DNA of 64,000 nt from NCBI GenBank assembly GCA_001464455.1, contig LNEI01000016.1:124001-188000 (forward strand), read 5' to 3'. A program made the translations under genes and the position numbers. Under the pieces are notes generated by a model. That model had not been told where the DNA came from. It did no database searches and saw only the letters and a list, made by a program, of their open reading frames with translations. Source of the stretch: Acidobacteria bacterium Ga0077534. GTDB lineage: Bacteria > Acidobacteriota > Blastocatellia > Pyrinomonadales > Pyrinomonadaceae. This document shows, one piece after another, positions 1 to 64,000 of this stretch; the stretch's first letter is position 1, and each line of letters opens with the position of its first letter.

Positions 1-1586
1 CGTGCCTGGGCGGCTTTTACTACGCCGAAGGTGTACTTCTGGCCGGGTACGGGAAGGTCGATCGCGTCGTCCGATGTTATTTGCAGAAATACGCCGTTGT
101 TGGCCCCGCCCTTGTATGCCTGGCCGGTTGAGTGAAGAAAACGCGGGCCGAAGCCGAGACAGGTAGCTGCACCCGTACGGTTTAGGATCGATATGCGGAT
201 CACGGAAAGTTGTTTCTCCGTTTCCTCATTCATTTCAACGTACCCGAGCAATCCGAAATAGTCACCTGTTTTGATATTTTCGACGTGAGCATTGAGCAGG
301 TTAGCGAGTGACACCTCGCCGACTGCTGAAAGGAGTTCCGCCGCGTATTTCTCGCCGGTAAAGAACGACACGCCGTCTTCTGAATAGAACGATTTCTCCT
401 CGGGCAGTGAACCCGTTCGTTCGTATTCGTCGGTTATTTTGCGGGCCTCGATCTTGGCAGACTCGACGTCGGGCTGGTCGAAAGGGTTGATGCCCATGAC
501 CGCTCCGGCGACGGCGGTAGCAAATTCCCAGCGGAAAAATTCCTGACCGAGATCGCCGATAGAATTCAGCTCGATCCGCACGGCCGGGTGCCCGGCTGCG
601 GTCACCGAGTCGTATTGCTCGTCAAGGCCACTGTTTCCCGCGACGGAGACAAATGCGAATATGCGATCGTCGCCGTATTTATCAGCGGGCAGAGCCGGCT
701 CGCGGTCGACTGGGATGATCGCAACGCCATTTTTACCGGTCGATTCGGCGACGAGCTGTTCGAGCCAAGCCCCTACATCGCGGATCTCGGCGGTCGTGAA
801 TATCGTCAGCTTATCGCGGCCGCTTGCGTGACAGGCACCAAGGATCAGGCCGAGGTGGGCGGCGTCGTTCGCTGCCGGATCTTCGTTGCGGCACGCGTCG
901 ACCATTTTCGCGGCGCTTTGCAGAAAGGCTTCAACATCGATGCCCATCGCCGCGGCGGCGGTCATTCCAAATGCCGAAAGTGCCGAAAAGCGGCCGCCGA
1001 TCTCGGGTTTGCCGTAGATGATGTGGCGAAATCCGTCGGCTTTGGCGACCTGCTCCATCCTGGAGCCAGGATCGGTGATCGCGATGAACTGCCGGCCGGC
1101 ATTTTCGCCGCCCACTTTTTGCGAAAGCCGATCGAAGAAATACTGCTTGAAGCAGTTGGGTTCAAGTGTTGAGCCGGACTTGCTTGCGACGATGAAGAGC
1201 GTCTTTTCGAGGTCGAGTTTGTCTTCGACGGCCTTGACCTGAGCAGGAACGGTCGAGTCGAGGATGTGAAAATTCGGTTTGCCGAATGTCATCGCCAAAA
1301 CCTCTGGACACAGCGACGATCCGCCCATTCCCATTAGCAGAACATCCGTAAAGCCAGCCGAAGCTATATCAGCTTGCAAGTCGCGATAGCTTTCGACGAG
1401 CGCAAGTTGTTCCTCGACGACGTGTAGCCATCCGAGCCATTGCGCCTCGTCGGCGTTGGTCCAGACCGAAGCGTCCTTTGCCCAAAGTCTCGACACTTTG
1501 CCCTCGGACCGCCAATCGTCGATCTTGGCTTTTACGGAATCCCCGATCGCCGTAGGAAGATGGTATTCGAACGTGTTTATACTCAT
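1..1586 (-). CDS. pgi: Glucose-6-phosphate isomerase (3' end outside window)
   Basis: Interconverts glucose-6-phosphate and fructose-6-phosphate in cytoplasmic glycolysis and gluconeogenesis. The reverse frame is open from ATG at 1586 (MSINTFEYHLP) to the window edge, so the ORF track misses it. Visible motifs: GMGGSSLCPEV near residue 84 (phosphosugar-binding loop), ASKSGSTLEPN near 134, and NPFDQPDVESAK near 363, which matches the second PGI signature (FDQ-x-GVE-x2-K) with Asp in place of Gly. A TGA lies directly before the ATG in the same frame, which fixes the start. At more than 528 residues it is longer than Bacillus-type PGI. It resembles, from memory, the PGI module that some bacteria fuse to transaldolase, but no transaldolase precedes it here. 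The C-terminus is not seen. Confidence 0.9.
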   Translation of the reverse strand, partial: MSINTFEYHLPTAIGDSVKAKIDDWRSEGKVSRLWAKDASVWTNADEAQWLGWLHVVEEQLALVESYRDLQADIASAGFTDVLLMGMGGSSLCPEVLAMTFGKPNFHILDSTVPAQVKAVEDKLDLEKTLFIVASKSGSTLEPNCFKQYFFDRLSQKVGGENAGRQFIAITDPGSRMEQVAKADGFRHIIYGKPEIGGRFSALSAFGMTAAAAMGIDVEAFLQSAAKMVDACRNEDPAANDAAHLGLILGACHASGRDKLTIFTTAEIRDVGAWLEQLVAESTGKNGVAIIPVDREPALPADKYGDDRIFAFVSVAGNSGLDEQYDSVTAAGHPAVRIELNSIGDLGQEFFRWEFATAVAGAVMGINPFDQPDVESAKIEARKITDEYERTGSLPEEKSFYSEDGVSFFTGEKYAAELLSAVGEVSLANLLNAHVENIKTGDYFGLLGYVEMNEETEKQLSVIRISILNRTGAATCLGFGPRFLHSTGQAYKGGANNGVFLQITSDDAIDLPVPGQKYTFGVVKAAQA

Positions 1587-1703
1587 TCAACAATTCTCAC
1601 GCAAACCGAAATGCAAATCAATGGGTGGGACGCAGCAACAGGCGGCAACTGAGATAAGTCTATTAAATCCAATGAAATACCGAAATCATTACGCCCTTCG
1701 TCC

Positions 1704-1754
1704 CAGAAGTGTCCCACGGGTGTCCCACGCCTTTCGTGGGACAAATAACTTCTG
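1704..1754. repeat. Nested inverted repeat with GTCCCACG stem
   Basis: Outer arms CAGAAGT (1704-1710) and ACTTCTG (1748-1754) enclose a perfect 8-bp hairpin GTCCCACG / CGTGGGAC (1722-1729, 1735-1742, loop CCTTT). A direct copy of GTCCCACG also lies at 1711-1718. It could be an operator array or a structured leader for the pgi side. There is no T-run, so it is not a standard terminator. Confidence 0.55.
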
Positions 1755-2002
1755 TGATATGAACAGTTTACCGCCGTAAATCGGCTGAAAATCATGACTT
1801 TTCAAAAACTTTTTCTAGCCATTGTTTCACAGATCCAAAATCGCCTTTTTGACCCTCCATCAAACCTGCTACCACGCTAGTTGTCATTTACGCCGATTAT
1901 CATCAAGGCGAATGTGCAACGCGGTTGCAAGGATAGCACAAACTTCAGGATAAGTCAAGCGAAAATGTGCCTCAGGGAAAACTGCCTCGTGGGCAAGATG
2001 GA

Positions 2003-2046
2003 GTCCACGCAGAGTTCACTGAGAAGACGCAGATTCCGCGGAGACG
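2003..2046. repeat. Degenerate CACAGAG/ACGCAGA-type intergenic repeat
   Basis: The stretch contains CCACGCAGAG, CACTGAGAAG and ACGCAGATTCCGCGGAG in succession. These look like diverged units of the CACCACAGAGGCACAGAG family that is much clearer at 10389-10492 and 13912-13933. It is intergenic, just upstream of the TPR gene. Confidence 0.45.
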
Positions 2047-2090
2047 GGCCGTGTTCGGGGGGGTAAGAGGAAACCCGTGAGCATTTCTGT

Positions 2091-2096
2091 TAAAAT
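2091..2096 (+). promoter_or_regulatory. -10-like hexamer, possible leaderless start
   Basis: TAAAAT ends 7 nt before ATG 2104, so transcription would begin at or next to the start codon. No Shine-Dalgarno is present. The same geometry recurs at several other genes in the window. Confidence 0.4.
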
Positions 2097-2103
2097 CCGG
2101 GTC

Positions 2104-3003
2104 ATGAGATATGCAAGCTTGATCGCGGGTTTAGTGTTGGTTTTGTCCGTTCATGTTTCTGGCCAGTCGTGTGCGGATAGGGCGAAAGAGGTTGCTCCGG
2201 TGATGACGAACGCGGTCGGGTTCGAGCATTCGAAGAATCTCGAGATCGCGGCGCGGAATTATGTCGCGGAGTCCACCGCCGATAATCTGATCTGGTATGC
2301 GCGGCGAAAGGGTTATCTTGGCAAATACAAGGACGCGATCGATTCGCTGACGATCGGGATGACCAAGTTTCCGAATGACGCACGGCTCTACCGCCATCGT
2401 GGGCATCGGTATCTGACACTTCGATGTTTTGACGATGCGATCAAAGACTTTGAAAAAGCCGCGAAGTTGGTGAAAGGAAAACCCGATGAGATCGAACCGG
2501 ACGGTATGCCCAACCCGAGGAATATTCCGACCAGTACGCTGCAATCGAACATCTGGTACCACCTCGGACTCGCTTACTACGTGAAAGGCAATTTTAAGAA
2601 AGCCATCGATGCCTACAAAGAGGCGATGAAGGTCTCGAAGAATAATGACATGCTGGCTGCGACGACGCACTGGTACTATATGACGCTGCGGCGAAGTCAG
2701 AAGCCGGTCGACGCGGGACGGCTGCTCGAACCGATCAATGGCGATTTTGAGGTGATCGAGAATGAAGATTATCTAAAACTCCTCCGCCTCTATCGCGGCG
2801 AAGTTAAGCCTGAGATGCTGGTCGAGGCTCTAGGAGAGCAAGCAGAAACGCTCGGTAACGCATCGCTCGGATACGGCCTCGGAGCGTGGTATCTCTACAA
2901 CGGCGACAGCGTTCGGGCGAAGAATATTTTCCGCAAGATCACAAGCGGAAACCAATGGGCCAGCTTCGGCTACATCGCGGCCGAGGCTGAGCTGAATCGA
3001 TAG
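2104..3003 (+). CDS. Secreted TPR-repeat protein
   Basis: A 299-residue exported protein with a signal peptide (MRYASLIAGLVLVLSVHVSGQ) followed by TPR-like helical repeats. Examples are the region around KDAIDSLTIGMTKFPNDARLY and the better match around AYYVKGNFKKAIDAYKEAMK. TPRs usually scaffold protein contacts; no catalytic motif is visible. The ORF track starts at GTG 2077, but ATG 2104 is preferred because it begins the signal peptide and has a -10-like TAAAAT 7 nt upstream. The next gene is another secreted TPR protein 72 nt downstream, so they may be co-expressed. The specific function is unknown. Confidence 0.8.
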   Translation: MRYASLIAGLVLVLSVHVSGQSCADRAKEVAPVMTNAVGFEHSKNLEIAARNYVAESTADNLIWYARRKGYLGKYKDAIDSLTIGMTKFPNDARLYRHRGHRYLTLRCFDDAIKDFEKAAKLVKGKPDEIEPDGMPNPRNIPTSTLQSNIWYHLGLAYYVKGNFKKAIDAYKEAMKVSKNNDMLAATTHWYYMTLRRSQKPVDAGRLLEPINGDFEVIENEDYLKLLRLYRGEVKPEMLVEALGEQAETLGNASLGYGLGAWYLYNGDSVRAKNIFRKITSGNQWASFGYIAAEAELNR

Positions 3004-3075
3004 GATTTCAATTTCAAATTCCCGAAAAGATCGATCTTGAACAAGTCGCCGGGCACCGGTAAAAAGATCTCTACT

Positions 3076-4275
3076 ATGTTAAGACTCTTAGTTTCGCTAT
3101 CTGCCGCGATCATTTTTGCGGGATCTGCTTTCAGCCAGAACGCTGCTCAGCTGCTCGCTCAGTGCTCTGCCGAATATGGCGCGGGAAGATTTTCCGAGGC
3201 GGTGTCGCGATGTACCGAGGTTTTGAAGGCCAGTCCGGGTTCGGTCGCGGCGTTGCAGATCCGAGCCGCGGCGAATGAGAAACGTGCATGGTATAGCGCA
3301 GCGATAGCGGACTATTCGACGCTGATCCGCCTGACCAATGGTTCACCGGTCTATCTATTTTTCCGGGCGGAGCTTCATCGCAAAACGATCGCTCATCAAA
3401 AAGCGATCGCGGATTACACCGACCTGGTAACGCGTGAACCTAACGGGTCTCTTGCAGCAAAGGCTTTTTTCGGGCGCGGCCTCTCGAACGACCAGATCGG
3501 CCGGAAAGATCAGGCTCAGGATGATTATCGAAGGGCAGTAGGACTTGATCCGCAGTTGAGCGAGGCTCGGGCAAAGATCGTCTACCCGTTTGGCGATATG
3601 ACCATTACCGAGGCGGCGGATAACATCATACCCGGCATACCGCCATCGGCAACGCCGTCAACGCGAGCCTCACAGCCAAAAGTCGTGCCGATGCCAGCTC
3701 CGGCTACCCGGAATCGGCCAGTAACACCGCTGCCGCTAACCGTCGCTAAGACGCCGCCGGCTAAGAAATTGCTACCCGAACGGCAGCCGACGAAGCCCGA
3801 AGATGAGCGGTTCGAACAGGTCGTAACGTGGCGGGAGAGACGCGTGAAACCAACTCCTGACGATATCGTTTGGGCGTCAGCGTATATTTTTCAACAAGTA
3901 AATTACTGGAAGAATCGAGACACGGGCGATGCGCAGACCGCCGAGGCTATCGGCCGCCTATATAGCGAACATAGCCGAGTTCGGCTTGCTCTTTCCGATT
4001 TCAAGGGTGCAGTTGCAGACCTGACGACATGTCTGCAGTACGCTCCGGGGAATTTGTACTGTATGGTCTATCGCGTTTACGCAAACCTAAACGCTCGAAA
4101 CGATGCGGCGGCGCTAGCGGAGGCGAACAGGATCGTCGAATTGGAGCCGAAATGGCCGTTCGGTTTCATGGCACGGGCGAAGGTCCATTGCCTGATGGGC
4201 AACAAGTTGCTGGCGGCAGCCGACGAGAAAAGATCGCTTTCGTTCGGCGGAGCCGTCGCTGAACCCTGCAAGTAA
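3076..4275 (+). CDS. Secreted TPR-repeat protein with Pro-rich linker
   Basis: A 399-residue protein with signal peptide MLRLLVSLSAAIIFAGSAFSQ. Its N-terminal half has TPR-like units (EYGAGRFSEAVSRCTEVLKA, and RKDQAQDDYRRAVGLDPQ). A proline, alanine and threonine-rich linker follows at about residues 190-245, then a second TPR block near the C-terminus (FKGAVADLTTCLQYAPGN). The track opens at TTG 3037, but ATG 3076 starts directly at the hydrophobic signal sequence and is preferred. It is convergent with the M1-type peptidase, with only 38 nt between the stops. It is probably a periplasmic or outer-membrane scaffold of unknown partner. Confidence 0.78.
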   Translation: MLRLLVSLSAAIIFAGSAFSQNAAQLLAQCSAEYGAGRFSEAVSRCTEVLKASPGSVAALQIRAAANEKRAWYSAAIADYSTLIRLTNGSPVYLFFRAELHRKTIAHQKAIADYTDLVTREPNGSLAAKAFFGRGLSNDQIGRKDQAQDDYRRAVGLDPQLSEARAKIVYPFGDMTITEAADNIIPGIPPSATPSTRASQPKVVPMPAPATRNRPVTPLPLTVAKTPPAKKLLPERQPTKPEDERFEQVVTWRERRVKPTPDDIVWASAYIFQQVNYWKNRDTGDAQTAEAIGRLYSEHSRVRLALSDFKGAVADLTTCLQYAPGNLYCMVYRVYANLNARNDAAALAEANRIVELEPKWPFGFMARAKVHCLMGNKLLAAADEKRSLSFGGAVAEPCK

Positions 4276-4313
4276 GCCGAGGCTGAGTTTTCACGGTAGA
4301 GCCAGCGAGACGG

Positions 4314-6692
4314 TTATTGCTGTTTGACATCCACTTTGTCAGTAATTATCCATTTTTGAGGATCGATCTCGACCTTGCTTGGCTTACGGGGCAGCTTGAT
4401 CTGAAACGCCGTTTTCGGCCCGAAAGCGGCGATCGAACCGTTTGCGACCGCATCTCCGCCAAAACCGAACGAGATTGGTACCGGCATGAACCATTTATCG
4501 TCGACCCCTTCCTGAAATACATTCCCTGCGATCATAACCGATCCATCGGGATTGTTCGTGAACGAATACTCGACCCGATAGGACGGCATTTCCGTGCCCT
4601 GTACCCATTGCCTGAAAAACCAGTCGAGATTTTTCATCTGATACTTTTGCCCTATCGGCGAGCGGGCAAAGTATTCGCCCGCGACCTGTCGAAAATCGTC
4701 GGTCGACGCCGACTTGTTGCGGTAACGGTCGGTAAAGTCCCGCATCATTGCCTTGAACGCCTTGTCATCGCCGGTGGCCGGATCGCTCAGTAGGTAATGG
4801 ACCATTCTGAGGACCAGCGCACCCTTGCTGTAAATGAGAGCCTGATAAGCACCGATGGTCTTGGTCGTCGAAACTCTGTGCCCCAGAACCAGCGGCCCGA
4901 CGTCATTGAGCCTTCCGGTTCCAACACCGGTGATCGTTCGCGGCGGTTGCTTCAGCGAACTACGCATCTCGTCGAGCAGCTCACGGCCGGAACCCTTTCC
5001 GTCTCGCAGAGACGTGTACATCAGGCCCGAGTATTCGGCAAACCCCTCGCTCAGCCATTGATCGCGGTACGATCGCCACGAAACGATATTTCCCCACCAC
5101 TGATGAGCAGTTTCGTGCGAGATGAATGCAAAGGTATATTTGCTGCTCCGGTCCGTCGGCGGGATCATGAGCATCGAGGGAAACCCCTGTCCGAAACCGT
5201 ATGGGTGAAATGTCGCACTATAGCTGTCGTACGGATACGCTCCGAACAGCGCATTAAAATACCGGACGCTATTGTTAAGCTCGGCGAGGATAAAGTCCTC
5301 TTTGATCGCCGCGACTGCACCTGAGATCGAGTTGAACTCCAACGGTATCGCCTTGTCGGAATTTTCGAATTTGACCGTCTCGGAATGTCGCTGCCAGGGG
5401 CCGAGGGCGAACGTTATAAGCGCGACAGGGTGCGACATCGAGTATTTTGTCTGTCGAACATTCTTGTCCTCAGGAAAGTCCGTTTCAGCGGTCCGGACGC
5501 CGATGCTTGCTACCTTAAGGTTTTTAGGGTGCAGATAAGTCAGTGAATAGGTAGAGCGGTCTAGATAGCCGTGACGCGGGTACCAGGCTTGATTACTTCG
5601 CGGGTATGAAGTGCCGTTGATGCCTTCGCCCTGACGCAGGAAATCGCCTTCGGCATCTATCTCAAGTTCGAGTGACTGGCCCTTGGCGGCTGGCTTTGGT
5701 AGGAACACGGTAAATCCGCCTTCTCTTTCTTCCTGTACATGCTCGATGGTGGCTCCACCCAAGCGCACGGCCTGCACCCGCATCTGTTTTTTCTGACGGT
5801 CTTCGGCGGACAGCGATTCTCCGATAGAGAAAGATATCGCGGTGAGGTCATTCGACAGCGGCAGCATCCGCATGCGTGTACGGATAGACAATTTGTCCTT
5901 TGGCGAGCGGAGGTCGACGGTCATGTCGTGATGCTCGACGTCAACCTGATCGTGTGCGTCGGAGTACGCTGCCACCCCTTTGGCATAATCGTCCTCGCCG
6001 TAAAACGCCATCAAGACCTCAGGGCCATACATCCCTTCGCGATAGAGCAGTCCTCTCTCACCGCCGTTGATAGTGAAGTACAAAGTCGGCAGGCGGTAGT
6101 GAGGATCGAAAATATATTCGAGATCGTCGATCTTTCCGCCATCGAAATAGGCGTAGAAAAATCCCCGATCTTCTCGGTTTACAACGGACATCATGAGGCG
6201 CGAAGCAAGGTTTGCTCCGGTTGCCCTGAGCAAGCGGTCATTGATCTCGCCAGCAAGTTTTACGGCTTGCGGCGGAGCCTGGCCCTTTTGTATCTGCGAC
6301 CCGATCAATGCGGCGGTGTCGTCAGTAAAGCGCAGCGTCGCCGTCGAAAAATCTGTGGTGACCGAATCGGCTTTGATCAGTCGCCGCAGGTTTGCCCGCT
6401 CGAAATCACTCGGCGGCACCTCGGCTTTCATAGTTCCATTGCCGACAAAGATGGCTCCGGTTATCTTGCCGTCGATGGGCGCCGCCAGATGAAACGTGCC
6501 GTTAAAGGTCATTACGACGCGGTCACGCTTGATCGTGAGATCGGACACAGTGACGGTATCGCCGCCCAGTTCGAAGGCCTTTAGCTTGTTGTAGAGTGCT
6601 AGCCCGGATGACTGAGCGTGGGTGAGCGACGAAGCAAGGATAATGAAAAAGATCGCGGCAAGTGAGCGGACGAAAACTGCGGAAGAAAACAT
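4314..6692 (-). CDS. Secreted M1-family-like metallopeptidase
   Basis: A 792-residue zinc metallopeptidase homologue exported through a signal peptide (MFSSAVFVRSLAAIFFIILASSLTHAQ). The gluzincin core is clear: HETAHQWWG near residue 524 supplies two zinc His and the catalytic Glu, and EGFAEYSG about 20 residues later supplies the third ligand. A YSKGALVL segment holds the likely transition-state Tyr. The GxMEN exopeptidase motif expected upstream is absent: the equivalent position reads GFGQGFPSM, lacking the Glu that binds the substrate amino terminus in classical aminopeptidases. It may therefore have altered specificity. The N-terminal ~250 residues are beta-rich and not recognised. A GAGG-like Shine-Dalgarno lies 9 nt before the ATG. 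It is divergent from the TPR gene at 6828. Confidence 0.87.
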   Translation of the reverse strand: MFSSAVFVRSLAAIFFIILASSLTHAQSSGLALYNKLKAFELGGDTVTVSDLTIKRDRVVMTFNGTFHLAAPIDGKITGAIFVGNGTMKAEVPPSDFERANLRRLIKADSVTTDFSTATLRFTDDTAALIGSQIQKGQAPPQAVKLAGEINDRLLRATGANLASRLMMSVVNREDRGFFYAYFDGGKIDDLEYIFDPHYRLPTLYFTINGGERGLLYREGMYGPEVLMAFYGEDDYAKGVAAYSDAHDQVDVEHHDMTVDLRSPKDKLSIRTRMRMLPLSNDLTAISFSIGESLSAEDRQKKQMRVQAVRLGGATIEHVQEEREGGFTVFLPKPAAKGQSLELEIDAEGDFLRQGEGINGTSYPRSNQAWYPRHGYLDRSTYSLTYLHPKNLKVASIGVRTAETDFPEDKNVRQTKYSMSHPVALITFALGPWQRHSETVKFENSDKAIPLEFNSISGAVAAIKEDFILAELNNSVRYFNALFGAYPYDSYSATFHPYGFGQGFPSMLMIPPTDRSSKYTFAFISHETAHQWWGNIVSWRSYRDQWLSEGFAEYSGLMYTSLRDGKGSGRELLDEMRSSLKQPPRTITGVGTGRLNDVGPLVLGHRVSTTKTIGAYQALIYSKGALVLRMVHYLLSDPATGDDKAFKAMMRDFTDRYRNKSASTDDFRQVAGEYFARSPIGQKYQMKNLDWFFRQWVQGTEMPSYRVEYSFTNNPDGSVMIAGNVFQEGVDDKWFMPVPISFGFGGDAVANGSIAAFGPKTAFQIKLPRKPSKVEIDPQKWIITDKVDVKQQ

Positions 6693-6827
6693 TTCGTATA
6701 ACCTCTTTTGCTAAATGTTACTACAGACGAAAGCCGCGAAGCTATTGTTTTTTCTAAGGATCCGCAAGCGAGTCGGCTTTCGCTAAAACTTGGTTCGATG
6801 GTAACCTGACCTCCGAGGCTTATTAAC

Positions 6828-8411
6828 ATGAAAAAGTTCTTCAGATCCGTACTCGTCGCGGTGTCTTTAGCGGCTACGATTGCTGCTCAGCACGCTGATC
6901 ACAAAGCACCCGAAACGTCACCTGCTGCAAAGCCCATCGAACTCGTAAAGACCGATGCGATCAGCCATCGGAAGGTGGCGACGTCGAATAAGCAGGCACA
7001 GGCCTTTTTTGACCAGGGATTGACGCTGTATTACGCGTTCAATGACGGTGATGCTGTTCGGTCATTTCGGCGGGCGGCGGAGCTTGATCCGAAGCTGGCG
7101 ATGGCCCATTGGGGAATTGCTCTCGCGGCGTATCCGCGTGGGACGGGCGGCGGAAATCCTGGCGATGCGAAACGAATGAAAGAGGCACGCGATGCCTTAA
7201 AGATGGCGATGTCGCTGCCTGCTCCGCCATCAGATCGGGTCTACATCGAGGCGCTCGCAAAACTGCTGCCCGACGAAGCCGGTTACAACAGAAAGAACGC
7301 CGAGGATGCCTATCGCGAGGCGATGAAGCCGATCTACGAGGCTTCGCCGCGGGATGCGGACGCTGCCGCTCTTTATGCGCTGAGCATATTTTACTCGGCC
7401 GGGTATTCGAACTGGACTCGGGATGGCGAGCCGGTCGGACGATGGCCCGAGATGCTGGCCGTGATCGAGGCCGGACTGAAGATTCATCCGAAACACGTCG
7501 GCCTGACGCACACATATATTCACGGAGTCGAAGAATCGTGGCAGCCTGAGCGGGCGTTGGCGGCGGCCGATACCCTTCGCGGGCAAAAGATATTTATTCC
7601 GTCGTTTGGCCATCTTGTTCACATGCCCGCACATATCTATGTGCGAACGGGGAATTTCCAAAAGTCGGTCGAATCCAATGAAGAAACGGCCACGATGCCG
7701 ACCGACACTCTGTCGGAGGAATTCAAGATCTGGCATTACAATCATGTGCTGAATTTCCTGCTGTTTTCGTACGCGATGCAGGGGAATTCCAAGATGGTGT
7801 CGAACACGCTCGACAGGAAGTTTGGGTTTTATACCCCTCGATACTCTGACCAGCGGCCGCGGTATTGGGTCAGGTTCAAGCGTTGGAATGACATTTTAAC
7901 GGCTCCCGCTCCACCGGACGACAGTCGTCCCGAGACAAAAAGGGCCTGGACGTGGGCACGAGCCATGGCTTTGGCTGCGACCGGCGATGTTGCGAAAGCC
8001 GAGGCCGAAAGGTCGAAAGATCGAACCGACCCGAATCCATTGCGAAAAATAGATGACGCACGTATCGACGCGGCGATAGCTCGTAGCAAGGGCGAGAAGG
8101 CGAAGGAGATCGATCATTTAATGGATGCGGTCGATGCCGAAGACACCCTGCCATATTCCGAACCCCCGCTGTCGATCTCGCCCGTTAGGGAAAACCTCGG
8201 CGGGGCGTTGCTCAGAAATGGGGAGTACGTTCAAGCTGAAAAGGCGTTTCGCGAAGACCTTCGCCGAAATCCGGGTAGCGGACGTTCGCTGTTTGGCCTC
8301 GCGACCGCTCTTGAGAAACAAGGCAGGACTGCGGAAGCGGAGAAGGTGCGAAAACAGTTTGTCGAAGCGTGGAAATATGCTGACATCAAACTTACGATCG
8401 AGGATCTTTGA
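6828..8411 (+). CDS. Secreted TPR-repeat protein (527 aa)
   Basis: Begins MKKFFRSVLVAVSLAATIAAQ, a clear signal peptide, followed by a short His/Pro/Ala-rich stretch. TPR units are visible around residues 55-90 (FFDQGLTLYYAFNDGDAVRS, then RRAAELDPKLAMAHWGIALA) and at the C-terminus (LLRNGEYVQAEKAFREDLRR). Homologues in Acidobacteriota are usually annotated only as tetratricopeptide proteins. The middle contains His-rich segments (GLTHTYIHGVEE, FGHLVHMPAHIYVRTG) that could bind metal, although no protease motif is evident. It is divergent from the peptidase at 4314, sharing a 135-bp intergenic region. Confidence 0.82.
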   Translation: MKKFFRSVLVAVSLAATIAAQHADHKAPETSPAAKPIELVKTDAISHRKVATSNKQAQAFFDQGLTLYYAFNDGDAVRSFRRAAELDPKLAMAHWGIALAAYPRGTGGGNPGDAKRMKEARDALKMAMSLPAPPSDRVYIEALAKLLPDEAGYNRKNAEDAYREAMKPIYEASPRDADAAALYALSIFYSAGYSNWTRDGEPVGRWPEMLAVIEAGLKIHPKHVGLTHTYIHGVEESWQPERALAAADTLRGQKIFIPSFGHLVHMPAHIYVRTGNFQKSVESNEETATMPTDTLSEEFKIWHYNHVLNFLLFSYAMQGNSKMVSNTLDRKFGFYTPRYSDQRPRYWVRFKRWNDILTAPAPPDDSRPETKRAWTWARAMALAATGDVAKAEAERSKDRTDPNPLRKIDDARIDAAIARSKGEKAKEIDHLMDAVDAEDTLPYSEPPLSISPVRENLGGALLRNGEYVQAEKAFREDLRRNPGSGRSLFGLATALEKQGRTAEAEKVRKQFVEAWKYADIKLTIEDL

Positions 8412-8440
8412 TCTTGGTGGTGGGGTCAGTAATTCTTTAG

Positions 8441-8446
8441 TTTAAT
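8441..8446 (+). promoter_or_regulatory. -10-like hexamer, possible leaderless start
   Basis: TTTAAT ends exactly 7 nt before ATG 8454, with no Shine-Dalgarno between. It fits the recurrent leaderless arrangement seen in this window. Confidence 0.35.
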
Positions 8447-8453
8447 AACGCTT

Positions 8454-9029
8454 ATGATCAGATCTCGCATTTTAAGATCACTGGGAATATTCGCGGTCGC
8501 TTTCGTCGTTTCTACCTCTGTCTACGGGCAGGTTATGAACGCTGTCGAACTCGCTTCGCATGCCCGGGCGGCGGCACGTTCGTTATCGGACAACGGCGAA
8601 TATGAAGCGGCATTAAAGCTGCTAAATTCACTCGAGGCCGGTAGATATGAAGTCGGTGACGCCGCGATGCAGACGGCGGCGGCTAAGATACAGGGCGTAC
8701 TTACCGACAAGGGGCGTATCCTTATAAAACTCGGCCGATACACCGATGCGGATGCCGAGTTTTACCGGGCATTTGACGCAAACCTAGCTCTAGCAGAAAA
8801 AGATCTCAAGTATGTGCAGCAAAACGGCACGGGTGAAACGCCTGCCGCAGGCACGCGGTTGTGGGACGCATTTGTCTCCGCCTCAGGATCGGTGACCCGG
8901 GCCAAGGCCGTCATCGACCTCCGCGACGCTACGTTCATATTGTCGGGAGTCGCGCCAAAGCCCTTCGACGCCGCGAGAGTGGCAAAGTACGAGTCGTTGA
9001 AAAAGGGCGTGGCGAGGTTTATGCCGTGA
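8454..9029 (+). CDS. Small secreted protein of unknown function
   Basis: A 191-residue protein starting MIRSRILRSLGIFAVAFVVSTSVYGQ, a convincing signal peptide. The mature part is Ala-rich and helical (LASHARAAARSLSDNGEYEA, LLNSLEAGRY, LGRYTDADAEFYRAFDANL), which suggests one or two degenerate TPR hairpins rather than an enzyme. No conserved family is recognised. It follows the 527-residue TPR gene by 42 nt and precedes the aminotransferase by 43 nt, all on the same strand. Confidence 0.7.
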   Translation: MIRSRILRSLGIFAVAFVVSTSVYGQVMNAVELASHARAAARSLSDNGEYEAALKLLNSLEAGRYEVGDAAMQTAAAKIQGVLTDKGRILIKLGRYTDADAEFYRAFDANLALAEKDLKYVQQNGTGETPAAGTRLWDAFVSASGSVTRAKAVIDLRDATFILSGVAPKPFDAARVAKYESLKKGVARFMP

Positions 9030-9072
9030 TCGAAACGTTTAAGAGACGTGAATTTAAAAAAAGGTGAGAAAT

Positions 9073-10377
9073 ATGAATCCAGCCGAGCAGAGATCTGAGT
9101 TGAAAAGCGCTATCGAGAAGCACAAAGAATTTCTTTTTCCCGCAGTCACCAATTACTATCAGCAACCGATCGAACTCGTTCGAGGCGAGGGTGAGAAGGT
9201 TTGGGATCACGAGGGCAACGAGTATCTCGACTGCTTCGGCGGGGTGCTGACCGTTTCGCTTGGCCACGCAAATCCGCGAATAAACAAGGCTTGGATCGAT
9301 CAGGTCAACGCGATCGCTCACACATCGACGCTTTACGCCAACGGGCCGCAGAGCGATCTGGCTGAAAAACTTGCTGAGATCACGCCGGGCAAGTTGAAGA
9401 AGTCGTTCTTTTCGAACAGCGGTACCGAGGCGGACGATACCGCGATCCTGGCCGCGAAACTTGCGACGGGGAATCAAGAGATCATCGTATTGCGGCATAG
9501 CTACGCGGGACGTTCGGCGACAGCTCTGTCGTCAGTCGGGCATAAGACCTGGCGGCCGATCGCTTCGCAGGTTCCGGGCATAGTTCACGCTCCGGCGCCC
9601 TACTGCTACCGATGTCCGCTTAAGCTCGAATATCCGACGTGCGGGGTCGCCTGCGCGGATGATGTCGAGGACATCATCAATACGACGACGACCGGAAACA
9701 TTGCGGCGTTCATGGCCGAAACGATCCTCGGCGTTGGCGGGTTTATTATTCCGCCGCCCGAGTATTTTTCACGCGTTGCCGAGATCGCAAGGCGTCACGG
9801 CGGCCTGTTCATCTCCGACGAGGTCCAAGCCGCGTGGGGCCGAACGGGCGACAAATGGTTCGGCATTGAGCATTGGGGTGTCGAACCGGACATCATCACC
9901 TCGGCAAAAGGCATGGGCAACGGCGTGCCGATCGGCTGGACGATCGCAACGCCCGAGGTTGCCGACGCTTTTCCCGGTCTGACCTTCTCAACCTTTGGCG
10001 GCAATCCCGTCTCATCCGCAGTCGGCCTCGCCGTGATCAAAGTCATCGAAGAAGACAACCTCCTATCAAACGCCCGCGTTGTCGGCGACTATCTGCTCCA
10101 GCGAATGCTCGGGCTCCAGGAAAAGCACGCCATCATCGGCGACGTCCGAGGCAAAGGCCTTATGCTCGGCATCGAACTCGTCAAAGACCGCAAAACAAAA
10201 GAGCCAAACCCAGAAGCCGTTTTACGCGTATTTGAAGAAACAAAGCGACAAGGGGTTCTGATCGGCAAAGGCGGGCTGTATGGCAACGTCATTCGCACGG
10301 GAATGATGCTAAATACGACGACGGATACGGTGGACCGGCTGGTCGATGCACTCGATAGAGGCCTGACGTCGATATGA
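9073..10377 (+). CDS. Class III aminotransferase (AGXT2-like; likely beta-alanine/3-aminoisobutyrate)
   Basis: A 434-residue PLP-dependent transaminase. Visible: the cofactor phosphate-binding region SNSGTEADDTA, the cofactor Asp in LFISDEVQAAWGRTG, and the Schiff-base Lys in SAKGMGNGVPIGW (about residue 279). A Cys-rich insert (PYCYRCPLKLEYPTCGVAC) is characteristic of the alanine-glyoxylate aminotransferase 2 subgroup, whose animal members transaminate beta-alanine and 3-aminoisobutyrate. The other steps of reductive pyrimidine breakdown are encoded further along the same strand, so the inferred role is converting beta-alanine to malonate semialdehyde. The track begins at GTG 9064; ATG 9073 is preferred because AAGGTGAG lies just upstream as a Shine-Dalgarno. 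Confidence 0.88.
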   Translation: MNPAEQRSELKSAIEKHKEFLFPAVTNYYQQPIELVRGEGEKVWDHEGNEYLDCFGGVLTVSLGHANPRINKAWIDQVNAIAHTSTLYANGPQSDLAEKLAEITPGKLKKSFFSNSGTEADDTAILAAKLATGNQEIIVLRHSYAGRSATALSSVGHKTWRPIASQVPGIVHAPAPYCYRCPLKLEYPTCGVACADDVEDIINTTTTGNIAAFMAETILGVGGFIIPPPEYFSRVAEIARRHGGLFISDEVQAAWGRTGDKWFGIEHWGVEPDIITSAKGMGNGVPIGWTIATPEVADAFPGLTFSTFGGNPVSSAVGLAVIKVIEEDNLLSNARVVGDYLLQRMLGLQEKHAIIGDVRGKGLMLGIELVKDRKTKEPNPEAVLRVFEETKRQGVLIGKGGLYGNVIRTGMMLNTTTDTVDRLVDALDRGLTSI

Positions 10378-10388
10378 TTCAAGAAATG

Positions 10389-10492
10389 CACCACAGAGGC
10401 ACAGAGGGCGCTGAGAGAAATCGGCTTTGGAAATTTTTGTACAGGTGTGTTGTTGTTGAAAGAACCTCCATGTTCTCTGTGCCTCTGTGGTG
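10389..10492. repeat. Perfect 18-bp CACAGAG inverted repeat
   Basis: CACCACAGAGGCACAGAG at 10389-10406 is matched exactly in reverse complement by CTCTGTGCCTCTGTGGTG at 10475-10492, with a 68-nt loop. It lies between the aminotransferase and the first beta-lactamase-like gene. A related single arm occurs at 13912-13933. It resembles the widespread CACAGAG-type intergenic repeats of unknown function. As RNA the arms could form a long stem acting as a terminator or stability element. Confidence 0.8.
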
Positions 10493-10586
10493 ATAAATCC
10501 TAAGACGCTATGTTCGAAGCCTTATTTGATGAGTCGATTGAGGAACTGAACCGATTGAGTGAGGCGATAATCGGGTGCTCTATATT

Positions 10587-12230
10587 ATGAGAAAACTGCT
10601 CAATTTTATCGGAGTTACAGTGGTGACAGCGGGGTTGTCCCTTGCCCAGGTTCCTGACAAGGAAAAGGCTGTTGCGGGTGCGGAGCGGGCTTTTGACAAG
10701 GTCGCGAAAGCGGTGACGATGCCGGCTCCGGGATGTGCGGTCGGGGTTTCGCTGAATGGCGAAGCGGTTTTCGAAAAAGCGTTTGGACTTGCTGAGATGG
10801 AGCATAATGTTCCGAACACGCCGCAGACGATTTTCGAATCCGGGTCCGTGGCGAAACAATTCACGGCTTCGGCTCTTGTTTTGCTTCAGCAGGACGGGAA
10901 GCTGAACATTGATGATCCGGTTAAGAAATATATATCCGAGTTGCCGGATTATGGTTCGCCGTTGACGATCCGGCACATGCTCAATCACACGTCTGGACTT
11001 CGCGACTGGTTCGCGGTTCGTGCGTTGAGCGGGGAAGGTGCGGGTCAGCATATTGTTACGCAGCAGATGATCTTCGACACAGCGGTTCGGCAGAAAGGGC
11101 TGGATTTTAAGCCCGGTGCTGAGTATTCGTACTCCAACAGCGGCTATCAACTCGCAGCAATGATCGTCGAACGTGTGTCGAAGCAGAAGTTTGCTGATTT
11201 TGTCGCCGAGCGCATTTTGAAACCCGTCGGGATGAAAAACACGGGCTATCGTGACGATTTCCAGCGGATAACACCTGGTCGGGCACAGGCGTATTCGAAG
11301 AGCGGCGACGGCCCTTGGCGGTTGAATATGCCGATGATGACTGCCCATGGCGGTGGCGGAATGCTGACTACGGTTAGCGACTGGCTTAAATGGAACGCAG
11401 TGCTCGACGCCAAAACGTGGAACGCGAGTCTCGTCGATTCGCTCGAAACGCAGGGCGTCCTGAACAGCGGGCAAAAGATCAGCTACGCACTCGGCCTGAG
11501 CGTCGGTTCGTACAAAGGCAGCAAGCAGATCGCCCATAGCGGAGCGACCGCCGGGTATCGAACATTTCTCGTTCGCTATCCAGAAAAAAGGCTTTCAATC
11601 GCAGTGCTTTGTAATGGGACAGCGCCGGATTCGACCGGATTGGCGAACAGTATTGCCGACGAGATACTCGGGCCGTTTCCTGCTCCTCCCGCCGCGACAA
11701 ATGTTGGAACGCTTTCAGTTCAACAGCCTGAGAAATACGTCGGCATCTGGAAGAACGAGAGAAACAGGACAGCGACACGAATAAGCGTGGCGAATGGAGA
11801 ACTGCGTTTTGGCAGTGCTCCGGTGCGCGAGATGCCGGACGGTTCAATGATGGTCGGAGCGACCAAGATCGTGTTCAGGAACGATAGTTCCGGAAAACCA
11901 GTCTCGTTCGATTCAACTGCGAACAGCGACACCATTCGCTTTACCGCAGTGTCCGAATGGCAGCCCGCGGCGGCTGATCTGCCCGCATTTGGCGGAGATT
12001 GGTACAGCGATGATGCCGAGGCAAAGGCCAAAATTTTCGTCGAGGATCAGAGGGTGTACCTGTTGCTCAAGAATTCGCCGAGAATGGAGATCAAGCCGCT
12101 CTACAAGGATGCCTTCACTGACGGTTCAGGCCAGATGATCTGGTTTGACCGCGACAGCGCGGGCAAGGTTGTCGGCATGCACATCGGCGGTGGACGAATG
12201 CGCGATATGCCATTTGTTCGACTTAAATAA
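10587..12230 (+). CDS. Serine hydrolase, beta-lactamase/AmpC-like family (copy 1)
   Basis: A 547-residue exported protein (MRKLLNFIGVTVVTAGLSLAQ signal peptide). The penicillin-recognising fold is marked by the nucleophile SxxK motif in GSVAKQF (about residue 88), YSN in YSYSNSGYQ (about 182) and HSG in IAHSGATAGY (about 317). These three boxes define the class C beta-lactamase/DD-peptidase/esterase superfamily. The substrate cannot be read from sequence: peptidase, esterase and amidase activities all occur. After about residue 370 comes a beta-rich C-terminal domain often seen in this family. ATG 10587 is chosen over GTG 10575 because the signal peptide begins there. Its closest relative is the next gene, 12 nt downstream, so the pair arose by tandem duplication. 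Confidence 0.87.
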   Translation: MRKLLNFIGVTVVTAGLSLAQVPDKEKAVAGAERAFDKVAKAVTMPAPGCAVGVSLNGEAVFEKAFGLAEMEHNVPNTPQTIFESGSVAKQFTASALVLLQQDGKLNIDDPVKKYISELPDYGSPLTIRHMLNHTSGLRDWFAVRALSGEGAGQHIVTQQMIFDTAVRQKGLDFKPGAEYSYSNSGYQLAAMIVERVSKQKFADFVAERILKPVGMKNTGYRDDFQRITPGRAQAYSKSGDGPWRLNMPMMTAHGGGGMLTTVSDWLKWNAVLDAKTWNASLVDSLETQGVLNSGQKISYALGLSVGSYKGSKQIAHSGATAGYRTFLVRYPEKRLSIAVLCNGTAPDSTGLANSIADEILGPFPAPPAATNVGTLSVQQPEKYVGIWKNERNRTATRISVANGELRFGSAPVREMPDGSMMVGATKIVFRNDSSGKPVSFDSTANSDTIRFTAVSEWQPAAADLPAFGGDWYSDDAEAKAKIFVEDQRVYLLLKNSPRMEIKPLYKDAFTDGSGQMIWFDRDSAGKVVGMHIGGGRMRDMPFVRLK

Positions 12231-12242
12231 GGGACTAATACT

Positions 12243-13883
12243 ATGAAATTCAGGATCGTCTTCGGGGTTTTCTCGCTTGCCGTATGCTCTCTCGGGTTGG
12301 TCGCTCAGGTGCCTGACAAGGCAAAGGTCATCGCAGGTGCGGAGCGGGCTTTTGAAAAGACCGCGAAAACTAATCCGATGCCCGCTCCGGGCTGTGCGGT
12401 CGGCGTTTCGCTGAATGGCGAGAGCGTTTTTGAGAAGGCATTTGGGATGGCCGAAATGGAGCATGGTATCGCCAATACGCCGCAGACGATCTTTGAATCA
12501 GGGTCCGTTGCTAAGCAATTTACTGCGGCGGCGCTCATTTTGCTTCAGCAGGACGGGAAGCTCAATATCGACGATCCTGTCCGTAAATACATCCCCGAAT
12601 TGCCTGAATATGAAAAACCGGTAACGATACGTCACATCCTGACGCATACAGCGGGTTTGCGTGATTGGGGATCGGTGATGGCCTTGACGGGCGTGGGGCG
12701 TGGTGACCGTGTGGTTAGTCAGGCTATCGCCCTGGATGTCATCTATCGGCAGAAATATCTCGATTTCGCTCCGGGAGCCGAGTATTCATATTCGAACAGC
12801 GGTTATCAACTCGCGGCGGAGATCGTCGAGCGTGTGTCGAAGCAAAAGTTTGGCGAATTTGTCGGGGGGCGGATATTTAAACCGCTCGGGATGACAAAAA
12901 GCTCCTGGCGCGACAATTATCAGCGAATTGTGCCGGGACGTGCTCAGGGCTACGCGAAAGCCGGGTCGACCGCTCCGTGGATGTTGAACATGCCGTTCAT
13001 GAACGTCGTCGGCAACGGCGGTATGCTGACGACCGTCGGCGATTGGTTGAAATGGAACGCCGCCCTCGATGCGAAGACCTTCGGCGAGCCTTTTGTGAAA
13101 GCTCTCGAAACGCAAGCTATCCTGAATGACGGCCGCAAGATCAGTTATGCTCTCGGTGTCGTGGTAGATAACTACAATGGAATCAAGGAAGTAACGCATA
13201 GTGGCGGAACTGCGGGATATCAGACATATCTCGCTAGATTCCCTGAGAAGAAAGTATCCGTGGCCGCTCTTTGTAACGGGTTTCCGCCTTCATCGGGCGA
13301 GATCGTTTATAGCGTGGTTGATGAGATATTTGGACCGTTTCCCGAGCCCGCTAAGGTGGATGGTGTGTCCGTACCTGAGGATCGGCTTAAAAAATACGCG
13401 GGCATCTGGAAAAACGATGTTACCAGGAACGTAAACCCGATCACGCTCGACAAAGGCGAGCTAAAGCTTGGCAACACGGCGTTAAAACCTGTGGCTGACG
13501 GATCTTTCATGCTCGGGGACCGCAAGATGAAATTTGTCGACGGCAGTCCGGCGACTGCGGTCATTAACAACCCAGACGGTTCCGTCACTCGCCTTACTCT
13601 CGTAACCGACTGGACGCCATCCGCTGCTGACCTAGCCATTTTCGCAGGTGATTGGTGCAGTGAAGAAGCTCAGGCTACGATGACCTTTTCGGTTGAAGGC
13701 GACAAGGCGTTTATCGTTCAGCGACCGATCACACGTCTCGCGCTCAGGCCGATCTACAAAGACCATTTCGCGACCCAGGGCTTCGTGGTCTGGGTCACCC
13801 GTGATGCAAAAGGCAACATAGCCAAACTTCACGTGGGCGGCTCACGCATGCGGGACATGATGTTTGAGCGGGTCAAGAAGTGA
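12243..13883 (+). CDS. Serine hydrolase, beta-lactamase/AmpC-like family (copy 2)
   Basis: A 546-residue paralogue of the preceding gene, collinear throughout. It has signal peptide MKFRIVFGVFSLAVCSLGLVAQ, SxxK in GSVAKQF, YSN in YSYSNSGYQ and HSG in THSGGTAGYQ. The N-terminal domains are very similar (both contain PAPGCAVGVSLNGE and TPQTIFESGSVAKQF). The C-terminal beta domains have diverged more, which suggests changed substrate or partner specificity. With 12 nt between the genes they probably share one transcript. All three active-site boxes are intact, so both copies appear functional. Confidence 0.87.
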   Translation: MKFRIVFGVFSLAVCSLGLVAQVPDKAKVIAGAERAFEKTAKTNPMPAPGCAVGVSLNGESVFEKAFGMAEMEHGIANTPQTIFESGSVAKQFTAAALILLQQDGKLNIDDPVRKYIPELPEYEKPVTIRHILTHTAGLRDWGSVMALTGVGRGDRVVSQAIALDVIYRQKYLDFAPGAEYSYSNSGYQLAAEIVERVSKQKFGEFVGGRIFKPLGMTKSSWRDNYQRIVPGRAQGYAKAGSTAPWMLNMPFMNVVGNGGMLTTVGDWLKWNAALDAKTFGEPFVKALETQAILNDGRKISYALGVVVDNYNGIKEVTHSGGTAGYQTYLARFPEKKVSVAALCNGFPPSSGEIVYSVVDEIFGPFPEPAKVDGVSVPEDRLKKYAGIWKNDVTRNVNPITLDKGELKLGNTALKPVADGSFMLGDRKMKFVDGSPATAVINNPDGSVTRLTLVTDWTPSAADLAIFAGDWCSEEAQATMTFSVEGDKAFIVQRPITRLALRPIYKDHFATQGFVVWVTRDAKGNIAKLHVGGSRMRDMMFERVKK

Positions 13884-13933
13884 TTCACCGCGTAGACACC
13901 CTAGCCCAGGGTTCTCTGTGACTCTGTGGTGAA
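13884..13933. repeat. Diverged CACAGAG-type repeat
   Basis: TTCTCTGTGACTCTGTGG at 13912-13929 matches the right arm of the 10389-10492 repeat with few changes. The opposite arm is degenerate (TTCACCGCGTAGACACC). It ends 8 nt before the kinase start codon. Confidence 0.65.
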
Positions 13934-13941
13934 TATTTCTT

Positions 13942-16548
13942 ATGGAAGACCCGACAAAACTAGGCACGTCCGGTAACGAGAACCGGACCGAGATCAAGGG
14001 CAACACGACCGGTGGAACACTGAAGGGGGATTTTGTCGCGGGCACTGTTCTCGCGAGCCGCTATCGCATCATCAGCCTTGTCGGCAAAGGCGGGATGGGT
14101 GAGGTCTATAAGGCTGAGGATATTAAGCTCTCGCAGACGGTCGCACTCAAGTTCCTACCAGACCATTACCAAAACGACAGCGAGGCTCTCGAACGCTTTC
14201 ACGGCGAGGTCCGCAACGCCCGGCAGGTTTCGCATGTGAATGTGTGCCGGGTTTTCGATATCGGCGAGATCGACGGGCGGCATTTTTTGTCCATGGAGTT
14301 TGTCGATGGGGATGACCTGTCTGAGCTGTTGACCCGCGTCGGACGATTTACGCACGAAAGGGCGATCGAGATCTCGCGGCAGCTTTGCGTCGGGATGGAG
14401 GCGATACACAAGGCGGGAATTCTCCACCGCGATTTTAAACCGGCGAACATCATCATCGACAAAAAAGGGGTCGTCCGCATCACGGATTTCGGCATCGCGG
14501 GGATCGAATCTGAGATCGCGAAAGACGGCATTCGAGCCGGGACGCCTGCCTACATGGCTCCCGAACAGATCAGCGGAAAGGAAATCTCAACTCGCAGCGA
14601 TATTTACGCTCTCGGGCTGGTGATCTACGAGATATTCACCGGCAAACAGGCATTCATCGCGGACACGTTCCACGAGATGCTCAAAAAGCAGCAGACCGAG
14701 ACGCCCACGAACCCATCCCAGATCGTCAAAGGCATCGATCCGCTGGTCGAAAGCGTGATCGATCAGTGCCTGGCAAAAAATCCAAACGACAGGCCGCAAA
14801 CGGCTTTGCACGTGGCTATGGCATTGCCGGGCGGCAATCCGATGCAGATCGCTCTCGATGCCGGTCAGACGCCGAGTCCTGAAATGGTCGCGGCCTCGCC
14901 GAAGAAAGGCTCGCTTCGCCCGGGGGTTGCTTTTGCGATGCTCGCCGTGGTCATTTTTTGCATTGGCTTTGGCACGTTGACGGCGAAGTACACTCAGATG
15001 TACGGCTATATTCCGCTCGATAAATCGGGCGAGGTCCTGCAGGAGCGCGGCCGCGAACTGGTCGAGAAATACGGTTATCGCCAGAGCGATTCTTATTCCA
15101 GCTTTAACGGAAACTACGAGTTTCTGAATCATACCGAAAAAAAAGAGCAGTCGCCTAACCGATGGGAGCAACTTGCGACGGGGCAGCCTGCGGGCGTGTA
15201 CTTTTGGTATCGGGCCAGTCCCTGGTCACTAGTTCCCAGCGGAGACTGGGAGGTGTCCGAGCAGAATCCACCGCAAACCGAGTCGGGTATGGCACGGCTC
15301 CGTCTCGATACAAAAGGGCGGCTGATGTATTTTAGCGGCGTTCCGCCCAGAGTTGATGAGCCAGCGGCACAGAAAGGAGAGGTTGACTGGGCCGGCGTTT
15401 TCAGGGATGCGGGGTTTGACCTCGCGGCTTTTGAACCGGTCGAGCCGCAGTGGACGCCGCCGGATGCATTTGACGATCGGCGTGCATTCTCCGGCACGTA
15501 TCCCGATAACAGCGGGGTCGCGATCCGCGTCGAAGCCGCGGCCTATCGCGGCAAACTTGTCAGCTTTGAGATCGTAGAACCATGGACCAAGCCGCCGGGG
15601 CAATCGCCCAGCGGCCCTCAAGGTGCCGCAGAAATGAGCGTGATCGTCGTAATGTTTTCGCTGTATTTCGGAGTTCTTTTCATCAGCGGATGGCTGGCTG
15701 TCAAGAATGTTCGAGCAGGCCGCAGCGATGTCAGGGGCGCATTTCGCATAATGCTATTCCTCTTCGTTGTGCGTATGCTCTTCTGGGCATTTACTACGCA
15801 CCACGTCGCAGGCTTCGAAGAGACCAATTTGATCATCACCGGACTCCAAAGCGCTCTCTATTGGTCGGTCTTCCCGGGCTTGATGTATCTCGCCTTTGAA
15901 CCGTACATGCGTAAGAGCGTGCCCGAACGCGTCATTTCGTGGAACCGGCTGCTTGCCGGCGATTGGCGCGACCCGCTGGTCGGGCGTGATGTGCTGATCG
16001 GGGCTGTTGCAGGTTCGGTCCTTATTTTGGCAGATAGACTGTTGACGTATCTCGTTCCTTTTTGGCTGGGCGAACCGACCAGGGCTCCGTCCATTCGGAT
16101 ATCGGCCCTCGCAGGCGTAAGTGGGTTTCCCGGAAATCTCCTGGAGCAGCTTAGCCTTGGCCTATTCGCGGCCTTTATTGTTTCATTTCTGATATTGTTC
16201 TCTGGCCTGCTGCTGAGGCGAAAGTGGCTCGGAACGGCGGTGGTACTGTTGATATTTTCGGGCATTATGCTGGTAGATTCAGTAACCTATGGCGGTGGCA
16301 CGCCGCGAATTGTTTCGGACCTGCTTTTTGCGGCTGTCGTGATCCTGTTGCCGGCTCGATTCGGCGTGCTCGCTATGATCACTTTCTGGCTGTTCTTGTT
16401 TGATGGAGCCCTTCCATTTGGGACATGGTACACAGGCGGCTACGCTGCATGGGTACTGACCCTGCTCGGCCTCGCCGTTTTCGGCTTCTACACCTCGACC
16501 GCCGGGCAGAAGCTATGGCAAGGTAAACTCCTCGGGGACGGGGATTGA
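13942..16548 (+). CDS. Eukaryote-like Ser/Thr protein kinase with polytopic C-terminus
   Basis: An 868-residue kinase. The domain (about residues 40-300) has the glycine loop GKGGMGEVYKAED, the Lys in VALKFLP, catalytic loop HRDFKPANI, DFG in TDFGIAG and YMAPEQ of the P+1 loop, so it should be active. HRDF replaces the usual HRDL. A transmembrane segment (PGVAFAMLAVVIFCIGFG) at about 330-350 leads to an extracytoplasmic region of about 200 residues. The remaining third is highly hydrophobic with several membrane spans. Unlike the other two intact kinases here it has no PD40 propeller. The membrane module may be a sensor; its ligand is unknown. The start lies just after a CACAGAG-type repeat. 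Confidence 0.87.
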   Translation: MEDPTKLGTSGNENRTEIKGNTTGGTLKGDFVAGTVLASRYRIISLVGKGGMGEVYKAEDIKLSQTVALKFLPDHYQNDSEALERFHGEVRNARQVSHVNVCRVFDIGEIDGRHFLSMEFVDGDDLSELLTRVGRFTHERAIEISRQLCVGMEAIHKAGILHRDFKPANIIIDKKGVVRITDFGIAGIESEIAKDGIRAGTPAYMAPEQISGKEISTRSDIYALGLVIYEIFTGKQAFIADTFHEMLKKQQTETPTNPSQIVKGIDPLVESVIDQCLAKNPNDRPQTALHVAMALPGGNPMQIALDAGQTPSPEMVAASPKKGSLRPGVAFAMLAVVIFCIGFGTLTAKYTQMYGYIPLDKSGEVLQERGRELVEKYGYRQSDSYSSFNGNYEFLNHTEKKEQSPNRWEQLATGQPAGVYFWYRASPWSLVPSGDWEVSEQNPPQTESGMARLRLDTKGRLMYFSGVPPRVDEPAAQKGEVDWAGVFRDAGFDLAAFEPVEPQWTPPDAFDDRRAFSGTYPDNSGVAIRVEAAAYRGKLVSFEIVEPWTKPPGQSPSGPQGAAEMSVIVVMFSLYFGVLFISGWLAVKNVRAGRSDVRGAFRIMLFLFVVRMLFWAFTTHHVAGFEETNLIITGLQSALYWSVFPGLMYLAFEPYMRKSVPERVISWNRLLAGDWRDPLVGRDVLIGAVAGSVLILADRLLTYLVPFWLGEPTRAPSIRISALAGVSGFPGNLLEQLSLGLFAAFIVSFLILFSGLLLRRKWLGTAVVLLIFSGIMLVDSVTYGGGTPRIVSDLLFAAVVILLPARFGVLAMITFWLFLFDGALPFGTWYTGGYAAWVLTLLGLAVFGFYTSTAGQKLWQGKLLGDGD

Positions 16549-16564
16549 GCGAGGTGCATCCATC

Positions 16565-16579
16565 GCAGGCTTCGCCTGC
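16565..16579. terminator. Short GC-rich hairpin after kinase gene
   Basis: GCAGGC-TTC-GCCTGC, a perfect 6-bp stem with a 3-nt loop, followed by CTTTC. It could end kinase transcription or be a REP-like hairpin related to those at 56673-56757. There is no long T-run. Confidence 0.4.
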
Positions 16580-16610
16580 CTTTCATCGCTTCATATATGC
16601 GATCTTGGGT

Positions 16611-16616
16611 TAGAAT
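16611..16616 (+). promoter_or_regulatory. -10-like hexamer, possible leaderless start
   Basis: TAGAAT ends 6 nt before ATG 16623 with no Shine-Dalgarno in between. It would start transcription at about the first codon of the small gene of the nucleotidyltransferase module. Confidence 0.4.
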
Positions 16617-16622
16617 ATAGCT

Positions 16623-16838
16623 ATGAGAACGCCCGAAGAAAAGCTGCTAAATCCGCGTCCGGGAAGCAAGATCGCCGAGGCTGCTCGATACGGACTCGAT
16701 TTAACGCTTGTCGTAAGTAATTTGCGGCGTTCTCCTCAGCAGCGATTAGAAAATCTTCAGGGTGCGATGGACAGCGTCGAGAAATTGCGGCTGGCGATGG
16801 AAGCGGCGAAAGCAAAAAAGCGAGTGGAAAGTAAATGA
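16623..16838 (+). CDS. Small helical protein paired with nucleotidyltransferase-like gene
   Basis: A 71-residue, highly charged protein predicted to be mostly helical (LENLQGAMDSVEKLRLAMEAAKAKKR). Its stop overlaps the start of the next gene by 4 nt (ATGA), so the two are translationally coupled. It is not a HEPN protein: no Rx4-6H motif is visible. By position it looks like the small partner, possibly an antitoxin or DNA-binding subunit, of the AbiEii-like nucleotidyltransferase. The pair may be a toxin-antitoxin-like module, but the role is inferred from organisation only. Confidence 0.7.
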   Translation: MRTPEEKLLNPRPGSKIAEAARYGLDLTLVVSNLRRSPQQRLENLQGAMDSVEKLRLAMEAAKAKKRVESK

Positions 16839-17323
16839 TCGACATCGAAAAGGCGATAGTTGCGATGGCTTCGAACGATGTAGATTTCGTCGTCATCGGC
16901 GGTGTTGCTCTTTCTATACATGCAACGGCATATATCACGTTCGACATCGATTTTGCTTATTCAAGATCGAAGGAAAATTTGATAAAGATCGCCCAAGCTT
17001 TCGCACCATACGAGCCGAGGCCTCGAGGCTTTCCAAAAGAATTACCGTTTATTTGGGATGCGTCGACTTTATCGAACGGATCTGTCTTTACTCTGGAGAC
17101 TTCAATCGGCGATATCGATCTCCTGTCAGAGGTAAAAGGGCTTGGCGATTTTGCCGATGTCCGGGCGAGTTCTGAAAAGTTTGAACTCTGGGGCTTTAAC
17201 GTAAACGTGCTGTCGATTGACGGGCTTATCGCGGCAAAGACCGCAGCGGGGCGTGAAAAGGATATTCCTGGATTGAAGCATCTTGAAGCTCTTCGGGAGG
17301 CTGTTTCGGCTGATGAGAATTAG
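16835..17323 (+). CDS. Nucleotidyltransferase-like protein (AbiEii/DUF6036-type)
   Basis: A 162-residue protein with the minimal nucleotidyltransferase signature: VIGGVALSIHATAYITFDID gives the GG-x-A loop and the paired acidic residues (D-x-D) of the metal site, and a third acid is likely in SIGDIDLLSEV. Proteins of this size next to a small helical partner are frequent in bacterial genomes and are related to AbiEii toxins, which transfer nucleotides to RNA. It overlaps the 71-residue gene by 4 nt and the lipoprotein start by 11 nt, forming a tight three-gene run. Activity is inferred. Confidence 0.75.
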   Translation: MIDIEKAIVAMASNDVDFVVIGGVALSIHATAYITFDIDFAYSRSKENLIKIAQAFAPYEPRPRGFPKELPFIWDASTLSNGSVFTLETSIGDIDLLSEVKGLGDFADVRASSEKFELWGFNVNVLSIDGLIAAKTAAGREKDIPGLKHLEALREAVSADEN

Positions 17324-17795
17324 TGCCGTTCCTACTTGTTTACTGTTTGTTCTTATAGGGCTTTCTGGTTGTTATCTGGTTCCCGGAACGCCTGATGCGG
17401 CTTTTCATGAATTTCAAACCACTGAGCACAAGGAGTCTTTCATAGTTGCACCGCTTTGTACTGCGGGAGAATTGGTCGTTCCCCTGGTAATAGAGAAAAT
17501 AAAAGATCGGAATCTTGAGCGAAGAATATATGCTATTGGATTTCTTGGAACCACTGAGAGCCGGTCCGGAGCCGATGCACTTGAAACAATCGCCCGGGAT
17601 GAGACGGAAAGTGAGAGCGTGCGTCATATAGCTCTTCAGTCGTTATTCATGGCAGACGAGAATAGAGGTCTGCAGGCAGCAAAGGAGTTTCAGGCTCGAA
17701 CTGGTTATGTCGGTAGAATGGCAAAGGAGATTCTCGCAATCGACAATCATTCCTTGTACAGAAACCAGAGCTCGCCCTGTAACATCACCGATTAA
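17313..17795 (+). CDS. Putative lipoprotein with HEAT-like repeat
   Basis: A 160-residue protein beginning MRISAVPTCLLFVLIGLSGC, a signal peptide with lipobox (LSGC), so it is probably lipid-anchored. The body is helical with HEAT-like character (LVIEKIKDRNLERRIYAIGF, then ALETIARDETESESVRHIAL), suggesting a protein-binding role. The track begins at TTG 17283; ATG 17313 fits the signal sequence, overlaps the previous gene by 11 nt and is preferred. It sits 9 nt before the dihydropyrimidinase gene. No specific function is recognised. Confidence 0.65.
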   Translation: MRISAVPTCLLFVLIGLSGCYLVPGTPDAAFHEFQTTEHKESFIVAPLCTAGELVVPLVIEKIKDRNLERRIYAIGFLGTTESRSGADALETIARDETESESVRHIALQSLFMADENRGLQAAKEFQARTGYVGRMAKEILAIDNHSLYRNQSSPCNITD

Positions 17796-17804
17796 TCAAA
17801 TTTT

Positions 17805-19184
17805 ATGAAAACTCTTGTTAAAAACGGTCGAATTATAACCGCAGTGGACGATTACACGGCAGACATTTTCATAGACGGCGAGACAGTGACGACTATCGGC
17901 AAAACGCTCGATATGGAGGCGGATGTGGTTATCGACGCCGCAGGCAAGCTTGTGATTCCCGGCGGGATCGATCCGCATACGCATATGGAGCTGCCGTTTG
18001 GGGGGACTTCGTCGAGCGATGATTTCTTTACCGGGACGCGGGCGGCGGCGTTTGGGGGGACGACGACGATCATTGATTTCGCGGTGCAGACGAAGGGCGA
18101 ATCGATGACCTCGGGCGTTGACGCATGGCACAAAAAGGCCGAGGGCAAGACGGTGATCGACTACGGGTTTCATCTCATCACGACTGAGTTTGAGGACGGC
18201 GATGAGAAAGAAATGTACAAGCTGATGGACGAGGGTATTACGTCGTTCAAGCTGTTCATGGCGTATCCGGGCGTGTTTTTGGCGGACGACGCGACGATCT
18301 TTCGTGCGATGTCGGCGGCAGGCAAACGCGGCGGGCTGATCTGTATGCATGCGGAGAACGGCATTGTCATCAACGAGATCATCAAACGTTTTCTTGCCGA
18401 CGGGCGAACAGCTCCGAAGTATCACGCTCTGACGAGGCCGACCATCGCTGAGGCCGAGGGGGTTCATCGGGCCATCGCTATTGCGGAAATGGCCGAGTCG
18501 CCGGTTTACATTGTTCACCTCTCTTGCACCGATGCATTGAATCAGGTGCGACAGGCAAGGGATCGCGGAATCTCAGCCTTTGCGGAGACTTGCCCGCAGT
18601 ATTTGTTTCATTCTATCGACGATTACGGCGACGGCTGGGAAGGGGCGAAATACGTAATGACGCCTCCGCTGCGTGAGAAACACAATTGTGCGGAGCTCTG
18701 GAAAGGCCTCAAGATGGACGACCTGCAAGTCATTTCGACCGACCATTGCCCGTTCTGTATGAAAGAGCAAAAGGAACTCGGGCTCGGCGATTTCACCAAG
18801 ATCCCGAACGGAGCTCCCGGCGTAGAAAATCGCCTCGCCCTGATCTACAACGGCGGCGTTGTCGAAAATCGTATTTCGCTCAACCGCTTTGTCGAACTAA
18901 CATCAACTGCCGCAGCGAAAATGTTCGGTATGTTTCCGAAAAAAGGAACTATCGCGGTGGGCTCGGACGCCGACATCGTCATCTTTGATCCGAACGGCGA
19001 AACAACATTCGGCGTCGAAAACGAACACATGAACGTCGATTACTCTTCCTACGAAGGCTGGAATATCAAGGGTAAAGTCGAGACCGTTCTGTCACGCGGT
19101 CGCGTGGTTATTCAGAACGGTGAACACGCCGGAAAACAAGGCGACGGTCAATTCATCAAACGCGGAACCTGTGTTAACTTGTAG
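17805..19184 (+). CDS. hydA: Dihydropyrimidinase / D-hydantoinase
   Basis: A 459-residue cytoplasmic metal-dependent amidohydrolase that opens the ring of 5,6-dihydrouracil or dihydrothymine to N-carbamoyl-beta-amino acids, the second step of reductive pyrimidine catabolism. All expected ligands are visible: HTH in GIDPHTHMELPFGG, the carbamylated Lys in SFKLFMAYPG, His in MHAENG, His in YIVHLSC and Asp in STDHCPF. Length is normal for the family. Dihydropyrimidinase and hydantoinase cannot be separated by motifs alone, but PreT/PreA, beta-ureidopropionase and an aminotransferase nearby favour dihydropyrimidinase. ATG 17805 follows the lipoprotein stop by 9 nt. Confidence 0.93.
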   Translation: MKTLVKNGRIITAVDDYTADIFIDGETVTTIGKTLDMEADVVIDAAGKLVIPGGIDPHTHMELPFGGTSSSDDFFTGTRAAAFGGTTTIIDFAVQTKGESMTSGVDAWHKKAEGKTVIDYGFHLITTEFEDGDEKEMYKLMDEGITSFKLFMAYPGVFLADDATIFRAMSAAGKRGGLICMHAENGIVINEIIKRFLADGRTAPKYHALTRPTIAEAEGVHRAIAIAEMAESPVYIVHLSCTDALNQVRQARDRGISAFAETCPQYLFHSIDDYGDGWEGAKYVMTPPLREKHNCAELWKGLKMDDLQVISTDHCPFCMKEQKELGLGDFTKIPNGAPGVENRLALIYNGGVVENRISLNRFVELTSTAAAKMFGMFPKKGTIAVGSDADIVIFDPNGETTFGVENEHMNVDYSSYEGWNIKGKVETVLSRGRVVIQNGEHAGKQGDGQFIKRGTCVNL

Positions 19185-19205
19185 CAACTGAGGCGACTAG
19201 AAAAC

Positions 19206-21887
19206 ATGGGCGAAGGAATAGAGATCGGCTCTTCGATCGGGCACTATCGGATTGTTTCCAAGATCGGAGCGGGTGGAATGGGCGAGGTTTACCTTGCCCA
19301 CGACGCACGCCTCGATCGTAATGTGGCTGTCAAAATGCTGCCGGCGGATTTCGCAAACGACGAGGACCGTCTGCGCCGGTTCGAGCAGGAAGCTAAGGCA
19401 ACGTCCGCGCTAAATCACCCAAACATTCTGACCGTTTACGACATCGGCGAACACGACGGCTCGCCGTTCATCGTCGCCGAACTGCTTGATGGAATGGAAC
19501 TGCGCGAGCGTCTAGACGAGGGATCTATCCCGCTCAGAAAAGTCACAGACTACGCCCAGCAGATCGTCAGCGGATTATCAGCGGCGCATGAGAAAGGGAT
19601 CGTTCACCGCGATCTGAAGCCGGAGAATCTCTTCATCACAAAAGACGACCGCGTTAAGATACTCGATTTTGGCCTCGCGAAGCTGTCAGAACCGGGAGCG
19701 ACAGCGACTGGATCAGAGGATCACACTCGAAAAGCCCTCACTAACCCCGGCGTCGTGATGGGTACGGTCGGATATATGTCGCCCGAGCAGGTTCGGGGGC
19801 AGATGACCGATCATCGTTCGGATATTTTCTCGTTTGGTTTGATCCTTTACGAAATGATCACGGGCAGGCGGGCGTTTCAGGAGGAATCGCTGGCTGAGAC
19901 GATGTCGGCGATCGTCAAGGAAGAGCCGCCGGAGATGACCGAGTCGAACCCGAACATCAGCCCGTCACTTGAGCGGATCGTGCGGCGTTGTCTGGAAAAG
20001 AAACCCGAGCGTCGGTTTCACTCGGCACATGATCTTGGGTTCGCATTGGAGTCGCTGTCTGCACCGACGAGTTCGTCGGGCGCCAATATGACGACGACGG
20101 TCAGTGCGATCGGTCTTGAAACTGAGCGTTCGACTTGGAGCTCCCGCATTCCATGGATGGTTGCGGCTGCTGCGGTTTTGATAGCATTGGTGATCCCCAC
20201 TGTGATGTATATTCGGCGGCCGTCGCCGGATGAGCGGCCGGTGAGCTTCATTGTAGCTCCGCCGGCATCCTCAGCTAATTTGGGCAGCCCGGTTATTTCC
20301 CCCGATGGACGTACGCTCGCCTTTGCAGCGATCGTTGACGGCAAGTCGAATATTTACGTTCGGGAACTCGGGTCGTTGACAGAACAAAGCCTTAACGGTA
20401 CCGAAGATGCTTCTTCTTCGATGTTTTGGGCGCCGGACAGCCGAACCATTGCGTTTTTTGCGAATGGCAAACTAAAAAAGGTCGACATAGCCGGCGGGCC
20501 TGCACAAGTGATCTGCAATGCTCCGGACGCAGTGGCCGGGACCTGGAACCGCGACGGTGTGATATTGGTCGGCTCGTCCAACCGCGGCATTCGACGGGTA
20601 TCGGCGGCGGGCGGCGAGTTGACCGAACTGCTTCCGCTTGATGAGTCGCGCAAAGAAATTCGACACATGTTTCCCCGCTTCCTCCCGGATGGTCGTCACT
20701 TTCTCTATAGGAGCAACAGTAGCAGCCCGAGCGATCCACCAGAGATATTTGTCGCTTCGATCGACGGGAAAGAGCGAAAGCCGCTATTCAAGAATTACTC
20801 TGACTTTTACTACGCTGCTCCGGGATATTTGTTGTTTTCCCGCGATACGACGGTAATGGCACAGCCGTTTGACGCCTCCAGGCTGGAGCTCACCGGAGAT
20901 CCCGTGCCGGTCCTGGAGAACGTGAATTTCACTACGTTCGCTGGCCGCTCGTTCTTTTCGGTATCCGAAAACGGGACCATTGTGTGCCTGAGTGGGAGTA
21001 GTAGCGGGAATCGCCAATTAACGTGGTATGACCGGGAGGGAAAGGAGATCTCGAAGGTTGGCCAACCGGGGAATTACATGGACTTAGTTCTCTCACCTGA
21101 CGGTAAACAAGCTGCTGCCTCACGAATTGTTGACGGTAACGCGGATATTTGGGTTATCGACCTCGAGCGGGGGCTGCCGACACGATTTACCTTTAATGCG
21201 GCAGCGGATGATGACCCGGCATGGTCAGCCGATGGCGGCAGCATTCTTTTTACTTCGAACAGGGACAATGACATACGAAAGCTCTATCGAAAGCTGGCGA
21301 GCGGTGCGGGAAATGAGGAGCTGATAAGCGACACCGTTAGGGTCCATAACACTGGGATCGATTGGTCGCCCGACGGCAAAAATATCCTGTTTGCGAGCCG
21401 TGGCGAGAAGACGGGCTTTGATATCTGGGTATTGCCTCTCGGCGGAGATGCAAAACCCTATCCTTTGCTGCAGTCCGAGTTTACTGAAGAACACGTGCGT
21501 TTTTCGCCGGACGGGCGTTTCTTTGCCTACAAGTCGAACGAGAGCGGACAAGAAGAGGTTTACGTTCAGAACTTCCCGCCCGCAGGGGGGAAATGGCAGG
21601 TTTCGACAGGCGGCGGTTCTCAGCCTCACTGGCGGCGGGATGGTCAGGAACTCTATTATGTCGCCCCTGATAGAAAACTTATGGTCGTCAGCGTAAAGCC
21701 CGGCGAAAGTTTTCAAAATGGAACGCCAGCCGTTTTGTTTCAGACCGAGGTATCCAGCTTTGCTAATTCCAATCGTTATGCCGTTACGGCAGACGGGCAA
21801 CGGTTTCTCGTCAACTCACCCGTCGATGCAAACACACTGAATCCGTACACCGTGATCCTTAACTGGACCTCGACGCTGAAGAAATAA
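19206..21887 (+). CDS. Ser/Thr protein kinase with PD40/TolB-like beta-propeller
   Basis: An 893-residue membrane kinase. The cytoplasmic kinase domain (about residues 12-275) has [13 protein letters not shown], Lys in [23 protein letters not shown] and YMSPEQV. A transmembrane helix ([20 protein letters not shown], about 315-335) leads to a C-terminal propeller of PD40/WD40-like blades ([35 protein letters not shown]). This is the usual architecture of acidobacterial PEGKs, where the propeller may sense an extracytoplasmic ligand. The activation loop carries [10 protein letters not shown], encoded by a repeat (19685-19718) found almost identical in a non-homologous gene at 37470. The next reading frame is a truncated kinase. 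Confidence 0.9.
19685..19718 (+). repeat. In-frame repeat element in kinase activation loop
   Basis: GTCAGAACCGGGAGCGA then cAGCGACTGGat: 27 of 29 nt identical to 37470-37498 in a TPR gene of unrelated fold, and read in the same frame (S-E-P-G-A-x-A-T-G). It lies between the DFG and the YMSPE motifs. It belongs to the coding repeat family described in the findings. Confidence 0.75.
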
Positions 21888-21889
21888 CT

Positions 21890-22120
21890 ATGACCTTGCC
21901 AACAGGAACAAAGCTCGGAAGATACGAGGTCCGCTCGCTCATCGGCGTCGGCGGAATGGGTGAGGTCTATCGGGCCAGCGACCCAAAGATCGGGCGTGAC
22001 GTTTCGATCAAAGTCCTGCCGGCCGATATCTCGGCGGACAAGGAACGCGTCGCCCGTTTTGAGCAGGAAGCTCAGGCCGCCGGTGCTTTGAATCATCCGA
22101 ATAGCGCAGTGAGTGTGTGA
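21890..22120 (+). pseudogene. Truncated Ser/Thr kinase (N-lobe only)
   Basis: 76 codons encode the start of a PEGK: GRYEVRSLIGVGGMGEVYRA, the Lys in VSIKVLPA, and FEQEAQAAGALNHPN. The frame then stops (NSAVSV*), exactly where the N-lobe would continue into the hinge. Catalytic loop, DFG and all downstream domains are missing, and no continuation is visible in other frames before 22163. It starts 2 nt after the intact kinase's stop and is probably the remnant of a second kinase whose body was deleted. A small expressed N-lobe protein is possible but less likely. Confidence 0.7.
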
Positions 22121-22162
22121 AGATCTGATCTGATTGCTGAGACTAGTTTAGTAATTTTCGTC

Positions 22163-22768
22163 TTGAAAAAGTTCATCTCAAATTTCAGCTGGTATTCGAT
22201 ATTGGGCATTTTTGTAGTGCCGTTTTCGATAGTTTCACATGAGCTAGGGCATTACCTTGCCTACGTTGGCTTTGGGGTCGAGGGAGTCATTTTGCGTTCG
22301 GCCTCGGTTGCGGCAGATAAATCGGTATTGAGCTCCGGCCAGATCGCTTTCGCAACTGCTATCGGGCCGCTGATCACATACGTTACGATCTTGTCAGCAG
22401 GTGTTTTACTCAGATATCGATATTTGGCATTTTTGATCTTGCTGGGACTGGCAGCACCGCTCGGCCGTATTGTGAATTTTGTTTATATTTTTTTGCGAGC
22501 CGCCGGTTATCAGCCAAATCCTAATTTTGACGAATTTAACTTTGCCCGGGCCGTCGGATTTGACCCGCTCTTGGTCGCGATCCCCACGGGGATTGCCGTC
22601 ATCGCGACTTTAATATATTTTAGCCGTGAGGCGTGGAAGCAAGGTGGGTTTAAGGAGTTCGCGGCCGCTAGTATAGGTTGTGGCTGTTGGGCTTGCTGTC
22701 TGGTTTTTTATCGGGCCGCTTTTGTTGCCGTGATCGTGGCCAGAAAATTGGCAGTGATCTCAGGCTAA
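22163..22768 (+). CDS. Membrane metalloprotease-like protein (M50-type HExxH)
   Basis: A 201-residue polytopic membrane protein with about five hydrophobic segments. The first span carries SHELGHYLAY, the zinc-binding HExxH typical of intramembrane M50-like peptidases. Later regions include GQIAFATAIGPLITYVTILS, similar in character to the conserved GP/G-rich segment of that family. The classical C-terminal NxxPxxxxDG ligand motif is not found, so activity is uncertain. No ATG fits; translation seems to begin at TTG 22163 (MKKFISNFS). It lies between a truncated kinase and a DinB gene and appears AT-richer than its neighbours. Confidence 0.65.
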   Translation: MKKFISNFSWYSILGIFVVPFSIVSHELGHYLAYVGFGVEGVILRSASVAADKSVLSSGQIAFATAIGPLITYVTILSAGVLLRYRYLAFLILLGLAAPLGRIVNFVYIFLRAAGYQPNPNFDEFNFARAVGFDPLLVAIPTGIAVIATLIYFSREAWKQGGFKEFAAASIGCGCWACCLVFYRAAFVAVIVARKLAVISG

Positions 22769-22779
22769 AGGAGTAATTT

Positions 22780-23406
22780 ATGAAATATTCAGTTATCAGT
22801 TGCATCGTATTTTTTCTGTTGTCTTTGGCGGTCAGTGTCGAGAATGCGGCGGCAAAACCCGTCACTAAGGAAGAGCGCAAGGCTGGGGTCAAATACTTGA
22901 AGCACACCCAAAAACTTTTCCTCGATTCGGTCAAAGGGCTAAGTGAGGAGCAGTTGAAATGGAAGGCGGCTCCGGACAAATGGTCTGTGTTTGAGGTTTC
23001 AGAACACATTGCGCTGGCCGAGTCGTTTATCTTTGATCTGATCGCAGGTCAGATAATGAAAGCGCCGGCGAATTCAGGCAAAACATCGGATATCACTATG
23101 GAGCAGATCATGACAATGGTTCCGGACCGAACCAACAAATTTCAGGCTCCCGAGCCGATCCGCCCTGATAAGGCGCCTTGGATGTCGATGACTGATGCTA
23201 TGGCTGAGTTCAAACAGAGGCGTGCGACGACGATCAGTTTCATGGAAAAAGGCAACGACGACATGCGTGAGCGGTTTTTCATGAACCCGGCATTTCAGAA
23301 AGAGATCGACGCTTATCTTTGGATCGCCTTTCTTTCGGCGCATACCGAACGGCACGTTAAGCAGATACTCGAAGTAAAAGCGAATCCCGGATTTCCGAAA
23401 AAATAG
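22780..23406 (+). CDS. DinB-family protein with signal peptide
   Basis: A 208-residue protein of the DinB/YfiT four-helix family. DKWSVFEVSEHIALAE provides the first metal His, and HTERHVKQI near the C-terminus the other two (HxxxH), so a metal site is probably intact. Unusually for a mostly cytosolic family, it starts with a hydrophobic export-like segment (MKYSVISCIVFFLLSLAVSVENAAA). DinB proteins include thiol-dependent S-transferases, but the substrate is unknown. A good Shine-Dalgarno (AAAGGAG) precedes ATG 22780. Confidence 0.82.
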   Translation: MKYSVISCIVFFLLSLAVSVENAAAKPVTKEERKAGVKYLKHTQKLFLDSVKGLSEEQLKWKAAPDKWSVFEVSEHIALAESFIFDLIAGQIMKAPANSGKTSDITMEQIMTMVPDRTNKFQAPEPIRPDKAPWMSMTDAMAEFKQRRATTISFMEKGNDDMRERFFMNPAFQKEIDAYLWIAFLSAHTERHVKQILEVKANPGFPKK

Positions 23407-23502
23407 CTTTACGACAACCCAAAATAGGCGCTTCCACGCGTTAAATGTTAAAGTGCTGAAAGTCATAATCTGATCATTCGCAAAAATCAGGAGGAACTTT
23501 TC

Positions 23503-26202
23503 ATGCAGCTTCGACGTGGATGTACGCTCTTTGTCCGCCAACTCTTTTGTCTGGGTGTTTTGGCGACATTATTTGTGTCCGGCATTCCGGCACAAGACAA
23601 GAGCGCGAAGCCGGAAACGGACAATAGGATCCAAAAGGCAAATTATGAGCTGGCCTCGCGGTGGACGTCCGCGAAGGTTGGCAAAATGCTTTTTGACACA
23701 GCGGTCACGCCGCGTTGGCTCGAGACGGGTGATAAATTTTGGTACAGCTACGAGACCAACTCAGGGAAGCGGTTTGTTTTGGTCGATCCGGTAAGGAAGA
23801 CCAAGACGCCGGTGTTCGATGCCGCAAAAATGGCCGCGTTATTGACCACGTTGACCCGCATCCCGTATGACTCGCTTCACCTGCCGATCACTACGATCCA
23901 CTTTATAAAGAACGACACAGCGATAAGACTTGACGTTTCGGTTCCACGCGATGCCGTCATACCGGGGCTGAAGGCGGAAACGCCTCCAGCAAGAACGGCG
24001 GCCGGAGCTGGTGCGGGCCAGACCGGCGAACAGGCTGCCGGGGCGACACCTGCGGGCGGCCGAAACAGGACGATCTATTTTGAATACGATCTGGCAAGCG
24101 CACAGTTAAAGCTTTTGCCAGATTACACACCTCCGCAAAAGGCACGATGGGCTTCGGTCTCGCCAGACGAAAAGACGATCATATTCGCACGCGGCCAGAA
24201 TCTCTTCATGATGGACGCGGAAAATTACGCCAAGGCGCTCAAGAAAGACGACGATCCCAGCATCGTCGAAACTCAGCTTACGACGGAAGGCGAAGAGTTC
24301 TATGGCTACGCCCGACGCCTGACCGAGGCTGAAAAAGGCCCATATCGATTTAGCGAAAAAAACAAAACACCCCGCGTGCCGTCGATCCGCGTGATCTGGT
24401 CAAAAGATTCGAAAAAGATCTCGCTCGTTAAGGTTGACCAGCGAAAGGTTGCCGATCTATGGGTAATAAATTCGCTCGCTAATCCGCGTCCTAAGCTCGA
24501 AACCTATCGCTACGGCATGCCGGGCGAGGCAAATCAGCCTCAGTCTGAGATCGAGGTTTTTGATCTGGCAACGAAGGCACGGGTTAAGGTGAAGAGCGAC
24601 CAGTTTAAGGACCAGACGGTGTCGATCTATACAGCTCCGATCACGAATATCGAACGCGAACGAGCCCGAGCTGTTCAGATCGATCGATCGGGCGATCAAC
24701 AGGACCAACAGCAGCAACAGCAGGGCGGCGGGCCACAGGCCGCAGGCATCGAGCCTAAATGGCTCAGCGACACGGGCGATAAGCTTTACTTCAACCGGAC
24801 CAGTCGGGACATGCACCGCGTGGACGTCTGCGTCGCTGACACGACAACCGGCGAGGTCAAGGTGCTGATCGAGGAGCGTCTGAACACGTATATTGAATTC
24901 AAACCGCTTGTGCTGATCAACAACGGCCAGGAGCTGGTTCACTGGTCGGAGCGAGATGGCTGGGGCCATTACTATTTGTTCGATGGCAACGGAAGGCTCA
25001 AGAATCAGATAACTTCGGGCGAGTTTTACGCGGATGCAGTCGAAAGCATTGATGAAAAGACACGCACACTTTACCTGACGGCGAATGGCCGAGAAGCCGG
25101 CGAGGACCCATATTACGAACATGCCTACCGCGTCGGCCTCGATGGCAGCGGGATGAAACTGCTTGATCCGGGCGACGCTTCGCACACCGTGTCGATGTCA
25201 GATTCGGGCAAGTACTTTGTCAACAATTCGTCGCGGGTGAATACTGCTCCGGAAGCGGTGCTTTACGACAATTTGGGTACCAGATTGATGTCGCTCGAAA
25301 CAACGGATCTGTCCGCTATGATGGAATCCGGTTACAAGTTCCCCGAGCCGTTCAAGGTTAAGGCTGACGACGGTATGACCGACCTTTTCGGCGTAATGTA
25401 CAAGCCGTTTGACTTCGACCCGAACAAGAAATATCCGATCATCGCGTTCGTTTATCCCGGACCGCAAACCGAGAGCGTAACTAAAACATTTACGCCCCGA
25501 AACGACCGCATGACGCTCGCCCAGCTCGGTTTTATCGTCATCGAAGTTGGTAATCGCGGCGGCCATCCGCAGCGGTCGAAGTGGTATCACAATTACGGTT
25601 ACGGAAATCTTCGCGATTATGGACTTGCGGATAAAAAGGTCGCGATCGAGCAGCTCGCTCGCCGAATGCCGTTCATTGACATTGATAAGGTTGGTATCTA
25701 CGGGCATTCGGGTGGTGGATTTATGTCCACCGCAGCGATGCTTGTCTATCCTGACTTTTTCAAGGTGGCTGTCTCGTCGGCGGGCAATCACGAGAACAAT
25801 ATCTACAACCGTGCGTGGAGCGAGAAACACGACGGCGTCAAAGAGGTCACGGACAAGGACGGCAATATCAAGTTCGAGTACGACATCGATAAAAACTCCG
25901 ACCTTGCCAAGAATCTAAAGGGCCGACTGCTGCTTGCGACCGGGGATATGGACGACAACGTGCATCCCGCGAACACGCTGCGAATGGCCGACGCGCTGAT
26001 CAGAGCGAACAAGCGCTTCGATACGATCATATTTCCGGGAAAGCGCCACGGCTTCGGCGATGCGAATAACTACTTTTTCTGGATCCGGGCCGATTATTTT
26101 GCCAAACACCTGATCGGCGACTACTCGTCGAGCGTCGACATGGTCGAGTTGAATAGGGAAAGGGAGCAGTCCGGCGATAAGGGCACCGCTCGCAGGCCGT
26201 AA
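23503..26202 (+). CDS. S9 family serine peptidase (dipeptidyl peptidase IV-like)
   Basis: An 899-residue exported peptidase with a signal-like segment ending GIPAQ. It has an N-terminal beta-propeller (DPPIV_N-like) to about residue 610 and a C-terminal alpha/beta hydrolase domain. The catalytic triad is visible: Ser in GHSGGGFMS (about 736), Asp in ATGDMDDNVHP (about 815) and His in KRHGFGD (about 848). Members cleave dipeptides or small peptides in the periplasm or outside the cell, consistent with a proteolytic heterotroph. The propeller contains Gly/Ala-rich and Gln-rich insertions. A strong Shine-Dalgarno (AGGAGGAA) precedes the ATG. Confidence 0.92.
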   Translation: MQLRRGCTLFVRQLFCLGVLATLFVSGIPAQDKSAKPETDNRIQKANYELASRWTSAKVGKMLFDTAVTPRWLETGDKFWYSYETNSGKRFVLVDPVRKTKTPVFDAAKMAALLTTLTRIPYDSLHLPITTIHFIKNDTAIRLDVSVPRDAVIPGLKAETPPARTAAGAGAGQTGEQAAGATPAGGRNRTIYFEYDLASAQLKLLPDYTPPQKARWASVSPDEKTIIFARGQNLFMMDAENYAKALKKDDDPSIVETQLTTEGEEFYGYARRLTEAEKGPYRFSEKNKTPRVPSIRVIWSKDSKKISLVKVDQRKVADLWVINSLANPRPKLETYRYGMPGEANQPQSEIEVFDLATKARVKVKSDQFKDQTVSIYTAPITNIERERARAVQIDRSGDQQDQQQQQQGGGPQAAGIEPKWLSDTGDKLYFNRTSRDMHRVDVCVADTTTGEVKVLIEERLNTYIEFKPLVLINNGQELVHWSERDGWGHYYLFDGNGRLKNQITSGEFYADAVESIDEKTRTLYLTANGREAGEDPYYEHAYRVGLDGSGMKLLDPGDASHTVSMSDSGKYFVNNSSRVNTAPEAVLYDNLGTRLMSLETTDLSAMMESGYKFPEPFKVKADDGMTDLFGVMYKPFDFDPNKKYPIIAFVYPGPQTESVTKTFTPRNDRMTLAQLGFIVIEVGNRGGHPQRSKWYHNYGYGNLRDYGLADKKVAIEQLARRMPFIDIDKVGIYGHSGGGFMSTAAMLVYPDFFKVAVSSAGNHENNIYNRAWSEKHDGVKEVTDKDGNIKFEYDIDKNSDLAKNLKGRLLLATGDMDDNVHPANTLRMADALIRANKRFDTIIFPGKRHGFGDANNYFFWIRADYFAKHLIGDYSSSVDMVELNREREQSGDKGTARRP

Positions 26203-26207
26203 ACTCG

Positions 26208-26630
26208 ATGGAGAATGAATCGATCAAATCCGTTTGGTTGTCGCCGCTGGTTCTCGACCAGGGCTTCAGTGTCCAATTTCGCGACGACCACGTCCATATT
26301 CAGCTTGGCAAGGATTTCAAAGTAGATCAGGAACGTCGCGCTGCATTGTGGAACGTTATCCGCGAAGCGTGTGAAAAGCATGGTTCGCGGCGGGTGCTGG
26401 TTGAGGGCTTTCTGCCTTCGGGTGAGCGTGAGACTTCGGACGTAATAGATGCGGGTAAGAAGACCGCCGCTGTTCCAAAACTCTGGCTCGCATTCGCCAT
26501 TCCCGATTTTCAACCGACTGCACAAACCGAACTATACGAGGTCATCGCAGCGTCGCAAGGCGTGCGGGTCAAGTTTTTCACGAGCAACGAGCGGGCTTTG
26601 AGTTGGCTGAGAAATAATACGGAGGCGTAA
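26208..26630 (+). CDS. STAS/SpoIIAA-like domain protein
   Basis: A 140-residue cytoplasmic protein whose pattern (RRVLVEGFLPSGE, then LWLAFAIPDFQPTAQTELYE, then GVRVKFFTSNERALSWLRNN) resembles SpoIIAA-like/STAS-fold proteins annotated in environmental bacteria. Such domains often act in signalling or lipid binding. No phosphorylatable Ser can be assigned. It begins 5 nt after the S9 peptidase stop and is followed by the GNAT gene after 15 nt, so it is probably co-transcribed. Confidence 0.6.
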   Translation: MENESIKSVWLSPLVLDQGFSVQFRDDHVHIQLGKDFKVDQERRAALWNVIREACEKHGSRRVLVEGFLPSGERETSDVIDAGKKTAAVPKLWLAFAIPDFQPTAQTELYEVIAASQGVRVKFFTSNERALSWLRNNTEA

Positions 26631-26645
26631 GCAGACGTTGACTAG

Positions 26646-27458
26646 ATGATCTTCTCGGATCAAACACTGTCCCAGAAACTCGAACGAACCGAAGCACGTG
26701 TTAACGCGGATTTTGTCGAAACACGTGCAAGGCTCGATCCGGCTTGCGGGGCTGCCTGGATAGAGGTCGGCGGAGCGTACGCGATGTTTGACGGTGTCGA
26801 ATCACCGCTGACTCAGACGTTTGGGTTGGGGTTGTTTGACGAAACGACGCCGGAGCATCTCGATGAGATCGAGGCGTTTTTTCGTAAACGCGAAGCTCCG
26901 ATCTTCCACGAGGTCAGCCCGATGGCCGATCCATCATTGATGGGTTTGCTGAGCGAGCGCGGTTATCGCCCCATCGAACTGACGAGCGTTATGTATCGCG
27001 AGCTCGAGACTTCCATCCAGAAACGTGACCGAATGCCGGGCTTAACAACACGTGTAATTGACGCGGAAGAAGTTGAGCTGTGGGCGAGAACATCTGCCGA
27101 CGCGTGGACAGCCGAGCATAAAGAGCTTGGCGAATTTATGTTCAACTTCGGTTCGGTCAGCGCCTCTTGTAGCGGTTCGTACCCCTACATTGCCGAACTC
27201 CATGGCCAGGCGATCGCGACGGGAATGCTGTTCATTTACGACAGGATATCAATGTTAGCCGGAGCGAGCACGATCGTTAGTGGCCGCAATCGCGGTGCAC
27301 AGACCGCGCTTCTTGAAGACCGCCTCGAACTCGCCGCCGCACGGGGATGTGATCTCGCTATAATGGGTGCCGCTCCCGGCAGCCAATCACAGAAGAACGC
27401 CCAGAAAAACGGCTTCCACATCGCATATACCCGCACTAAATGGCAATTAATAGGTTAG
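26646..27458 (+). CDS. GNAT family N-acetyltransferase
   Basis: A 270-residue protein. The acetyl-CoA pyrophosphate loop appears as GRNRGAQTALLEDRLELAAA (about residues 217-236), followed by the usual GNAT ending in which an Asn/Gly-rich turn (QKNAQKNGFHIAY) closes the fold. The N-terminal half (TQTFGLGLFDETTPEHLDEI, FHEVSPMADPSLMGLL) probably forms a degenerate first GNAT domain or substrate-binding part. The substrate is unknown. Its stop codon overlaps the TAGAAT -10-like box that probably serves the first TPR-family gene. Confidence 0.78.
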   Translation: MIFSDQTLSQKLERTEARVNADFVETRARLDPACGAAWIEVGGAYAMFDGVESPLTQTFGLGLFDETTPEHLDEIEAFFRKREAPIFHEVSPMADPSLMGLLSERGYRPIELTSVMYRELETSIQKRDRMPGLTTRVIDAEEVELWARTSADAWTAEHKELGEFMFNFGSVSASCSGSYPYIAELHGQAIATGMLFIYDRISMLAGASTIVSGRNRGAQTALLEDRLELAAARGCDLAIMGAAPGSQSQKNAQKNGFHIAYTRTKWQLIG

Positions 27459-27461
27459 AAT
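27456..27461 (+). promoter_or_regulatory. -10-like box for the TPR gene array
   Basis: TAGAAT overlaps the GNAT stop codon. A start about 7 nt downstream would leave a leader of roughly 22 nt before ATG 27490, including the small hairpin GTACG-AAAATC-CGTAC. Confidence 0.35.
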
Positions 27462-27489
27462 AGAGTACGAAAATCCGTACCTACAACCT

Positions 27490-29211
27490 ATGAAACGATG
27501 CCCAGAATGCCGACGGGATTATTTCGACGATACGCTGCTGTATTGTCTCGATGACGGCAATGCTCTTCTCGAAGGGCCAGCGACGGCTTCGTCGGGTGAC
27601 GATCCGGCAACGGCTATTCTGCACTCGATGGCTGCGCCGGGCGAGGCTCCGACTCGTGCGCAGATTCAGATGACAGACCAGACGGCGGTCTTGCCGACAA
27701 GCACGGGGGACATTTTTCCGCAGCCTCGTGGATTTGATAAGCGATTGCTCCTTGCTCCAATCGCGCTTGTGGCCATTATCCTCGGCGGATTCTTTGGTTA
27801 CCGATATTTCAATGCCGCTGACTCCGAACAGGTGAATTCGATCGCGGTGCTCCCCTTTGAAAACCGCAGTGGGGATGCCGACACCGATTATCTTTCGGAC
27901 GGGCTGGCGGATTCTTTGATCTATCGTCTTTCGCAGTTGCCGAATTTGAAGGTCAGCCCGACGAGCTCGGTCATGCGGTACAAGGGCAAGGAAACGGATG
28001 TTGCGAAGATAGCTAAGGAACTCGAGGTCGACGCGGTGATGTCGGGGCGTTTGTCACAGCGCGGCGATGACCTGTCGATAAGTGTGCAGTTGATCGACGC
28101 ACGGACAAAAAAGCTGATCTGGGCGGAGCAGTATGACCGTAAAATGGCCGATCTGCTGGCGACTCAGCGTGAGATCGCGACGACCATCACGCAAAAGCTT
28201 GAACTGAAACTGTCGGGCAATGAAACGGGCATAAGCAAAAAATACACAGACAATAATGAGGCCTACCAGCTTTACTTGCGCGGACGCCACAGCTTTGCCA
28301 AGCGGACAAAGGAAGACATGCTCCGCTCTATCGAATTCTTCAAACAGGCTGTCAAGCTCGATCCAAAATTCGCATTGGCATATGCTCGGCTCTCCGAAGT
28401 CTATGGCACGATGCCGGCCTATCCCTACCTTTCTCCAAAGGAGGCCTTTCCTGAAGCAAAAGCCGCGGCCGAAAAAGCATTGGAAATTGACCCGACGCTC
28501 TCCGAGGCCCACACTTTTCTCGCTTATGTACAGGTCATCTATGACTGGAACTGGGCTGAGGGCGAACGATCGTTCAAACGAGCACTCGAACTCGATCCGA
28601 ACAATTTTTCGGCCCATTTTCGTTACGGACAGATATATCTGCTCTCGACGGGCAGAATTGACGAAGGCATCAGCGAGATCAAACAAGGACTCAAAGCAGA
28701 ACCCTTGGATGTGAATATGGGGGTTACTGTCGCCTGGGCGGAGCTTATACGAGGACAAAATGAGGAAGCTCTTGAGGTGGCGCGTAAAATTCACGATCTT
28801 GAACCGAACCACCTACTTTCGCGATGGATGCTTGCATCGGTCCTCACCGAAATGCGCAGGCACGATGAGGCAATAGCTATATGTGAGAAATGGCTGCAAG
28901 ATGATCCAAATAGCCAAATGGCCATTCGTGATGCGGGATTTGCCTATGCCAAAGCCGGACGCCGCGACAAAGCGGAGGAAATGATCGCCCGGTATCGGGA
29001 ACTCGCAAAAACTGAATGGGTGGCGGCGGCCCGAATCGCTGCGATCTATGGCGCTTTGGGTGAGAAGGACGAAGCGTTCGCTGAGCTGGAAAAGGCATTA
29101 GAGGCACGTGATTGGGAAATGCATCGGCTCAACGTCGAGTTATATATGCGGCCCCTGCGTGATGATCCGCGATTTAAGGCAATCCTCACACGCCTAAATC
29201 TACCGGAATAG
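27490..29211 (+). CDS. Zinc-ribbon / TolB-N-like / TPR membrane protein (paralogue 1)
   Basis: A 573-residue protein. Short N-terminal ribbon CPECRRDYFDDTLLYCLDDG (three Cys), a linker of about 65 residues, and one transmembrane helix (LLLAPIALVAIILGGFFGYRYF, about 90-110). Next comes a TolB-N/FlgO-like domain (SIAVLPFENRSGDADTDYLS, RLSQLPNLKVSPTSSVMRYK, VDAVMSGRL), then several TPRs and the ending LRDDPRFKAILTRLNLPE, a TPR end-of-group motif. The same TolB-N plus TPR body occurs in CadC-like regulators and adenylate cyclases, but no DNA-binding or cyclase domain is present. It heads an array of six paralogues, 6 nt from the next. The function is unknown; a membrane signalling adaptor is plausible. 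Confidence 0.85.
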   Translation: MKRCPECRRDYFDDTLLYCLDDGNALLEGPATASSGDDPATAILHSMAAPGEAPTRAQIQMTDQTAVLPTSTGDIFPQPRGFDKRLLLAPIALVAIILGGFFGYRYFNAADSEQVNSIAVLPFENRSGDADTDYLSDGLADSLIYRLSQLPNLKVSPTSSVMRYKGKETDVAKIAKELEVDAVMSGRLSQRGDDLSISVQLIDARTKKLIWAEQYDRKMADLLATQREIATTITQKLELKLSGNETGISKKYTDNNEAYQLYLRGRHSFAKRTKEDMLRSIEFFKQAVKLDPKFALAYARLSEVYGTMPAYPYLSPKEAFPEAKAAAEKALEIDPTLSEAHTFLAYVQVIYDWNWAEGERSFKRALELDPNNFSAHFRYGQIYLLSTGRIDEGISEIKQGLKAEPLDVNMGVTVAWAELIRGQNEEALEVARKIHDLEPNHLLSRWMLASVLTEMRRHDEAIAICEKWLQDDPNSQMAIRDAGFAYAKAGRRDKAEEMIARYRELAKTEWVAAARIAAIYGALGEKDEAFAELEKALEARDWEMHRLNVELYMRPLRDDPRFKAILTRLNLPE

Positions 29212-29217
29212 AATTTT

Positions 29218-30936
29218 ATGAAACGATGCCCAGAATGTAGACGCGATTATTACGACGACACTCTGCTTTATTGTCTAGACGATGGCAATGCTCTGCTCGA
29301 AGGGCCGGCAAGTCTCTCTGGTGCGAGCGATGGACCGCAGACCGCGATCCTGCACTCGACCGCTGCTCCGGGCGAGGCTCCGACTCGTGCGCAGATTCAG
29401 ATGACAGACCAGACGGCGGTCTTGCCGACAAGAACGGGGGACATTTTTCCGCAGCCTCGTGGATTTGATAAGCGATTGCTGGCACTACCGGTCCTCCTCG
29501 CGATCATCGTTCTTGGCGGATTTCTTGGTTATCGATATTTCAAACCTGCCAGTGGCGGGCCGATCAATTCAATTGCCGTTTTGCCTTTTCAGAACAGGAG
29601 CGGTGATCCGAATTCGGAGTATCTTTCGGATGGCTTGGCCGAATCGTTGATCTATCGGCTTTCGCAATTGCCGGAACTGAAGGTCAGCCCGACGAGTTCG
29701 GTTATTCAGTACAAAGGCAAAGATACCAAGGTTGCGACCATTGCGAGCGAATTGGGTGTCGATGCGGTGATGACGGGGCGGCTGGCGCAGATCGGCGACA
29801 ATTTGACGATCAGCGTTGAGCTGGTCGATGTGCGAAACAACAAACTGCTTTGGGGCGAGCAGTATGAACGCAAGATGTCGGAACTGTTGGCCACGCAGCG
29901 TGAGATCGCGGCGACGATAACGCAAAAGCTGCAGTTAAAGCTTTCCGGCGAAGAGACCGGCCTCACAAAGAAGTACACAAATAACAACGAAGCGTACCAG
30001 CTTTATCTGAAAGGCCGCTTTGCCTGGAATAAGCGGAACGCCGAGTCACTCAAACAAGCGGTGGAGTTTTACAAGCAAGCGATCGAAAAAGACCCCGGTT
30101 TTGCCCTCGCCTATTCAGGCCTCGCTGAAACGTATGTGTTGTTTCCGACTTATCTGGCGGGCGTGCCAAAGGAGAGCATGCCGAAGGCAAAAGTGGCGGC
30201 CCTGCGGGCTCTGGAATTGGACGATTCGTTGGCGGAGGCCCACGCTGCACTTGGACGCTGTTTGAATGATTACGAGTTTGATTCTGCCGGTGGCGAGAAG
30301 GAGCTTCGCAGGGCTATCGAACTGAATCCAAAATACGCGACCGCCCACTCATGGCTCGGACTTGTTCTTTCGTGGCAAAAGCGGTTTGATGAGGCGATCG
30401 CTGAAGCAAAGATCGCGAGTGACCTAGATCCGTTATCGCTAATTTCAAGCGCCGAGGTCGGAAACACGTTTGCTGCTGCTGGGCGATATGATGAGGCGGT
30501 CGCCCAATTGAACGAAACTCTAAAACTCGATCCGAATTTCTCCGCCGCTCATTTTTATTTGGGCCGGGTGTATTTATATAAGGGCATGGAACAAGAAGCT
30601 ATTGCCCAATTTCGCAAAGCAGCTACACCGGCCGAACGTCAGCGGGTAATGGGCTACCTGGCTGTTGCCCTGATCAGATCAGGTCAGCGGGCTGAGGCAC
30701 TGGAGATCCTCGGCGAGCTTAAGGCTGAGGCGGCAGATGGGAATGTTCCGGCTTTCTCGGTAGCTCAGGTTTATGCTGCACTCGGCGACAAGGAAGAGGC
30801 TTTGACCTGGATGGAAAGAACCATTGCCGATCGTTGGCATTTATCCTATCGATTTGCGCTCAATTCGGACTTTGACGCCCTCCGCGGCGACCCGCGATTT
30901 AAGGCGATCCTGAAACGAGCGAATCTGCCGGAGTAG
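29218..30936 (+). CDS. Zinc-ribbon / TolB-N-like / TPR membrane protein (paralogue 2)
   Basis: A 572-residue paralogue with ribbon CPECRRDYYDDTLLYCLDDG, linker, transmembrane helix (LLALPVLLAIIVLGGFLGYRYF), TolB-N-like domain of the VLPFQNRSGDPNSEYLS type, TPRs and ending LRGDPRFKAILKRANLPE. Its N-terminal third is nearly the same as that of paralogue 1, including the exact TM-proximal linker (GDIFPQPRGFDKRLL). The TPR region differs more. It lacks the SVPPAV-type repeat insertion found in other copies. It lies 10 nt before a kinase gene, suggesting the two are transcribed together and could interact at the membrane. Confidence 0.85.
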   Translation: MKRCPECRRDYYDDTLLYCLDDGNALLEGPASLSGASDGPQTAILHSTAAPGEAPTRAQIQMTDQTAVLPTRTGDIFPQPRGFDKRLLALPVLLAIIVLGGFLGYRYFKPASGGPINSIAVLPFQNRSGDPNSEYLSDGLAESLIYRLSQLPELKVSPTSSVIQYKGKDTKVATIASELGVDAVMTGRLAQIGDNLTISVELVDVRNNKLLWGEQYERKMSELLATQREIAATITQKLQLKLSGEETGLTKKYTNNNEAYQLYLKGRFAWNKRNAESLKQAVEFYKQAIEKDPGFALAYSGLAETYVLFPTYLAGVPKESMPKAKVAALRALELDDSLAEAHAALGRCLNDYEFDSAGGEKELRRAIELNPKYATAHSWLGLVLSWQKRFDEAIAEAKIASDLDPLSLISSAEVGNTFAAAGRYDEAVAQLNETLKLDPNFSAAHFYLGRVYLYKGMEQEAIAQFRKAATPAERQRVMGYLAVALIRSGQRAEALEILGELKAEAADGNVPAFSVAQVYAALGDKEEALTWMERTIADRWHLSYRFALNSDFDALRGDPRFKAILKRANLPE

Positions 30937-30946
30937 AAAAATAGAA

Positions 30947-33769
30947 ATGAAAACCGGAACAATAATCAATCACTACAAGATCATCTCTGCGGTCGGTAAA
31001 GGCGGAATGGGTGAGGTATATCAAGCGCAAGATTCAAAACTTGGGCGCAAGGTTGCGCTAAAGATACTGCCGTCCGAGTTTGCTGAGGACCAAGCTCGAA
31101 TGAGCAGATTTGTGCAGGAGGCTCAAGCAGCGGCCGCACTGAACCACCCGCACATCGCGCACGTTTATGAAATTGGCGAAGCGGACAATATTCACTATAT
31201 CGCAATGGAGTTTGTCGATGGCATAACCCTGCGCGATGCGATGCACAAAAATAGGACCGACCTGAAACGGCTTTTGAAATACCTCGCCCAATCTGCCGAG
31301 GGTTTGGCAAAGGCACATGCTGCGGGTATCGTCCATCGCGACCTGAAGCCGGAAAACATCATGGTCTCGCGTGATGGATATGCAAAGATACTCGATTTTG
31401 GGCTGGCCAAGTTGGTTGAATCGAAGGAGTTTAAGCCGCTCGCCGAAACGCCGGAAACCGAGCCTGACACCGCCATCATCAATCAGCATTCAGAGCCGGG
31501 GATGATCATGGGCACGGTCGGCTATATGTCGCCAGAGCAGGCTGAGGGCAAGATCCATGAAATAGACAACCGTTCGGACATTTTCTCTTTCGGCTGCATT
31601 CTTTTTGAGGCCGTAACGGGAGAGCAGCCATTTAAGGGCGTTTCGGTGATTAAGTCCCTGCACAAGATCATCTATGAACCCGCTCCGCCGATAAAGGATC
31701 TTTGCCCTGCGGCTCCCAGCGACTTGCAACGCATCGTGCGCCGCTGCCTGGCTAAGGACCCTGAGGAACGCTATCAGTCGATCAAGGATGTGGCCATCGA
31801 ATTAAAAGAAATCAGGCGTGAAATGGAAGGGGGAGCCGAGCTTGACGCCACCGCTGCGCCAAACCGTAGCGAAACACTTTTGATGCATGCTACGGAAAGT
31901 GCGGACAGCCAGCCGACCCAGATAGTCAGCACACAACCGCCTGCGGCACCGACACAAATATCCAGTGCGGAATATCTGATCTCTGGGATCAGGCAGAACA
32001 GAAAGATGGCGTTTCTTGCGCTCGGTGTGGTTGGGCTGATCGGCGTTGCCGTTGCGTTTGGGCTTTATCGTATGATGAGCGGAACCAATACAACTACCGG
32101 GCCGCTATTTGAGAAAACAAAGATCACCAAACTTACAAAGAATGGGCGGGTGATCCATACGGCTATCTCGCCGGATGGCAAATATATCGCCCACGTCAAA
32201 AGCGATGCCGGAAAACAGACTCTGCTGGTTAGACAGGCTAGCGCAAATAACGACATTGTCGCAGTACCGGAAGGGCCTGCTGAATATTGGGGTATCACTT
32301 TTACCCCAGACAGCAACGATCTTTTCTATATAACGCGTGAGCTAAATCAGGCCAGCGTCCTTTACCGGATACCGGCACTTGGCGGCACTCCGCAAAAACT
32401 GATGGAGCGTTTAGACAGCGCCGTCTCTTTTTCGCCTGACGGCAAACAAGTTGCCTTTGTGCGCGGAGAGTTTCCTGAAAAGAATGAGAGCGTATTGATG
32501 GTGGCAAACTCGGATGGTACCGGGGAAAAGGTATTAGCCTCGCGCAAATTGCCGGAACGATTCTATCCAATTTATTTTACAGGTCCGTCATGGTCACCCG
32601 ATGGAAAAACCATTGCCGTATCGCTTAGCGGGTTTGAGAATGGAAGCAAATTTAAGGTCCTCGGCGTAAATGTAAGCGACGGTAAAGAACGCGATCTCAC
32701 ACGGGAAAGCTGGGAATACATTGGAAAAGTCGGGTGGTTAAAGGACGGCCAGGACATTTTGATGATCGCTCGCGAAGAGGCATCTGCTTATAGACAGGTG
32801 TGGAAAATTTCACTTACGGGCGGCAAACCGCGACAGATCACTAGTGGGTTTACGGAGCATCGCAGCCTTAGTCTTACGAGTGATTCAACCCGCTTCGTTA
32901 CGGCGCTGTCCGACCGTATGGCAAGCGTATGGGTCGCGCCCGTTTCGAACATCGACCAGGCACAACAGATATCAACCGCGGCCTCGGAAGGCATCATCGA
33001 CACAAGCTGGACGCCGGATGGCAGGCTGGTCTATTCACTTGATATCAGGGGAGGAAAATCTGATATGGGCATCATGAATGCCGACGGCAGCCAGCAAAAG
33101 CCATTGATATCAAATGCGGGACTCAACATCTCGCCGCAGGTTTCGGCAAGTGGAAAGTACGTAGTCTATGGTTCAACACAAAGTGGGGCATACAGGATCT
33201 GGATCGCCGCGATTGACGGCAGCAACTCTAAACAACTTACGGATCGCGGTAGAGATGACCACCCCGTTATTACCCCGGATGAACGGTGGGTGGTCTATGC
33301 TTCTTTTGGTCCGGAAACGCGGGGGCTGTGGAAAGTTTCGGTCGATGGCGGCGCACCGATCCGCCTGACGGAGGGCTATTATAACAAGCCTGTCGTTTCA
33401 CCCGACGGCAAGTCAATTGCCGCACTTTTTCTGGAGTCTGCCAGTTCACCGGATGCGCGTCCCGATAAGATCGCTATTCTCCCGATCGAAGGCGGGGTGC
33501 CGCTAAAGACTTTTAGTATTCAGGATAGTCCTACGGCCGGAACCTTTGTCAGATGGTCACGAGACGGAAGATCGATCGTTTACAATCAGGTAAAAGACAA
33601 CATTGCAAACCTCTGGAGCCAACCGATAGCAGGCGGGAAGCCAAGTCAGATCTCTAATCTTAAAGAGGGCTATATTTACTCGTTTTCATTTTCGACTGAC
33701 GGCAAGCAGATCGCCATTTCACGCGGAAACTATACTCGCGATGCAGTATTGGTGACCAGCGGGGATTAA
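30947..33769 (+). CDS. Ser/Thr protein kinase with PD40/TolB-like propeller
   Basis: A 940-residue membrane kinase. The kinase domain spans about residues 8-285 (VGKGGMGEVYQAQD, Lys in [30 protein letters not shown]), with a longer activation loop than its paralogue. A transmembrane helix (MAFLALGVVGLIGVAVAFGLY, about 355-375) leads to a large PD40 propeller (ISPDGKYIAHV, FSPDGKQVAFV, WSPDGKTIAVS, VSPDGKSIAALF). It is embedded in the TPR array, 10 nt after paralogue 2 and 20 nt before paralogue 3. The TPR proteins are therefore candidate partners or substrates, which is inference from position. Confidence 0.9.
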   Translation: MKTGTIINHYKIISAVGKGGMGEVYQAQDSKLGRKVALKILPSEFAEDQARMSRFVQEAQAAAALNHPHIAHVYEIGEADNIHYIAMEFVDGITLRDAMHKNRTDLKRLLKYLAQSAEGLAKAHAAGIVHRDLKPENIMVSRDGYAKILDFGLAKLVESKEFKPLAETPETEPDTAIINQHSEPGMIMGTVGYMSPEQAEGKIHEIDNRSDIFSFGCILFEAVTGEQPFKGVSVIKSLHKIIYEPAPPIKDLCPAAPSDLQRIVRRCLAKDPEERYQSIKDVAIELKEIRREMEGGAELDATAAPNRSETLLMHATESADSQPTQIVSTQPPAAPTQISSAEYLISGIRQNRKMAFLALGVVGLIGVAVAFGLYRMMSGTNTTTGPLFEKTKITKLTKNGRVIHTAISPDGKYIAHVKSDAGKQTLLVRQASANNDIVAVPEGPAEYWGITFTPDSNDLFYITRELNQASVLYRIPALGGTPQKLMERLDSAVSFSPDGKQVAFVRGEFPEKNESVLMVANSDGTGEKVLASRKLPERFYPIYFTGPSWSPDGKTIAVSLSGFENGSKFKVLGVNVSDGKERDLTRESWEYIGKVGWLKDGQDILMIAREEASAYRQVWKISLTGGKPRQITSGFTEHRSLSLTSDSTRFVTALSDRMASVWVAPVSNIDQAQQISTAASEGIIDTSWTPDGRLVYSLDIRGGKSDMGIMNADGSQQKPLISNAGLNISPQVSASGKYVVYGSTQSGAYRIWIAAIDGSNSKQLTDRGRDDHPVITPDERWVVYASFGPETRGLWKVSVDGGAPIRLTEGYYNKPVVSPDGKSIAALFLESASSPDARPDKIAILPIEGGVPLKTFSIQDSPTAGTFVRWSRDGRSIVYNQVKDNIANLWSQPIAGGKPSQISNLKEGYIYSFSFSTDGKQIAISRGNYTRDAVLVTSGD

Positions 33770-33789
33770 CGATCCGCTCTGGAAAAATT

Positions 33790-35562
33790 ATGAAACGATG
33801 CCCTGAATGCGGTCGCGAATACGACAATACGATGATGTTCTGTCTCGATGACGGAACGGAGTTGCTCTATGGCCCGGCGAGGTCAGTACCACCTGCGGTT
33901 TCGGGTGGGGCTTTGTCCTCTGACGACGAGCCACAAACCGCGATCTTGCACTCGACAGCCGCCCCGGGTGAAGCTCCGACTCGTGCGCAGATTCATACTA
34001 CTGAGCAGACTGCTGTTTTGCCTCGTGGAGCGGAGGCGGAGCCTCGGGAATCTTTGGGTGGCCGGTCCGAGAAGCATAGCTTCTCCGCAAATAGAGCGGC
34101 GAAGCCGCTGGTGGTAGTCGTCGCAGCCGTGATTCTTCTTGTCGGAGGGTTCTTTGGCTATCGATATTTTTCATCGGCCAATTCGAAACAGATCGAATCG
34201 ATCGCCGTCATGCCGTTTCTCAATGAGAGCGGCAATTCCGACGTTGAGTATCTGTCAGATGGCCTGACTGAGACGATCATCAAGAACCTTTCACAGTTAG
34301 CAAACCTGAAAGTTAAGCCGCGTTCGTCCGTGTTTCGTTACAAGGGCCGTGAGGCTGATATGCAGGTTATTGGTCGCGAGCTACAGGTACAAGCCATTTT
34401 AACCGGCCGGGTTATTCAGCGTGGACCGGACATTTCTCTTTTTGTGGAGCTGATAGACATTGGGTCGGACAGGGTGGTATGGAGCGAGCAATACAGCCGA
34501 AGACAAACCGACCTGGTTTCCCTCGAGCACGATGTCGCCCGCGACGTCACGGGCAAACTGAGCCTCAAATTATCAGGTGCCGAGGAGCAAAAGCTGCTGA
34601 AGAAATATACGTTAAATCCCGAGGCATATCAGCTATATCTCCGAGGTCGACATGAATGGAACAAGTTTTCACTCGAAGGTCTAACGAGAAGCATCACTTT
34701 TTTCGAACGCGCCATCCAGATAGACCCGAACTATGCTCTGGCTTACTCGGGGCTTGCGGATTCGTATGTAAATTTAGGCGTCGACTTCGTATCACCGAAA
34801 GAGACGATGCCCAAGGCAAGGAACGCGGCTCTAAAAGCCATTTCATTGGACGATTCGCTCGCGGAGGCTCATAGTTCGCTAGGGTCTTATAAGCTGTTCT
34901 ACGAATGGGACACGCAGGGAGCCGAGCAAGATTATCGTAAGGCGATAGCTCTTGACCCCAATTACGCGAACGCACGTCATTTCTATAGCCATTGCCTTCA
35001 GTTCTCGGGCCGGGAAGCCGAAGCATTAGTCGAGATGAAAATGGCGGTGGAGTTAGAGCCACTTTCTACCCTGAACAACGCAGAGCTTGGCTGGGCCTAC
35101 TACCTCGCCCGAAAGTACGACATGTCCATTGAGCAATCCCAGAAGACGCTCGATCTGGACCCAGGATTTGCCTACGGCCATTTTGTGCTCGGACTGGCGT
35201 ACAACGCAAAAGGTATGTATCCGGAAGCACGTACCTCGCTTGAGAAGGGGCTAGTGTTGGCACCGGATTGGCTTGAGATGCAAGGTTTGTTGGCGTACAC
35301 CAATGCCGCCGAAGGGGAACGTACGAAAGCCCAGGACATTCTATCGAAAGCTCTAAAGGCGTCTGAAGGCCGCTATATAAATGAGGTCATCGTCGCGTCG
35401 GTATACTCGGCACTTAATGATCAAGAGCAGGCCATGGTTTGGTTGGAACGGGGGTATCAGAACCGGTGTTCGTGGATGAAATGGATCGGGATCGAGCCGG
35501 CGCTGGATAAACTACGCCCAGACCCAAGGTTTCAAGCTTTGGCCCGGCGGGTAGGAACCTGA
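33790..35562 (+). CDS. Zinc-ribbon / TolB-N-like / TPR membrane protein (paralogue 3)
   Basis: 590 residues. Ribbon CPECGREYDNTMMFCLDDGT, then a longer linker containing the repeat-encoded peptide SVPPAVSGGALS and a second repeat-derived stretch (EPRESLGGRSEKHSFSANRA). A transmembrane helix (LVVVVAAVILLVGGFFGYRYF) precedes the TolB-N-like domain, which is of the second subtype (SIAVMPFLNESGNSDVEYLS, KVKPRSSVFRYKG, VQAILTGRV). TPRs follow. The ending LRPDPRFQALARRVGT is less like the others. It is encoded just after the propeller kinase. The linker DNA carries three palindromes (34033-34045, 34069-34085, 34095-34109). Confidence 0.85.
   Translation: MKRCPECGREYDNTMMFCLDDGTELLYGPARSVPPAVSGGALSSDDEPQTAILHSTAAPGEAPTRAQIHTTEQTAVLPRGAEAEPRESLGGRSEKHSFSANRAAKPLVVVVAAVILLVGGFFGYRYFSSANSKQIESIAVMPFLNESGNSDVEYLSDGLTETIIKNLSQLANLKVKPRSSVFRYKGREADMQVIGRELQVQAILTGRVIQRGPDISLFVELIDIGSDRVVWSEQYSRRQTDLVSLEHDVARDVTGKLSLKLSGAEEQKLLKKYTLNPEAYQLYLRGRHEWNKFSLEGLTRSITFFERAIQIDPNYALAYSGLADSYVNLGVDFVSPKETMPKARNAALKAISLDDSLAEAHSSLGSYKLFYEWDTQGAEQDYRKAIALDPNYANARHFYSHCLQFSGREAEALVEMKMAVELEPLSTLNNAELGWAYYLARKYDMSIEQSQKTLDLDPGFAYGHFVLGLAYNAKGMYPEARTSLEKGLVLAPDWLEMQGLLAYTNAAEGERTKAQDILSKALKASEGRYINEVIVASVYSALNDQEQAMVWLERGYQNRCSWMKWIGIEPALDKLRPDPRFQALARRVGT
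33882..33917 (+). repeat. In-frame SVPPAV-type repeat (copy in paralogue 3)
   Basis: GTCAGTACCACCTGCGGT followed by tTCGGGTGGGGCTTTGTC, read as S-V-P-P-A-V-S-G-G-A-L-S. CCACCTGC and the following CGGGTGG are partly self-complementary. The copies at 35721 and 39278 are closely similar; paralogues 1 and 2 lack the element at the equivalent site. Confidence 0.7.
34033..34109 (+). repeat. Three consecutive palindromes in coding linker
   Basis: GAGGC-GGA-GCCTC (34033-34045), GAGAAGC-ATA-GCTTCTC (34069-34085) and AGCGGC-GAA-GCCGCT (34095-34109) occupy the codons just before the transmembrane helix. Equivalent sets lie at 37649-37691 and 39428-39503. The spacing of three hairpins resembles the intergenic set at 56673-56757. 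Confidence 0.65.
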
Positions 35563-35625
35563 TCGCGGACGCTTATTGCCTGGTGCTGATGCGCAGGGAT
35601 GGACGCGGGCAACCGCGGTAATATT

Positions 35626-37365
35626 ATGAAACGATGTCCTGAATGTAGGCGGGATTATTACGACGATACACTGCTGTACTGTCTCGACGATGGCAATGCC
35701 CTGCTCGAAGGGCCGGCTGTGTCGGTACCACCTGCGGTAGCGGGTGGGGCTTTGTCCGGTGACGACGAACCGGCGACGGCGATCTTGCACTCGACGGCTG
35801 CTCCAGGCGAGGCTCCGACCCGGGCGCAGATACAGATGACAGACCAGACGGCGGTCTTGCCGACTGGCACGGGCGATGTTAGAGCGAACAGGAGTTTTGA
35901 TAAACGGCTGCTGTTTGCTCCAGTGGTTATCGCGGTCATCATACTCGGAGGATTCTTTGGCTATCGGTATATCACTCAGGCAAAACAGATCGACTCGATC
36001 GCTGTGATGCCGTTTGTCAACGAGAGCAACAATGAAGATGTCGAATATTTGAGCGATGGAATGACCGAGACGCTCATCAATAGTCTGTCGAAAATTCCAA
36101 ATCTGAATGTTAAGCCGCGCTCATCCGTCTTTCGGTACAAAGGTAAAGAGACCAGTCAGCAGACTATCGCCAAAGAGTTGAACGTCCAAGCCATTTTGAG
36201 CGGGCGTGTGGTTCAGCGTGGTGAGCAGCTGATCTTGAGTTTGGAACTCGTCGATCCACAAAGAGACGTCTTGCTTTGGTCTGAGCAGTATACACGCAAA
36301 CAATCAGACCTTATTTCGTTACAAAGCGAGATCGCCCGCGATGTTTCTACTAAACTGCGATCGAAATTGTCAGGTGCCGACGTTGCCAGAGTTGAAAAAA
36401 GCTATACCGCCGATCCTGAAGCCTACCAACTTTATTTGAAAGGCCGCTATGCATGGAATAAGCGAACCGGTCCCGCGATCAAGCAGGCATCTGAACTTTT
36501 CAGACAGGCAATTGAGAGGGACCCGAACTATGCACTCGCCTATTCAGGATTAGCTGAGGCCTACGTTATTTTTTCGAGCTATGGCGTGGCATTGGCGAAC
36601 GACAGCATGCCGCAGGCAAAGGCGTCGGCTTTACGGGCGTTAGAACTGGACGAAAGCCTTGCGGAAGCTCACACCGCCCTCGCTGAGTATCTTGTCCACT
36701 ATGAATGTGACCGCGTCGGGTCGGAACGTGAGTTTCGTCGTGCGATCGAGCTAAATCCGAAGTATCCGACTGCCCGTCAGTGGCTGGGGAATTTGCTCGC
36801 GTCCGTCAAGCGGTTTGATGATGGCCTGATCGAGCTGAAACGTGCCGAGGAACTTGATCCGCTTTCGGCAATCATTGCCTTAAATGTAGGAGATACGTTA
36901 GTCGCCGGTCGGCGTTACGATGAAGGAATAGCCGCTTATAAACGTGTGCTTTCTACCAATCCCGATTTTGCATTAGGGCACTCGACTCTGGGATTGGTCT
37001 ACGGCCTAAAAGGTATGTATCGCGAGGCATTAGACGAAACGCGCAGAGCTTTCGAATTGGATCCTGACCCGTCAACAAAAGGATACATAGGACTATGGTT
37101 GGCACGATCAGGCGACCGTGACGGTGCGAGGAAATTGCTCGAAGAGATGAAGCAGGATTCTACCTCCCGTTACGTTCAGAGTTTTTCGATCGGTATGATA
37201 CATATCGGGCTTGGCGAAAAAGCTAACGCATTAGACTGGCTTGAAAAAGAGGTTGCGGAACGCGGCGCAGCCACCCGTTACTACGCTACAGCGGGCGAGC
37301 TCGACGATCTGCGATCCGAGCCGAGATTCAAAGCAATGCTGAAACAGCTAAATTTGCCGGAATAG
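35626..37365 (+). CDS. Zinc-ribbon / TolB-N-like / TPR membrane protein (paralogue 4, mosaic)
   Basis: 579 residues from ATG 35626; the track's upstream start at 35599 adds residues absent from all paralogues. The N-terminal part is of the paralogue 1/2 type (CPECRRDYYDDTLLYCLDDG, NALLEGPA) with an added SVPPAVAGGALSG repeat peptide. The TolB-N-like domain is of the paralogue 3/5 type (SIAVMPFVNESNNEDVEYLS, KPRSSVFRYKG, VQAILSGRV). It is therefore a chimera of the two lineages. A transmembrane helix (LLFAPVVIAVIILGGFFGYRY), TPRs and the ending LRSEPRFKAMLKQLNLPE complete it. It is 6 nt upstream of paralogue 5. Confidence 0.85.
   Translation: MKRCPECRRDYYDDTLLYCLDDGNALLEGPAVSVPPAVAGGALSGDDEPATAILHSTAAPGEAPTRAQIQMTDQTAVLPTGTGDVRANRSFDKRLLFAPVVIAVIILGGFFGYRYITQAKQIDSIAVMPFVNESNNEDVEYLSDGMTETLINSLSKIPNLNVKPRSSVFRYKGKETSQQTIAKELNVQAILSGRVVQRGEQLILSLELVDPQRDVLLWSEQYTRKQSDLISLQSEIARDVSTKLRSKLSGADVARVEKSYTADPEAYQLYLKGRYAWNKRTGPAIKQASELFRQAIERDPNYALAYSGLAEAYVIFSSYGVALANDSMPQAKASALRALELDESLAEAHTALAEYLVHYECDRVGSEREFRRAIELNPKYPTARQWLGNLLASVKRFDDGLIELKRAEELDPLSAIIALNVGDTLVAGRRYDEGIAAYKRVLSTNPDFALGHSTLGLVYGLKGMYREALDETRRAFELDPDPSTKGYIGLWLARSGDRDGARKLLEEMKQDSTSRYVQSFSIGMIHIGLGEKANALDWLEKEVAERGAATRYYATAGELDDLRSEPRFKAMLKQLNLPE
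35721..35756 (+). repeat. In-frame SVPPAV-type repeat (copy in paralogue 4)
   Basis: GTCGGTACCACCTGCGGT then AGCGGGTGGGGCTTTGTC, encoding S-V-P-P-A-V-A-G-G-A-L-S in the same frame as all other copies. It sits between the ribbon and the conserved ATAILHSTAAPGEAPTRAQI segment. Confidence 0.72.
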
Positions 37366-37371
37366 AATGTT

Positions 37372-39171
37372 ATGAAACGATGCCCTGAATGTGGTCGGGA
37401 TTACAATGACGATTCGATGAGCTTCTGTCTGGATGACGGCTCCGAACTGCTCTTTGGCCCGGCATCCGGGTCAGAACCGGGAGCGATAGCGACTGGGTTC
37501 CCCGGCGACGAGCCGCAAACCGCGATATTGCACTCGACCGCTGCTCCTGGCGAAGCTCCGACTCGTGCACAGATCCTTACTACGGAACAGACTGCTGTTT
37601 TGCCTCGCGGAGTGGAGACGGAGCCTCGGGAGAGTTTAAGTGGGCTTTCGGAAAAGCACAGCTTTTCCGTACATCGAGCGGCAAAGCCGCTGATCGCGGT
37701 TGCCGTCGCAGTTGTTGTTTTGATCGGCGGATTCTTCGGCTACAAATATTTCGCTCCAACGAAACAAATCGAATCGATCGCCGTGATGCCGTTTGTGAAT
37801 GAGAGCGGGAATTCGGATGTTGAGTACTTGAGCGATGGAATGACGGAGACGCTAATAAGTAGTTTGTCGAATATTCCTAATTTGTCGGTCAAGGCAAGAA
37901 GCACGGTCTTTTATTACAAGGGCAAAGAGGCTTCGCCGAAGAAGATCGGGGAAGAATTGAAGGTGCAAGCGGTCTTACTGGGCAGAGTTTCCCAACGCGG
38001 CGATGATCTGAAATTGAGCCTGGAACTCGTCAACACCGAGACTCAAGACGTCATCTGGAGCGAGCAGTATAATCGCAAACAATCCGACCTCGTTTCATTG
38101 CAGAGCGAGATCGCCAAAACCGTTTCGGATAAACTTCATTCGAAACTAACGGCGACCGAACAGGAGCGAGTCAGCAAAACTAACACGACCAGCTCCGAGG
38201 CACAGCAGCTTTACCTAAAAGGGCGTTTTCATTGGAACAAACGAAAGACCGAAGACTTTCAAAAAGCCAGAGAGTATTTCCAGCAAGCGATCGCTGCTGA
38301 CCCGAGGTACGCACTCGCATACGCAGGACTCTCCGACACTTTGGCATTGATGCCCTATTACGGTGCATTCAGGCCAAGCGAATATATGCCGCTTGCAAAA
38401 CAGGCGGTACAAAAAGCCCTCGAAATTGACCCAAATCTAGCAGAAGCACATGCTTCGCTCGGTCAGATCTTGACCAACTATGATTATGATCTCAAAGGTG
38501 CTGAGAGAGAGCTAAAGAGAGCGATCGAACTCAACCCAAAGTATCCGTCTGCTTATCAGTGGCTTGCAGAGGTATACCATTTTTCGGGAAATGGCGACCA
38601 AGCGCTATCGGAGATAAATAAAGCTATTGAACTTGACCCGTTGTCGATGGTCATAAATAACCAAAAAGGTAGAGTGATTGAACTTGGAGGCAAGCGGGAC
38701 GAAGCAATTGCTCAGTTTAAGAAAACCATTGAGTTGTTTCCGGACGCACCGAGTCCTCGCAATAACCTCGCCGACGTTTATGAAGCCAAGGGCATGTATT
38801 CCGAGGCCGTTGAGCAACGCCTTATCCAGATCAAACTACTCTTTGGCGTTAGCCCGGAAAACCTTAAAGACCTCCAGCTAGCTTATGAAAAAGACGGTTA
38901 TAAGGGCTTTGTGCAAAAGCAAATAGACATTCAACTGGACAGTCAGAGATCAAGTCTGGAGAAGGATAAAAATGCTTATCTACCGGCCTTTCGAATTGCG
39001 GAAACCTATGCCCGTGGTCAGGACAAAGATAAAACGTTTGAATACCTAAACAAAGCGTATGATCAACGCGAACCACAGATCGCAGAACTCAAAATTCGAT
39101 TACCATTTGTTTTTCTGCGAGACGACCCGCGATTTAAGGAATTGGTCAGGAAAGTTGGATTTCCAGAATAG
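37372..39171 (+). CDS. Zinc-ribbon / TolB-N-like / TPR membrane protein (paralogue 5)
   Basis: 599 residues. Ribbon CPECGRDYNDDSMSFCLDDG, linker with SEPGAIATGF (from the repeat subtype also found in the 19206 kinase) and a palindrome-rich pre-membrane stretch, then a transmembrane helix (LIAVAVAVVVLIGGFFGYKYF). The TolB-N-like domain is of the second subtype (SIAVMPFVNESGNSDVEYLS, VKARSTVFYYKGKE, VQAVLLGRV). TPRs follow, with the ending LRDDPRFKELVRKVGFPE. Its C-terminal 50 residues are the closest match to the pseudogene at 40968-41134. It is 10 nt upstream of paralogue 6. Confidence 0.85.
   Translation: MKRCPECGRDYNDDSMSFCLDDGSELLFGPASGSEPGAIATGFPGDEPQTAILHSTAAPGEAPTRAQILTTEQTAVLPRGVETEPRESLSGLSEKHSFSVHRAAKPLIAVAVAVVVLIGGFFGYKYFAPTKQIESIAVMPFVNESGNSDVEYLSDGMTETLISSLSNIPNLSVKARSTVFYYKGKEASPKKIGEELKVQAVLLGRVSQRGDDLKLSLELVNTETQDVIWSEQYNRKQSDLVSLQSEIAKTVSDKLHSKLTATEQERVSKTNTTSSEAQQLYLKGRFHWNKRKTEDFQKAREYFQQAIAADPRYALAYAGLSDTLALMPYYGAFRPSEYMPLAKQAVQKALEIDPNLAEAHASLGQILTNYDYDLKGAERELKRAIELNPKYPSAYQWLAEVYHFSGNGDQALSEINKAIELDPLSMVINNQKGRVIELGGKRDEAIAQFKKTIELFPDAPSPRNNLADVYEAKGMYSEAVEQRLIQIKLLFGVSPENLKDLQLAYEKDGYKGFVQKQIDIQLDSQRSSLEKDKNAYLPAFRIAETYARGQDKDKTFEYLNKAYDQREPQIAELKIRLPFVFLRDDPRFKELVRKVGFPE
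37470..37500 (+). repeat. In-frame SEPGA-type repeat (copy in paralogue 5)
   Basis: GTCAGAACCGGGAGCGA then tAGCGACTGGgttc, encoding S-E-P-G-A-I-A-T-G-F. It is 27/29 identical to 19685-19713 in the kinase and occupies the site that carries the SVPPAV subtype in paralogues 3, 4 and 6. Confidence 0.75.
37649..37691 (+). repeat. Palindromes in coding linker with compensatory changes
   Basis: CGGAAAAGC-ACA-GCTTTTCCG (37649-37669) is a perfect 9-bp stem. The equivalent in paralogue 6 is CGGAGAAGC-AGA-GCTTCTCCG, so a G:C pair in one is an A:T pair in the other. AGCGGC-AAA-GCCGCT follows at 37677-37691. Confidence 0.65.
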
Positions 39172-39181
39172 AATTTAGCCT

Positions 39182-40960
39182 ATGAAACGATGCCCTGAAT
39201 GCGGGAGAGACTACAACGACGATTCGATGAGCTTCTGTCTCGACGACGGCTCCGAATTGCTCTTCGGCCCGGCCGTGTCAGTACCACCTGCGGTAGCGGG
39301 TGGGGCTTTGTCTGGCGACTACGAACCGGCTACGGCGATCCTGCACTCGACGGCTGCTCCGGGCGAAACTCCGACTCGTGCTCAGATTCTGACTACACAG
39401 GAGACGGCGATTTTGCCGCGTGGAGCGGAGGCGGAGCCTCGGGGATCTTTGGGTGGCCTCCCGGAGAAGCAGAGCTTCTCCGCAAATAGGGCGGCCAAGC
39501 CGCTGACGGCGTTGGTTGTGGCGGTTTTAATTCTCGTTGGCGGGTTCTTTGGTTATCGATATATCGGCATTGGCGGATCGGGGGCGATCAATTCCATCGC
39601 CGTGATGCCGTTTGAGAATAGGAATTCGGATGCCGACACGGATTATTTGTCTGACGGTTTGGCGGAATCGGTGATCTTTCGGCTGACGCAGATCCCTGAT
39701 CTGCGTGTCAGCCCGACGAGTTCGGTGATGCGTTACAAGGGGAAGGAGACTGATATTGCCAAGATCGCCTCCGAACTTGGCGTAGATGCGGTGATGACCG
39801 GACGCCTCACCAAGCGGGGCGACAATCTGAATATCACGGTCGAGCTGGTGGATGCCCGAACCAACAAGTCGCTGTGGGGCGAACAGTATGAACGGAAGCT
39901 TTCGGAATTGCTGACCACCCAACGCGAGATGGTCGCCGAGATCGTGGGCAAACTGCAGCTAAAACTGTCGGGTGAAAGCGAGCAAAAGCTGGCGAAAAAA
40001 TACACCAACAATGACGAGGCCTATCAGCTTTATCTTAGGGGCCAGTATCATCTAGCCAAACGAACAAAAGACGACATTTACAAGGCCATTGATTACTACG
40101 AGCAGTCGATAAAGCTTGATCCCAACTTTGCCCTGGCCTACGCTGGTCTGAGCTATGCATACCAATTAGGGATGGGAAATTCCTTCTTTTTATTTTCCAT
40201 GGAAGAGGGTCTAAAGAGGGCAAAGGATGCCGCCGTCAGGGCGGCAGTGATAGACCCGAATCTGGCCGAGGCACGCACAGTCATCGGAATATCGCTTTCG
40301 AAGGAATTGAAATGGCCCGAAGCTGAGCGTGAATACAGGAAGGCTCTAGAGATCGATCCAAAAAACGCAGGCTCACATTACCAGTACGGCATTTTCCTCC
40401 AGTACTTCGGCCGCACCGGTGACTCGATCCGTGAGATCAAAACTGCCGTCGAATTGGATCCCCAATCTTTGATAATGCAGGCAAACCTCGCCGGGGCGCA
40501 TCTCTTTGACAGGCAAAGCGAATTGGGATTGGACTTGGCAAAGAAAGCTTTCGACCTAGATCCTAACTTTATTTTGTGCCGGTCTTGGCTTGCTTATGCC
40601 TACTGTGTGAATAAGAAATATGCCGAAGCGATCGAGCTTATAGACGCAGCGCCTCGAGACGAGGTTTCTCAGCGATTATTTGCTCGTCTTCGTGGATACG
40701 CCTTAGCAAAAAGCGGACGCCGTAGTGAGGCTGAATCGATTCTCGCAAAATACAGTTCAGATCCGACTTTCTCAGACTCGTCAAATGCCGCCACGATTTT
40801 TGGAGCACTTGGCGACAAGGACAAGGCATTTGCCGCGCTAGAGAAAGGTTTTGCCGCGAAAGAGCAATTGTCGCGAATAAAGGTCGATCCGCTTTTCGAC
40901 GATCTCCGTGACGACCCGCGATTTAAGGATCTCCTGAGACGGATGAATCTGACGGAGTAG
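39182..40960 (+). CDS. Zinc-ribbon / TolB-N-like / TPR membrane protein (paralogue 6, mosaic)
   Basis: 592 residues. The ribbon is of the paralogue 5 type (CPECGRDYNDDSMSFCLDDG) and the linker has both SVPPAVAGGALSG and EPRGSLGGLPEKQSFSANRA. The TolB-N-like domain is of the paralogue 1/2 type (SIAVMPFENRNSDADTDYLS, RVSPTSSVMRYKGKETDIAK, VDAVMTGRL), the reverse chimera of paralogue 4. Transmembrane helix LTALVVAVLILVGGFFGYRYI; TPRs; ending LRDDPRFKDLLRRMNLTE. It is followed after 7 nt by the decayed seventh copy. Confidence 0.85.
   Translation: MKRCPECGRDYNDDSMSFCLDDGSELLFGPAVSVPPAVAGGALSGDYEPATAILHSTAAPGETPTRAQILTTQETAILPRGAEAEPRGSLGGLPEKQSFSANRAAKPLTALVVAVLILVGGFFGYRYIGIGGSGAINSIAVMPFENRNSDADTDYLSDGLAESVIFRLTQIPDLRVSPTSSVMRYKGKETDIAKIASELGVDAVMTGRLTKRGDNLNITVELVDARTNKSLWGEQYERKLSELLTTQREMVAEIVGKLQLKLSGESEQKLAKKYTNNDEAYQLYLRGQYHLAKRTKDDIYKAIDYYEQSIKLDPNFALAYAGLSYAYQLGMGNSFFLFSMEEGLKRAKDAAVRAAVIDPNLAEARTVIGISLSKELKWPEAEREYRKALEIDPKNAGSHYQYGIFLQYFGRTGDSIREIKTAVELDPQSLIMQANLAGAHLFDRQSELGLDLAKKAFDLDPNFILCRSWLAYAYCVNKKYAEAIELIDAAPRDEVSQRLFARLRGYALAKSGRRSEAESILAKYSSDPTFSDSSNAATIFGALGDKDKAFAALEKGFAAKEQLSRIKVDPLFDDLRDDPRFKDLLRRMNLTE
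39278..39312 (+). repeat. In-frame SVPPAV-type repeat (copy in paralogue 6)
   Basis: GTCAGTACCACCTGCGGT then AGCGGGTGGGGCTTTGTC, the cleanest copy of the subtype, encoding S-V-P-P-A-V-A-G-G-A-L-S between ribbon and conserved linker. Confidence 0.72.
39428..39503 (+). repeat. Three consecutive palindromes in coding linker (paralogue 6)
   Basis: GAGGC-GGA-GCCTC (39428-39440), CGGAGAAGC-AGA-GCTTCTCCG (39462-39482) and GCGGC-CAA-GCCGC (39491-39503). Stems are conserved while loops vary between paralogues (AGA, ACA, ATA; CAA, AAA, GAA). Confidence 0.65.
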
Positions 40961-40967
40961 AACCTTA

Positions 40968-41134
40968 TGAAAAAGCCTGGAGCAGAGACAAAGATAAGAC
41001 GATCGAATATCTGAACAAAGCGTATGACGAGCGTGAAAGACAGTTGCTCCTGCTAAAGATCGATAAAACCTGGACTTTGTGCGAGACGACCCGCGTTTTA
41101 GGGAATGGTTAAACGAGTCGGGATCCCGGAATAG
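40968..41134 (+). pseudogene. Decayed seventh TPR-family copy (internal deletion, frameshifts)
   Basis: It begins ATGAAA like the other paralogues, at the usual distance after the preceding stop, but jumps at once into C-terminal sequence: WSRDKDKTIEYLNKAYDERE, matching paralogue 5's DKDKTFEYLNKAYDQRE. After LLLLKIDKTW the frame shifts; VRDDPRFREWL continues in another frame, and a second shift recovers VGIPE* at 41134, matching VGFPE* of paralogue 5. Everything between start and TPR end is deleted. The ORF track shows nothing here. Confidence 0.82.
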
Positions 41135-41173
41135 GCTTTTTGTTTTTGCTGTCGCGGAGGGAGGCGAGTTTGA

Positions 41174-42690
<1,517 letters not shown>

Positions 42691-42694
<4 letters not shown>

Positions 42695-44148
42695 AATACG
42701 GACGAATAAAGAATTTTTATAACGGAAAGTTTGTTGAGAGCTTGGGTGTTCAGACCGACGAGGTGGTTTCGCCGATCGACGGCTCTCAACTCTCCTCGAT
42801 CCCGATGTCGACAGCGGAGGAACTGAACGCTGCCGTCGCGTCGGCAAAGGCAGCTTTTCCCGCGTGGAGCGGTACGCCGATAAAGGAGCGTGTTCAGGTA
42901 TTTTTTAGGTATCGAGCCTTGCTCGAATCTCACTTGGACGAGTTAGCTTATCTCGTGTCTGAAGAGAACGGCAAAACGTGGGACGAGGCAAAGGCGGAGG
43001 TAGAAAAATCTATTGAGTTGACAGAATTTGCATGCTCGATGCCGCAGCTTGTGAGCGGTGAGATCCTTGAGGTGTCAAAGGGTGTTGAGTGCCGGACGGA
43101 TCATTTCCCGCTCGGTGTTGTTGCGTCGATCGTGCCGTTCAACTTCCCGCTGATGGTGCCGAACTGGACGATGCCGAATGCACTTGTGCTCGGCAACACG
43201 ATGATAATGAAGCCGAGCGAACTCGTGCCGTTATCGTGCCAGCGAATGGCGGAATTGCTTAAAGAGGCCGGATTGCCTGATGGGGTTTTTAACATCATTA
43301 ACGGCGGCAAAGAGATCGTCGAGGGCATCTGTGCTCATCCGGATATTGAGGCAGTCAGCTTTGTTGGTTCGACCAAGGTTGCCAAGCTTGTTTATCAACA
43401 AAGCACGCATAATCTCAAACGTTGCGTTGCCCTCGGCGGTGCGAAAAATCATCTCTTTGTTCTGCCCGATGCCAATCCGGCGATGACGGCAAGCAACGTT
43501 ACGGCGTCGATGTCTGGCTGTGCAGGGCAGCGATGTATGGCAGCATCAGCGATGCTGGCAGTTGGGAATGTCGATCCGATAATCGCGTCTATTTGTGACG
43601 AGGCCCGTAAGGTCATGCCGGGCAAGAACCTGGGTGCGGTTATCTCGAAAGCCGCAAAGGATCGGATCGAAGATTACATCTCGCAGGCCGAGCGTGACGG
43701 AGCAAAGATCCTTGTTGACGGCCGTGGAGCTATGGTTGAAGGCAAAGAAGGCGGCACGTACGTCGGGCCCACCGTCATCGACTACGTAACGCCGGACATG
43801 TCGGTAGCGACCGAAGAAATATTCGGCCCGGTTATCTCGATCATGCGAACAGAGACAGTCGATGAGGCCTTAAAGATCGAGAATGCCAATCCGTATGGCA
43901 ACGCCGCCTCGGTTTTTACTCAGAGCGGAGGCACTGCCCGTTACATCATGGAACACGCGTCTGCCGGTATGATCGGCGTCAACATCGGCGTGCCCGTGCC
44001 GCGTGAACCGTTTTCGTTTGGCGGGTGGAACGATTCGCGTTTCGGGGCGAATGACATCACGGGAAAGAGCTCGATCGAATTTTGGACGAAGATCAAAAAG
44101 ACCACGACTAAGTGGAATCCCGAGGCGGGCGTTAATTGGATGAGCTGA
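42691..44148 (+). CDS. mmsA: CoA-acylating methylmalonate-semialdehyde dehydrogenase
   Basis: A 485-residue NAD-dependent aldehyde dehydrogenase. CAGQRCMAAS holds the catalytic Cys in the context characteristic of the CoA-acylating (MmsA) group. PFNFPLMVPNW and GSTKVAKLVY belong to the NAD site, and GGAKNHLFVLPDA is also typical of MmsA. It oxidises malonate semialdehyde to acetyl-CoA and methylmalonate semialdehyde to propionyl-CoA with CO2 release, the final step of beta-alanine and 3-aminoisobutyrate breakdown. It starts at GTG 42691, overlapping the permease stop (GTGA), which indicates translational coupling. Confidence 0.92.
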
Positions 44149-44165
44149 CGGTTTGGAACTCAAAC

Positions 44166-44612
44166 ATGAATGAACTAAAGGTCAATACGAGTAAATTGCA
44201 AATGGTGTTAGTCATTGGCCTTGGGCTGTTTTTTGTCCCGATCGGCATTTGGATGTTGGTGTCGGGGGTAACCGGAGGCAAGGTGGTTCCGCTAGGTATT
44301 GGCTCGATGCTGCTCGTGCTTTTTGCAGTACTGCTATTTATTATCGTCAGAGCCTATCGACGCAGTGTCGGTTATTTTTCAGCCCGAGGGGTCGGACGGA
44401 ATGATGGAGCGGAGATACCTTGGTCGATGCTGAGTCGCACGGTAGATAAGATGGCTACGCGCGACAACGGCCAACCTATGCTTTGGAGAACCGAGATACA
44501 ATTCAACGACGGCACGAGCCTTTGGCTAATACCCTCCAAAATATCTAATTGGCAGGAAGTTCGTGCGTATGTGCAGGCATTGCCGTGTGAGCATACGGTT
44601 GAAGCGGCGTGA
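44166..44612 (+). CDS. Small membrane protein, unknown function
   Basis: 148 residues with two adjacent transmembrane helices (MVLVIGLGLFFVPIGIWMLV and MLLVLFAVLLFIIVRAY). A cytoplasmic beta-rich tail follows (IPWSMLSRTVDKMATRDNGQ, LWLIPSKISNWQEVRAYVQ), a layout common in small PH-like-domain membrane proteins. The track opens at TTG 44136, which overlaps mmsA; ATG 44166 is preferred because it stands just before the first helix. Its stop overlaps the possible GTG start of the cytochrome gene. No function is recognised. Confidence 0.6.
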   Translation: MNELKVNTSKLQMVLVIGLGLFFVPIGIWMLVSGVTGGKVVPLGIGSMLLVLFAVLLFIIVRAYRRSVGYFSARGVGRNDGAEIPWSMLSRTVDKMATRDNGQPMLWRTEIQFNDGTSLWLIPSKISNWQEVRAYVQALPCEHTVEAA

Positions 44613-44620
44613 GCCAGGCT

Positions 44621-45706
44621 ATGATGACGAAGACTAACTGGCTAAAGAGCGCGATCATCTTTTGTTTTGTAGTGATAGCACTGCTTGGAGGTCGCCTATC
44701 CACTGCGCAGAAGGCGCAGGTAGAAACCGCGGGGCAAAAATTTAAGAGCATCAAGGTGCTCAACGACATGCCTGCCGACCAGATGGGTAAGGTGATGAAC
44801 ATGTTTTCGGCGAGCCTCGGCGTCGACTGCAAATTCTGCCACACATCGAACGACGGGGACTATGAAAAAGAGGGGATCGAGCACAAGGAAACAGCGCGGA
44901 AGATGATCAAGATGGTCTTCGACCTTAATAAGTCGCAGTTCAATGGCCGGCCCGAGATCAATTGCAACACATGTCATCAAGGTATTTCGCACCCGCAGCC
45001 GAGCTTTCCGCTGGGGGAAGCGAAACCAGCCGCCCGTCGGCCATCGCAGCCCGAAAAAGGCCCGACCGCCGATGCGATCGTCGCTAAATACGAAGCCGCG
45101 ATCGGGGGCCGGTCCAACATCGACAAAGCGGCCTCGCGTAAGATCACATCAAAGCGGGTTGAGCCCGACGGGAAAACGTCCGAGCCTGAGACGATCTGGC
45201 TAAAGGCGGGCAAATATCGTGCGGATCTTGCGTACGGGAAATACGTCGTGACCGAGCTGTTTGACGGAACTATCGGCCGGAAGTTTGGTAACGGAAGCCC
45301 AATAGAACTTAAGGCCGACGAGGCAGAGCAGATAAAACGCGAGGCGGAATTAATGTCCGGCGTTCCGCTCAAAACGATATATCCCCGATTGGAATTCCGT
45401 ACGGTCGAGCGGATCGATGGAAAGGAAGTCAATTACTTCATTGGAACGACGACAGGCAATGTGCGTGAACGACTGTATTTCGATGTGGCCAGCGGGCTGC
45501 TGGTGAGGCGGACGGTTTCGACGCCGACAGTATTTGGCGGATTTCTCTATCAAGTCGATTATGCCGACTATAAAGATATCGGCGGCGTGAATTTGCCGAC
45601 GACCATTCATTACGCAGTTCCGAATATGAGTTGGACACGCAGGATATCTAACGTAAGTACTTCGGATGTTGATGATGCTATATTTGTTTTACCCGTAAAG
45701 AAATAA
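44621..45706 (+). CDS. Reaction-centre-type cytochrome c domain with LolA-like C-terminus
   Basis: 361 residues, exported (MMTKTNWLKSAIIFCFVVIALLGG). The first part (about 35-130) has two haem c sites, CKFCH and CNTCH, in a context (KVLNDMPADQMGKVMNMFSA, ETARKMIKMVFDLN) like the cytochrome subunit family of photosynthetic reaction centres, widely found in non-phototrophic Acidobacteriota. The remainder resembles outer-membrane lipoprotein-sorting (LolA-like) beta folds (VRERLYFDVASGLLVRRTVS, YADYKDIGGVNLPTTIHY). A periplasmic electron-transfer or redox-sensing role is possible. GTG 44609 is an alternative start overlapping the previous stop. Confidence 0.82.
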   Translation: MMTKTNWLKSAIIFCFVVIALLGGRLSTAQKAQVETAGQKFKSIKVLNDMPADQMGKVMNMFSASLGVDCKFCHTSNDGDYEKEGIEHKETARKMIKMVFDLNKSQFNGRPEINCNTCHQGISHPQPSFPLGEAKPAARRPSQPEKGPTADAIVAKYEAAIGGRSNIDKAASRKITSKRVEPDGKTSEPETIWLKAGKYRADLAYGKYVVTELFDGTIGRKFGNGSPIELKADEAEQIKREAELMSGVPLKTIYPRLEFRTVERIDGKEVNYFIGTTTGNVRERLYFDVASGLLVRRTVSTPTVFGGFLYQVDYADYKDIGGVNLPTTIHYAVPNMSWTRRISNVSTSDVDDAIFVLPVKK

Positions 45707-45723
45707 AAGGAAAGGACAACCAA

Positions 45724-46593
45724 ATGGCGCGAATTGTGAAAGGCGGTTTGATACAGGCCCATAATCAAAAAGAGGCTGATGCACCGATCGACGAGATCAA
45801 GAAAGCGAATATCGATCACCAGATGAAGTTTGTCGAGGAAGCGGCACGGCAGGGTGTGAAGGTGTTGTGTTTTCAAGAGATCTTTACCACGCCTTATTTC
45901 TGTGCCGAACAGACTACGCGTTGGTACGATGCGGTTGAGAGCATCCCCGATGGCCCGACTGTTAAGCTGATGCAGGACGTGGCGAAGCAATTTGGCATGG
46001 TGCTCGTCGTGCCGATATATGAGGAAGAGCAGACGGGAATTTACTACAATTCTGCAGCCGTCATCGATGCGGACGGGAAATATTTAGGGAAATATCGCAA
46101 GACGCACATACCGCACGTTGCACCGGGATTTTGGGAGAAGTTCTACTTTCGGCCGGGCAATCTCGGGTATCCGTGCTTTGATACGGCGGTCGGCCGGATC
46201 GGCGTTTACATTTGTTACGATCGGCATTTTCCGGAAGGAGCTCGCTGCCTCGGTTTGAACGGGGCCGAGATAATTTTCAATCCATCGGCTACTGTTGCCG
46301 GCCTTAGTGAATATCTCTGGCGACTAGAACAGCCAGCTCACGCGGTGGCGAACGGCTACTTTGTCGGAGCGATAAACCGCGTAGGCACTGAAGCCCCGTG
46401 GAATATCGGAGAATTCTACGGCCAAAGCTATTTCTGCGATCCGCGAGGCCAGATGCTTGCGGTCGGAACTCGGGATCAGGACGAGCTAATAGTTGCCGAT
46501 CTGGAAATGGACAAGATCCGCGAGGTAAGAAACACGTGGCAGTTTTTCCGAGACCGTAGGCCAGATACTTATGGGCAGATCGTGGCAGATTGA
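45724..46593 (+). CDS. pydC: Beta-ureidopropionase (N-carbamoyl-beta-alanine amidohydrolase), nitrilase superfamily
   Basis: A 289-residue C-N hydrolase. The catalytic triad is readable: Glu in CFQEIFTTPYF, Lys in KYRKTHIPH and Cys in YICYDRHFPEGARCLGL. The sequence around the Cys matches beta-ureidopropionases and N-carbamoylputrescine amidases. Given the pyrimidine context, it probably cleaves N-carbamoyl-beta-alanine to beta-alanine, CO2 and ammonia, between dihydropyrimidinase and the aminotransferase. N-carbamoylputrescine is the main alternative substrate. AAGGAAAGG provides a Shine-Dalgarno upstream of ATG 45724. Confidence 0.9.
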   Translation: MARIVKGGLIQAHNQKEADAPIDEIKKANIDHQMKFVEEAARQGVKVLCFQEIFTTPYFCAEQTTRWYDAVESIPDGPTVKLMQDVAKQFGMVLVVPIYEEEQTGIYYNSAAVIDADGKYLGKYRKTHIPHVAPGFWEKFYFRPGNLGYPCFDTAVGRIGVYICYDRHFPEGARCLGLNGAEIIFNPSATVAGLSEYLWRLEQPAHAVANGYFVGAINRVGTEAPWNIGEFYGQSYFCDPRGQMLAVGTRDQDELIVADLEMDKIREVRNTWQFFRDRRPDTYGQIVAD

Positions 46594-46597
46594 TCTT

Positions 46598-47389
46598 ATG
46601 TTGTTAGTAAGTTTCCCCGGAAAAATTCGATTATTCGCGATCATTCTGATCGCGGCAGTCGCGGTTTCTGCTCAGTCGGAAACCGTGATCGAAAAGAATC
46701 TGCTCGGCCACCTGGAAACGATCTCGAAAAATGCTGGCAGGACAGAACTGCTCGACAACGAGAACAAACTGCTGAAGCAGAAACTGCTCAGGTATGCCAA
46801 AAGCCCTGCATCGCTGCGGTATCAGTTTCAGGGGCTCGCTGGAAAGCTGTACATAACGACATCGAAGGATGGTAAGTTCCGCATCTACTCGTGGGATACG
46901 AATACCGGCGGGACGATGAAATTCTTCGATGGCGTTTATCAGTACAAGACAAAACGCGGTAGGGTTTCCGCGAAAGCATTTCCGCAATCACAGGGATCTG
47001 CCCGAGGATTTTACTATCAGATCTTCCAGCTCGATGCAGCAGGGAAAACGATTTATCTGGCGAACTCAACCAGCATTTTATCCACTTCGCAAACCCGTCA
47101 GGATCTCGAAATTTACGCGATCGAAGGCGAGCGGCTTAATGACGATATCCGATTGATCAGGACATCGACGGCATTTCGAAATTCAGTTGGGTTCGATTAC
47201 GATTTTTTCTCGGTGGTCGATCGTCGAGAGCGGCCGGTGAAGTTGTTTTGGTGGGATGAAGCGAAGAAACAGTTTCGATTTCCGGTTGTCTTGAAAGACG
47301 AAAAATTTCCAAACGGCGGCCGAGTCACAAACCGGTTTATTACCTATCGATTTAATGGGAAAGCATTTGTGCGTGTCAGTGACCGTTAG
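46598..47389 (+). CDS. Secreted protein of unknown function
   Basis: 263 residues with a signal peptide (IRLFAIILIAAVAVSAQ). The mature protein is rich in beta-strand and aromatic residues (GKFRIYSWDTNTGGTMKFFD, FYYQIFQLDAAGKTIYLANS, FSVVDRRERPVKLFWWDEAK). It is probably a periplasmic or surface beta protein; no family is recognised. The track starts at ATG 46571 inside the preceding gene; ATG 46598, 4 nt after that gene's stop, is closer to the signal sequence and preferred. Confidence 0.6.
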   Translation: MLLVSFPGKIRLFAIILIAAVAVSAQSETVIEKNLLGHLETISKNAGRTELLDNENKLLKQKLLRYAKSPASLRYQFQGLAGKLYITTSKDGKFRIYSWDTNTGGTMKFFDGVYQYKTKRGRVSAKAFPQSQGSARGFYYQIFQLDAAGKTIYLANSTSILSTSQTRQDLEIYAIEGERLNDDIRLIRTSTAFRNSVGFDYDFFSVVDRRERPVKLFWWDEAKKQFRFPVVLKDEKFPNGGRVTNRFITYRFNGKAFVRVSDR

Positions 47390-47419
47390 GTTTTTTGCAG
47401 ATTTCAGGAGGTTAGGTTA

Positions 47420-48427
47420 ATGCGTTCTCTTGCGAGAGTGATCTTGTTATCGATCATCATTTTGGGGACCGGAAGTATGCTTCACGGTCGGTCGGCTTCG
47501 CCAATGGCCGATGCCTGGGAATTGGGGAGTAAGCTGAGCCTCGCGGGGGCCGTGCTCGCACAGGGAAATCAGGCTATAGCTGACCGGCAATTCGCCGCAG
47601 CTAATACCGCTGCTACGGCGTTAGGTATTAGATTACCCCCGTTGCCGAAGCCGAAAGGCAATAAGGTCGAAGACACAGCGACCGTCCTTAACTACCTTCT
47701 GAATTCGACCGGCAGTCCTATCATGGCGCTTTTGACTCGAAATTTCAGTGCTGAGCACAGCCATGTGTTCGAAGCCGCTCTGAAATCGAATATTTTGCTA
47801 ATGCTATACGCTCCCGGCGACTCGACATCGGCCACGGTCGCATCGGTATTGCGGGATCGTGCGGCGAAATCGAACGTAGTGACCATAATGGCCGCACAGT
47901 TGGTCGTGCTGATCGATCGGAAAGCGACGTTCGACGCCGTAAAGAACGAAGTTTTTGCAATGAACGACAAGGCTCCGAGCATAGTGGCACGCATCGATCT
48001 CGCTCGCCAGGGCGAGTCGAAGTATCAGGCCAATGATTTCACCGGCTCGGCCGATGCTTTTACCAAAGCTCTGGGCATCGATCCAACATCGGCCGAGTAT
48101 TATTTTGGCCGCGCCAGGGCATACGGAAAACTGAGCAAGAACGTCGAGGCTATCGCGGATTATACTAAAGCGATCCAGATCGAAAAGACGGCTGGTAATC
48201 GGGCGTCAAACCTTGTCGTGATGCATCACAATCGAGGGTTGCTCTATGGAATGACAAAGCAAAACGCAGTAGCCTTAGCCGATCTGACCGAGGCTATCCG
48301 TTTGAAACCGGATTACGCCAGTGCTTATCGCGTGCGGGGCTTGGTCCATCGTCAAATGGGAAACGCAAAGGCCGCAGCGGCGGATCTAGCGAAGGCGGAA
48401 CAACTGCAGCCCGGCATAACGAAATAA
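47420..48427 (+). CDS. Secreted TPR-repeat protein (335 aa)
   Basis: Signal peptide MRSLARVILLSIIILGTGSM, an Ala-rich helical region, then clear TPRs in the C-terminal third (YQANDFTGSADAFTKALGID, YGKLSKNVEAIADYTKAIQI, AVALADLTEAIRLKPDYASA). It is probably a periplasmic scaffold. A strong Shine-Dalgarno (AGGAGG) stands before ATG 47420, in contrast with the several SD-less genes here. It is the last gene before preT. Confidence 0.78.
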   Translation: MRSLARVILLSIIILGTGSMLHGRSASPMADAWELGSKLSLAGAVLAQGNQAIADRQFAAANTAATALGIRLPPLPKPKGNKVEDTATVLNYLLNSTGSPIMALLTRNFSAEHSHVFEAALKSNILLMLYAPGDSTSATVASVLRDRAAKSNVVTIMAAQLVVLIDRKATFDAVKNEVFAMNDKAPSIVARIDLARQGESKYQANDFTGSADAFTKALGIDPTSAEYYFGRARAYGKLSKNVEAIADYTKAIQIEKTAGNRASNLVVMHHNRGLLYGMTKQNAVALADLTEAIRLKPDYASAYRVRGLVHRQMGNAKAAAADLAKAEQLQPGITK

Positions 48428-48440
48428 GGCGGCTTAGTTA

Positions 48441-48481
48441 CCACGCATTTATACTTTGGCCGACGAAGTGTCGTTGCGTGG
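48441..48481. repeat. Inverted repeat upstream of preT
   Basis: CCACGCA (48441-48447) and TGCGTGG (48475-48481) are perfect 7-bp arms separated by 27 nt, 14 nt after the TPR gene's stop. It could be a terminator-like stem or a regulator site. Confidence 0.35.
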
Positions 48482-48556
48482 AAGGCAAACAGTGAATTCC
48501 TGACCGGTAGAATAGGATCGCAGGTAGTTTTCTAGGACGCAATAGTGAAATTGGTG

Positions 48557-48562
48557 TAACAT
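48557..48562 (+). promoter_or_regulatory. -10-like hexamer before preT, possible leaderless start
   Basis: TAACAT ends exactly 7 nt before ATG 48570 with no Shine-Dalgarno. It follows a 142-nt intergenic gap, so preT probably has its own promoter. Confidence 0.4.
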
Positions 48563-48569
48563 TCGATTC

Positions 48570-49943
48570 ATGTCAGGATACTGTACTCCGCTGGACATCA
48601 CTCAGATCGAGCAAAATTTTGCCGACATCAATCCCGCGATGTCGACACCCGAAGCAATGCAGGAAGCGAACCGCTGCCTTTATTGTTTCGATGCTCCGTG
48701 CACGCGGGCATGTCCAACGCATATTGACGTGCCCTCTTTCATTAAGAAGATCGCGAGCGGTAATGTAACAGGGGCCGCAAGGGTCATCTTTGATGCCAAT
48801 CCTATCGGAGCCTCGTGTGCACGGGTTTGTCCGGTCGAGGTGCTTTGCGAGGGCGCTTGTGTCGAGAAAACACTGATCAATAAGCCTATCGAGATCGGAC
48901 GTCTGCAGCGATATGCGACGGACCACGTGTTTCGCAGCGGGAAGCAGCTTTTTACAAAAGGAGAGCCGAACGGCAGGTCGGTGGGGATCATTGGTTCCGG
49001 TCCGGCGGGCCTTTCGTGCGCGAGCTATCTGGCCCGCCTCGGATATGCCGTGACTGTATACGAACGTCGCGAACAGCCGGGCGGGCTCGATACCTACGGA
49101 ATGGCGGAGTACAAGATGAGCAAAAGCGTCTCGCTTGCCGAGGTCGAGCAGGTCGCAGAGATGGGCGTTAGATTTTTGACCAGAACTCAAGTTGGTGAAG
49201 GCGGTGGCCCGAATGAGATCGCGTTCGAAGAACTGAAAGCCAAACACGACGCTATCTTTCTCGCCACGGGCCTCGGATCGACTAACAAGTTGAACATTCC
49301 TGGCGAGAACCTTGCAGGCGTCATCGATGCTCTTGCGTTTATCGAGCAGGTCAAAACGCGTGACTGGCAAAATATCGAACTTGGCAAGAATGTCATTGTT
49401 ATTGGTGCCGGCAATACTGCTGTTGACGCCGTTACGCAGGCAAAACGGCTGGGAGCCGAAAAGGTGACGATGCTTTATCGCCGAAGCGAAAGAGACGCTC
49501 CGGCCTACGAGTACGAAATGGAACTCGCCCGGAAAGACGGCATCGAGTTCATGTGGCATACAACGCCGGTCGAGATAATAGGTAATTCCCGTGTTAGTGG
49601 CATACGAGTCAGGCAGGGCGATCGGGAGCAAGTTGTCGATTGCGATATGGTGATAAAGGCTATCGGGCAGACCAAGATGACATCGTTTTTCGCCGACGTT
49701 TGCGGCGTAGACATCGATGAGAAGGGCCGTGTGGCTGTCAATGAGAAGATGCAGACATCTGACTCGAAAGTGTTCGCTGGCGGCGATTGTGTCAATGGCG
49801 GTGCAGAAGCGGTCGATGCATCGCAGATGGGTAAGCTGGGGGCGATGGGTATCCACGATGCTTTGACGGGGGAAGTGATCGAGTTTGCAGGAGCGATACT
49901 GCGTGACCCGCCGAAAGCTCCGGTCGATCCAAACCCGCATTGA
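48570..49943 (+). CDS. preT: NAD-dependent dihydropyrimidine dehydrogenase, PreT-type subunit
   Basis: A 457-residue GltD-like flavoprotein. The N-terminal Cys-rich region (CLYCFDAPCTRACPTHID and GASCARVCPVEVLCEGAC) binds two Fe4S4 clusters. GSGPAGLSCASYLARLG is the FAD dinucleotide fold and VIGAGNTAVDAVTQAKRLG the NAD(P)H fold; GGDCVNGGAEAVDA closes the FAD site. In E. coli PreT pairs with PreA to interconvert uracil or thymine and their dihydro forms using NADH. Here preA lies 3.8 kb downstream, split from preT by four unrelated genes. Length matches the family. Confidence 0.93.
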   Translation: MSGYCTPLDITQIEQNFADINPAMSTPEAMQEANRCLYCFDAPCTRACPTHIDVPSFIKKIASGNVTGAARVIFDANPIGASCARVCPVEVLCEGACVEKTLINKPIEIGRLQRYATDHVFRSGKQLFTKGEPNGRSVGIIGSGPAGLSCASYLARLGYAVTVYERREQPGGLDTYGMAEYKMSKSVSLAEVEQVAEMGVRFLTRTQVGEGGGPNEIAFEELKAKHDAIFLATGLGSTNKLNIPGENLAGVIDALAFIEQVKTRDWQNIELGKNVIVIGAGNTAVDAVTQAKRLGAEKVTMLYRRSERDAPAYEYEMELARKDGIEFMWHTTPVEIIGNSRVSGIRVRQGDREQVVDCDMVIKAIGQTKMTSFFADVCGVDIDEKGRVAVNEKMQTSDSKVFAGGDCVNGGAEAVDASQMGKLGAMGIHDALTGEVIEFAGAILRDPPKAPVDPNPH

Positions 49944-49949
49944 GGAAAT

Positions 49950-50351
49950 ATGAAGAAGAGCAAACGAATAATTCTTGCGATAGCACCGGTTTTAGGTGCC
50001 ACTTTAGCGTGCGGCGGAAGCGACGGGCCGCAGGACCGTGACGTTTACGCGACCAAAGAAGAGTGCGTCAAGGATTGGAGCGAGGGCGACCTGTGCGAAA
50101 AGATGGACGAGAACGATGAGCGTGCTTATCGCGGAACCTCGGGCGGTTATTTCTGGGGACCGGTCTACTATCGCGGCAATCGTTCGGTTAACTATAACGG
50201 CCGAACCATAAGCGGATCGAATAGCGGCAAGGCGATGAAGCCATTTACTCTAAGTTCCTCATCATCAACCGCTTCGCGAAGCAGCAAGAGCTCGCCGAGC
50301 TATAGCGGATTCAGCGGAAGCCGGTCTTCGGGCCCGAGCAGCAGCAGTTAA
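49950..50351 (+). CDS. YgiB/DUF1190-like Ser-rich exported protein
   Basis: 133 residues: a lipoprotein-like leader (MKKSKRIILAIAPVLGATLAC), a short Cys-containing segment (YATKEECVKDWSEGDLCEKM), a Gly/Tyr-rich GGYFWGPVYYRG patch and a low-complexity Ser-rich tail. The pattern and its position directly before a glutathionylspermidine-synthase-like gene match the ygiB-ygiC pair of enterobacteria. Its stop overlaps the next start by 1 nt. It begins 6 nt after preT. The role is unknown; an outer-envelope lipoprotein is likely. Confidence 0.75.
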   Translation: MKKSKRIILAIAPVLGATLACGGSDGPQDRDVYATKEECVKDWSEGDLCEKMDENDERAYRGTSGGYFWGPVYYRGNRSVNYNGRTISGSNSGKAMKPFTLSSSSSTASRSSKSSPSYSGFSGSRSSGPSSSS

Positions 50352-51493
50352 TGCAGAGAAAGTTGTTTCCGGGGCGGCCGAATGCCGTCGAACGTCACGA
50401 GGAGATCGGCTTTCGCTACCACGACGAAAAGTCGACCGACGGCGAACCTTACTGGACAGAAACGGCTGCTTACGAATTTACATTGGCTGAGGTAGAAGCC
50501 ATCGAGGAAGCGACCGAGGAACTACATTATCTATGTCTCGCCCTTGTCGATGACATTGTCGGTTCGGGTGATTATCCTGATGAGTTTTGCTTGACCGATG
50601 TTGGCAAAACGCTCATCGAGCAGTCGTGGCGGGAACGACGTGCGGCGGTTTACGGTCGATTTGATCTGCTCTTTGAATCTGTAGAGCGAATAAAGCTTTA
50701 CGAATACAACGCCGACACGCCGACCTCGCTTCTCGAAGCCTCGGTCGCTCAATGGCTGTGGGTCGAAGAAACGCCGGTGCCGAACCACGACCAGTTCAAC
50801 AGCATTCACGAGAAGCTGGTCGAGCGATGGCGGTACGCACTGAGAGAACCGGGCGATGTTTTGCATCTTTTCGCAATGCGTGAGGCACCGGCTGAGGATT
50901 GGGGAAATGTTTCGTACATGGCCGACGTTGCTCTCCAGGCCGGATGGGAGATTTTTGTTGACGACATGGAAAATGTCGGACATGACGAATACGGCTTTGT
51001 TGATATTAACGGCGATCCGATCCGGTACGCATTCAAACTGTATCCGTGGGAATGGATGATGGAGGACCCGTTCGGGGAATTTGTTGTAGAGTCGGATACG
51101 CAATGGTTTGAGCCGCCCTGGAAGATGCTGTTGTCAAACAAAGCGATCCTGCCGCTTCTGTGGGCTAAAGAGCCGGATCATCCGAACCTTTTGCCGGCGT
51201 TTTTCGAAGAAGTAAACGGTTTCGTCAAAAAGCCGATACTCGGCCGCGAGGGAGCGGCGATATACCGAGACGGCCGCTTGATGGAAGGTTCGCGTCAGGT
51301 TGTGGAATACGAGACGACGTTTGTTTATCAGGAATTCGCCCCGCTGCCGGATTTTGACGGTCGCCATCCCGTGATCGGGTCGTGGATGATAGGGAATCAG
51401 GCGGCGGGAATGGGCATTCGCGAAGACCGGACACTTATCAGCGGCAACGGATCGCATTTCGTTCCGCATTATTTTGTCGAGGAGAATCTATGA
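50351..51493 (+). CDS. Glutathionylspermidine synthase-like ATP-grasp protein (YgiC/YjfC)
   Basis: A 380-residue ATP-grasp C-N ligase homologue (KLYEYNADTPTSLLEASVAQ, LWAKEPDHPNLLPAF, KKPILGREGAAIYRDGRLM, GSWMIGNQAAGMGIREDRTL). It matches the synthetase domain of glutathionylspermidine synthetase, as in YgiC and YjfC, which lack the amidase half and whose acceptor is not established. It overlaps the YgiB-like gene by 1 nt and the DUF350 gene by 4 nt (ATGA), so the trio is translationally coupled, reminiscent of E. coli yjf/ygi operons. Confidence 0.87.
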   Translation: MQRKLFPGRPNAVERHEEIGFRYHDEKSTDGEPYWTETAAYEFTLAEVEAIEEATEELHYLCLALVDDIVGSGDYPDEFCLTDVGKTLIEQSWRERRAAVYGRFDLLFESVERIKLYEYNADTPTSLLEASVAQWLWVEETPVPNHDQFNSIHEKLVERWRYALREPGDVLHLFAMREAPAEDWGNVSYMADVALQAGWEIFVDDMENVGHDEYGFVDINGDPIRYAFKLYPWEWMMEDPFGEFVVESDTQWFEPPWKMLLSNKAILPLLWAKEPDHPNLLPAFFEEVNGFVKKPILGREGAAIYRDGRLMEGSRQVVEYETTFVYQEFAPLPDFDGRHPVIGSWMIGNQAAGMGIREDRTLISGNGSHFVPHYFVEENL

Positions 51494-51888
51494 AATACAT
51501 AACACTGGACGCGTTTCTAAACTTTCTGCTCTACGCATTTTCAAGCATCGGCTTGCTGGGGATATTTGGATTGCTGTACCAACTGACCACACCGTATCAC
51601 GAAATGTCGCAGATCCGCGAAGGCAAAACGGCCCCCGCGATCGCTATGGGCGGAGCACTTCTTGGGTTTACGTTTCCGCTCCTGTCGGTTTCTTATCACG
51701 GCACCAACTACATAGATTTCCTGATCTGGGCTGGAGTCGCAGGATCGATTCAGATCGTCACGTTCAAGATCTTGTACTGGATCATCCCGATGCAGATCGA
51801 GGAAAACAACTGCGCCATCGCCACGCTTTATGCCTTTCTTGCTGTCTGTGTGGGGCTGATAAACGCCTTCTCGCTGATCCCTGCTTGA
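51490..51888 (+). CDS. DUF350 (YjfL-like) membrane protein
   Basis: 132 residues with four hydrophobic segments (AFLNFLLYAFSSIGLLGIFG, AIAMGGALLGFTFPLLSV, FLIWAGVAGSIQIVTFKIL, TLYAFLAVCVGLINAFSL), the layout of DUF350/YjfL proteins. Members are commonly encoded next to YgiC/YjfC-type ATP-grasp genes, as here (4-nt overlap). The ORF track gives a longer frame from 51382, but ATG 51490 is coupled to the previous stop and starts next to the first helix. The function is unknown. Confidence 0.78.
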   Translation: MKYITLDAFLNFLLYAFSSIGLLGIFGLLYQLTTPYHEMSQIREGKTAPAIAMGGALLGFTFPLLSVSYHGTNYIDFLIWAGVAGSIQIVTFKILYWIIPMQIEENNCAIATLYAFLAVCVGLINAFSLIPA

Positions 51889-51978
51889 GCTGCTTAACGA
51901 GGCGGTGTTGCCGAAAGACATTGGTCGGAAGTAAAATTATCAAAACTTTCCCCTAAACAGCCCTGAAGAATCGCTCTT

Positions 51979-53739
51979 ATGGAAAACGAAACTAGCGTAT
52001 CAACCGTTTCGGAGTCAACAGGTTTCTTTAACCGTGCTCTAAACATCATCGAAACGGTCGGCAACAAACTGCCTGATCCGGCGGTACTTTTTCTTGTCCT
52101 GATGGTTGTCGTCTGGGTTGCTTCGGCGATCCTTTCTACGATGACTTTTGCCGAGATCGACCCGCGAAGCGGAAAGCCATTGGTTATTAATAACCAGCTT
52201 TCCGGCACCGCGATCGCCGCCTTTCTTTCGACGATGGTGACTACGTTTACTTCGTTTCCGCCGCTCGGGGTCGTGCTGGTCGCATTGTTGGGCGTCGGCG
52301 TGGCTGAACACACAGGTTTTATCAACGCGGCTCTCAAGGCCCTTTTGAATTTTACCGCTCCGTTCCTGCTCACGCCGATGGTCGTATTCGTCGCGATCAT
52401 TAGCCACACGGCTGTTGATGCGGGTTATGTCCTTGTCATTCCGCTCGGCGGCGTTATCTTTTACACAGCAGGCAGGCATCCGTTGGCTGGAATTGCAGCA
52501 GCCTTTGCGGGGGTCTCGGGCGGATTCAGCGCTAACTTTATCCCTTCGAGCCTCGACCCGCTTCTCGCAGGCTTGACCCAATCGGGAGCGCAGATAATCG
52601 ATGCCTCGCGTATCGTCAATCCGCTTTCGAACTGGTATTTCACAGCTGCGTCGACGATCCTTCTAGTGCTCCTCGGATGGTTCATCACGGACAAGATCGT
52701 TGAGCCACGGCTAAAGAAAACGGCAGAGATCGACGGTGATCCGGCTGACATGCCGGCGATGGAAACTCTCGGGCCGAAAGAGAAAAAGGGCCTGATCGCA
52801 GGTCTTGCGGCGATGTTGATCGGGATCGGCATTCTCGTTGCTCTCGCCCTTCCGGCCAATTCGATGTTCCGCTCGGCTCCCGGTTTTCAGGTGACGACGG
52901 AATCGGTCGACAAGATGAAGGCCGCCGGTTTACCCGAAGATGTCGCGGCAAAACTCGGGCCGATCCTTGGCCAGGAGTTATTCGGCAAAACGGCTTTTGA
53001 CAATGCTCTGAAAACCCGACTCGGTGAAGAAAACGCCAAGAAATATGGCGAGCTGGTTACGCAGAATGCTGTACAGGTTGCACCGCAACTAACAGCAAAT
53101 TCGGCTCCGCTGATGCTGTCGATCGTGCCGCTGATATTCCTGCTGTTCATCATCCCGGGCATCGTCTACGGCTATGTCGCCGGAACGGTTAAATCGCACA
53201 AAGATGTGATAGCCGGAATGAGCAAGTCGATGAGCACAATGGGTTATTACATCGTGCTGGCATTTTTTGCCTCGTTGTTCATTGCGGCGTTTGGCAATTC
53301 CAACATCGGTGCTTTGCTAGCGCTCAAAGGGGCAAATGGCCTCCAAGCCCTCGCCCTGCCGCCGCAGGTAACGATCATTGGCATCATTTTCCTTACCGCT
53401 TTGGTCAACCTGCTGATCGGATCAGCGTCGGCTAAATGGGCGCTGCTCGCCCCGATCTTCGTGCCGCTCCTAATGCAACTCGGCCTCTCGCCGGAGTTAG
53501 CTCAAGCCGCGTATCGCATCGGAGACTCGACAACGAATATCATCACGCCGCTCATGCCGTACTTTCCGCTCGTAGTGGTCTTTGCACAACGATATGTGAA
53601 AAATACCGGCATCGGTACAATGATCTCGCTGATGATCCCGTATACGGTGATCTTCCTGGTTGTTTGGATCGCATTTTTGCTTATCTACTGGGCTCTGGGC
53701 ATTCCGCTCGGGCTTCAGGCTCCGTATACGTATCCGTAA
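51979..53739 (+). CDS. abgT: AbgT-family transporter
   Basis: A 586-residue inner-membrane carrier. It opens GFFNRALNIIETVGNKLPDP followed by AVLFLVLMVVVWVASAIL, typical of AbgT/p-aminobenzoyl-glutamate transporters. Later SHTAVDAGYVLVIPLGGVIF, FIPSSLDPLLAGLTQ and SASAKWALLAPIFVPLLMQL are family hallmarks. AbgT imports p-aminobenzoyl-glutamate in E. coli, and some relatives export sulfonamides. A role in moving a carbamoyl or amino-acid intermediate is conceivable because it sits 5 nt before preA, but that is inference. The insert at about residues 300-375 is variable in the family. Confidence 0.88.
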   Translation: MENETSVSTVSESTGFFNRALNIIETVGNKLPDPAVLFLVLMVVVWVASAILSTMTFAEIDPRSGKPLVINNQLSGTAIAAFLSTMVTTFTSFPPLGVVLVALLGVGVAEHTGFINAALKALLNFTAPFLLTPMVVFVAIISHTAVDAGYVLVIPLGGVIFYTAGRHPLAGIAAAFAGVSGGFSANFIPSSLDPLLAGLTQSGAQIIDASRIVNPLSNWYFTAASTILLVLLGWFITDKIVEPRLKKTAEIDGDPADMPAMETLGPKEKKGLIAGLAAMLIGIGILVALALPANSMFRSAPGFQVTTESVDKMKAAGLPEDVAAKLGPILGQELFGKTAFDNALKTRLGEENAKKYGELVTQNAVQVAPQLTANSAPLMLSIVPLIFLLFIIPGIVYGYVAGTVKSHKDVIAGMSKSMSTMGYYIVLAFFASLFIAAFGNSNIGALLALKGANGLQALALPPQVTIIGIIFLTALVNLLIGSASAKWALLAPIFVPLLMQLGLSPELAQAAYRIGDSTTNIITPLMPYFPLVVVFAQRYVKNTGIGTMISLMIPYTVIFLVVWIAFLLIYWALGIPLGLQAPYTYP

Positions 53740-53744
53740 AAATT

Positions 53745-54989
53745 ATGGCTGATCTGACAACAAATTTTGCAGGCATAAGATCGCCAAATCCATTCTGGCT
53801 CGCTAGTGCTCCGCCGACGAATATGGGGTCGATGGTGGAGCGAGCTTTTGACGCGGGTTGGGGCGGGGCGGTTTGGAAGACGCTTGGCGAGCCGATCACT
53901 AATGTTTCTTCGCGGCTGGCCGGGCTTGATCAGGGACCGATGCGGCTTTTGGGGTTGAATAATATAGAGCTTATTACCGACCGCCCGCTCGAGATGAACC
54001 TGCGTGAGGTTTACGAATGTAAGAAGAAATATCCGAACAACGCGGTGATCGTTTCGCTGATGGTCGAGTCAAAACGCGAGGCGTGGCATGAGATTGTCAA
54101 GCGTTCGCAGGACACGGGCTGCGACGGGTTTGAGCTGAATTTCGGCTGTCCGCATGGCATGTCGGAACGCGGGATGGGCTCGGCGATGGGCCAGGTGCCG
54201 GAATATACATGCATGGTCACGGAATGGGTCAAGGAAATTTCCGAGATCCCGGTCATCGTCAAGCTAACGCCGAATGTATCTCACATAGTTCCGCCGGGCC
54301 GTGCTGCTCAAAAGGGCGGGGCCGACGCGGTCTCGTTGATCAACACGATCAACTCGGTAATGGGTGTCGATATCGACACACTGATCCCGTATCCAAACGT
54401 CAACGGCAAAGCTGCTCACGGCGGTTATTGCGGAACTGCTGTCAAACCGATCGCCCTCAACATGGTTTCGGAACTCGCACGCGATGCCGAGTTTAACATT
54501 CCGATCTCAGGCATCGGCGGCATCAGCACTTGGCGCGATGCGGTCGAATTTATGCTGCTCGGTGCCGGAAATGTCCAGGTCTGCACGGCGGTAATGCATT
54601 ACGGCTACCGCATCGTCGAAGACATGATCGACGGCCTGAACACCTACCTCGACACAAAAGGCTACGCATCCGTCAATGACATCGTTGGTTTGTCCGTAAA
54701 CCGCGTGACTGACTGGAGCGATCTCGACCTGAACTACGTCGTCAAAGCCCACGTTAACGAAGAACACTGCATCCGCTGCAATCTCTGCTACGTCGCCTGC
54801 GAAGACGGCGCCCACCAATCTTTTGAATTCGTTGAATCAAACGGCCATCGCTATCCCCGCGTGATCGAAGCCGAATGCGTCGGCTGCAACCTCTGCGCCC
54901 TCATCTGCCCAGCCCCCGGAGCGATAACGATGGAACGCCGCGATGACGGCGCGAACCCGCAGACGTGGCGGGAGAGAACGGCGATTTAA
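53745..54989 (+). CDS. preA: NAD-dependent dihydropyrimidine dehydrogenase, PreA-type subunit
   Basis: A 414-residue FMN protein that reduces or oxidises the pyrimidine ring. The class 2 dihydroorotate-dehydrogenase-like barrel has NPFWLASAPPTN at the start, ELNFGCPHGMSERGMGSAMG for substrate and FMN binding, and GIGGISTWRDAVEFMLLGA for FMN phosphate. The C-terminus carries two Fe4S4 motifs, CIRCNLCYVAC and CVGCNLCALICP. The track starts far upstream at 53436 inside abgT; ATG 53745, 5 nt after the abgT stop, gives the normal length. It is the partner of preT. Confidence 0.94.
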   Translation: MADLTTNFAGIRSPNPFWLASAPPTNMGSMVERAFDAGWGGAVWKTLGEPITNVSSRLAGLDQGPMRLLGLNNIELITDRPLEMNLREVYECKKKYPNNAVIVSLMVESKREAWHEIVKRSQDTGCDGFELNFGCPHGMSERGMGSAMGQVPEYTCMVTEWVKEISEIPVIVKLTPNVSHIVPPGRAAQKGGADAVSLINTINSVMGVDIDTLIPYPNVNGKAAHGGYCGTAVKPIALNMVSELARDAEFNIPISGIGGISTWRDAVEFMLLGAGNVQVCTAVMHYGYRIVEDMIDGLNTYLDTKGYASVNDIVGLSVNRVTDWSDLDLNYVVKAHVNEEHCIRCNLCYVACEDGAHQSFEFVESNGHRYPRVIEAECVGCNLCALICPAPGAITMERRDDGANPQTWRERTAI

Positions 54990-55029
54990 GTAGTACGTTG
55001 TGTTTGTCGTAGCTATGCGTAGATAAATC

Positions 55030-56496
55030 TCACTCGTTCCGTCGAATTCGTGCGTGAAGCTTTTTTAGCAAATCTTCCGAGGCGAACACAATTAGGATGG
55101 TCATCAAAATTAAGAATACCGCTATGGCGTGCTCTCGAAGTTTTGCGACTAGCTCGTTCGCGGCGGGAAACGCTAGAGTGATAAGCCATATCAATATTGC
55201 GGCCACCAGGAGTTTAGCTGTAAGGAGAAGTATTTTTCGCAGCTTTGTTTCCCGCGTAGATTCTCTTTCCCGAACCAGTCCATTTACTAGTTTTGCGACC
55301 GATGTGGTCTTTGCGAGATTGTTCTCGTGAAAAAACGCTTTTGGGGTCTTTTTGTAATTGCTGTATCCGTAGTTACTCAGACGGTCTTTCAATAAATCAA
55401 CTTTGCGTAAATATACTGAAGTACGCTCTCCGTCTTTCGTTTTCCTATTTTGTCCGAATTGCAGGATCGTGTCGTCGGACACATCCGAACAGTTTGTTTC
55501 GATGAGGAAGACTTCCTTAACCTGCTTTTCATCGCTTTTCTCTCCGTATTTGGCGTTCTTGAGCCGAGCCAAGACGTCTGAAAAGAACTTTTCCTTATTA
55601 GCACTGATATCAATCAACCCGTACCAATGTGCCGTTTCTTTTTGCATCTGTTGATGGCTGTAACTTGCCAAAATATTGAAACCGAAACCGTCAACGAGAA
55701 TCTCTGTAAATGTTGCAATGGCTCCGTAAACATCCTCATGAAAAATGTCGATGAAGGCGACGGATTGATTCGGATCGAAGAAAAGCAACTTAATATACTT
55801 TTCTTCGGTATCCGAAAACATAGTGTAGTGAAAGGCCTCTTTCAGCTTAAGGGCAGACGTGATTCTAGGCTCCAATCTGATTTGAGCATTGTTTATTCGG
55901 ATTTTTTGATTGCTCGAGTTTTGAAACTGTGAGTCGGGGAACCCGGTCACTAGGGAACGAGCGGTTGTATTTGAGTGAGACTCTAAGAATGAAAGTTCGC
56001 GGATGCTAATATTTGCGTTTTGAAATGGCAACGTACCGCTTGAGGCATGCTTCAGTTGACGTAATTCGTTTTCAATCTCTTTGATTGCTTCTTCTGGTAT
56101 TCGATCTCCAAAATTATAGCCCTTCGGGTGGTGCAATATAAACATGCTGAGATCCACGATAAGGGAAATATTAAACCCCGCACCAATTTGAGTAGTAATT
56201 GCTTCTTCAATATTTACATTTATTTTCAAGTCCCTGAGCTTCGACGCGATGGTGTAGATTATCCCGGGACTGTCGGAAGCATCGACTGTGATTTTTCGAA
56301 TGTGGTGCCATATTTCCGGCTTTATGGGAGTTAGAACTAGTTCGCCTATTTCGAACTTACCCGCTGAATACGTTCGGAAAAGATAATAGACTTCGGTTCC
56401 ATTGAAGAAGGAAATACTAGTGCGATGATATATAGGAACGCGAATCTCCAATTCCGGACGTAACTTGTCCTTCTTAATTCCACTGATGAATTTCAT
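55030..56496 (-). CDS. Membrane-anchored protein with ACT-like domains (unknown)
   Basis: 488 residues, AT-richer than its neighbours. Residues about 65-115 (KITVDASDSPGIIYTIASKL, INVNIEEAITTQIGAGFNIS) look like an ACT regulatory domain. A second weaker ACT-like stretch lies near 245-310 (FIDIFHEDVYGAIATFTEIL, FGFNILASY). A charged region follows, then two transmembrane helices near the C-terminus (LLTAKLLVAAILIWLITLAF and HAIAVFLILMTILIVFASED). It is a single gene, convergent with preA, without a Shine-Dalgarno. It may be a ligand-sensing membrane protein acquired by transfer. No family is recognised with confidence. Confidence 0.65.
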   Translation of the reverse strand: MKFISGIKKDKLRPELEIRVPIYHRTSISFFNGTEVYYLFRTYSAGKFEIGELVLTPIKPEIWHHIRKITVDASDSPGIIYTIASKLRDLKINVNIEEAITTQIGAGFNISLIVDLSMFILHHPKGYNFGDRIPEEAIKEIENELRQLKHASSGTLPFQNANISIRELSFLESHSNTTARSLVTGFPDSQFQNSSNQKIRINNAQIRLEPRITSALKLKEAFHYTMFSDTEEKYIKLLFFDPNQSVAFIDIFHEDVYGAIATFTEILVDGFGFNILASYSHQQMQKETAHWYGLIDISANKEKFFSDVLARLKNAKYGEKSDEKQVKEVFLIETNCSDVSDDTILQFGQNRKTKDGERTSVYLRKVDLLKDRLSNYGYSNYKKTPKAFFHENNLAKTTSVAKLVNGLVRERESTRETKLRKILLLTAKLLVAAILIWLITLAFPAANELVAKLREHAIAVFLILMTILIVFASEDLLKKLHARIRRNE

Positions 56497-56672
56497 TAAA
56501 TGAGTTGGGACCGATCAAACGGTTCCGCTAATGATACGCCACGCAGCGAAGATTATCTACTTCGAACTTGTACATCGTCATAAAAAAGGCTTAAAGACGG
56601 AGTGCGTCGGGTTACTAAACTTCGAAGGTTTAGAATACGAAGATAGCTTCCTCTGGTGAGTGTTGCTTTCTG

Positions 56673-56757
56673 GCGGCGGTTTCACCGCCGCGATTCGTTG
56701 TTGAAACGAGTCCAGAGGCTTCACCTCTGGCTATTTTCTGTTGGCGGCGTTGCCGCC
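56673..56757. repeat. Intergenic set of three GC-rich hairpins
   Basis: GCGGCGGT-TTC-ACCGCCGC (56673-56691), CCAGAGG-CTTCA-CCTCTGG (56712-56730) and GGCGGC-GTT-GCCGCC (56743-56757) follow each other between the ACT-protein promoter side and the phosphotransferase stop. REP-like; probably the intergenic form of the palindromes found inside TPR genes. It may also terminate the phosphotransferase transcript. Confidence 0.7.
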
Positions 56758-56790
56758 CAAAATGCCACGGAAACCCCATGAGCGATCAAT

Positions 56791-58101
56791 CTAAACGGTG
56801 CCTCTTGCGGTAGCGTTTTCTGCAATGTGTCCCAAAGCCTCCACAAACTTATTAAACCCTGCGAACCGCTCATCCTTGGTAAATCCTCTGACGTATCTTG
56901 CGTAGATCTGCTGGGCGATGACGGCGATCTTGAAGGTGCCGAAGGTGTAGTAGAAGAGCATGTCCGGCAGTTTGCGTCCCAAGATTTCTTCGTACATTTC
57001 GACGAGTTCGGCCCGTGAAATATTTTCCATCAGCACTCGCGGGTTGAAGGGCATATTTAGCATTTCCTCGCCTGCGTCGTTATCCATCCAGTAGCCGAGC
57101 GTGGTGCCCAGGTCCATTAGCGGGTCGCCGATGGTGACCATTTCCCAATCGAGCACGGCGGTTATGCGTCCCAGATCGTTTGGGTCGAGCATGACGTTGT
57201 CGAATTTGTAATCGTTGTGGATCAGCGACGCGCCCGATTCCGGCGGGATGTTCGCGTTTAGCCAGATGATCGATTTTTCGAGTGCGTCGTGATCGTGGGT
57301 CTTGGCGGCGAAGTAGCGTTTCGTCCAGCCTTCGACCTGTCGGCGGTTGTAGCCTTCGATGCGTCCCAAAGTTTCGAGGCCCGCTTTTGGGAGATCTAGG
57401 GTGTGGAGTTTCACTAGGTTGTTGATGAAAGTTTGGCAGATGCTCCGACGCGCTGTTTGTGAGGTTTCGAGGTCGTGCGGCTTGACTGCCCCACCCGCTA
57501 CAGAAGCCGGTACTGACGCGTCTTGCGTCCCAGAACTGATTGTTGAATCTGGCGCGTCGGAGCCCTTACTATGTGCGGGCTTCTGCATCGATGCGGGATC
57601 GTGCGTCCCAGGAATGCGGCCGCGGATGATCAGGCCGTGGCGGCGCTCCATTAGGTAGAATTCGGAACCGATGACCGCGTCGTTGTCGCAGAATAGCAGC
57701 GGCTTTGGTGCGGGTGCGTAGACTTTCGACAGTTTAGTTAGCACGTCGAATTCGCGACGCATGTCGTGGGCCGACTTGACTGTGTTGCCAAACGGCGGTC
57801 GGCGGAGCACGTATTCTTGCGTCTCAGGGTGCGGGTTGGGCGTATCGCCATTGCTTACGAGCGTGCTTTCGTATTTGGTTCGCACAGGGCACTCGTCCGC
57901 ACCTTCACGATCCCCGGTCACTACCGTTCCCGGTACTGACTCGGGGCGTCCGATCCGCACGAGGTACGTCAGATTTGAGCTGCCGCCGGGGAATTGTTCG
58001 ATCTCGATCTGGCCGTGCGTTCCAAGCTCGCCTTCCAGGAAAGCACGCAGCCGTTCGATATCGATCTCTTCACCCTTTCTTACCAGTTTCGTTTCACCCA
58101 T
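56791..58101 (-). CDS. APH-like phosphotransferase (ACAD10/11 kinase-half homologue) with repeat insertions
   Basis: 436 residues from ATG 58101 (MGETKLVRKGEEIDIERL); the track's longer start adds a non-homologous leader. Aminoglycoside-phosphotransferase-fold motifs: GGSSNLTYLVRIG, EYVLRRPPFGN, SLIHNDYKFDNVMLDPND (catalytic loop) and VLDWEMVTIGDPLMDLG (metal Asp). It matches the kinase half of animal ACAD10/11 and bacterial LvaA-like kinases, which phosphorylate 4-hydroxyacyl-CoA. It is about 80-90 residues longer than usual because of two inserts, one between LVRIG and EYVLRRPP and one after LIIRGRIPG; both contain repeat-encoded peptides (ESVPGTVVTG, ASVPASVAGGAV). The inserts avoid the catalytic motifs. 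Divergent from the acyl-CoA dehydrogenase. Confidence 0.85.
   Translation of the reverse strand: MGETKLVRKGEEIDIERLRAFLEGELGTHGQIEIEQFPGGSSNLTYLVRIGRPESVPGTVVTGDREGADECPVRTKYESTLVSNGDTPNPHPETQEYVLRRPPFGNTVKSAHDMRREFDVLTKLSKVYAPAPKPLLFCDNDAVIGSEFYLMERRHGLIIRGRIPGTHDPASMQKPAHSKGSDAPDSTISSGTQDASVPASVAGGAVKPHDLETSQTARRSICQTFINNLVKLHTLDLPKAGLETLGRIEGYNRRQVEGWTKRYFAAKTHDHDALEKSIIWLNANIPPESGASLIHNDYKFDNVMLDPNDLGRITAVLDWEMVTIGDPLMDLGTTLGYWMDNDAGEEMLNMPFNPRVLMENISRAELVEMYEEILGRKLPDMLFYYTFGTFKIAVIAQQIYARYVRGFTKDERFAGFNKFVEALGHIAENATARGTV
57488..57611 (-). repeat. In-frame repeat insertion 2 in phosphotransferase gene
   Basis: On the minus strand GTCAGTACCGGCTTCTGTAG then CGGGTGGGGC encodes S-V-P-A-S-V-A-G-G-A, the same frame and peptide type as in the TPR genes. 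Two copies of CTGGGACGCA(A/C)GA lie at 57521-57533 and 57599-57611 within the same insertion. The whole insertion interrupts the conserved fold after LIIRGRIPG. Confidence 0.75.
57815..57942 (-). repeat. In-frame repeat insertion 1 in phosphotransferase gene
   Basis: On the minus strand GTCAGTACCGGGAACGGTAG then TGACCGGGGATC encodes S-V-P-G-T-V-V-T-G-D. It matches the 37470 element at about 23 of 28 nt and in frame. The insertion ends with CTGAGACGCAAGA (57815-57827), a variant of the CTGGGACGCAAGA unit in insertion 2. It separates LVRIG from EYVLRRPP, which are adjacent in homologues as I recall them. Confidence 0.72.
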
Positions 58102-58241
58102 ATCATCGCCCGCCGTCCCCCGCCAATAGCAAACCGATAATGCCAGAAGATAACCCGCTTCCGCAAACGCCTGAAAACACCACGATCTCGCCCCCGAAAG
58201 ACCGCCGCTGAACCTATAGATAAAATGCCAAATATCCACTC

Positions 58242-58260
58242 TGTGAGAAAGTGTCTCACA
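58242..58260. promoter_or_regulatory. Palindromic operator candidate between divergent genes
   Basis: TGTGAGA-AAGTG-TCTCACA, perfect 7-bp arms around a 5-nt spacer, in the 240-bp region shared by the phosphotransferase and acyl-CoA dehydrogenase genes. Its size suits a TetR- or GntR-type dimer controlling both genes. No regulator gene lies beside it. Confidence 0.55.
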
Positions 58261-58328
58261 AATAAAACAAAATGTCAAGTCCCGAAATCACTTTTTCTGC
58301 CCGATTTCTTACATTTAGCATCTCGTGG

Positions 58329-58334
58329 TAATTT
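58329..58334 (+). promoter_or_regulatory. -10-like hexamer, possible leaderless start
   Basis: TAATTT ends 7 nt before ATG 58342 of the acyl-CoA dehydrogenase, and no Shine-Dalgarno is present. Confidence 0.4.
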
Positions 58335-58341
58335 TACAGTC

Positions 58342-59529
58342 ATGAATTTCGAAAATTCGGCCAGATCGGCCGAGGTCGCGGGGCGACTTTCGGCTTTTAT
58401 GGATGAGTTTATTTATCCGAACGAGGCCGCGTACGCGGCTGAGATCGGAACGGGTGATCGCTGGGCTCCGCTTGAGCTGGTGGAACGGCTGAAGAGTGAA
58501 GCGAAGGCGGCGGGGCTTTGGAATCTGTTTCTTCCATCGGAGTCGGGTTTATCGAATCTCGAATATGCCCCGCTCGCCGAGATCATGGGCCGCGTGACTT
58601 GGGCAAGCGAGGTTTTTAACTGCTCGGCTCCGGATACGGGGAACATGGAGGTGCTGCATCTTTATGGCACTGATGAGCAGAAAGCGAAATGGCTGCGCCC
58701 GTTGTTGGACGGTGAGATTCGCTCGTGTTTCTCGATGACCGAGCCAAACGTGGCTTCGTCGGATGCGACGAATATTCAGTCGTCGATCGTCAGCGACGGC
58801 GACGATTATGTCTTAAACGGCGAGAAATGGTGGTCGACCGGCGGCGGTGACGCGCGGTGTAAGCTGTCGATATTTATGGGCAAAACTGACGAGTCTGCCG
58901 CGAAGCATTTGCAGCAGTCGATGATCCTAGTCCCGATGGACACGCCCGGCGTTATCGTTCAGCGGCAGCTCGATGTGTTTGGTTTCGACGATGCTCCGAA
59001 CGGGCATTCACAGATATCGTTTATTAATGTACGCGTTCCAAAATCAAACATCCTACTCGGCGAAGGCCGTGGCTTTGAGATAGCGCAGGGAAGGCTCGGG
59101 CCGGGGCGTGTGCATCATTGTATGCGGCTGATCGGCGTGGCTGAGCGTTCGTTGGAGTTGATGTGTGCCAGGGCGAAAAGGCGCGTTGCGTTTGGCAAGC
59201 CCGTCGCTGACCAAGGCGTCGTCCGTCAGTGGATCGCCGAAGCTCGCTGTGCCATCGACCAGGCACGGTTGCTCGTTCTCAAAACCGCCTGGATCATGGA
59301 CACCGCCGGCAACAAAGCCGCCCGCCGCGAGATCGCCATGATAAAAGCCGTCGCCCCAAAGATGGCGCTCAAGATCATCGACCGAGCCATCCAGGTTCAC
59401 GGCGGAGGCGGCGTTTCGCAGGATTATCCGCTGACTCAGGCTTGGATTTATGCGCGATCGCTGCGTTTAGCCGACGGGCCCGACGAGGTTCATTTAGAGT
59501 CGGTGGCTCGGATGGAGATCTCGCGGTAA
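58342..59529 (+). CDS. Acyl-CoA dehydrogenase (ACAD10/11-like)
   Basis: A 395-residue FAD-dependent dehydrogenase. Visible: [18 protein letters not shown] and [20 protein letters not shown] at the flavin/substrate site, [20 protein letters not shown], and the C-terminal family motif [19 protein letters not shown]. The sequence is of the ACAD10/11 branch. In animals that domain is fused to an APH-like kinase and acts on phosphorylated 4-hydroxyacyl-CoA; here the kinase is the divergent neighbour. ATG 58342 is preferred over the track's 58225 because the conserved N-terminus ([20 protein letters not shown]) follows it directly. Confidence 0.9.
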
Positions 59530-59564
59530 AAACAATAATAGCTGGTAGCTAGTAGCAATTTAGC

Positions 59565-59570
59565 TATAAA
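59565..59570 (+). promoter_or_regulatory. -10-like hexamer before DASS transporter
   Basis: TATAAA ends 5 nt before ATG 59576 and no Shine-Dalgarno is visible. It is another candidate for leaderless transcription. Confidence 0.35.
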
Positions 59571-59575
59571 AACAT

Positions 59576-61105
59576 ATGCCAAGTATCGAAGAATCGATCC
59601 ACCCGCCTGAGACGATCAGTGAAGGGGAAGCTAAGTTTGAGGCTTTTCGGAAGAAGCTTGGGTATTTTCTTGCCCCGGCGGTTTTTCTGGCGATCTTCTT
59701 TTTTCCATTTGACGATCTGAAGCCCGAGGCACATCGGCTTGCGGCGATCATGGCGGCTGTTATCGTGCTTTGGCTGTGTGAAACGCTGCCGATGACGGCG
59801 ACGGCACTGCTGGGAGCGGCTGCGGCGGTTGTCCTGCAGGTGGCGGATGCGAAGTCGGTTTTTGCACCGTTTGCCGACCCGCTGATATTTCTGTTTATCG
59901 GTTCGTTTATTCTGGCGAGGGCTCTGTTTGTCAGAAATCTGGACAAACGCGTCGCTTTTGCGGTGCTCTCGCTCAAGATAATTGGCGGGCGGCCTTCGCG
60001 GATATTATTTGCGTTTGGCGCCGTAACGGCGTTTATGTCCGGCTGGATGTCGAACACGGCGACGACGGCGATGATGTTCGCTATCGGCCTGTCGATCATC
60101 TCGTTTCTGATGCGGCAGGAGAAAGAGACTGGCATCAAGATAAACCCGAGCTACGCGACCGCACTGATGCTGATGACTTCCTTTTCGGCGTCGATCGGCG
60201 GCGTCGCGACACCGATCGGGACTCCGCCGAATGTTATCGGTATCGGTTTTATCCGCAGTCTCGCGGGGACGGACATTTCGTTTTTCAAATGGATGCTGAT
60301 CGGCGTGCCGGTCGTTATCATTTTGTTTCTGTTCCTTTGGCTGTACCTAAATTACCTTGCTCCGGCCGGCGTCAAGGTGATTGCTGGCAGCGGGGAGATG
60401 ATCGATGCCGAGCGCAAGAAGCTCGGTCCGTGGACGCGCGGTCAACGCTCTGTCGCAATTGCATTTGCGGTAACTGTAGTTTTTTGGATCGTGCCGGGAA
60501 TTGTCGCACTAATTCTGGGCGAGCAGAGTCAGCAGTATAAAGTCCTCAACGGCCGCCTTCCCGAATCGGTAGGAGCTCTTCTCGGGGCGATGCTACTGTT
60601 TATTCTTCCCGGTGACGAGCCGGGCGAAAAAGCGATAAGTTGGGACGACGCGGTCAAGATCGACTGGGGGGTTGTTTTCCTATACGGAGGCGGCTTTGCT
60701 CTTGGCGTTCTTTCATTCCAAACCGGCCTTGCTGAGGCGGTTGGCCGAGGCCTGACTGAGATACTTCCATTCTCGGGCGGTTTTGGACTGCTCGTTGCGT
60801 CGGTAATAGTTGCGGTCATCGTTTCCGAGACCACCTCGAATACGGCATCGGCGAACATGGTGGTACCGGTCGTCATTGCCATCGCTCAGTCGCAAGGCGC
60901 CGATCCGTTTATTCCCGCCTTAGGAGCGACGCTCGCGGCGAGCCTCGGATTTATGCTTCCGGTCTCGACTCCGTGCAATGCGATCGTCTACGGTTCGGGC
61001 TATATTCCGCTAATGAAGATGGTTCGGTACGGAATATTGCTCGATATTGTCGGAGCAATCGTGATAATTGCACTGGTCTGGACACTCGGCGGATTTCTTC
61101 GTTAA
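59576..61105 (+). CDS. DASS (SLC13-type) Na+/carboxylate symporter
   Basis: A 509-residue inner-membrane transporter of the divalent anion:Na+ symporter family. Both hallmark SNT sodium-site motifs are present: WMSNTATTAMMFAIG (about residue 160) and ETTSNTASANMVVP (about 425). GVATPIGTPPNVIGIG is the first hairpin and SLGFMLPVSTPCNAIVYGSG the second. Substrates are typically succinate, fumarate, citrate or sulfate. It lies 46 nt after the acyl-CoA dehydrogenase and could import carboxylates feeding the acyl-CoA route. A strong hairpin follows the stop. Confidence 0.92.
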   Translation: MPSIEESIHPPETISEGEAKFEAFRKKLGYFLAPAVFLAIFFFPFDDLKPEAHRLAAIMAAVIVLWLCETLPMTATALLGAAAAVVLQVADAKSVFAPFADPLIFLFIGSFILARALFVRNLDKRVAFAVLSLKIIGGRPSRILFAFGAVTAFMSGWMSNTATTAMMFAIGLSIISFLMRQEKETGIKINPSYATALMLMTSFSASIGGVATPIGTPPNVIGIGFIRSLAGTDISFFKWMLIGVPVVIILFLFLWLYLNYLAPAGVKVIAGSGEMIDAERKKLGPWTRGQRSVAIAFAVTVVFWIVPGIVALILGEQSQQYKVLNGRLPESVGALLGAMLLFILPGDEPGEKAISWDDAVKIDWGVVFLYGGGFALGVLSFQTGLAEAVGRGLTEILPFSGGFGLLVASVIVAVIVSETTSNTASANMVVPVVIAIAQSQGADPFIPALGATLAASLGFMLPVSTPCNAIVYGSGYIPLMKMVRYGILLDIVGAIVIIALVWTLGGFLR

Positions 61106-61152
61106 GACCCCGATCGAAGCCCTTTTTTTACCCTAAAACTCTTTACTTCGAT

Positions 61153-61182
61153 CACTCTGAACGACCCACATCGTTCAGAGTG
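61153..61182. terminator. Perfect 12-bp hairpin terminator candidate
   Basis: CACTCTGAACGA (61153-61164), loop CCCACA, TCGTTCAGAGTG (61171-61182), followed by AAGTATTTTCTTTC. It sits 47 nt after the DASS stop and upstream of the pil promoter, so it probably insulates the two units. The symmetric stem could also be a regulator site. Confidence 0.65.
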
Positions 61183-61224
61183 AAGTATTTTCTTTCATTC
61201 TGCGTTAAACAGTGCAAAAAAGTG

Positions 61225-61253
61225 TTGACAGATATTTTGCATTACTGTAATTT
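61225..61253 (+). promoter_or_regulatory. Sigma-70-type promoter upstream of pilMNO
   Basis: Perfect TTGACA (61225-61230), 17-nt spacer, TAATTT (61248-61253). It is the best consensus promoter noticed in the window. Initiation near 61260 would give either a near-leaderless 46-codon ORF at 61264 or a pilM leader of about 284 nt. Confidence 0.7.
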
Positions 61254-61263
61254 TTATAGAGTG

Positions 61264-61404
61264 ATGGTCATATCCACCATCGCACCTTCGCCACCAGGAA
61301 CGGCAAAGTTTTCTGAAGTTAGGTTCCGTGAGGTCGCATCCGCGATCGAAAACATCCGACAAATGTGGGTTTTAGGCAAATCTCTAGTGTCCTGCCGACT
61401 GTGA
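61264..61404 (+). CDS. Possible 46-aa small ORF before pilM
   Basis: ATG 61264 to TGA 61404 (MVISTIAPSPPGTAKFSEVR... ending GKSLVSCRL) lies about 4 nt after the predicted start of the TTGACA/TAATTT promoter, so it could be translated from a near-leaderless message. It is Ser/Pro-rich at the start and helical later, with no known family. Coding potential is unproven; it may simply be leader sequence of the pil operon. Confidence 0.3.
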   Translation: MVISTIAPSPPGTAKFSEVRFREVASAIENIRQMWVLGKSLVSCRL

Positions 61405-61543
61405 ACATTCCTTACTTTTCGGTCTATCGGCTGGTGGCAAAACCTTCAGAATCAAAACACGCATTTGATCGGTTGGGAACAAAAGAAAACTTTTCGAAGA
61501 AAGACAGCTTCGGTCGCGAAGCTAACTCAAGGAGCAAAAAATA

Positions 61544-62593
61544 ATGTTCGGTAAAAAGAAAAGCGTTGCCGGTTTGGACATCGGTTCCAGCTCGATCAAG
61601 ATGGTCGAACTCGAAGGCAAGCTGAATAACTTAAATCTAGTAAGCCTCGGATTCGAGAATCTGCCGGGCGACACGATCATCGACGGTCAGATCATGGAGC
61701 TGAACGTCGTTTCCGACGTTATCCAGAGTGTTTGCAACAACCATCAGGTCACGGCGACGAATGTCGTTACCGGCGTTAGCGGACACTCGGTCATTCTTAA
61801 GAACATTGTGCTTCCGCCGATGACCCGCGAAGAACTTGAAGAATCGATCGACTGGCACGCTGAGGAACATATCCCATACGATCTCGCTGATGTCAGCCTC
61901 GATTATCAGGTGACCGCCGAAACGCCTGACTCGACACACGTCCTGATCGCAGCTTGCAAACGCGAGCGCATCGACAATATCAAACAGGCGATCCAGTTGG
62001 CCGGAAAGACACCGGTCGTGATCGATGTTGACACTTTTGCCCTTCAGAACTGCTACGAAGTCAATTACAACCCGACAGACGATCAGGTCGTGACGCTCCT
62101 TAATATAGGTGCTTCCACGATGAACGTGAACATCGTCAAGGGAACGCGTTCGCTCTTTACGCGTGACATTACTGTTGGCGGCAGCCAGTTCACCGACGTG
62201 CTTCAGAGAAGCCTCGGACTCAATTTTCAGCAGGCCGAAGCCGTTAAACGCGGCGTGGTCGATGCGGTTGACGGCATCGAGGAAAAGTCAATCGAGCCGC
62301 TAATGAACAACGTGACCGAGGTCGTAGCGATGGAGATCCAGAAAACGTTCGATTTCTATCGGGCAACGACCGAGGACAATGAAACGGTTGTGCAAAAGAT
62401 ACTTATTTCGGGCGGCGGATCGAAGCTGGTTGGCCTTGCCCAGGAGCTTTCGCATCGGCTGGAACTGCCAGTCGAGATCTTAGACCCGTTTCGCAACATT
62501 AAGGTCGATGGAAAGAAATTCGACCCCGACTATCTTGCTGAGATCGTGCCCGAAATGGCCGTAGCCGTCGGTTTGGCAGTAAGGGGAGTGTAA
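61544..62593 (+). CDS. pilM: Type IV pilus assembly ATPase-fold protein PilM
   Basis: A 349-residue actin/FtsA-fold cytoplasmic protein. GLDIGSSSIKMVEL near the N-terminus is the first phosphate-binding loop; LLNIGASTMNVNIVKG is the second and ILISGGGSKLVGL the adenosine motif. EELEESIDWHAEEHIPYDLA is typical of PilM. It binds the N-terminal tail of PilN and links the inner-membrane PilN/PilO complex to the pilus motor. A good Shine-Dalgarno (AAGGAG) precedes ATG 61544. It is the first gene of pilMNO, driven probably by the promoter at 61225. Confidence 0.95.
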   Translation: MFGKKKSVAGLDIGSSSIKMVELEGKLNNLNLVSLGFENLPGDTIIDGQIMELNVVSDVIQSVCNNHQVTATNVVTGVSGHSVILKNIVLPPMTREELEESIDWHAEEHIPYDLADVSLDYQVTAETPDSTHVLIAACKRERIDNIKQAIQLAGKTPVVIDVDTFALQNCYEVNYNPTDDQVVTLLNIGASTMNVNIVKGTRSLFTRDITVGGSQFTDVLQRSLGLNFQQAEAVKRGVVDAVDGIEEKSIEPLMNNVTEVVAMEIQKTFDFYRATTEDNETVVQKILISGGGSKLVGLAQELSHRLELPVEILDPFRNIKVDGKKFDPDYLAEIVPEMAVAVGLAVRGV

Positions 62594-62598
62594 CCAAC

Positions 62599-63333
62599 AT
62601 GATCAAGATCAACCTACTCAATTCCGTAACCGAGAGACAGAACGGCACCGTCGTTGCGGTGGATCGCACCATCTCAAGCCCGAATTCACGCCTGGCGCTC
62701 ATGTCGGTCGTCGTAATGGTACTGCTTGCCGCGGTAGTCGGATGGGACGTTATTAGTTCGCAGATGGCAAAGACCGAGGCCGAACGCCAGCTCGCCGAGC
62801 AGAAGACGATCGAAGCCGAACTGGCCGTCGTTATTGCCGAGCAGAAAGAGCTTGAAGGCAAGATCGCCGGCATCGATGCCCGAATCGAGGCGATCAAAAA
62901 ACTGAGAGCCTCACAGGCCGGGCCGCAGGCGGTACTCGACGCGATGCGTGAACGCATCGCGATGTTCCCGGGCCTATATCTGGAGAGCATCGAACAAGGA
63001 AAAGACGGTATCGTCGTTTCGGGAAGTTCCCCGGATGAAGCCCAGGTGACCCAGTTCGGCCGCAGCTTGGAATTCTCGAATGGCCTCTTCACAAATCTTA
63101 GTATCGAAACGACTCGAAACGAGATCACCAACGAGAACGCCCCAGAGCCCAAACCTGGCGAAAATGGCGAGCGTCCGAAGGTGGCGATCGTGAATTTCAA
63201 GGTTCGCACTGCATACACGCCTGAGAAAGCGGCGGGCGCCAACAACGGTACAAACCCGACGACAGCCTCGGCATCCGGGCCGGCCGCCGGCGGAGCTCCG
63301 CAAGGTGCACCACCGCAAGTCGCAAAGAACTGA
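62599..63333 (+). CDS. pilN: Type IV pilus inner-membrane protein PilN
   Basis: 244 residues. It starts MIKINLLNSV, the INLL motif that docks into PilM. A single transmembrane helix (LALMSVVVMVLLAAVVGWDV, about 33-52) is followed by a coiled-coil (QMAKTEAERQLAEQKTIEAE, then LAVVIAEQKELEGKIAGIDA) and a ferredoxin-like periplasmic domain (GLYLESIEQGKDGIVVSGSS). It ends with a Pro/Ala/Gly-rich tail. It follows pilM by 5 nt. Confidence 0.93.
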   Translation: MIKINLLNSVTERQNGTVVAVDRTISSPNSRLALMSVVVMVLLAAVVGWDVISSQMAKTEAERQLAEQKTIEAELAVVIAEQKELEGKIAGIDARIEAIKKLRASQAGPQAVLDAMRERIAMFPGLYLESIEQGKDGIVVSGSSPDEAQVTQFGRSLEFSNGLFTNLSIETTRNEITNENAPEPKPGENGERPKVAIVNFKVRTAYTPEKAAGANNGTNPTTASASGPAAGGAPQGAPPQVAKN

Positions 63334-63365
63334 TCGGCAGATAAGCAAAATTAAAGGAAAACGAA

Positions 63366-64000
63366 ATGTTAGAGAAAATCAAAAATCTAAAGTGGCACTT
63401 CCAGTTGATGTTGCTCGTCACCGTTGCGGCCCTGCTCTATACGTCTGTGTGGTATTTCTACACGGCCGACATTCGCACCGAAACGGCAGCCATCTCGGAC
63501 CAGGTAGCGCAGCTGCAGGCAAAAAATGAAGCGGCTCGTGTCGCGACGCAGCGAATAAATGAGTTTCGTGCTCTTTACGCCAGCAAGTCGGAGGAATATG
63601 AAGAACTGAAGGTTCTCCTGCCTGAACAGCGAGAGATCACTAACGTTCTTCAGGGCCTGCAGGACACCGCGAACAGCTCCCGCCTGACGGTCATGCGTTT
63701 CAACCCGCGTGATGAAACGAATCAGGATTCGATCATGGCCAAGCCGGTCGAGGTCGAGGTGGACAGTAATTTTACAAATCTGCGAGCCTTCTTTGACGCC
63801 ATGGCCAAGCTGCCGCGTATCGTTTCGATCACTGATTTCAAGATAAATCAGCTGCCGAAGCAGACGGACGCGAAGACGATCCGGGCACAGTTTCTGCTGA
63901 CCGCGTATTATGCCGGGCCAAATGACCTGAATCCGAAACCGCCGGTTCCTGGAGCACCCGGAGCACCTGCGGTGCCCGGACAGCCCGCGGTTCCAGGAGC
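63366..64000 (+). CDS. pilO: Type IV pilus inner-membrane protein PilO (3' end outside window)
   Basis: From ATG 63366 the frame is open to the window end (more than 211 residues). The ORF track omits it because no stop is reached. MLEKIKNLKWHFQLMLLVTV, then AALLYTSVWYFY, gives a short cytoplasmic tail and membrane helix; a coiled-coil (AAISDQVAQLQAKNEAARVA) and the PilO ferredoxin-like domain follow (LLPEQREITNVLQGLQDTAN, LRAFFDAMAKLPRIVSITDF). It ends in a PxxPGAPGAP-type repeat that continues past the edge. It forms the heterodimer with PilN that aligns the pilus assembly platform. Confidence 0.92.
   Translation, partial: MLEKIKNLKWHFQLMLLVTVAALLYTSVWYFYTADIRTETAAISDQVAQLQAKNEAARVATQRINEFRALYASKSEEYEELKVLLPEQREITNVLQGLQDTANSSRLTVMRFNPRDETNQDSIMAKPVEVEVDSNFTNLRAFFDAMAKLPRIVSITDFKINQLPKQTDAKTIRAQFLLTAYYAGPNDLNPKPPVPGAPGAPAVPGQPAVPG

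Follow-up and report, generated by a model that had tools for sequence, protein, structure and literature searches.

A presumably working APH-fold kinase encoded in the 64,000-nucleotide window (the whole stretch of DNA that was analysed) very probably has two surface loops lengthened by the in-frame insertion and later decay of REP repeats common to its genus in the Pyrinomonadaceae (Blastocatellia, Acidobacteriota). The same gene also carries copies of a short word, TTGGGACGCA, whose distribution differs from that of the repeats and which is treated separately below.

An ACAD11/LvaA-type kinase with two extra segments

The open reading frame at 56791-58101 was correctly delimited in the first-pass annotation, and homologues favour the methionine at 58101 as its start codon. 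Its product matches PF01636 (E=2.9e-41, Pfam), and the closest structures in sequence and fold searches are PDB 9o56, ACAD11 (8v3u/8v3v), 3dxp and a 25-hydroxysteroid kinase. An acyl-CoA dehydrogenase (ACAD) is the usual partner of ACAD11-type kinases. The protein combines the PF01636 fold with the HxDxxxxN and DWE motifs and shares this association, as an ACAD gene was found at 58 of 80 homologous loci (flank up to 3 kb); the pairs are divergent in nearly all listed loci having an ACAD. The gene, its neighbour and its extra segments are as follows.

56791..58101, minus strand: CDS of the APH-fold (PF01636) ACAD11/LvaA-type kinase, 436 aa (from Pfam, PDB and dN/dS)
57196..57219, minus strand: catalytic loop HNDYKFDN, invariant in a 60-sequence alignment
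57124..57150, minus strand: metal-binding DWEMVTIGD, with D318, W319 and E320 invariant in the 60-sequence alignment and the whole motif nearly so
58225..59529, plus strand: acyl-CoA dehydrogenase gene, divergent from the kinase (ACAD at 58/80 homologous loci)
57820..57942, minus strand: insert 1, residues 54-94, 41 aa, without counterpart in 28/29 genus homologues; pLDDT <50 at 57-88
57481..57606, minus strand: insert 2, residues 166-207, 42 aa, composite, at a hotspot site; pLDDT <50 at 177-201

Both active-site motifs had been read as intact, and they are invariant or nearly so over the 60 homologues. The backbone is under purifying selection, with dN of 0.14-0.26 against dS of 1.3-1.9 (dN/dS ~0.1). 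Together these sequence comparisons show an evidently intact, constrained enzyme of the ACAD11/LvaA type, with the ACAD as its likely partner.

The query is longer, at 436 aa, than insert-free genus homologues (351-355 aa), in agreement with the homologue length of about 350 residues given in the first-pass annotation. Two extra segments of about 45 residues had been described; both are present, but this length was slightly high. Nearly all homologues among 97 relatives searched match residues 1-53, 95-165 and 208-436 as separate pieces that either adjoin or are parted by a short gap. Insert 1 forms the turn joining two N-lobe strands (E45-50 and E95-100), and insert 2 follows the strand leading out of the N-lobe. 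In the AlphaFold model (mean pLDDT 83.9, backbone mostly >90), the only segments reported below 50 are the middles of the two inserts, at the residues listed above. PDB 9o56 and ACAD11 (8v3u/8v3v) align around both gaps, and the PDB relatives lack the inserts. The first-pass annotation had anticipated loops, which the model supports; homologues sharing the segments in conserved form were looked for and did not appear, as most lack both segments and the others carry different sequence. Both inserts are predicted to be disordered loops on an intact fold. They are, on the comparisons made, real and evidently recent at the scale of the genus.

Repeat families in the inserts and across the genus

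Three repeat copies were located within the inserts.

57913..57939, minus strand: exact copy of REP-C, TCAGTACCGGGAACGGTAGTGACCGGG, a hairpin (fold z = -4.2) in insert 1, read in frame as SVPGTVVTG; 24 places in own genome
57494..57516, minus strand: degenerate REP-A copy in insert 2, read in frame as SVPASVAGG; 62 places in own genome, controls 0
57562..57583, minus strand: decayed REP-B copy GAAGCCCGCACATAGTAAGGGC in insert 2, read as QKPAHSKG; family in 39/41 genus genomes

These matches show both the insertions and the identity of the repeats, with the inserts evidently derived from at least three genome-wide REP families. The in-frame repeat peptide that had been noticed in each insert thus belongs to REP-C in the first and REP-A in the second. 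REP-A (TCRGTACCNNCTGCGGTAGCGGG) occurs at 62 places in the own genome and at 0-85 in genus mates, being found in 35/41 genomes; REP-B (GAAGCCCGCACGTNAGTAAGGGC) occurs at 40 places in the own genome and reaches 166 per genome across 39/41 genus genomes; and REP-C, with 24 places in the own genome, reaches 29 per genome across 34/41. Reversed-pattern controls were zero or nearly so for all three families and 0 in the own genome. The REP-B copy at 57562 is one base shorter than the search pattern and is therefore absent from the listed matches.

The families resemble REP/REPIN elements in being palindromes of 20-40 nt dispersed in many copies and in forming inverted pairs at a fixed short distance (46 bp for REP-B, mostly 54-89 bp for REP-A). 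A head, GTCAGTACC, is common to REP-A and REP-C; the conserved form is GTC[AG]G[TA]ACC with a variable base preceding it, and GGTAG lies inside the hairpin. The end tetranucleotide of REPs is GTAG or CGTC. Folding was significant for the REP-A consensus (z -3.4) and for the REP-C copy, but not for the decayed copies.

REP/REPIN elements are mostly extragenic, whereas 28 of the 58 REP-A copies located in the own genome fall within ORFs of >=250 aa whose flanks look coding, about half being not clearly within genes. The intragenic copies show a marked frame bias: 27/28 are in frames s0/a0, reading SVPPAVAGG or PPATAGGTD, and one is in another open frame, although members of a pair are not independent and the effective n is nearer 20 than 28. 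The sole exception is in an agmatine-deiminase-like ORF (L116, G000:C29:48249), where REP-A occupies an otherwise unused frame (VSTACSSGRG). Genes with in-frame REP-A, named from recognisable sequence, include DnaE, UvrA, MutS2, PurH, MetRS and a MurC-type ligase; the repeat occurs as inverted pairs in the MutS2-like ORF, DnaE and an ABC transporter, and singly in UvrA, PurH and MetRS.

Elsewhere in the window, in-frame REP-A cores at 33883, 35722 and 39278 (plus strand) lie in the linker after the N-terminal domain of three tandem paralogous ORFs. These paralogues are 540-620 aa long, with an N-terminal MKRCPECxxDYYDD and TPR-like repeats later, and a fourth is found at G000:C19:158362. A terminase-like ORF of 887 aa (L119, G000:C4:52000-56000) carries REP-A together with three long copies of a SWTGGVAAASADGVV-type repeat.

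REP/REPIN elements go with a RAYT (Y1 transposase) gene flanked by the repeat. Ten Y1_Tnp (PF01797, RAYT-like) ORFs were found in the genome, and beside two of them, no more than about 1 kb away, is an inverted pair of REP-B. The 1.5 kb around each of the ten contained no REP-A, and mobilisation of REP-A by a neighbouring RAYT was rejected on this ground. That the repeats arrived by RAYT transposition is thus inferred rather than observed.

Site 2 is clearly longer than the basal 25-26 residues in 13/29 aligned genus homologues, and a codon-level alignment reveals differing contents:

SEPPAVAAG in G032
SVPPALAG in G039
GVPPSGG and GVPPLGG in G008 and G025
SSPPYEGGVAAASADG in G009
SAPPYEGG in G018
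YHLRERVGSS twice in G005, a REP-like repeat whose frame is closed by TAG in the consensus and has GAG here
REP-B relics in G016 and G037

At site 1, the query apart, only G034 among the 29 genus homologues has extra sequence, a different segment of 21 aa. Beyond its REP, most of insert 1 (GGTGCGGACGAG...) has no other match in 41 genomes; a further dispersed repeat in its middle was considered and rejected, with no second match among these genomes. A fourth palindromic family, CCCCTCCTTACGAAGGAGGGG, with peptide PPYEGGVAAASADG, is also found in frame in genus proteins (G000 C27:64934 region), the kinase hotspot included (L043 and L044, site 2).

In the mechanism that we propose, palindromic REP-type repeats, delivered to the kinase by RAYT transposition, would have inserted in frame and then decayed, lengthening the two surface loops. 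The repeats tolerated in genes would be those whose frame, a single one on each strand, yields a Pro/Ala/Gly-rich peptide (SVPPAVAGG or PPATAGGTD), so that they would become disordered loops and be nearly neutral. The second loop would act as a permissive hotspot, struck by different repeats in many species. Such repeated colonisation of one enzyme loop by different repeats would constitute a natural test of insertion-tolerant protein sites and frames.

An alternative is that the inserts have a function of their own, as regulatory or partner-binding loops under selection. Their staying in frame within a constrained gene and the lengthening of site 2 in 13 homologues would fit, but their contents vary among species and match genome-wide repeats, and they are predicted to be disordered and are absent from PDB relatives; we regard this as very unlikely and infer that the repeats have no function in the protein. 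Decay of the gene into a pseudogene, or an origin of the inserts as assembly artefacts, is highly improbable and already contradicted, for although genes in decay commonly show inserted repeats, 436 codons are open, the catalytic residues are invariant, dN/dS is low, the partner ACAD gene is conserved next door, and independent MAGs of sister species have insertions at the same sites.

A lineage-specific word in the kinase and other genes

The first-pass annotation had also described a second unit within the inserts, at 57521, 57599 and 57815. It is present there but not confined to them: the kinase CDS holds five copies of the core TGGGACGC where 0.05 would be expected (Poisson P about 3e-9), and those at 56973, 57165 and 57360 lie in the conserved backbone. 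The repeat origin of the inserts held, and this unit is a separate, lineage-restricted word that also sits in conserved codons.

57818..57827, minus strand: word CTGAGACGCA, differing from TTGGGACGCA at 2 positions, at the 3' end of insert 1; TTTGGGACGCA at the same place in G034 (L039)
57524..57533, minus strand: word CTGGGACGCA within insert 2
57602..57611, minus strand: word CTGGGACGCA at the 5' edge of insert 2; at the same place CTGGGACGTA in G034 and TTGGGACGCG in G032
57360..57369, minus strand: word TTGGGACGCA in conserved backbone (ETLGRIEGYN), identical in G032 and G034
57165..57174, minus strand: word CTGGGACGCA in conserved backbone (NDLGRITAVL), with Gly for the usual Thr; of 29 homologues common to G032 only
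56973..56982, minus strand: word TTGGGACGCA in conserved backbone (EILGRKLPD), identical in G032 and partly kept in G034

Allowing at most one mismatch, the kinase CDS holds 7 copies in the query, 9 in G032 and 5 in G034, all on the coding strand, against a total of 3 in the 27 remaining homologues. The word overwrites codons in conserved gene parts, with no indel at these places; for example, NDL(T)RITAVL has become NDLGRITAVL through the word in the query and G032. In a quinone-oxidoreductase-like gene the own genome (G000) and G034 carry five words each, three of which occupy shared columns; the 28 other genus homologues, G032 included, carry none. In an oxidoreductase gene the word occurs four times in G000 and is missing from G034, and elsewhere there is a single copy with one mismatch. 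Where amino acids are conserved, shared words are nearly identical, as against about 40-57% matching among identical-residue codons elsewhere, a comparison that rests on few cases and is somewhat biased by choosing sites through the word itself. This difference suggests that shared words may be maintained or renewed at the nucleotide level.

Genome-wide, TTGGGACGCA has 76 copies in G000, 82 in G032 and 42 in G034 (5-6 for the reversed control), and a tree of the kinase groups these three genomes in one clade (support 0.949). Only these 3 of 119 family genomes are enriched, the remaining 116 being near control with a highest count of 26, and a family-wide feature was rejected on this basis. Membership of the word in REP-A was likewise rejected, as REP-A occurs in 35/41 genomes and the word is enriched in three, and words also occur in genes without REPs. 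The words belong to a lineage-specific process, separate from REP insertion.

The 76 copies in the 4.2 Mb of the own genome form 33 clusters, within which 43/43 neighbouring pairs are on one strand; the expectation for random placement is 2.6 pairs within 2 kb. Extended, the consensus reads aaaTYTGGGACGCA (10-12 bp). Of the coding clusters, 12/13 are on the sense strand, and clusters also lie between genes. The word contains no stop codon in either orientation and is read in each of the three frames (LGR, WDA and GT). A single cluster, of 7 copies, was found antisense to the best-scoring ORF (L167, G000:C11:22800-25800). Apparently non-coding arrays with TTGGGACGCA and REP-A were observed at L171, L172 and the starts or ends of contigs C10, C18, C19 and C31; they consist of tandem-like units spaced at about 66 bp and 217 bp, and several are at contig ends.

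It is plausible, if still short of probable, that aaaTYTGGGACGCA is a new intragenic element, written without indels into the coding strand of unrelated genes in same-strand clusters within the three-species clade, changing amino acids and then retained at the nucleotide level. If true, this reading would fit a transcript-level recognition site or a sequence-writing or drive process. To our knowledge, no known process fits a 10-bp word in three species that overwrites conserved codons in strand-biased clusters.

More doubtfully, the words (in the AAAUUUGGGACGCA form) are putative transcript sites, for example for an RNA-binding protein or small RNA, with clusters held by selection in particular genes. 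Consistent with this, the sense-strand bias is strong although neither orientation contains a stop, and words are kept at the nucleotide level between species with synonymous sites near saturation; the antisense cluster at L167 and the clusters between genes argue against it. A transcript-level site best fits the strand bias, and the fit of DNA uptake words is poor.

It is very improbable that the word is a DNA uptake sequence, propagated through biased transformation. In favour, its 10-12 bp consensus is over-represented in one clade and overwrites codons in several frames, and a genome-wide over-represented word of 9-12 bp is indeed found (76 copies vs 5 in the control), in three genomes only. 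Against this, 76 copies only in 4.2 Mb, 33 clusters and one-stranded neighbouring pairs throughout contrast with dispersed words in both orientations, and sense orientation in 12/13 coding clusters contrasts with the lack of orientation bias in uptake sequences (PMC1939737). This candidate was rejected on clustering and strand bias.

Comparison with known systems

The kinase shares its fold, catalytic residues and acyl-CoA dehydrogenase association with ACAD11/LvaA-type hydroxyacyl kinases (8v3v, 3dxp, 9o56); unlike them, it has two extra loops, and here kinase and dehydrogenase are separate divergent genes. Rickettsia palindromic elements (RPE), known earlier, are in-frame insertions that add peptide to unrelated proteins. 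The present REPs, in frame within conserved proteins, resemble them in behaviour, and the host here is an acidobacterium whereas that of RPE is an obligate intracellular bacterium.

In-frame intragenic REPs, comprising GTAG and CGTC palindromes, are known from the work of Di Nocera et al. 2013 (PMC3733652). Like those reported here, they are short many-copy palindromes, often in inverted pairs, in frame within ORFs and in many replication and repair genes (uvrA, dnaE), and related species occasionally have them at one shared position (Xanthomonas recB), as in the kinase. Our repeats differ in sequence (GTC head, three families) and lineage (Pyrinomonadaceae), and in that about half of located REP-A copies are intragenic and one loop has been struck by several repeat families. 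As in-frame intragenic REPs were already known from that study and from RPE, the kinase inserts are ordinary in kind, and they add a common soil lineage to those whose proteins are decorated with in-frame repeats.

What is novel is the TTGGGACGCA word, which deserves follow-up. No paper on Pyrinomonadaceae REPs or on this word was found in a search mostly outside subscription journals, which is weak evidence. With the DNA uptake sequences of Neisseria and Haemophilus the word shares being short, lineage-specific and written into coding sequence; unlike them, it is rare, clustered and strand-biased.
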